A stretch of 22,618 bases of DNA from a virus. The stretch spans positions 1,939 through 24,556 of the IMG/VR virus record IMGVR_UViG_3300029787_000201; one strand, given 5' to 3'. The position numbers were made by a program, and so were the translations under genes. How positions within the stretch are numbered: position 1 is the stretch's first letter; every line of letters starts with the position of its first letter. This document shows, one piece after another, positions 1 to 22,618 of the stretch. The notes beneath the pieces are model-generated. The model did not search any database, was not told the origin of the DNA, and saw nothing but the letters and a program-made list of their open reading frames with translations.

Positions 1-2
1 AC

Positions 3-122
3 AGTTGCCAATTAGATGGGTATCAAAAATCAGTTGAAAAAATTACAGAAATAGGTAGTGATAATGTAAATAAATATGGAATATATACAAAGTTTGCTTG
101 CCGACCATTAGAAACGACATGA
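3..122 (+). CDS. 3' end of a small Cys-containing phage protein (partial)
   Basis: This reading frame is open from the left window edge to TGA at 120-122, giving about 39 C-terminal residues. Its end overlaps the next start codon as ATGA, the same linkage used by the following two genes, so it is probably a real gene cut by the window. The tail contains two cysteines and the segments DGYQKSVEKITEIG and NVNKYGIYTKFAC. I associate this arrangement from memory with small secreted or periplasmic Cys-containing proteins of marine phages, but no function is known to me. The start lies outside the window. Confidence 0.5.
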   Translation, partial: SCQLDGYQKSVEKITEIGSDNVNKYGIYTKFACRPLETT

Positions 123-379
123 TAATTAAATTTATTTTATTAACTACTATATGTTGGAATTTTCCAGATGTTGGTACTCAATGCACACAATATCTAGATA
201 TGGATATTAAAAATGCTGAAAAATGCAGAGAAAAAGCAAACGCTATAGGTAAGTCATATAAAAAGAAAATCATCGAATTAGGGGGTTCTATGGAAGAGTA
301 TAGGGCTCAATGCATGGCAGTAGATAAAGATGGCTACAATGTTGACCATAGCTTCAATATATCTTATACTATCTCATGA
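119..379 (+). CDS. Small putative exported protein, unknown function
   Basis: An 86-residue protein starting at ATG 119. A longer reading from TTG 98 exists, but ATG 119 overlaps the previous stop as ATGA and begins directly with a signal-peptide-like stretch (MIIKFILLTTICWNF, then a short Gly/Thr/Cys region near residue 22), so the shorter start is preferred. The rest is hydrophilic with Lys/Glu-rich helix-like sequence and cysteines around residues 38 and 65 (counted from ATG 119), which could form disulfides outside the cytoplasm. There is no good Shine-Dalgarno sequence, so translational coupling to the upstream gene is likely. An exported protein could act in superinfection exclusion or envelope modification, but nothing in the sequence shows which. 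The following gene overlaps its stop as ATGA. Confidence 0.6.
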   Translation: MIIKFILLTTICWNFPDVGTQCTQYLDMDIKNAEKCREKANAIGKSYKKKIIELGGSMEEYRAQCMAVDKDGYNVDHSFNISYTIS

Positions 380-561
380 AGGCTTATCGTATCATAGCTT
401 ATCAAAATAATATGCGAGTAGATCATGTAATCGAGGCAGAAAATGATAAAGCAGCTTTACATAAGTTTTCAGAAAAAGTGGGCCAAGGAGAGTGTGAAAT
501 CACTGAAGATGGTTTTACTGGAAACTCTAAAGTTCACATAACTTATGAGGAACTAAAATGA
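376..561 (+). CDS. Small hypothetical phage protein (61 aa)
   Basis: A 61-residue protein starting MKAYRIIAYQ, with alternating hydrophobic and charged residues that suggest a small alpha/beta fold (strand, helix around residues 21-33, then strands). It has one cysteine and no membrane segment or signal. The start ATG overlaps the preceding stop as ATGA, and its own stop overlaps the next ATG in the same way, so it is translated as part of a coupled chain of short genes. The position at the converging end of the genome arm suggests an early accessory or host-takeover gene, which is inference only. Confidence 0.6.
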   Translation: MKAYRIIAYQNNMRVDHVIEAENDKAALHKFSEKVGQGECEITEDGFTGNSKVHITYEELK

Positions 562-740
562 GTCCTGAAAAAATAAAGTTGTTGAAAGAACTTCAAGAAC
601 TAGAAAATAAGTGGTCAACTGGCCTTTTAACAAATGGCATCTGTACGGTTGATATGCTTAAAGTAGAAAGAGATATTAGATCGAAAAGAAATGCGATCAA
701 GTATCAAGATGTACAAGAAACTATAGCCCTAGCTGGTTAA
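558..740 (+). CDS. Small helical hypothetical phage protein (60 aa)
   Basis: A 60-residue, charged, probably all-helical protein. A coiled-coil-like first half (KIKLLKELQELENKW) is followed by a linker with one cysteine and a second helix. It begins at an ATG overlapping the previous stop and has a GAGGA sequence a few bases upstream. It is the last gene of the + strand chain and ends three bases before the stop of the opposing homing endonuclease gene. No family is recognised. Confidence 0.55.
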   Translation: MSPEKIKLLKELQELENKWSTGLLTNGICTVDMLKVERDIRSKRNAIKYQDVQETIALAG

Positions 741-743
741 GTT

Positions 744-1166
744 TTATTGGTTTTTTAGAAAATTGAATTTTTCTCCTAGGCTTTTTCTCGGCAAAATAAA
801 CTCATAATGGTTAATAATTTTTAAAAGTTTTTCCCGTTTACTACTACTGTATGGTATAAAAAGTTTAGCTAACTGATAAGCTTTCCTATGTGAACATCTC
901 CAACGCCATTGATTTTTTTTACTTAAAGAACCTTTTCCAATTCCTTTAAAATGAATTGTACCAACTTTAACAATGTCATGAAAATTTTTTATACAAAATA
1001 AATCTGCCATTGCTATCTCCATACCAACATTCCATTTTTTATAAATTTTACCTTTTGTGTTTCTACAATTATATCTTTTGTAATTTATGTAACCTTCTCC
1101 ATCAAATAATCCAGCTGCATATCCAATTAAATCTTTATTGTCATGTGGTAAATTTTTACTTTGCAT
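744..1166 (-). CDS. Free-standing LAGLIDADG homing endonuclease
   Basis: A 140-residue protein with one LAGLIDADG motif (AAGLFDGEG, residues 17-25; the acidic E24 is the expected metal-binding catalytic residue). The C-terminal half has the usual family pattern: a Trp/Arg strand (WRWRC, 87-91), then AYQLAKLFIPY and a Lys-rich helix. Enzymes of this family with one motif act as homodimers and cut long DNA targets, spreading their own gene by recombination. The start ATG lies 11 bases inside the 3' end of polA, with a G-rich sequence just upstream, so it is probably translated from the polA transcript. Its cognate site may be in or beside polA of related phages. The polymerase itself appears intact, so this is a neighbouring selfish gene and not an intron or intein product. 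Confidence 0.85.
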   Translation of the reverse strand: MQSKNLPHDNKDLIGYAAGLFDGEGYINYKRYNCRNTKGKIYKKWNVGMEIAMADLFCIKNFHDIVKVGTIHFKGIGKGSLSKKNQWRWRCSHRKAYQLAKLFIPYSSSKREKLLKIINHYEFILPRKSLGEKFNFLKNQ

Positions 1167-3030
1167 CGCCCCAACTTTTTCCTATTCCCTTATCTACAAC
1201 AGAAGGAACCTTAAACTCTATTGCATTCTCCATAATCTTTTTAATTTGATTTGCATGTTCTTCATCTTTTATATTAAAGCACAGCTCATCATGTATTTGT
1301 AACATTGGTAGATGACCTGCATTATAACAATCTAACATTGCTTGTTTTGTTTGATCAGCTGATGATCCTTGTATTAATCTGTTCAGTGCCTTGTAAGTAT
1401 ATGCTCTTTTAATGTTGTCTTTGCCATACTTAGCTACTGCATCATCAAATTTTTCTGCTACATGTAAACCAAAGTCCTTTGTTTCCCACATATCAAATCT
1501 GCATTTTCTACCTCTTTTAGTTCTTATTACACCTTTTTCATCAGCTGCAAATTTACATCGATCAGATAATTTTTTAACAAACGGGACCTTCCGATTGTAT
1601 TTAATTATTAATTCATCTGCCTCATCTTTACTAACACCAAGAGAAAGAGCTAATTTATTTTTACCCATACCATACATTAAACCAAGGCCAATAGTTTTAG
1701 CTTGTGATCTTTCAATACCTACTAAGTCAGCCACTGTTTGATGAAAGTCTGCTTTGGTATTGTTATAAGCATCTACTAATTCATTAGAACCTTCATAACC
1801 ATTTCCAATTGAAGCTGCATAATGAACAGTCATACGAGGCTCTTGTTGCGAGTAATCAAAACTACCCCAGCTATAACCCTCCTCTGGAATAAATAAACTT
1901 CTTATTTTTGGACCAAAGTCTTTATTTCTAGCAGGCACTTGTTGTAAATTAGGGTTACTCATACTCAATCTACCAGATACTGTTCCTCCAGAATCAGACC
2001 TTAGTTGTTGTATCTCACCATGTATCCTTCCATTAACTTGATACTTCATTATTGAAGACAAAAAAGTCCCGTGAAATTTATTGACCTCTCTTGCTTGTAC
2101 AATTAATTGTGCTATTTTATTTTTATTATTACTCAACCAATTTTGTGTAAAGGAAGGTTCTTTTGTTTTTTCAGTACGTGGATAATCTAACTTCATTTTG
2201 TCAAAAGCTTTGGCAATCTGGCGTGATGCCCAAATGTCTACTTCTATTCCTGATTCTTTTTTTATGGCCATTAGTATTTCTTTCTCTTGGATCAACATTT
2301 CTTTTTTTAATTGTTCAGCTTTTTCCACTTCTACTCGGATACCTCGTTGGCGCATTTTAATTAACACAGGTATTAGATTAGATTCTAGTTCCCAAATAGT
2401 TGTTAAACTTTGAGTTTGTAATTCTTGTTTAAACCTCTGCCATAATTTTAAAGTTAAAGATGCATCTTGTTCTGCATAATATCCTACATGCTCTGCAGGC
2501 AATTTCCACATTTCTGCTTTTGGATCAATACCATGAGCTGCAGCAGCTTCTCTTAATTCTGTTTCAGCTTTTATCTCACCAAGATAATCTACAGATAAAC
2601 TATTTAAACTATATTGATATCTGTTTTCATCTATTAAAGCGGCAGCTATCATTGTATCTATTATAGGGCCGTGGACCTTGATTCCTGATGCTTCTAACCA
2701 ACCTACATCGTATTGTGCATTATGAAATATTTTAGGACAAGGTAAACTACAAATTTTTTTCATGTAAGCTTTTACTTGTTCAGGTATCATGTTACCACCA
2801 CCGAGATGACCAAAAGGAAAGTAGCCTTGCCAACCATCTACTGCAACAGCAAAACCTACTATCTCTCCTTTACCTGTAGCCCAACCAGCTCCAAGTCTTT
2901 CGTTAATACCATCGTCTCTAGTTTCTAAATCAATAGCTATTTCTTTTGCACTAGATAAATCTTTATACTCCAAGGGTGTATTCCAAATTGATTTTTTAAA
3001 AGTCAGTGTTAATTGTAATCCGTTACTCAT
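1156..3030 (-). CDS. polA: DNA polymerase I (family A) with 3'-5' exonuclease
   Basis: A 624-residue replicative phage DNA polymerase. The exonuclease domain has motif I (D34, E36), motif II (N104, D108) and motif III (Y185xxxD189), so proofreading should be active. The polymerase domain has motif A (FDYSQQEPR, catalytic D392), motif B (R441, K445, Y453) and motif C (HDE, 580-582). No 5'-3' flap nuclease domain is present, as expected for phage enzymes of this size. The residue equivalent to E. coli Phe762 is Leu449. In published virioplankton surveys, Leu here marks a large marine clade and has been linked with slower, more accurate synthesis. The ATG overlaps a tiny upstream gene as ATGA. 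It acts with the primase, SSB-like protein and helicase encoded upstream in the same transcription direction. Confidence 0.97.
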   Translation of the reverse strand: MSNGLQLTLTFKKSIWNTPLEYKDLSSAKEIAIDLETRDDGINERLGAGWATGKGEIVGFAVAVDGWQGYFPFGHLGGGNMIPEQVKAYMKKICSLPCPKIFHNAQYDVGWLEASGIKVHGPIIDTMIAAALIDENRYQYSLNSLSVDYLGEIKAETELREAAAAHGIDPKAEMWKLPAEHVGYYAEQDASLTLKLWQRFKQELQTQSLTTIWELESNLIPVLIKMRQRGIRVEVEKAEQLKKEMLIQEKEILMAIKKESGIEVDIWASRQIAKAFDKMKLDYPRTEKTKEPSFTQNWLSNNKNKIAQLIVQAREVNKFHGTFLSSIMKYQVNGRIHGEIQQLRSDSGGTVSGRLSMSNPNLQQVPARNKDFGPKIRSLFIPEEGYSWGSFDYSQQEPRMTVHYAASIGNGYEGSNELVDAYNNTKADFHQTVADLVGIERSQAKTIGLGLMYGMGKNKLALSLGVSKDEADELIIKYNRKVPFVKKLSDRCKFAADEKGVIRTKRGRKCRFDMWETKDFGLHVAEKFDDAVAKYGKDNIKRAYTYKALNRLIQGSSADQTKQAMLDCYNAGHLPMLQIHDELCFNIKDEEHANQIKKIMENAIEFKVPSVVDKGIGKSWGDAK

Positions 3031-3143
3031 GAGTTAATAAATGCCTTACGATAGTAGTAGCTGGATTTAGATCGTAATCTTTTACGCACGAAGTCAGGAT
3101 CATAACAATACCAATTATAAATATAAATCTTATCATCTTTCAT
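3027..3143 (-). CDS. Tiny gene directly upstream of polA (38 aa), unknown
   Basis: A 38-residue frame beginning MKDDKIYIYNWYCYDPD and ending in an Arg/Ser/Tyr-rich tail. It is remarkably rich in Tyr (8 residues) and basic in its second half. Its TGA overlaps the polA start as ATGA, and its ATG lies 11 bases inside the preceding tiny gene, so it bridges what would otherwise be an unusually long gap. I recognise no family. The support is purely positional: an exact coupling geometry like that elsewhere in the window. It could be spurious. Confidence 0.45.
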   Translation of the reverse strand: MKDDKIYIYNWYCYDPDFVRKRLRSKSSYYYRKAFINS

Positions 3144-3249
3144 TCATTTTTTTCTTTTTGTACCATGTTATGTCCCTACCATTAACTAGACACCATTGAT
3201 AATGATTATCTAATATTATTGAAAGTTTGGTTCTATTTTCCGCTGTCAT
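3133..3249 (-). CDS. Tiny gene between DUF3310 gene and polA (38 aa), unknown
   Basis: A 38-residue frame starting at ATG 3249, 17 bases inside the end of the DUF3310 gene, and ending inside the next tiny gene. The product has a short helix-like first half, a Trp/Tyr-containing middle (NHYQWCLVNGRDITWY) and a Lys-rich end. No family is recognised. As with its neighbour, the overlap at both ends is the main argument that it is translated. There is no convincing Shine-Dalgarno sequence. Confidence 0.42.
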   Translation of the reverse strand: MTAENRTKLSIILDNHYQWCLVNGRDITWYKKKKMNER

Positions 3250-3499
3250 CTTTTAAGTGTTGTATTTCTAAATCACAATAATGTTTAATCTTATTTAAAT
3301 CTTCAATTGATTTACCTTTAGTTAAATATCTACAAACATATTTTATAACATTTGCTTGAAAAGGATTAAGGCCATTCTTTCTTATAAATGTCCAGGGCTG
3401 AATAAAAAAATTTTTTCGGTAATGTGAACCTCCGACTTGCTTGCCATCTGGAAATGTTTCGTCAAATATATCTTTACTTGTCATTTTTTTCTTGGACAT
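3233..3499 (-). CDS. DUF3310 family protein
   Basis: An 88-residue protein with the DUF3310 signature: GGSHY at residues 23-27, IQPW at 33-36, then a helix NVIKYVCRYLTKG followed by DLNKIKHYCDLEI. The family is widespread in phages and is sometimes labelled nucleotide kinase without firm evidence; its biochemical role is not settled. The start at 3499 overlaps the helicase gene by 26 bases. A second in-frame ATG at 3484 would shorten the protein by five residues and reduce the overlap to 11 bases, and neither has a clear ribosome binding site. Its place between helicase and polymerase suggests a role in nucleotide metabolism or replication. Confidence 0.85.
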   Translation of the reverse strand: MSKKKMTSKDIFDETFPDGKQVGGSHYRKNFFIQPWTFIRKNGLNPFQANVIKYVCRYLTKGKSIEDLNKIKHYCDLEIQHLKDDSGK

Positions 3500-5117
3500 A
3501 AATTAAATAGTCTGCACCTATTGGGTAGTTAAACTTATAGTCTGTTCTTAACAAATGTAAAGTTTTTCTTGCTCTAGTTGCACCTGTATACCAAACTCTT
3601 CTTTCATCACTTTTTTCTTGTTTATTTTTATGAGAATAATCAGATGGAAAATTTCCCTTGCTATATAATACAACATGATTAGCTTCTCCACCTTTAACAG
3701 AGTGTATTGTATCAATTGTAATTAATGGATCTTTGTCTAATTCTTTTTGGCCATATCTTCTAAGTAATCTAATAAAATGTCTAACTTGTCTGGGTTTAAA
3801 ATTTCTTCTTAATATCCAGTACCAAGGTTTCTTAGAATCTTCATTGTTTAATTCTAAACCACACCATTCTTTAAGATCAGTAAAATTATATTGTTTAAAA
3901 TCTGGTTCAGCTCTCCAAAATTTATCTAATCTAAAATTAGGGTCTGCAAGTTCTCTAATAAATTTATACATGTTCCTTGCTTGTTTCTTATCTATCTTTT
4001 TATTATTTGTAATTGTAGTCCAAGCTTTGATAGCCTCCCATTGTTTTTCATCAAAACATTTATTATCTCTATTATCTTTGTAATATAATCCTGCATCCTT
4101 AGCTAACATTCTAAGTTCATTTACTGTTTCAGTAATTCTACCAAGTATGTACCAATCCTCTTTTAAATTTTCAAAAGGTATTTCTTTAAATGATAAATAA
4201 CTTTTAACATAACCTGCACTCTTACCTGGTAGGTATTCTTTCTCTTCACTATCTCTTATACCTCTTCTTATAACTTGAGAGAATTTGTAGATGGCCTCAC
4301 CAAATCTTTGGGTCTTTCTTAATTTAACTTTTCGACCTGGAAAAAATTTTGTAAAGTATTTTGGGTCTGCACCATTCCATCTATAAATACCTTGATCGTC
4401 ATCTCCTGCTAAATAAACTCTTTCTGATTTCATAGCCATTTTGTAAATGACAGACCATTGTAAAGGAGTACAATCTTGAGCTTCATCTAATATTAAAACT
4501 TTAAGCCTTGGAAATTCTACTTCTTTTATAGTTCTTTCAATCATATCATCAAAATCAATAAATGATCTTTCACCACCTCCTTGTTTATAGTGTTCATAAG
4601 TAGATATCTTTCTATTAAAAACTGTGAGTGAATCTCTCTTGTAAGATTCTTTTTTATAAACTTCTTCTGGATTCATTAATAAATTTCTTGCCTTACTATA
4701 AATTCCAAGTGACCAATCCTTAAATGTAAACGTATCATCTGCTAATCTTTTATCAGACGTTTTAATAATTTTAGTTTGTAATGCAAAATCTATTGCACAA
4801 TGCTTAGGATCAAATACTTCTTCCTGAAAATATCTTCTACAATAGGTGTGTAATGTTTTAAATCTAAGAAAATCCTCTGATGAATAATTTGGAAAAGAAT
4901 CCATGGCTCTTTTAACTGCAGTATTAACAGCTTTGTTTGTAAACGATAGATATGCAATATCAGATGGCTGCATACCTTTTCTTAAATAATTTTTTAAAAC
5001 TCTTTCGATTAATGTATAAGTTTTGCCAGTGCCTGGTGGTCCAAAGATTTTAATAGTTTTTCTATATAAATCTTCAAGAATCTTAAGTTCTGAATTTTCC
5101 TGTGTGGAATTCATCAT
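3474..5117 (-). CDS. UvrD/Rep-family SF1 DNA helicase
   Basis: A 547-residue ATP-dependent DNA helicase of superfamily 1A. Visible motifs are Walker A GPPGTGKT (26-33), Ia SFTNKAVNTAVKR (58-70), Ic FKTLHTYCRR (86-95), II DEAQD (211-215), III AGDDDQGIYRW (237-247), IV KTQRFGEAI (268-276), V TIDTIHSVKGGE (467-478) and VI YTGATRARKTLHL (510-522). It is shorter than UvrD or PcrA (about 700 residues) because the 1B/2B subdomains are reduced, as is common for phage versions. It may unwind the fork for the polymerase, or act in recombination. It starts with a double ATG (5117 or 5114), inside the last 35 bases of the primase gene, so the two are probably translationally coupled. No DnaB-like helicase is encoded in the window. 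Confidence 0.93.
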   Translation of the reverse strand: MMNSTQENSELKILEDLYRKTIKIFGPPGTGKTYTLIERVLKNYLRKGMQPSDIAYLSFTNKAVNTAVKRAMDSFPNYSSEDFLRFKTLHTYCRRYFQEEVFDPKHCAIDFALQTKIIKTSDKRLADDTFTFKDWSLGIYSKARNLLMNPEEVYKKESYKRDSLTVFNRKISTYEHYKQGGGERSFIDFDDMIERTIKEVEFPRLKVLILDEAQDCTPLQWSVIYKMAMKSERVYLAGDDDQGIYRWNGADPKYFTKFFPGRKVKLRKTQRFGEAIYKFSQVIRRGIRDSEEKEYLPGKSAGYVKSYLSFKEIPFENLKEDWYILGRITETVNELRMLAKDAGLYYKDNRDNKCFDEKQWEAIKAWTTITNNKKIDKKQARNMYKFIRELADPNFRLDKFWRAEPDFKQYNFTDLKEWCGLELNNEDSKKPWYWILRRNFKPRQVRHFIRLLRRYGQKELDKDPLITIDTIHSVKGGEANHVVLYSKGNFPSDYSHKNKQEKSDERRVWYTGATRARKTLHLLRTDYKFNYPIGADYLIYVQEKNDK

Positions 5118-6648
5118 CCATTTCCGATGGTTCGTTTTTCTTTTTAGTTGGTTCAGTAGCAGCTGGCTTATAATCTACAAACTTAGGCATTGTAACATAC
5201 CATACATTTTTCTCTCCACTACCTGGATGGTAATCTAATCGTTCACATCCCAGAAGATTAAATGCTTCATTAGCTGATCTAAACACTTTATTCTTACCTA
5301 AAAAATTTTCAAATGTTATTCTTTTAAAATAACAGATATTTGTTTCAGAGTCTAACACTACATAATTATCTTTTAACTTTTTAAAATCATCTTCTTCTAT
5401 ATGATTCTCAAAAAACTTTTTAAGAAAACTATATCTTTGTTCACCAACATTATCTTCAAATTTCATCTGCTCATTCTCTACAGCTTTCTTAACAATAGTA
5501 GACATCAACATTTCAAAAGGTGAGGGACCAGACCTTGGTCTTGGTAATGTCATCCAAAATATTCCATACTTTAATAATTTTACTCTCCACGATTTTTCAT
5601 CTTTCATATCTTCTGGATTGACAACAATCTTTTCTCCTTGAAAAGAAAAAGTAAATTCTATTGTAGTTGGAGTCCTTATAAACTCAACATTATCAAAATC
5701 ATCTATTAAATCTGGGACTTGGCTACCTATACCAAGCTTTCTAAACTTACATAAATCTTTGTTACATATAGGTGTTATTGCGCCAAACTTAGGTGGACAT
5801 TTATAATTATAATCTTTTTTAGTTACAGATTTTGCTACAGAGTTTTTAACTTCATTTACATCTAAAGGTGTTACAAATATCTGTTGATTTCTTTGTGCAA
5901 GAATATTTGTCATCTCTTCAATATTAATCTTACCATCTCTTTTTTTCATTTCTAAGACACCAACATTATAGAGCAAATCATTTCTATGGTTCCCTGACCA
6001 TTTATCCATAATCATTTTTTGTATGCATGGTGGGTAATGTTTCCAATCCTCTTCTGGTTCATATTCTTTAACTTTAATATTTGAGAGTTGTTCAATTGTT
6101 ACAGTTTTATTTTTAATTAAATCTAAAAATCCACCAATCATAATAGGTGTATTATTTTCGTTATATGCAAATTCAGTTGTAGCATTCATGTTAAAGTATG
6201 GCATGTTCATACATTTGTTCATTGGAAATACTTCTAATGCTTGAAAGAAATTCTTATTCCATTCATACAATTTTTTTAAAACATCTTTAACGGGGCTCCA
6301 ATCATTAAGAAATAAAAATAAATGCAAGCCACCAGATTTTGATCTAACTGGTATCAACGGCAGCTGATTATCTCTAAGAATATCTATTACTTTTTTTTGT
6401 GAATAATCTTTATAACTTTGTGGGTCTATATCTATACAACCCCATTTACATAAGTCATCTTTTTCAGGTTTGATTCCTATCCTTTGTTTACCATCCAAAT
6501 GATCTTTCCATAATTTAAGAGTCACTGGTTCGTGGACCGTGTATGTTTCCACTTGAACCTTTCCTCGTTCATCTACCTCTCCTGTAGAAGAGGTAGTTAT
6601 GAACAAGTCACTATTACCCTCAAATATTTTTAAGAGATGCTCCTCCAT
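5083..6648 (-). CDS. Archaeo-eukaryotic-type (AEP) DNA primase
   Basis: A 521-residue protein whose N-terminal half fits an AEP catalytic domain: a DxD pair in CIDIDPQSY (D73, D75), an S/G-x-H motif in SKSGGLH (103-109), and a later acidic residue in ALEVFP (E139). The central region has PPCIQ (C208), a helical segment resembling primase C-terminal domains (215-275), then C284, C295 and C300. That Cys spacing could form a zinc or Fe-S site like that of PriL-type subunits. The C-terminus is Lys/Pro/acidic and probably disordered. It would make primers on SSB-coated DNA and lies between the SSB-like gene (5 bases upstream) and the helicase gene (35-base overlap). No Shine-Dalgarno sequence precedes the ATG, so reinitiation after the SSB stop is likely. 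The family call rests on motifs; the exact AEP clade is uncertain. Confidence 0.8.
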   Translation of the reverse strand: MEEHLLKIFEGNSDLFITTSSTGEVDERGKVQVETYTVHEPVTLKLWKDHLDGKQRIGIKPEKDDLCKWGCIDIDPQSYKDYSQKKVIDILRDNQLPLIPVRSKSGGLHLFLFLNDWSPVKDVLKKLYEWNKNFFQALEVFPMNKCMNMPYFNMNATTEFAYNENNTPIMIGGFLDLIKNKTVTIEQLSNIKVKEYEPEEDWKHYPPCIQKMIMDKWSGNHRNDLLYNVGVLEMKKRDGKINIEEMTNILAQRNQQIFVTPLDVNEVKNSVAKSVTKKDYNYKCPPKFGAITPICNKDLCKFRKLGIGSQVPDLIDDFDNVEFIRTPTTIEFTFSFQGEKIVVNPEDMKDEKSWRVKLLKYGIFWMTLPRPRSGPSPFEMLMSTIVKKAVENEQMKFEDNVGEQRYSFLKKFFENHIEEDDFKKLKDNYVVLDSETNICYFKRITFENFLGKNKVFRSANEAFNLLGCERLDYHPGSGEKNVWYVTMPKFVDYKPAATEPTKKKNEPSEMDDEFHTGKFRT

Positions 6649-6653
6649 AATAA

Positions 6654-7463
6654 TTAAAACGGAACGTCTGCTTTATTTCCAGTATTTCCAGAAGATTGAT
6701 TATCATCGTCAAAGTTAACTTTACCAAAAATATCACTCTTCATTGCACTTTCGTAGAAGCCTCTTGTGGTTTCAAGAGTTTTTAAGTTTTCATTAGCACT
6801 TAAAAATTTCTTAAAATCTATTACCCAACCATACCAAGAATTTTGTGAATTAGATTCTTTAGTGGTAGATAACTTATACACAGTCGACCAAGATGGTGGA
6901 TTATACATTCCCTTACTACCTTGTGCTCTTCTAGACATAATCATAGAATTCCATGTCTTTGATTTTTTTTTCTGTGTAGACTTCATTGTAATCAAAGCTT
7001 GTTCCATTGGATTTAAATTTTCATCCAGTATGTAAACAAAATGATTACCTGTGTCCTCAACATAGTTACCGTTTTCAAGTCTATCTTTATTGTCGGCACC
7101 TCTTGTTGTTTTACTCATTATTGCAGGATCTGTATGTATACCAACAGGTCTGCCTGGGCTATCTCCTTTATCTTTCCATTCATTGAATGTATTTATGTAA
7201 AGACAAGGGACTACAAGTAACCCATCTCTACCTTTCCAAACTTTACCTGATGTCTCACTCCATATGTCACCCTGTTTAGCAGTTTCAACATACTTACCAT
7301 CAGTATCATCTAATACTGGTGAGTTCGCATAAAGTATTTTTAAGATTGGTAGTTTTTGATCACGAGCTGTAACATACTCCTGACCCTGTCCAGCCATTTG
7401 CTCTAAGTTAATAGCAGCTGGCAGATTTGTTTCTTTTTTCGTCATTGCTTTTTTTTCTATCAT
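6654..7463 (-). CDS. Probable single-stranded DNA-binding protein
   Basis: A 269-residue soluble protein with a central beta-rich, Trp-containing region (about 60-235) and a low-complexity acidic tail. The tail begins FDDDNQSSG near residue 250 and ends in ADVPF with a terminal Phe. Acidic C-terminal tails ending in Phe are typical of SSB proteins, including T7 gp2.5, and recruit partner enzymes. It is therefore probably the ssDNA-binding protein of the replisome, an inference supported by its place just upstream of the primase, helicase and polymerase genes. It has a strong Shine-Dalgarno sequence (GAAGGAG, five bases from ATG) that overlaps the stop of the preceding gene. An in-frame ATG six codons later is less well placed. 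Confidence 0.65.
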   Translation of the reverse strand: MIEKKAMTKKETNLPAAINLEQMAGQGQEYVTARDQKLPILKILYANSPVLDDTDGKYVETAKQGDIWSETSGKVWKGRDGLLVVPCLYINTFNEWKDKGDSPGRPVGIHTDPAIMSKTTRGADNKDRLENGNYVEDTGNHFVYILDENLNPMEQALITMKSTQKKKSKTWNSMIMSRRAQGSKGMYNPPSWSTVYKLSTTKESNSQNSWYGWVIDFKKFLSANENLKTLETTRGFYESAMKSDIFGKVNFDDDNQSSGNTGNKADVPF

Positions 7464-7465
7464 GT

Positions 7466-8011
7466 TTACTCCTTCGTGGTTATTTTAGTTTTATTTGCAA
7501 CGTAGGTTCCAAACAATTCAGCAGGAACATTCTTACCTAAGTCTTGTATTTGTTCTCTAACAAATCCTCTTAAACTACTTGGGTGAACGGTTGTTTTCTG
7601 CTTTACTGGTAGACCTTTTGCCTTCAGCTCTTCTACAATTGATTTAGCTTCATTATCTTGTTTCATGCCAAATTCTAAAGAGACTTGATTTTTAATTAAA
7701 TCTCCATGTCCATTGTCACGCAACCATGCGAAAGCTTCTTCACTTTTAGATGCTGGTATTCTTGCAGAGTAGAATGGTTTTACTTCAACGGAAACTCCGC
7801 CTTCAAGTTTAATTAACTCTACACCTGCTTGTTGCATTAAGTTTGGAATTGTTTGCTCAGAAAGAGTAGTCTCAACATCTTTTAACTTTTTTAGTTCTTC
7901 TTCAGCCGTTGCTATTTTTTTCTGAGTTTCCAATAACTTTTTGCAAGAATCGGTAATGTTCATTGACATTGCCAAGTCTATCTTTACGATAGATTCTGCT
8001 TCTAAGTCCAT
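7466..8011 (-). CDS. Conserved coiled-coil phage protein at head of replication operon
   Basis: A 181-residue protein. Residues about 20-60 form a coiled coil (KKLLETQKKIATAEEELKKL). The middle is mixed beta (GVSVEVKPFYSARIP), and a C-terminal region has HPSSLRGFVREQIQD and VPAELFGTYVANKTKI. I recall the C-terminal pattern from phage replication and recombination modules, but I cannot assign a function. It is the first gene of the leftward replication block, so it may be expressed early and at high level. Its AAGGAGGT ribosome binding site is close to perfect, yet lies inside a perfect hairpin (8016-8031), suggesting control of translation. Confidence 0.65.
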   Translation of the reverse strand: MDLEAESIVKIDLAMSMNITDSCKKLLETQKKIATAEEELKKLKDVETTLSEQTIPNLMQQAGVELIKLEGGVSVEVKPFYSARIPASKSEEAFAWLRDNGHGDLIKNQVSLEFGMKQDNEAKSIVEELKAKGLPVKQKTTVHPSSLRGFVREQIQDLGKNVPAELFGTYVANKTKITTKE

Positions 8012-8082
8012 AAGAACCTCCTTGTGGAGGTAGATATATTATTTAATTGAATTATGCAAATAAATAAAATAAATAATTCTCA
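8012..8082. promoter_or_regulatory. Divergent intergenic region with presumed promoters
   Basis: This 71-base region separates the leftward replication block from the rightward SNF2 helicase gene and is the only divergent junction in the window, so it should hold promoters for both directions. It is nearly all A/T, with an A/T tract at 8058-8077. Candidate elements are TTGAAT at 8047-8052 as a rightward -35, with AATAAT at 8072-8077 as a poorly spaced -10, and TTGCAT on the - strand at 8059-8054 as a leftward -35. None is convincing on its own. Confidence 0.4.
8016..8031 (-). promoter_or_regulatory. Ribosome-binding-site hairpin of the replication operon
   Basis: On the - strand the leader reads ACCTCC-ACAA-GGAGGT, a perfect 6-bp inverted repeat with a 4-base loop. 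The 3' arm is the Shine-Dalgarno sequence of the 181-aa gene, four bases before its ATG. The 5' arm is a built-in anti-Shine-Dalgarno sequence, so the RNA can hide its own ribosome binding site. This could be an operator for a phage translational repressor or a simple damping structure. The sequence is clear; the regulatory role is inferred. Confidence 0.5.
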
Positions 8083-9489
8083 GTGTATAATTATAAGACA
8101 GAACCATTTAAACACCAAAGACAAGCATTATTAGAAGGAGCAAAATACCTTAACTTTGCTTATTTTATGGAGATGGGAACTGGTAAGACTAAAGTTGCAA
8201 TTGATAATGCAGCTTATTTATTTCAAGAAGAAAAAATTAATTTTGTTTTTGTTATAGCTCCTAATTCTGTTTATAGAAATTGGTTAAAAGAAATAGATTT
8301 TCATTGTCCAGAAAAAACTAATATTTATATTTGGAAAGTTACTAAAGATAAAACATTTAAATTAGACCCAAATAAATTAACATTTGTTTTAATGAATGTA
8401 GAGGCATTATCTCATGCATCAGGTAAGAAATGGCTTGAATATAAATTACTGAAACATGGAATGAGAAGTATGGTCATAGTAGATGAAAGCACAACAATTA
8501 AAAATTTAAAAGCATCAAGAACAAAAACAATAGTAAAACTTGGTAAATTAGCTAAGTATAAAAGAATACTTACTGGCTCTCCTGTTACTAAATCACCATT
8601 AGATTTATTTTCTCAATGTGCTTTTTTAGATAAAAAATTATTAGGGTATGATAACTTTACTGTGTTTAAAGCTAGATATGCAGTTATGTTTAATATTGAA
8701 AAGGGTGGTTATCAAATACAGATTCCTAAGTATTACGTAAACTTAGATGAACTTGAATATAAATTAAAAAATTTTTCATTTAGAGTTAGAAAAAAAGAAT
8801 GCTTAGATATACCCGATAAAATGTATGTACAAAGATATATTGAATTATCACCAGAACAAAACAAAGCTTACCAAGAATTAAAAATATTAGCGATGGCTAA
8901 AATACAGGATGAAAAGGTTTCTTTTAATAATAAACTCACAGAATTGCTAAAACTACAACAAGTTACAAATGGTTTTGTAAAAACAAATGATGATAAAATT
9001 GTAGATTTTAAGAGTAATCCTAAATTAAATGAACTTATGAATATCTTGGAGGAGACTGATGACAAGTGTATAATATGGGCAAATTATGTACATAACATCG
9101 AAATGATTAAAAAAAAATTAAGGGAAACGTATGGCTCAGACTCAGTGGTTTCAATATACGGAAAAGATTCTGTCGAAGTTCGTAACAGAGCTGTTGAAAG
9201 TTTTCAGAATAATGACAGATGTCGCTTCATCGTTGGTAATCCTACCGTTGGTGGTTATGGTCTTACCCTTACTGCTGCTAGGCATGTTATATATTTTAGC
9301 AATTCTTATAATTTGGAAGTCCGTTGGCAAAGCGAAGACCGTGCTCACAGGCATGGTCAAACTGGTCAAGTCACAATTATAGATATTATAGCAAGAGATA
9401 CAATCGATGAAATGGTTCTTAATTCTTTAGAAAATAAAATAGAATTATCTGCTAAGACTCTTGGGGAACAGGTTCAGAAGTGGTTATAA
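8083..9489 (+). CDS. SNF2/DEAD-like superfamily 2 helicase
   Basis: A 468-residue SF2 ATPase of SNF2 type: Q-like motif FKHQRQA (9-15), Walker A MGTGKT (31-36), Ia VIAPNSV (57-63), II DESTTIKN (134-141), III LTGSPV (163-168), V GGYGLTLTAA (390-399) and VI QSEDRAHRHGQT (416-427), whose DRAHR-GQ form is characteristic of SNF2 proteins. It probably translocates on double-stranded DNA, to remodel replication or recombination intermediates or strip bound proteins. Start choice: GTG 8083 is the only start after an in-frame stop at 8074-8076 that keeps the Q-like motif; the next ATG, at codon 29, falls just before Walker A. There is no Shine-Dalgarno sequence, so it may be leaderless. It is the only + strand gene inside the leftward block, and its stop overlaps the opposing methylase stop within TTATAA. 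Confidence 0.92.
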   Translation: MYNYKTEPFKHQRQALLEGAKYLNFAYFMEMGTGKTKVAIDNAAYLFQEEKINFVFVIAPNSVYRNWLKEIDFHCPEKTNIYIWKVTKDKTFKLDPNKLTFVLMNVEALSHASGKKWLEYKLLKHGMRSMVIVDESTTIKNLKASRTKTIVKLGKLAKYKRILTGSPVTKSPLDLFSQCAFLDKKLLGYDNFTVFKARYAVMFNIEKGGYQIQIPKYYVNLDELEYKLKNFSFRVRKKECLDIPDKMYVQRYIELSPEQNKAYQELKILAMAKIQDEKVSFNNKLTELLKLQQVTNGFVKTNDDKIVDFKSNPKLNELMNILEETDDKCIIWANYVHNIEMIKKKLRETYGSDSVVSIYGKDSVEVRNRAVESFQNNDRCRFIVGNPTVGGYGLTLTAARHVIYFSNSYNLEVRWQSEDRAHRHGQTGQVTIIDIIARDTIDEMVLNSLENKIELSAKTLGEQVQKWL

Positions 9490-9939
9490 TTTTTTCTTTA
9501 AGATAAAACAAGCTATATGCCTGCCAGTTCCTTTGCCTTGAGATTTATCCTCTGTCGCTAACCATTTAACATCTCCTAAATTTCTTATCTCAGCTCCAGC
9601 CTTAATCATCATTAGTATCCACTTGTCTATTGGGTAAACAAGAACAACTTCCTTACCTTTTTCATTTTCTGCTATGGCTTTTCTAACCCAAGCAGTGGGA
9701 CCTTTCTTTTTTCCTTCATGTATAATGGAACCAAATGGTGGATTAACATAGTTTGATTTACCCCACTCATTTGTAAGTCCATCAAAATCTTCTGGTTTAG
9801 GATAAGGGCATGGATCAAAATCAAAATTAAATTCATCATTTAATTCTTTCATTAAATCATCTGGAGTTAGCCAGTAATGTTTTCCATCCTGACCATTACC
9901 TTTGTGAAATTTGTTATCTTTTGGGTGTTTTTTTTTCAT
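9484..9939 (-). CDS. Phage DNA N6-adenine methyltransferase (Dam family)
   Basis: A 151-residue protein matching the short phage Dam-type family. It has HYWLTPDDLMKEL (21-33), FDFDPCP (39-45) and the catalytic NPPF (66-69), followed by a helix and FILKKK at the end. It transfers a methyl group from S-adenosylmethionine to adenine N6 in DNA, most often to protect phage DNA from host restriction or to mark it for replication or packaging. Its length is normal for the family. It lies downstream of the PAPS-reductase-like gene with a 25-base gap, and converges with the SNF2 helicase gene with a 6-base overlap of stops. The target sequence cannot be read from the protein. Confidence 0.88.
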   Translation of the reverse strand: MKKKHPKDNKFHKGNGQDGKHYWLTPDDLMKELNDEFNFDFDPCPYPKPEDFDGLTNEWGKSNYVNPPFGSIIHEGKKKGPTAWVRKAIAENEKGKEVVLVYPIDKWILMMIKAGAEIRNLGDVKWLATEDKSQGKGTGRHIACFILKKKL

Positions 9940-9964
9940 GATATCTATTAACTCTTTCTATCCA

Positions 9965-10774
9965 TTAAATTCCACATTGGCCCTCGCAATCATTTTCAAA
10001 TAAATTTAATTGATCGTCTTTAGACTCTTCAAAATTTACTTCATTAATAGGTTTACCGCTTCGATGTAAATATAAATTATCTTTTACTTTTCCCCATCCC
10101 TCTCTAATTTTTTTGTCAAACTCTACAACTTCTTCCCATTCATTTTTATCTTCCTTTATATACTTCCATTCATCATTAGAGTGAAATGGGCAAAATGTAC
10201 ATGCTGAACGAGGGGGTTTGGGATATTTATTTTTTTTCATCCAATCTAAACAATCTAGTCGACTCATTTTTAAATCTACTAATGGGTAGGTATAAGTTAA
10301 ATATTTTTTAGGAGCAGTTCTCATTCTAGATACTTCATCAGAAGATATACCAAATAGTTGCGTAACGTGAGAATCTTTAGGTACTCTTTTTTTATATCCT
10401 ACACCTAACAATCTTCTAATTTCTTTAATTAAGGGAGCTATTTTGTAGTCTTGTGTGCATTGGCGCATCATCATCCCTTTCTTACCAGTCTCTTTATTTC
10501 TAGTAAAAAAAGGAGACATTGCTACTCTGGTGTTATTATTAATAGCATCAATAGTATCTTGTTTTAAATTACCTTTAGAAACTCTATAAATAGGATAAGA
10601 TAATTGTTTTTCTAACCAGTCTAAATGAGAGTACACCCTTTTTGGCTCTGCCATTGTGTCAGAAAATATTGCTGCTTGAACCATAGGAACTTCACCTTTT
10701 TCAATCATTAAAGCTAATGTTGTGCTTTGGACACCTGCACCTAAACTTAAAATTCTTAAATTATTTTTGTTCAT
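9965..10774 (-). CDS. PAPS-reductase-like ATP pyrophosphatase of phage type
   Basis: A protein of 269 residues from ATG 10774. A frame 12 codons longer (to 10810) exists, but the shorter start puts the PP-loop (SLGAGVQST, 10-18) near the N-terminus, as usual, and cuts the overlap with the nuclease gene from 50 to 14 bases. The protein resembles the PAPS reductase/N-type ATP pyrophosphatase superfamily, which adenylates substrates and in DndC and tRNA enzymes supports sulfur transfer. Cysteines at 106, 192, 195 (CTFC), 263 and 267 could bind an Fe-S cluster or carry sulfur. True sulfate assimilation is unlikely because no partner genes are present. Its substrate is unknown; DNA or tRNA modification is possible given the Dam gene next door. 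Confidence 0.75.
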   Translation of the reverse strand: MNKNNLRILSLGAGVQSTTLALMIEKGEVPMVQAAIFSDTMAEPKRVYSHLDWLEKQLSYPIYRVSKGNLKQDTIDAINNNTRVAMSPFFTRNKETGKKGMMMRQCTQDYKIAPLIKEIRRLLGVGYKKRVPKDSHVTQLFGISSDEVSRMRTAPKKYLTYTYPLVDLKMSRLDCLDWMKKNKYPKPPRSACTFCPFHSNDEWKYIKEDKNEWEEVVEFDKKIREGWGKVKDNLYLHRSGKPINEVNFEESKDDQLNLFENDCEGQCGI

Positions 10775-11471
10775 GAAATATTTTAACTCTCTCCATCCAT
10801 TTAGTTTCATATTCTTTTAATTTTTCTTTATTCATTTTAAATTCTTGATACAAATAATCTTTTGTGCAAACACAAATAAGGCCTTGTGTTATAGGACCAT
10901 ATTGTTTTTTATGGGCTAATGAATATGCTGCTATTTGGTAATAATAATCTTCAACATATTCCTCTCTTTTAATTTTATTACTTTGTTTGAAATCTATAAT
11001 TGTGGGTTGTTCATCATAAACTCCCACTACATCAGTAGCTCCTGCCCATAAATCCTCATATGCAAGACTAACTTCATTACCATATACTATTTTAAGGTTA
11101 TCTAGATTTTTTACAATTTCATGTGCCATTAGACGTGGCTGAGCCCCCTCTGGAGAGAGATTTAGGTATCCACGGCCATCTATGTAGTTTTCTAGTACAT
11201 AGTGCATCTCCGTCCCTCTGAGAGCCGCCTGAGAGGTGATTCTGGCTGCCTCTTGATATCCTACTCTTTCTCGCCATGCATCTAATCCCGCTTTCTTATC
11301 TTCAGACTGGGTAGCCGATAAAATGTTTGTAACACTTGGTAATTTTTTGTCACCTACATTGTAGTGCCGTGAGCCGAGGTCGTTATCTCGTGTATATTTT
11401 TGATAGTCGTATTTAGATTCTCTTTTAAGATCAGTAATTATAAAGCTATTATTTTCTCTAATAAGACGCAC
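10761..11471 (-). CDS. PD-(D/E)XK exonuclease, RecB/Cas4-like
   Basis: A 236-residue nuclease of the PD-(D/E)XK fold. Key features are GTEMHYVLENY with H90, E133, D147 in the strand AGATDVVG, the D160-F-K162 core, and QIAAY (179-183), the Q-x3-Y helix typical of RecB and Cas4-type nucleases. No cluster of four cysteines like that of Cas4 is seen. Phage enzymes of this type resect DNA ends for recombination, or degrade host DNA to feed replication. It starts with GTG, has only a weak ribosome binding site, and overlaps the downstream PAPS-reductase-like gene by 14 bases. The 8-base gap from the upstream holin-like gene suggests one transcript. Confidence 0.85.
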   Translation of the reverse strand: MRLIRENNSFIITDLKRESKYDYQKYTRDNDLGSRHYNVGDKKLPSVTNILSATQSEDKKAGLDAWRERVGYQEAARITSQAALRGTEMHYVLENYIDGRGYLNLSPEGAQPRLMAHEIVKNLDNLKIVYGNEVSLAYEDLWAGATDVVGVYDEQPTIIDFKQSNKIKREEYVEDYYYQIAAYSLAHKKQYGPITQGLICVCTKDYLYQEFKMNKEKLKEYETKWMERVKIFHEQK

Positions 11472-11479
11472 AAGGTCTT

Positions 11480-11695
11480 TTAATTTAATTTCAATATAAG
11501 AGCAACAACAATTCCTATTAAAGTTGTAATAATAAATGCAGAACTTGATATCATTATTTTTTCTAATCTATGGATATCTTCATGTAAATCTTTAATTTTT
11601 TTATTAGTTTCTCTTTGCATAATTAAGCAAAGTTTTTCGTGGTCATCTATTCTTTGATGAGCTAGGGAGTCTTTACTGGTTAACTTTCTTGGCAC
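11480..11695 (-). CDS. Small coiled-coil membrane protein, holin/XhlA-like candidate
   Basis: A 71-residue protein from GTG 11695. A TTG at 11701 is also open, but the strong AGGGAGGT site is only one base from that TTG and a suitable seven bases from the GTG, so GTG is chosen. The order is a charged N-terminus, a coiled-coil helix with heptad hydrophobics (about 30-46), then a single C-terminal membrane segment (SAFIITTLIGIVVALIL) with a short tail. This layout resembles the XhlA family and small phage holins, so it may help permeabilise the membrane at lysis. No lysin gene is adjacent, which weakens that reading; a membrane anchor for ejection is an alternative. The gene overlaps the end of the large ejection-type gene by 23 bases. 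Confidence 0.55.
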   Translation of the reverse strand: MPRKLTSKDSLAHQRIDDHEKLCLIMQRETNKKIKDLHEDIHRLEKIMISSSAFIITTLIGIVVALILKLN

Positions 11696-14093
11696 TGACA
11701 ATACCTCCCTTATTAAATAAATTTAAGGCTGATGCTAATTGTGGGTTTGATACACCAGTTGGAGTAGCAGCACCTCCTTGATTTATAATAGGAAAATTAC
11801 TCTCAGGAACATTTGGTAATGGCACTCTGTTATCTTCTACTTGTTGTTCAATGGAATCAAAATAATTTTCTAATCCACCTTTTACTTCAGCAGCTTCAGC
11901 TTCAGGTATAATTCCTAATGTAACTAATCTACCAAGCATTTGATTGTAAACTGATTGCATTCTTTTAGGTGTGTTTGTTTTTTGAACAACCTCTTCAACG
12001 GCAGACTTAAATACTAATTGTTGAAACTTAGGATCAAGCATTGCTTTACCAACATATTTAGGTGCAATTAAAACTCCTAATGCTGGTAAAATACCACCAG
12101 CTGCAGCGGCACCCCCAACTGCAACGTTAGCAGGAGAAAATAATCCTCCACCAAATTGCAATAATTGTCCAGCTGCTCCTGCTTGTTTTAACTGAATTAA
12201 AACACCACCAGGTATACCACTTATATCTGATATTCTACCTTGTGCAAAACCAAGAGTAGTTTTTAGTTTTTCAATTTTTTGTATGTCCGTTGAATTTGGA
12301 AATAATTTTTTTAAAGTTTCTGCATTGTTATCTAATGCTTTTGTAAATTTTCTAATATCATAAAAACCACCAAACTGCACATCCTCTACAAATGATCGAG
12401 ATAACATGTTCTGTAAGTAATGACCTCTTAAACTATCTTTTAATGTTTTGGCTTCAGCAGTTGTAATTGCATTACCGATTGCTTCTTTAAAAGCAGGATT
12501 TTTAGTTAGTTGAGGTAGTTGGTCAATATCACTTAATACTCTTGTTAATAAATCAGTTTTTTCTCCATCAGTTATACTTTTAAATACAGATCCTAAATCA
12601 GCAGTTTCTCTAGCTCCTTTAGCTAGTAATGCAACAGTTGTACCTCTTGCAAATACGTCCATACCTTCCTCGTAAAATTTTTTTGCAGACTCTAAAGCAT
12701 CTGCTGCTTTAGGATTCAAACCAGACTTTCTTAAAAAATCTGGAGACATCATATCGTCCATAGTTTTTATAATATTTTGTAATTGAAACAAATCATCTTT
12801 TGGTAAACCTTGTGTTTTTAAAATTTGTCTATCTGCAGCTACATCAGATCTTATCTTTGCTAATTGTTTATAAGAGACTAAACCGTTAGGTCCAGTCGGG
12901 TCAGCAAATTTATTTAAATCACCAGATAAATCCTCTAAAGTTTCTCTTAATTTGTTTCTTCTTCCAGATCCTAATCCTGTTCGTAGGTTTTCTTGAAGTT
13001 CAGCGACAGTTTCACTTAAACTATTTTTTGTTCCTACTTTTTCAAAAATACTTAATGCTGGTTTGGCTTTTGCTGTACCCAACAAATCATCAACCTTTTG
13101 ATACATAGAATCAGATGCAGTTCTAAATAATTGATCTGCATTATTAAACATATTTAAAAACATAGTTCCAACTTCAGATTTATTTTGTGCTAAACTCCCC
13201 TCAGTTAAATCTTGCACCATGTCATATGCTACTTTATCTCCTACATCTTTTAATGCTCTATATCTGCCTGCAAATCCTGAACCTCCCAAGATTGATTTTG
13301 ATATAATAGTTTCAGCAATATTAATTCCTTGATTATTAGTTTTAAATGCTGGTGTTAATCCTTTTTGTGCTTCAACGGCAGATCTTTTTAATGTTTCAAA
13401 TTCATCAGCTGGTATATTTCTTGATTTCATGTAATCTTTAATTACTTTATCGTCAGGAACTAAACCTTTTAATGCCTCTAATTGTTTTGCTGGACTTAAT
13501 TTCATTAAGCTTTCTGCAGTTGTTTTTCCATATAATATTTCATAAGACTTATTTTTAAGGGTTTGTTCTGCAACATCACTTCCTTGTAAGACCTCTGCAA
13601 ATTGTCTAGGTTTTGCTGCACCTAAGATTTTTGAAATAATTGGAGCTGCTTTAATTGCTAGAGGTGCACCAATCGCTTCCCCTAAAGCTCCTTCTCCAGC
13701 TGCTCTTGTAACTTCTTTAATAACATTTTCACTAGGGTCAAAAGTTTCTGCAACTAAGGCACCCCCAGCACCACCCGCAGCAGATCCTGCAGAAGCCTTA
13801 GCAAGTGCTCTTATAAAAGGCATACTTCTCATCCCAACATTAGCTGCAATTCTAGGAAGTGAAAATCCTCCAGTTGCAATTGAACCAGCAATAGAACCTG
13901 CAACCTCAGTTAGTATTCTACCAAAGTTAGGGCTATCAGAATATTCTGCTGCTGCTTTGTCAGCCACTGAGTCACCAACTTTATCAGCCATAAGAGTTTC
14001 TAATGCTCTACCTATTTCTTTGCTTTCTGCTTCAGTAGGTGCATCTCCCTCTATCTCAACTACTCCTAAACCTTGTACGTTTATTTTTCCCAT
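11673..14093 (-). CDS. Large internal virion / DNA ejection-type protein
   Basis: An 806-residue protein. It opens with a short conserved-looking segment (VQGLGVVEIEGDAPTEAE). A Gly/Ala-rich hydrophobic stretch follows at about 63-115, then long helical regions, a second Gly/Ala-rich hydrophobic stretch at about 645-677, and a C-terminus containing LFNKGGI (792-798). Size, helical content, membrane-active-looking segments and position after other virion genes fit an internal or ejection protein that forms a DNA channel through the host envelope in podoviruses. No transglycosylase or protease active site is visible. It follows the 298-aa gene with a 1-base gap and lacks a strong ribosome binding site. 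A tail tape-measure-like role is an alternative. Confidence 0.6.
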   Translation of the reverse strand: MGKINVQGLGVVEIEGDAPTEAESKEIGRALETLMADKVGDSVADKAAAEYSDSPNFGRILTEVAGSIAGSIATGGFSLPRIAANVGMRSMPFIRALAKASAGSAAGGAGGALVAETFDPSENVIKEVTRAAGEGALGEAIGAPLAIKAAPIISKILGAAKPRQFAEVLQGSDVAEQTLKNKSYEILYGKTTAESLMKLSPAKQLEALKGLVPDDKVIKDYMKSRNIPADEFETLKRSAVEAQKGLTPAFKTNNQGINIAETIISKSILGGSGFAGRYRALKDVGDKVAYDMVQDLTEGSLAQNKSEVGTMFLNMFNNADQLFRTASDSMYQKVDDLLGTAKAKPALSIFEKVGTKNSLSETVAELQENLRTGLGSGRRNKLRETLEDLSGDLNKFADPTGPNGLVSYKQLAKIRSDVAADRQILKTQGLPKDDLFQLQNIIKTMDDMMSPDFLRKSGLNPKAADALESAKKFYEEGMDVFARGTTVALLAKGARETADLGSVFKSITDGEKTDLLTRVLSDIDQLPQLTKNPAFKEAIGNAITTAEAKTLKDSLRGHYLQNMLSRSFVEDVQFGGFYDIRKFTKALDNNAETLKKLFPNSTDIQKIEKLKTTLGFAQGRISDISGIPGGVLIQLKQAGAAGQLLQFGGGLFSPANVAVGGAAAAGGILPALGVLIAPKYVGKAMLDPKFQQLVFKSAVEEVVQKTNTPKRMQSVYNQMLGRLVTLGIIPEAEAAEVKGGLENYFDSIEQQVEDNRVPLPNVPESNFPIINQGGAATPTGVSNPQLASALNLFNKGGIVSAKKVNQ

Positions 14094-14094
14094 T

Positions 14095-14991
14095 TTATTT
14101 CTTTACTAGTTTGCCACCTTCAAAAACATATAAGTCAGCTGAAGGATCATAAGTTAATGATTCAGGGTCTACATTAATTCCAAGTTTTGAAAAAGCATCT
14201 TTATAATATTCCATATTACCAGCATCACTTACGGTGCCACTAGCATCAAGTCTACTATCAATCTCTGCTAATTTTTCTTTCATAGTATTTACTTTTGCAA
14301 TAATAACATCTTCATTGTCAGTTATTGTAGGTAATAGTGCATTAAAACTCGCTTCCTCCAAAGGACCAACTTGTGCACCCCTTAAAGCTTTAATGGCACT
14401 CTTTTTAAATTCTTCAATTGTAACATTAAAAGCTGCAGCTTTAGGATTCATGTTTAATGCTGCAGTAGCTTTTGCTATTCGACCAGATATAGGTCCACTT
14501 CCTATTTCTTTAACACCTAATAAAATTTTATCTGCTTGTTTTATTGTAGCTGATCTATCGGCTGCTTTTTCTCTCTCACCAAATGTAGGTTTATCAGCAA
14601 TACCAGTTACTACACCATTTTTTACTTTTACTACTAATCTATCCGCTTTATTAAAACCTAATGATTCTTTTTCAGCTGTTGTTGCAGATCTTACTGACTC
14701 TACAGCTTCTTTTTTTTGTGCTTTTTCTAATGCTATTAAAGTTGTAGGTAATTTACTTGTACCTTCTCCAACAGCTCTAAGAGTCCCTGTTAACAAACCC
14801 TCTCCTTGTCTTTGTGTAGATTGTAATAAAGGTGCTGCAAAGGTAGCTGCAATAATTGCTTTTTCTCTACTTGATAAACCACCTTCTTGAAAATGTTGAA
14901 TATTTGCAATACCACCCTTGTTAAATTTTTTAGGTTTGTTAATTTTAAAATATCTATCTCTAAACATTTTTCTTGTTAATACAGAATCCAT
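14095..14991 (-). CDS. Probable virion/ejection protein with two GG motifs
   Basis: A 298-residue protein, basic at the N-terminus. It carries FNKGGI (23-28) and FQEGGL (34-39) ahead of an Ala-rich hydrophobic segment (IIAATFAAPLLQ) and a largely helical remainder ending in a small beta region. It shares the short GG motif with its neighbours on both sides, which suggests joint work in the particle. No enzymatic motif is seen. ATG 14991 has a GAGG site four bases upstream, and the gap to the preceding gene is one base. A minor capsid or ejection protein is the best guess. Confidence 0.5.
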   Translation of the reverse strand: MDSVLTRKMFRDRYFKINKPKKFNKGGIANIQHFQEGGLSSREKAIIAATFAAPLLQSTQRQGEGLLTGTLRAVGEGTSKLPTTLIALEKAQKKEAVESVRSATTAEKESLGFNKADRLVVKVKNGVVTGIADKPTFGEREKAADRSATIKQADKILLGVKEIGSGPISGRIAKATAALNMNPKAAAFNVTIEEFKKSAIKALRGAQVGPLEEASFNALLPTITDNEDVIIAKVNTMKEKLAEIDSRLDASGTVSDAGNMEYYKDAFSKLGINVDPESLTYDPSADLYVFEGGKLVKK

Positions 14992-14992
14992 G

Positions 14993-15832
14993 TTACCTCG
15001 GTTGCATTAAATTATATGTAGAGTAAGCACCTAAACCAGCGCCTAATGCTTGACCTAAAGGATTTGAACCTGGAGCCGTGGATGCTGTAATTGTACTCTG
15101 TGTAGTTGGTAAATTAGTCATAATTCCTTTTAAGAATTCTATTCTTTGGAATGGTTCATAAGATCTTTGTAATGCAGTTTGTCTTTGTGCATCTAATTGT
15201 GCTTGACCAATTCCTCTTTGTAACGCACCTGCTCGCATCTGTGATTGGATGTCTGCAAGACCCATAGCTTGTTGTTGGGCACCAACACCTGCTAAAGCTT
15301 GGCCAGCAGCTAATTGCTGTTGTCTTTGAGTTTGAGCTGCACCTAATGCGGTTTGAAAACCTTGTGCTTGTGCTTGACCAATATTTGCTAATCTGGCTCT
15401 TTCAATTTCTGCTTCAGCAATTCCTTGTCTAGCACCACCGAACGCACCACTCATAGCTGCTTGTGCACCTAATCTGTTTGTAGCCATTCCTGCTTGTCTT
15501 GTTATTTCATCAGTAACAAATGATTGAAAAGGATTAAAAAATTGTTGTATGTTTGGAGCTGAGATACCTTGTTGTAACGAACTTATACCAGCACCTACTG
15601 TTCCAGCACCCACTCCCGTTTGTCCAGCTTGTGTAGCAGCTGCAGTCTCTAAAGCAGATATAGGAGCAACCTGCATTGCAGGTAAAGTAACTGGGCTTGC
15701 TGCTAATTTAGCAGCTTGATCATAAAGTGATAGTTTTCTAGCTTCAACACCTGGAGCTTCTCTTTGCGTCACAACTTGTGAACCAGTTTGTGTAGCTGGT
15801 GCTGATCCACCACCTCCAAAAATAAAACTCAT
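14993..15832 (-). CDS. Gln/Ala-rich probable ejection or tail protein
   Basis: A 279-residue protein with a Gly-rich start (MSFIFGGGGSAPA), a central helical Ala/Gln-rich region with many QA repeats (about 125-225), and a Gly/Ala-rich end. The segment RLGAQAAMSGAFGGARQGIA is a pattern I recall from virion-module proteins of marine phages. The composition suits an extended helical internal virion or DNA-transfer protein. It has a good ribosome binding site (GAAGGAG, eight bases from the ATG) and overlaps the preceding GNAT-like gene by one base (TAATG). No catalytic motif is visible. Confidence 0.55.
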   Translation of the reverse strand: MSFIFGGGGSAPATQTGSQVVTQREAPGVEARKLSLYDQAAKLAASPVTLPAMQVAPISALETAAATQAGQTGVGAGTVGAGISSLQQGISAPNIQQFFNPFQSFVTDEITRQAGMATNRLGAQAAMSGAFGGARQGIAEAEIERARLANIGQAQAQGFQTALGAAQTQRQQQLAAGQALAGVGAQQQAMGLADIQSQMRAGALQRGIGQAQLDAQRQTALQRSYEPFQRIEFLKGIMTNLPTTQSTITASTAPGSNPLGQALGAGLGAYSTYNLMQPR

Positions 15833-16293
15833 TAATTCATCTCCTTCGTATATAAATATCTTTTAACATCCCAACCTTTAGTTTTTAAAAAAGGTTGCCA
15901 CCCTGGTCTTGCATGCACTGCAATTCTTTTGCATTTTGTTTCTTTAGCAAGAGACTCAATTTTATTTGCAAGTTTATCTTGCCATAATTTTCTTTTTTCA
16001 CCTTTTAACAATATTACTTCACATTGTTTAAAATTTGGTAAAGCTACTATCCTTGTAACACAAACACCAAACGCCTTATATCCTTCACCATCATCCGAAC
16101 CAAACATAAGATGTAATTGCATAGAACCTTCTTTTAATAATTTTTTTAAATCAATTATACTCATAGGGTCCCCATCATATTTTAAGCCCTCTCTCAACAT
16201 AAATTCACAAAGATCCCAATAGGTATCTAAAGTTTGAGGATAGATTTCTAAAACCTCTATCTCTTTTTTTATTTTAATTTTTATTGCTTCCAT
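15832..16293 (-). CDS. GNAT-fold acetyltransferase-like protein in virion module
   Basis: A 153-residue protein with a GNAT-like layout. Strands around YKAFGVCVTRIVALP lead into a Trp-containing helix (WQDKLANKIESLAKE), then the strand KRIAVHARPGW and FLKTKGWDVKRYLYTKEM, matching the family's late strand, loop and final strand. GNAT proteins acetylate amines using acetyl-CoA. The usual pyrophosphate-binding Q/R-x-x-G-x-G/A loop is not clearly present, so the protein may be a structural or divergent member. Small GNAT-like proteins occur among phage virion genes, with unknown purpose. Its start lies 20 bases inside the upstream gene, and its stop overlaps the next start. Confidence 0.6.
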   Translation of the reverse strand: MEAIKIKIKKEIEVLEIYPQTLDTYWDLCEFMLREGLKYDGDPMSIIDLKKLLKEGSMQLHLMFGSDDGEGYKAFGVCVTRIVALPNFKQCEVILLKGEKRKLWQDKLANKIESLAKETKCKRIAVHARPGWQPFLKTKGWDVKRYLYTKEMN

Positions 16294-17173
16294 TTGTTAT
16301 ATCGTAAATTCTTTTAAATTGTTTTTGTTGATTATAAAAAAAATCTGATCCTGCTTTTCTCATTCCTTTAAAACTTTTTGGGTCCGCACCAGATAAAATA
16401 CCTGCACCTAATACAGCGTCTGCACGTGATACGAATTCTCCATCGGCTAATTGTGCTAACATAGTATCTTCATCTTTATCACCAACTCCTGCTCCGTCTT
16501 CAACATAGCCAGTAGCTCTTACATAATTGTTAACATCATTTTCATCGTGATCTACTTTTGAAGGTAAGTAATTTACACCACCAGTATTAAATTTTGGTAA
16601 TGCAGTAGCAAGTCCACCTTCATTTGCATAAAACATATTTTGTCCTGTCACCTCTGTTCTTGTTGGCATTGCAGCACTAACAGGTGTAAATGCATTTTCT
16701 AATTTTTGGGCTTGTTCTTTGTAAGCTTGTTTATAATCTTCTTCAGTAAATACTGGTTTAAGAGGTTCTTCCTCACCCATTAATAATGGAGTTAAAGCTG
16801 CAGCAGTGGTTAATTTTCCAAGAGTGGACATACCAAGTATACCACTTGGTTTGTTTTCTTTAGCTAGCTTTAATGTTGCTTTACCTGCCTCTGTATCTAC
16901 ACCTTGTTCAACGGCTTTTTCTGATAAAGATTTAAATAATTCCTTATTTCCTTTTTGTCCTTTAATTGAACTTAAAATATTACCATCACCTATGTTTCTT
17001 ATTGTGCTAAAAGGTGTTCCTTGACCAATGTTCATATTGGCACCCATTGGAGTCTGGCCAAATGCATAAGCACCACCACCTACAAAGGCAGCATCTTTAA
17101 GTGCTGTTCTAGTTGATTTGCCTCTTAATTTTTGAACGCCAAATGTGGCTAATGCAAGTGTAAATGGATCCAT
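16274..17173 (-). CDS. Probable internal virion protein with DGEFV motif
   Basis: A 299-residue protein. It has a hydrophobic Gly/Ala-rich first third, two short GG motifs (YANEGGL 182-188, FNTGGV 195-200), an acidic stretch (VEDGAGVGDKDEDT), then LADGEFVSRADAVLGAG (242-258) and an aromatic/basic C-terminus (FFYNQQKQFKRIYD). The DGEFV block is a motif I recall from many tail tape-measure and internal virion proteins of phages, though its function is not established. An AGGA sequence sits nine bases before the ATG. The gene follows the glycosyltransferase pair after a 35-base gap and overlaps the GNAT-like gene by 20 bases. Confidence 0.6.
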   Translation of the reverse strand: MDPFTLALATFGVQKLRGKSTRTALKDAAFVGGGAYAFGQTPMGANMNIGQGTPFSTIRNIGDGNILSSIKGQKGNKELFKSLSEKAVEQGVDTEAGKATLKLAKENKPSGILGMSTLGKLTTAAALTPLLMGEEEPLKPVFTEEDYKQAYKEQAQKLENAFTPVSAAMPTRTEVTGQNMFYANEGGLATALPKFNTGGVNYLPSKVDHDENDVNNYVRATGYVEDGAGVGDKDEDTMLAQLADGEFVSRADAVLGAGILSGADPKSFKGMRKAGSDFFYNQQKQFKRIYDITNGSNKN

Positions 17174-17208
17174 ATACTATTTTCCTAATAATAGCATATA
17201 TTACCATT

Positions 17209-18084
17209 TTATTTAAGGGCTATCAACTCATCGTAAAACTTACCTTGATATTGATGCTCTCCTACATGGACTATTGAATCATTTACAAAGGCATAACATT
17301 TACCACCAATATTTCTCCACAGCTGACAAAATGCAAAATCTTCACCATTAAATGTTTTAGTTTCAGGATCAAAATGAGTGTCAAAAAAATTCCACATGTG
17401 GGGCTTATTTACATAATCTCCGTTAATTACTGTCTTTTGAACAATTTGTTTTTCAGGATATTTCTCTATCATTTTTTCTATAACCTCCCTTTTTATAAGC
17501 ATGCATCCAGTAGGTGAGTCAGTAACTTCCATGACACCTTTATCTAAATTAATATTTTTTACATCAGGAACTTTCATTGGATAAGTATGTAATGCTCTTC
17601 TAATATCATCAGGATGATTAATTTTACCTTGTTGAATTTTTCTAAATGCTTTATCCCACATCAAAGTTTTTAAGGGGTATGGCACAGAGATTACTTCCTT
17701 GTTTGCTTTTAACATTGAAAAAATAGATTTGGGTTGAAAATAAATATCTGAGTCTATAAATAATAAATGTGAGGCTTTTGATTCTAAAAATCCAGCTACA
17801 CATAAATTTCTACCTTGTGTAACCAAAGAAGATTTTATTAAATGAAAAGATACTTTCATCTTTTTTTTAAAACATTCTTGTTGAAATTCTATTAAGGCTT
17901 GTGTGTAATGTATTGAAACATCACTATGTACTGGAGTGGCTAAAAAAATTTGATATTTAGTAAACTCGTCACTCTTAGTTTTCCATAAAGGTGTAGTTGC
18001 TAATTCATAATCTGATTGACCTTCAACTTTATGTTCACTTAAAGTTTGATAGGTATCTTCATTTATATATTTATCGCTTGACAT
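17209..18084 (-). CDS. GT-A fold glycosyltransferase
   Basis: A 291-residue protein with a nucleotide-sugar transferase core: FLATPVHSDVS at the first strand (about 47-57), LVTQGRNLCVAGFL (87-100), and the metal-binding DxD-type motif FIDSDIYF (109-116). Further on are a conserved-looking SPTGCMLIKREV segment, GEDFAFC, and a His-containing end (VHVGEHQYQGKF). The layout resembles GT2 and Anp1-like families. It transfers a sugar from a nucleotide donor; the acceptor could be host surface polysaccharide, a virion protein or modified DNA. It has a good ribosome binding site (AAGGAG, six bases from ATG) and overlaps the upstream GT4 gene by 14 bases, so the two enzymes are probably made together. 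Confidence 0.8.
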   Translation of the reverse strand: MSSDKYINEDTYQTLSEHKVEGQSDYELATTPLWKTKSDEFTKYQIFLATPVHSDVSIHYTQALIEFQQECFKKKMKVSFHLIKSSLVTQGRNLCVAGFLESKASHLLFIDSDIYFQPKSIFSMLKANKEVISVPYPLKTLMWDKAFRKIQQGKINHPDDIRRALHTYPMKVPDVKNINLDKGVMEVTDSPTGCMLIKREVIEKMIEKYPEKQIVQKTVINGDYVNKPHMWNFFDTHFDPETKTFNGEDFAFCQLWRNIGGKCYAFVNDSIVHVGEHQYQGKFYDELIALK

Positions 18085-19000
18085 GTAAGGCTCCTTGTAA
18101 AAATCTAGTCCACTCTTGACCTTTTTTATCCCAACTATAAAAATTTTTATAATACTCTTGTTGTTTATTTAAGTGTTTTTGAATAATATCATTATGTAAA
18201 TACTCTGCAGTCACATCTATCGCTTTAGCAAAAGAGCTAGCCATTAATTCACGATCGTTTGTATAATTTATATAGACAGGCCATTCAGCACAAGTTTCTG
18301 GTAGAGCACCAAAATTTGTAGTTATAACATGTAAACCACATGCTAAAGCTTCTAACGCTGATGCACAAAAGGTTTCTTCAAATATAGATGGGTACACAAA
18401 AAGATCATAATCTGTCATATGCTCTAAGACATATTCATTTGGTTTATATCCAATGTAGTTAACATTTGGTAATTCTCTTGCTTGATCATAAAGTTCTTTA
18501 AAATCTGTTTCTACTCTATCAGCAAATTCACTACCATATACATGACAAGAGCTATAGACATCTAAAGTTACATTTTTATTTTTAACCATTTGCATTGCTA
18601 ATAACAATACATTTAATCCTCGCCAAGGTGTGCAATGATGAATTATTTTTATGGGATCACCTTTTTTATAAACTTTTCTATTAGGAAAATGATGTGCTCC
18701 ATTTTTAATTACTGTGCATCTTTCTGTGGGTATATTAAAAAAGTATCTAAATTTTTCGTAGTTCCAATGACTATTAAAAACATACCAATCGTATTCTAAA
18801 TGCCTTTCTTTATTTGTAAAAAAATTTTGTAAATTAGGTTGATCGTAGGAATTTTTTTGCCATAGTATGTTTATTTTACTTGGGTCTAATGGGACTTTAC
18901 CAGGTATTGATGTACAAATTTGAAATTTATTTAATAAATCTTTTGAAACATATTTTTCTAATAACTCGTGTTGTAGTTCTGTTGCGCCTCTAGGTTCCAT
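18071..19000 (-). CDS. GT-B fold glycosyltransferase, family 4 type
   Basis: A 309-residue glycosyltransferase. The N-terminal domain starts with GATELQHELLEKY, typical of the acceptor-side Gly loop. A middle strand/loop (KIIHHCTPWRGLNVLLLAM, 118-136) is the usual start of the donor domain. EETFCASALEALACG (208-222) gives the E-x7-E motif (E209, E217) of GT4 enzymes and is followed by ITTNFGALPE. It is about 50-80 residues shorter than many bacterial GT4 proteins, mainly at the N-terminus, as is common in phages. It probably builds a glycan with the GT-A enzyme encoded immediately downstream. The start has only a weak ribosome binding site, six bases after the previous stop. Confidence 0.85.
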   Translation of the reverse strand: MEPRGATELQHELLEKYVSKDLLNKFQICTSIPGKVPLDPSKINILWQKNSYDQPNLQNFFTNKERHLEYDWYVFNSHWNYEKFRYFFNIPTERCTVIKNGAHHFPNRKVYKKGDPIKIIHHCTPWRGLNVLLLAMQMVKNKNVTLDVYSSCHVYGSEFADRVETDFKELYDQARELPNVNYIGYKPNEYVLEHMTDYDLFVYPSIFEETFCASALEALACGLHVITTNFGALPETCAEWPVYINYTNDRELMASSFAKAIDVTAEYLHNDIIQKHLNKQQEYYKNFYSWDKKGQEWTRFLQGALHVKR

Positions 19001-19006
19001 TAAAAA

Positions 19007-19207
19007 TTATTCTTTAGTTTTTGCGCCAATCTCACCAACCTTAGTTACTTTAATTTCTAGATCTTGTCTAAAATCATCACTAGTAGTATCAGTATTGGGG
19101 TCAGCAACATCAGCATCAAAAGATGCTTTAGATTCATATACTTTTCCAGTTCTTTTATTTTTAATTATTTCTTTTGCTTCTACAGGTATTCTAGGTAATT
19201 CACTCAT
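19007..19207 (-). CDS. Small virion-module protein (66 aa), unknown
   Basis: A 66-residue acidic protein beginning MSELPRIPVEAKEII. The middle reads TGKVYESKASFDADVADPNTDTT, followed by a beta-like end rich in Val/Lys. No domain is recognised, and there is no membrane segment. It has a GGAG ribosome binding site six bases from ATG, located inside the upstream 44-aa gene, and shares a TAATG start/stop overlap with it. The context suggests a small structural or assembly protein, which is inference. Confidence 0.6.
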   Translation of the reverse strand: MSELPRIPVEAKEIIKNKRTGKVYESKASFDADVADPNTDTTSDDFRQDLEIKVTKVGEIGAKTKE

Positions 19208-19341
19208 TACGGTCTCCGTCCTTGTTTATGGTATTTCTTATAACTTCTTTTTTCGTTTTTGTTAAGTCTTTTTTTATGTCGATTAGGACGTTTTCTAGGT
19301 TTCGGTCTAGGGACAAAATTTACAAATTTTCTTTTAGCCAT
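19207..19341 (-). CDS. Tiny, extremely basic protein (44 aa)
   Basis: A 44-residue frame starting MAKRKFVNFVPRPKPRKRP. Twenty of its residues are Lys or Arg and only one is acidic, giving a protamine-like composition with an early Pro/Arg-rich segment and a later Lys-rich helix. Its stop overlaps the next start as TAATG, it fills an otherwise empty 153-base interval exactly, and I recall similar small basic proteins from marine phage genomes. It probably binds nucleic acid, perhaps as a packaged or packaging-associated protein, or binds ribosomal RNA. No Shine-Dalgarno sequence is visible. Confidence 0.65.
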   Translation of the reverse strand: MAKRKFVNFVPRPKPRKRPNRHKKRLNKNEKRSYKKYHKQGRRP

Positions 19342-19360
19342 GCTGTATTAATTTATTATC

Positions 19361-19933
19361 TTATTCATTATTAAATTGAAAGTTAAATGATACTGATATT
19401 CTAGGTTTGTCATCATTATGTGGAGTTACCATATGATCTAAATGAGAAGGAAACAAAATAAATAAATTATTTTTTGGTTGTATTTCATAGTTACTATGAA
19501 AATCAGAACAATTTAAAAAAGAACCATTATTAGTAAATGATGCTGTTTTATCGTTTCTTAAAAAAATTAATTTACCTTCTTTTTCTGAAGCATCTACATA
19601 ATAGATACCAGAAAAATTACTTATTGGGTGAGTGTGTGGGATATTATAAGATTCTTTATAATTTTTATTAATCCACAAATTAGTTAATTCTAACTTTGTT
19701 TTTTCGTCTGCAGTATAATTTTCTTTTAAACACTCTACAGCTTTTAGGGTAAACGTCTTATTTAAATAAAAATTATCTATTGTATCAGTTTGAAAACCTT
19801 TTCTGTTAGACCTTAAATTACTCTGATTTAAAGCTTCTTTTTCTTTTAAAATTCTAAGAATAATTTCGTGTAGTTGATCGTCTTTTATTTCGGAAAAAAT
19901 TATACTATCGCTAAATATTATTTTTTTTAACAT
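19361..19933 (-). CDS. Putative 2-oxoglutarate/Fe(II)-dependent oxygenase
   Basis: A 190-residue protein resembling the short phage/cyanophage-type 2OG-Fe(II) oxygenase family. LWINKNYKESYNIPHTHP (86-103) supplies H100 and H102, SGIYYVDA (108-115) is the conserved core strand, and LFILFPSHLDHMVTPH (157-172) supplies the distal H167. R178 in PRISVSFNF is positioned to bind 2-oxoglutarate. Such enzymes hydroxylate proteins or small molecules using oxygen and 2-oxoglutarate. The substrate is unknown; position among virion and glycan genes makes a virion protein or surface sugar possible. There is no clear ribosome binding site. An AT-rich palindrome lies just upstream (19939-19955). Confidence 0.75.
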   Translation of the reverse strand: MLKKIIFSDSIIFSEIKDDQLHEIILRILKEKEALNQSNLRSNRKGFQTDTIDNFYLNKTFTLKAVECLKENYTADEKTKLELTNLWINKNYKESYNIPHTHPISNFSGIYYVDASEKEGKLIFLRNDKTASFTNNGSFLNCSDFHSNYEIQPKNNLFILFPSHLDHMVTPHNDDKPRISVSFNFQFNNE

Positions 19934-19964
19934 CTATCTGTATTTATAAAATACATTTTTATTT

Positions 19965-20306
19965 TTAGCCATTTTCTTGCGATCGATCTATTTGTGCATA
20001 ACTAATTATGCCTTGTATTTCATTAGCAGTCCCCGCAGTCATTTTTAAAACATCACTCTCTTCTAAAACTAAAGTTTGTGATATAATATTTTCAATTGTA
20101 TTAGCTGGTATGGCTTTTCTATGTATTGCAAAAGTTGCTGTAGCTGAACTATCAGTTACTTGAACAGAAAGGTTTACTGGGCTACCAGAAGAATTATCTA
20201 CTTGTATTTGTTTAATTAGGCATCTTGCTCCTGCAGGTGATGTTAAAACAGAAGTAGTTCCTGTTGTAGATAAGTCTATTCCAGCGTTTTTATATTGTAT
20301 GGTCAT
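19965..20306 (-). CDS. Small beta-rich virion protein candidate (113 aa)
   Basis: A 113-residue protein rich in Ser, Thr, Val and Ile, with alternating hydrophobic strands (LIKQIQVDNSSGSPVNLSVQV and onward) and no charged helices until the end. It looks like a single beta-sandwich domain, as found in phage decoration, head-completion and tail adaptor proteins. Its ATG overlaps the stop of the 54-aa gene as ATGA, and it lies three genes' reach downstream of the large tail protein in the same direction. No enzymatic residues are evident. Confidence 0.6.
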   Translation of the reverse strand: MTIQYKNAGIDLSTTGTTSVLTSPAGARCLIKQIQVDNSSGSPVNLSVQVTDSSATATFAIHRKAIPANTIENIISQTLVLEESDVLKMTAGTANEIQGIISYAQIDRSQENG

Positions 20307-20467
20307 GATAAAAAGTAATTAAACGTATCTTGTTCATTTTTAAATTCTTGTTGATATGAAGTGTTTAACTTATCTTGCATTGTTCGTAAAGACTGATTTA
20401 TTTGTCTCTGGTTTTCTTCAGTATATACTGGCTTTGGTTCTGGAATTACTATATCTATTCTTGCCAT
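20303..20467 (-). CDS. Small helical protein linked to the tail protein gene (54 aa)
   Basis: A 54-residue frame beginning MARIDIVIPEPKPVYTEENQ and continuing as a Gln/Asn-rich helix (QRQINQSLRTMQDKLN) to an aromatic end. Its ATG overlaps the stop of the large tail protein as TAATG, and its stop overlaps the next ATG as ATGA. It therefore fills the 160-base gap exactly, and coupling at both ends makes it a convincing gene. A short coiled-coil adaptor or chaperone for the tail protein is plausible; no family name is known to me. Confidence 0.7.
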   Translation of the reverse strand: MARIDIVIPEPKPVYTEENQRQINQSLRTMQDKLNTSYQQEFKNEQDTFNYFLS

Positions 20468-22618
20468 TATCTCATTCCATCTGGTTGTATATCAGCCCTA
20501 AAAGTTCCAAATCTCCAATTTTGTTCTGTAGAGGTATTTGCTATTTTTAAACTTGCAAATCTAGCTCTAGCTCTCGTGTCTACTTTTTTAGTCGAAGAAC
20601 TTACTGTAAAAGGTCCTAACGGAGATGATGTTTCGGTATCAGCAGGAAAATCTCTTAATAATATTGTAACTTGGGCATCACCTTGTATAGTTTTGAAATC
20701 TGGAATAAATCTTCTCATACTTATAAACATTTGACCTTCGCCATCAACATTTAGACTAAAATCTCCAGATTCTATAAATGCGGGTATAGCAGTTTTGACA
20801 CCTGAAGAATCTACATTGTCCACACCAACTTCATGCGCATAGTATTTTGTCGAACCATTAATATTAGTTACACCTTGCACGACAGGAAATGTTGGAACGT
20901 CAGTCGAAGTAAACTCAGTTGCATATGGATGATCATATAAATTAGCATCAGTCCAAGTAGTTCTTGATAAAGAGCCAGTTACCCAAGTGCCGTCTTGATA
21001 ATTAAAACAAACATATCTGTCGTTAAAATCTGATCCACTTTTAGGATAATACCAACATAATTCTTCGTAAAGATTATTTAGTCCTGCATAAACTTGTTCT
21101 CCGTTTTGATAATTAATTCCTAAATTGTTTCCATTTTTTGTTGTAAAAACAAAATCTTCGACAGTGCATGGTAAAGCTTTTACTGTTCCATCATAAACAA
21201 AAAATCCTCCAGCTTCACCCATCCAATATACAGCTCCATTTACATATTTAATAGAATGTTGTCCTATAGCTCCACAATTTGATCCAACTTGTCTTATGGA
21301 AAAAGTAAACGGAGGTCCTACAAACTGCATTACATAAGCAGCATTATCAGTAAGTATAAATGTATAATCTTTACCTTTGACTGCACCTATAATTTTTGTG
21401 CCTGAGTCTAATCTAAAAGTACCTGCTGTGTTAACTGAGGTAGGTGTATAGTCACTAATATTTTCTTGATCAGAAAATCTAATAAACATTTTATCTTGAG
21501 TAGTTTGTGTTCCTATAGTCGTTTCTGTTCCAAACATAATTAAGTGCCTATCTCTATCTGATACTAAAGACATAACTGATGCTGTAGGGGCATTAGAAAT
21601 TACAACAGCTCTTGTAGTTAAAGCACTAGGGTTAGAGTTAATTGGGTTCCAAGAAAAAGACCTACCATTTTTTACAGTAGCAATTAATTGTTCTCCAAAA
21701 TTGTCTAATGACCATGAGGCTGGGTCTATAGTTAGTGTTTGTGATAATGAAGCTACGCCCCATCCAGTATAATATTCTACGCCTGCCCCACTTGAGTGTG
21801 CAGACCTCGTACCTCCAGCTGCTCTAGTAATTCCTGTAAGATCGTTTGATGAAATTCCTGTGTAAGAAATAAACTCTGCGCCAACTTTTATCGTACCCGT
21901 TGTTGGAAACCCAGTGGTTGAAGCAAGTGTGATAGAAGTTCCTGATCCTCCCGTTCCAGCTGTGTCATCTAACAAAGCACCATTTAAAGTGCTAAATAAT
22001 TGTTGTCCTCCACTCCATAAACCTGTGCCCCAACCAAATCCATATGTAAAACCTAAAGAACCTGGTTTGACATAAGGATTAACAACTGCAGACCCACTGC
22101 CGTTGACCGTGGTCCCTGCTGCGCTAGCCATGGTAATAGTAAACTCATCACTACTAGGCACACTAATTACTTGAAAAGTATTTGTTGTAAAATCAGAAGC
22201 ACTATACCCAGCACCACTAGGAGGGGTGACTGAAGTAAAAGTAAAAAGATCACCTGCTTCTAATGAGTGTGCAGCCTTATTTACCGTAACAGTAGCTGAT
22301 GTATTTACTGTATCAAAAGTGCATGAGGTTAATGCAGTGTCTAAAGGAGTAATATCAAAAAAAGCGCCTTCATAATAAATTGCTAAAATTTTATTTGTTC
22401 CAATAGCAGCATATCTTCTTCCATCTAAATCTGCCCAAATAAATTGTTCTCTTGCAGCTCCAACTAATTTACTACTTAAAATTTGCTCCCAACCACCTAT
22501 TTTTTCAGGCAATCCATATCTAAATCTTACAAAGTCACCATCTGTCCATTGACCTTCAGCACCAGTTTGTGTGACTTGTTTGTTGAATCCAGGAGCTATT
22601 CTTACTTTTGTTAAAGGC
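20467..22618 (-). CDS. Large tail/neck structural protein (5' end cut by window)
   Basis: The frame is open to the right window edge, giving at least 716 residues. A TTG at 22512 could be read as a start, but in-frame sequence upstream (PLTKVRIAPGFNKQ, then GQWTDGDFVRFRYG) is clearly coding and looks like the true N-terminus, so the start is probably just outside. The protein is beta-rich with many aromatic and Gly residues. It resembles large podovirus tail or stabilisation proteins of P22 gp10 type, recalled without alignment. Two inserted-looking modules are visible: at about 22332-22072, with AHSLEAGDLFTFTSV, and at about 21942-21775, with ITLASTTGFPTTGTIKVGAE. It probably closes the head-tail junction and retains packaged DNA. 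Confidence 0.75.
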   Translation of the reverse strand, partial: PLTKVRIAPGFNKQVTQTGAEGQWTDGDFVRFRYGLPEKIGGWEQILSSKLVGAAREQFIWADLDGRRYAAIGTNKILAIYYEGAFFDITPLDTALTSCTFDTVNTSATVTVNKAAHSLEAGDLFTFTSVTPPSGAGYSASDFTTNTFQVISVPSSDEFTITMASAAGTTVNGSGSAVVNPYVKPGSLGFTYGFGWGTGLWSGGQQLFSTLNGALLDDTAGTGGSGTSITLASTTGFPTTGTIKVGAEFISYTGISSNDLTGITRAAGGTRSAHSSGAGVEYYTGWGVASLSQTLTIDPASWSLDNFGEQLIATVKNGRSFSWNPINSNPSALTTRAVVISNAPTASVMSLVSDRDRHLIMFGTETTIGTQTTQDKMFIRFSDQENISDYTPTSVNTAGTFRLDSGTKIIGAVKGKDYTFILTDNAAYVMQFVGPPFTFSIRQVGSNCGAIGQHSIKYVNGAVYWMGEAGGFFVYDGTVKALPCTVEDFVFTTKNGNNLGINYQNGEQVYAGLNNLYEELCWYYPKSGSDFNDRYVCFNYQDGTWVTGSLSRTTWTDANLYDHPYATEFTSTDVPTFPVVQGVTNINGSTKYYAHEVGVDNVDSSGVKTAIPAFIESGDFSLNVDGEGQMFISMRRFIPDFKTIQGDAQVTILLRDFPADTETSSPLGPFTVSSSTKKVDTRARARFASLKIANTSTEQNWRFGTFRADIQPDGMR

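Follow-up and report, generated by a model that had tools for sequence, protein, structure and literature searches.

Why three proteins encoded in one block of a phage genome should carry the same short glycine-containing peptide is the question raised by this locus. The window, by which we mean the whole stretch of 22,618 nucleotides that was analyzed, derives from an HTVC023P-type pelagiphage, an oceanic phage carrying a P22 gp10-like "stabilization" tail protein (20467..22617; phrog_3287, E 2e-83), the protein by which the phage type is defined. All features described here lie on the minus strand.

The motif and the gene block that carries it

The gene block likely encodes, as judged from sequence comparison, the ejection (internal virion) proteins of the phage, and it sits downstream of the gp10-like tail protein gene in this podophage, an arrangement of the P22 type. 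It encodes four putative ejection proteins (g806, g298, g279, and g299), and we infer that the block proteins are present in the virion. The putative large ejection protein g806 (11673..14093) has a divergent body and a conserved tail, and its position matches that of the "DNA transfer protein" of DSL-LC04 and that of P22 gene 16; family searches with g806 gave no significant match. The assignments of g298 (14095..14991) and g299 (16274..17173) are based on sequence comparison, joined for g299 by profile comparison. The synteny anchor of the block is g279 (14993..15832), which matched PHROG_4287 "DNA ejection protein" (E 1.2e-7) and shows the highest conservation across lineages of all the ejection proteins, with hhalign probabilities of 99.8% and 96% to its counterparts in DSL-LC04 and HTVC027P, respectively. 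The only hits of a PDB sequence search with g279 were Kelch proteins with E-values no better than 0.016, which were taken as chance matches. The block also contains a small gene, g153 (15832..16293), and genes in the same place in relatives are annotated as acetyltransferase. In phiM5, three proteins of the corresponding block are recorded as detected in the particle proteome. A literature search on pelagiphage virion proteomics found none, and its matches, as far as their excerpts go, concerned a cyanophage and a Shewanella phage.

The five motif copies quoted in the preliminary description were all present, and with the pattern [FYW]x2-3GG[ILV] they fell in three proteins of this block, g806, g298, and g299, that is, in all the putative ejection proteins but g279. 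The consensus is an aromatic F or Y, two or three largely unconstrained residues of which the first is often N or Q, two glycines and I, L, V, or M, in one to three copies per protein. The motif was absent from the other 23 of the 26 genes taken in the window and from 18 open reading frames elsewhere in the 32,377-base record. Within the window, three of four block proteins had it vs. none of 22 others (Fisher p 0.0015), and in HTVC023P the corresponding figures were 3/4 for the ejection-block proteins and 1/82 for all others (Fisher p 0.00015), so that the motif is not equally frequent in non-virion proteins. In HTVC023P the motif is carried by gp79, gp82, and gp83, with copies that include YANEGGL, FKEGGL, and FNRGGI; one of the five HTVC023P matches (FGLAGGL, in gp83) falls outside the conserved sites.

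Composition shuffles of the three proteins gave a mean of 0.17 matches to the strict motif vs. four observed (a number reached in 0 of 5,000 shuffles) and 0.33 matches to the relaxed motif vs. five observed (p 0.0002). When shuffling was extended to all 26 proteins, the p-values were only 0.0046 and 0.0126, and all these statistics are optimistic because the motif was chosen after the sequence had been seen. Conservation in relatives is stronger evidence than shuffle statistics from a single genome.

Conservation in relatives and constraint on codons

The motif was identified in all 45 distinct sequences of g299 relatives and in all 37 of g298 relatives, counts that include the window itself (g299) and a fragment of the window sequence (g298); the alignments comprised 35 and 26 of these sequences, respectively. 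Among g806 relatives that end in a stop codon, and hence have an intact C-terminus, 20 of 20 had the motif, and ten open-ended relatives were set aside as uninformative on the C-terminal copy. It was found in none of 21 other gene families, 15 of which hold at least six distinct sequences. In the searches for relatives, one of six patterns in one search and one pattern in another overlapped the motif, and the patterns of two further searches lay wholly outside it; g806 was never used as a query, and the g298 relatives came mostly from the g299 query. All four of the more distantly related g299 sequences, which were retrieved with patterns that did not touch the motif, keep it as well.

In every copy counted the aromatic residue was F or Y and the aliphatic residue I, L, V, or M, and every motif codon varies at its third position even though the aromatic, GG, and aliphatic residues do not change, which indicates that selection acts on the protein. 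The g806 copy was encoded by 15 different 18-mers among 21 sequences. Bodies of g806 were as low as 25% identical to that of the window, whereas the mean pairwise identity of the hexapeptide was 97% (computed from g806 sequences 780 residues long or longer whose final 20 residues include GGI, a filter that removed only the ten open-ended ones). The modest p-values across all proteins of a single genome and the post hoc choice of the motif would suit an origin by chance and common ancestry without function. However, fixed residues beside freely varying synonymous sites, in divergent proteins far from identical, refute this explanation, and we consider it extremely improbable.

A second explanation concerns only the C-terminal copy of g806, FNKGGI (residues 793-798; 11700..11717), which overlaps what is probably the ribosome-binding region of g73 (11480..11701), the gene that follows. 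The product of g73 is XhlA/holin-like (Pfam XhlA at E 2.8e-4, which falls short of the curated cut-off), and the start of the gene overlaps the end of g806. The AAR-GGN-GGN stretch within the motif is Shine-Dalgarno-like, a GGAGG core occurs at this site in 6 of 21 sequences, and the putative g73 start (GTG/ATG) lies 4 bases past the motif. The g806 copy might on these grounds be a by-product of the ribosome-binding site and the overlapping start. Against this, none of the ten codons around the motif, including the KGG codons, has a fixed third position, whereas F and I never change, and no gene starts anywhere near the g298 or g299 copies. The codon pattern rules out a Shine-Dalgarno by-product as the sole cause and largely refutes this explanation, to which we assign very little probability. 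Based on the Shine-Dalgarno likeness and the GGAGG cores, dual use of the motif DNA in g806 is likely. The g73 overlap is real and explains in part the conserved SAKK tail of g806, so that conservation of the last g806 residues is weaker as evidence.

The two copies in g298, FNKGGI (residues 23-28; 14908..14925) and FQEGGL (residues 34-39; 14875..14892; found by motif scan), lie in a conserved N-terminal head of about 95 aa (14707..14991) that was delimited by alignment of relatives, begins with a VLTRKMFR box and is kept on dissimilar body versions across relatives. In the first 75 residues of g298, 22 of 37 sequences had two copies, 15 had one, and none had zero. A PDB sequence search with g298 returned no matches, and hence no solved tape measure protein, and Foldseek with the g298 model gave no match at E 0.001 or better.

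The position of the first g298 copy bears on another proposal of the preliminary description, that the motif is a processing site, cut in head maturation or during ejection. According to the excerpt of PMC8402733, host OpdA removes the first 20 residues of P22 gp7; the sequence record of gp7 reads SYPE-KGGKGG at the cut, beside FN-KGGI in g298. Since the OpdA cut leaves a KGGKG N-terminus on P22 gp7, we retain processing as a possibility for g298. As a general account, however, this proposal came out weaker, and we rate it as quite improbable: the residue before GG is free (K, E, T, N, or Q), g806 and g299 also conserve the residues that follow GG, a cut past the g806 motif would take off only 5-8 residues, and the profile probability between g298 and P22 gp7 was only 0.2%. 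In addition, leaderless P22 gp7 is described in the same excerpt as still yielding about 60% of the normal burst (PMC8402733).

Similarity of g299 to g806 and to tape measure proteins

The g299 copies, YANEGGL (residues 182-188; 16610..16630) and FNTGGV (residues 195-200; 16574..16591), are mid-protein, just before a tape-measure-like module. At the second copy, LATALPKFNTGGV resembles LASALNLFNKGGI of g806, and the two proteins share a longer element, LAxxLxx[FY]NxGG[VI]. Profile comparison aligned g299 residues 17-203 with g806 residues 618-801 at a probability of 64%, the highest value among 30 column-shuffled controls being 3.4%. As the probability was 2% without the last 26 columns, this signal is located in the tail around the motif. 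The view that the three proteins are otherwise unrelated therefore has to be revised for g299 and g806. The resemblance between the 13-mers of g299 and g806, taken as single sequences, is no more than suggestive, since 8 of 300 shuffles reach it, and the flank score of 13 was reached by 12 of 7,118 window 7-mers.

The g298 and g299 motifs fall in well-conserved stretches of predicted coil (residues 19-39 for the first copy of g298 and 179-248 for that of g299) with pLDDT of about 30-38. Low confidence need not mean disorder, because the two models were poor overall (mean pLDDT 51.7 and 60.4). The motif has the attributes of a short linear motif (SLiM), with fixed residues and free neighbors, in different proteins, and in a region whose disorder is predicted from the low-confidence g298 and g299 models.

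The module of g299 (residues 213-251; 16421..16537), containing ...DTMLAQLADGEFVSRADAV, gave a profile match to the tape measure protein 8zdo_S (E 1.1e-4), and g299 relatives have PHROG tape measure matches. The tape measure core DxxxAxLxxGEF[VI] was present in g299 only; g298 and g806 showed no such module. In siphophage tape measure proteins, aromatic-GG elements (FRDGGPV, YAAGGLL) precede the DGEFV-type module, and such elements are likewise near the module in g299. The motif could on this basis have a structural role, as a glycine turn or flexible hinge anchored by its aromatic residue, which would have been inherited from a tape-measure-like module, have spread along with it and have no single partner, and glycine turns would suit proteins that must unfold and refold. 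We consider this improbable. Substitutions at the aromatic and aliphatic positions should be tolerated in a generic hinge, but these positions always hold F/Y and I/L/V/M; the profile match sets the tape measure aromatic-GG against GYVEDG (222-227) of g299 and not against its two motifs, which are upstream of the aligned columns; and the motifs of g298 and g806 occur without the module.

The exact form of the motif belongs mainly to one clade. Its conservation, which the preliminary description had expected of a functional motif, held in close relatives and failed in 9 of 12 scanned gp10-type phages, whose ejection-block proteins lack the core motif. These nine include HTVC027P and 023Pt, sister lineages with the same tail type, which carry GG elements of another form (MFRKGGNV, YADGGRIGY). 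Related GG elements were modestly enriched in the block of 023Pt (p 0.012) and not significantly so in that of HTVC027P (p 0.27). In HTVC027P, non-block proteins exceed chance for a broad GG pattern. DSL-LC04 has two motif copies in its g299 counterpart and no terminal GG motif in its g806 counterpart, and MW202675 and MinM2 have one match each in a block protein. In the four more distant relatives noted above, the g298 counterpart was without the N-terminal GG motif, and in three of the four it keeps the VLxRxxFR box.

Candidate roles and comparison with known systems

The reading that we tentatively prefer, at somewhat short of an even chance, sees in the motif a short linear docking motif by which ejection proteins of HTVC023P-like pelagiphages would bind a single common partner in the virion. 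Of the four ejection proteins, all but g279 would display it on flexible segments, at the N-terminus of g298, in the middle of g299, and at the C-terminus of g806. During procapsid assembly it would bind the scaffold, the coat, or another ejection protein, and ejection proteins with changing bodies would thereby be brought together within the head. The P22 ejection proteins are admitted only together with scaffolding protein, an analogy that may make the scaffold (or the coat) the likeliest partner. The capsid, portal, and scaffold genes lie outside the window; in HTVC023P the coat is gp40, and gp37 is the likely scaffold, as judged from its place ahead of the coat gene. Docking peptides and sorting tags were both among the functions first proposed; confinement to putative ejection proteins, conservation in predicted disorder, and protein-level constraint are consistent with them, and the binding itself is our extrapolation.

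The distribution of the motif would fit equally well if it acted after ejection, or if it joined g299, g298, and g806 to one another or to g279 in a trans-periplasmic conduit. Tape measure proteins with the DGEFV-type module found in g299 are, in the excerpt of PMC13033339, released and thought to form channels, and the aromatic-GG elements upstream of that module point the same way. However, g279 lacks the motif despite being the best conserved of the ejection proteins, and we regard a role in the conduit as possible but doubtful.

A more specific form of the docking proposal is that a peptide code loads the ejection proteins, such that any body fused to LAxxLxx[FY]NxGG[VI] or F[NQ]xGG[ILM] would be carried into the head. 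We hold this to be unlikely; if true, it would explain the free exchange of ejection-protein bodies beneath fixed tags. According to the excerpt of PMC8402733, little is understood, even for P22, of how podophage heads select their ejection proteins. A motif common to three co-packaged proteins would make this selection directly testable in phages that infect SAR11, a very abundant group of bacteria, and might be turned into a tag that directs cargo into phage heads. Searching the literature for five of the peptide strings and the pattern FxxGG found no phage paper containing them, and "short linear motif" was absent among the matches listed for ejection proteins.

The peptide code would be a phage analog of encapsulin targeting peptides (GSLxIGSLK, GGDLGIRK), which the excerpt of PMC10960027 describes as usually C-terminal, on a flexible tail, and binding the interior of an HK97-fold shell. 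Both are short, glycine-rich, and hydrophobic, and binding of the motif to the coat would be a matter of analogy; the aromatic-x-x-GG-aliphatic form, compared by eye, differs from the GSL/GGDLGI-type consensus given in that excerpt. Closer in setting is T4 IpIII, in which ten residues target fusions into heads (PMC8402733, excerpt), so that a short peptide on an internal protein suffices for packaging. The likeness is one of description, and the T4 targeting sequence is N-terminal, whereas the motif copies are N-terminal, internal, and C-terminal.

Profile comparison of g279, g298, g299, and g806 gave no match to P22 gp7, gp20, or gp16, and membership of g298, g299, and g806 in these families was rejected for lack of profile similarity. 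None of the GG sites of the P22 proteins fits [FYW]x2-3GG[ILV], and comparison gave no support to an N-terminal domain common to g806 and P22 gp16. The likeness to P22 is one of arrangement and recruitment: both phages have a gp10-type tail protein with a downstream ejection block, and the P22 proteins are recruited through parts of their chains. In the excerpts of the two reports concerned, the P22 ejection proteins need scaffolding protein, the N-terminal parts of gp7 and gp20 suffice (PMC8402733), and ejection proteins are proposed to dock at the inner end of the scaffold column (PMC12005531).

A probable ejection-gene block and its aromatic-GG motif

The window lies in a viral record of 32,377 bases whose phage has Pelagibacter phage HTVC023P as its nearest named relative and shares with it the order of the genes between the gp10-like tail protein and the helicase. 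The 716-aa protein of the window is a member of the P22 gp10-like "stabilization" family. Downstream of it are two probable glycosyltransferases, followed by the block of g299, g153, g279, g298 and g806 (named for their lengths in residues) and then a holin-like gene, g73. HTVC023P and HTVC027P likewise have the two probable glycosyltransferase genes (17209-19000 in the window) between their tail genes and ejection genes. Within the block is g153 (15832-16293); five related podophages have, in the same part of theirs, a gene annotated as a (putative) acetyltransferase.

The g279 protein matched the PHROG_4287 "DNA ejection protein" family (E 1.2e-7) and its profile aligned to the counterparts in HTVC027P and DSL-LC04 with probabilities of 96% and 99.8%, respectively. 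In addition, the particle proteome of the related phage phiM5 is noted to include three proteins from the equivalent block. Based on these matches and the phiM5 proteome, g299, g279, g298 and g806 were taken as ejection proteins, g298 and g806 by position alone.

The five copies of the motif [FYW]x2-3GG[ILV] reported in the preliminary description were all found where it had placed them: FNKGGI in g806, FNKGGI and FQEGGL in g298, and YANEGGL and FNTGGV in g299. The motif was not found outside these three proteins among the 26 genes of the window or the 18 ORFs of the remaining record. The three proteins had 4 strict and 5 relaxed matches, compared to 0.17 and 0.33 in shuffles. In HTVC023P, the core motif was present in three of four block proteins (5 matches, 0.55 expected by chance) versus 1 of 82 others (1 match, 4.0 expected).

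Conservation and sequence context

Among the loci compared, the motif was identified in all 45 distinct g299 sequences (two copies in 44, three in one) and all 37 distinct g298 sequences (two copies in 22, one in 15). In g806 it lay no more than 14 residues from the C-terminal end in 20/20 relatives with a stop, a count that leaves aside 10 further sequences that run off their contigs. None of the 21 other gene families searched, 15 of which had at least six distinct sequences, contained it. The mean pairwise identity of FNKGGI in 21 g806 sequences was 0.97, versus about 0.2-0.6 for the body of the protein. The strongest of the conservation data is the codon analysis, which drew on 21 to 45 sequences per site: all third codon positions vary and the position preceding GG is free, while neither glycine ever changes, the aromatic residue is F or Y, and the motif ends in I, L, V or M.

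The g73 start overlaps the g806 end (11673-11701) and, as read here, is directly downstream of the DNA of the g806 motif (AAR GGN GGN). This DNA, which has a GGAGG core in 6 of 21 sequences, may serve as the g73 ribosome-binding site. However, the third positions of the g806 KGG codons are as variable as elsewhere, and a ribosome-binding site therefore fails to explain the peptide. Conservation of the g806 residues past the motif weighs less because they overlap g73.

AlphaFold models of g299 and g298, built from 35 and 26 sequences, were poor (mean pLDDT 51.7 and 60.4). In these models both g299 copies fall in predicted coil (residues 179-248, pLDDT about 30), as do both g298 copies (residues 19-39, pLDDT 35-38). 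These low-pLDDT stretches are conserved all the same, with mean pairwise identities of 0.81 for g299 residues 181-200 versus 0.18-0.65 for 21-180, and 0.71 for g298 residues 21-40 versus 0.30-0.60 for 61-298. Comparison of g298 (14095-14991) with its aligned relatives revealed a common N-terminal head of about 95 residues with at least two dissimilar body versions behind it.

In a profile comparison, g299 aligned with the g806 end at a probability of 64%; 30 column-shuffled controls gave at most 3.4% and a reversed profile 0.4%, and removal of the last 26 columns of g806 reduced the value to 2.0%. The alignment core pairs LATALPKFNTGGV with LASALNLFNKGGI. A slightly relaxed LAxxLxx[FY]NxGG[VI] occurred in 45/45 g299 and 19/31 g806 sequences (10 of the 31 are truncated), and was not found in other gene families. 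From single sequences alone, the match was weak, with 8 of 300 shuffles reaching the same level.

Range across lineages

Patterns outside the motif led to g299 relatives in cellular assemblies, at four loci; three of these carry the label Maricaulis and one Pelagibacteraceae, the latter possibly a single-cell genome, judging by its AG- name. All four g299 relatives kept [FY]xxGG[VI], and the g298 counterparts at these loci had no N-terminal motif. The whole tail-to-ejection region has a relative in the Pelagibacteraceae assembly (uncultured, AG-919-D18); its contig is attributed to a SAR11-type genome, and this placement could link a distant member with its host.

In HTVC027P-like loci, MFRKGG[ND]V opens the g298 counterpart in 18/18 with an intact N-terminus (two more are cut), and the g299 counterpart has a GGRI[GN][FY] element in 16/16. 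Loci of the 023Pt type carry MFRGG[PS]V (4/4). The g806 counterparts of both types (L057, L058, L069-L093) have another conserved C-terminal peptide, GLTxxExxLLxxxEkxxRxxqR-like. At one locus (L081:2706-6733), two ORFs of 918 and 422 aa replace a single large ejection gene, a split that may stem from a frameshift or an assembly error. Among 12 gp10-type phages scanned, the core motif was absent from the block proteins of nine; MW202675 and MinM2 had one match each in a block protein, and DSL-LC04 had two copies in its g299 counterpart. For DSL-LC04 the number of matches did not exceed chance (p 0.18).

Comparison with tape measure, ejection and encapsulin proteins

Residues 213-251 of g299 matched 8zdo_S, a tape measure protein from mycobacteriophage Douge, with an E of 1.1e-4. 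The region of the Douge protein that matched falls outside the traced residues 1,658-1,699 (PMC13033339). PHROG tape measure families were also matched by the g299 counterparts of HTVC027P (2.7e-4) and DSL-LC04 (5.9e-9). Siphophage tape measure proteins have aromatic-GG elements upstream of this module (TIN2 FRDGGPV, Lolly9 YAAGGLL), but the alignment pairs these with g299 GYVEDG and not with either g299 motif.

In P22, procapsid entry of the ejection proteins requires the scaffolding protein and not the portal, and the N-terminal parts of gp7 and gp20 are enough (PMC8402733). In T4, a ten-residue stretch of IpIII directs fusion proteins to the head (PMC8402733). A 2025 structural study (PMC12005531) proposed that ejection proteins dock at the inner end of the scaffold column. 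A peptide that co-packaged proteins have in common, and that they display on flexible segments, fits a docking step of this kind. Nearly as good a fit to the same facts is a motif by which the ejection proteins dock to one another in the periplasmic conduit. A further parallel is the encapsulin targeting peptides: their consensus is unlike that of the phage motif, yet they show that short Gly-rich tails can be bound by an HK97-fold shell (PMC10960027).
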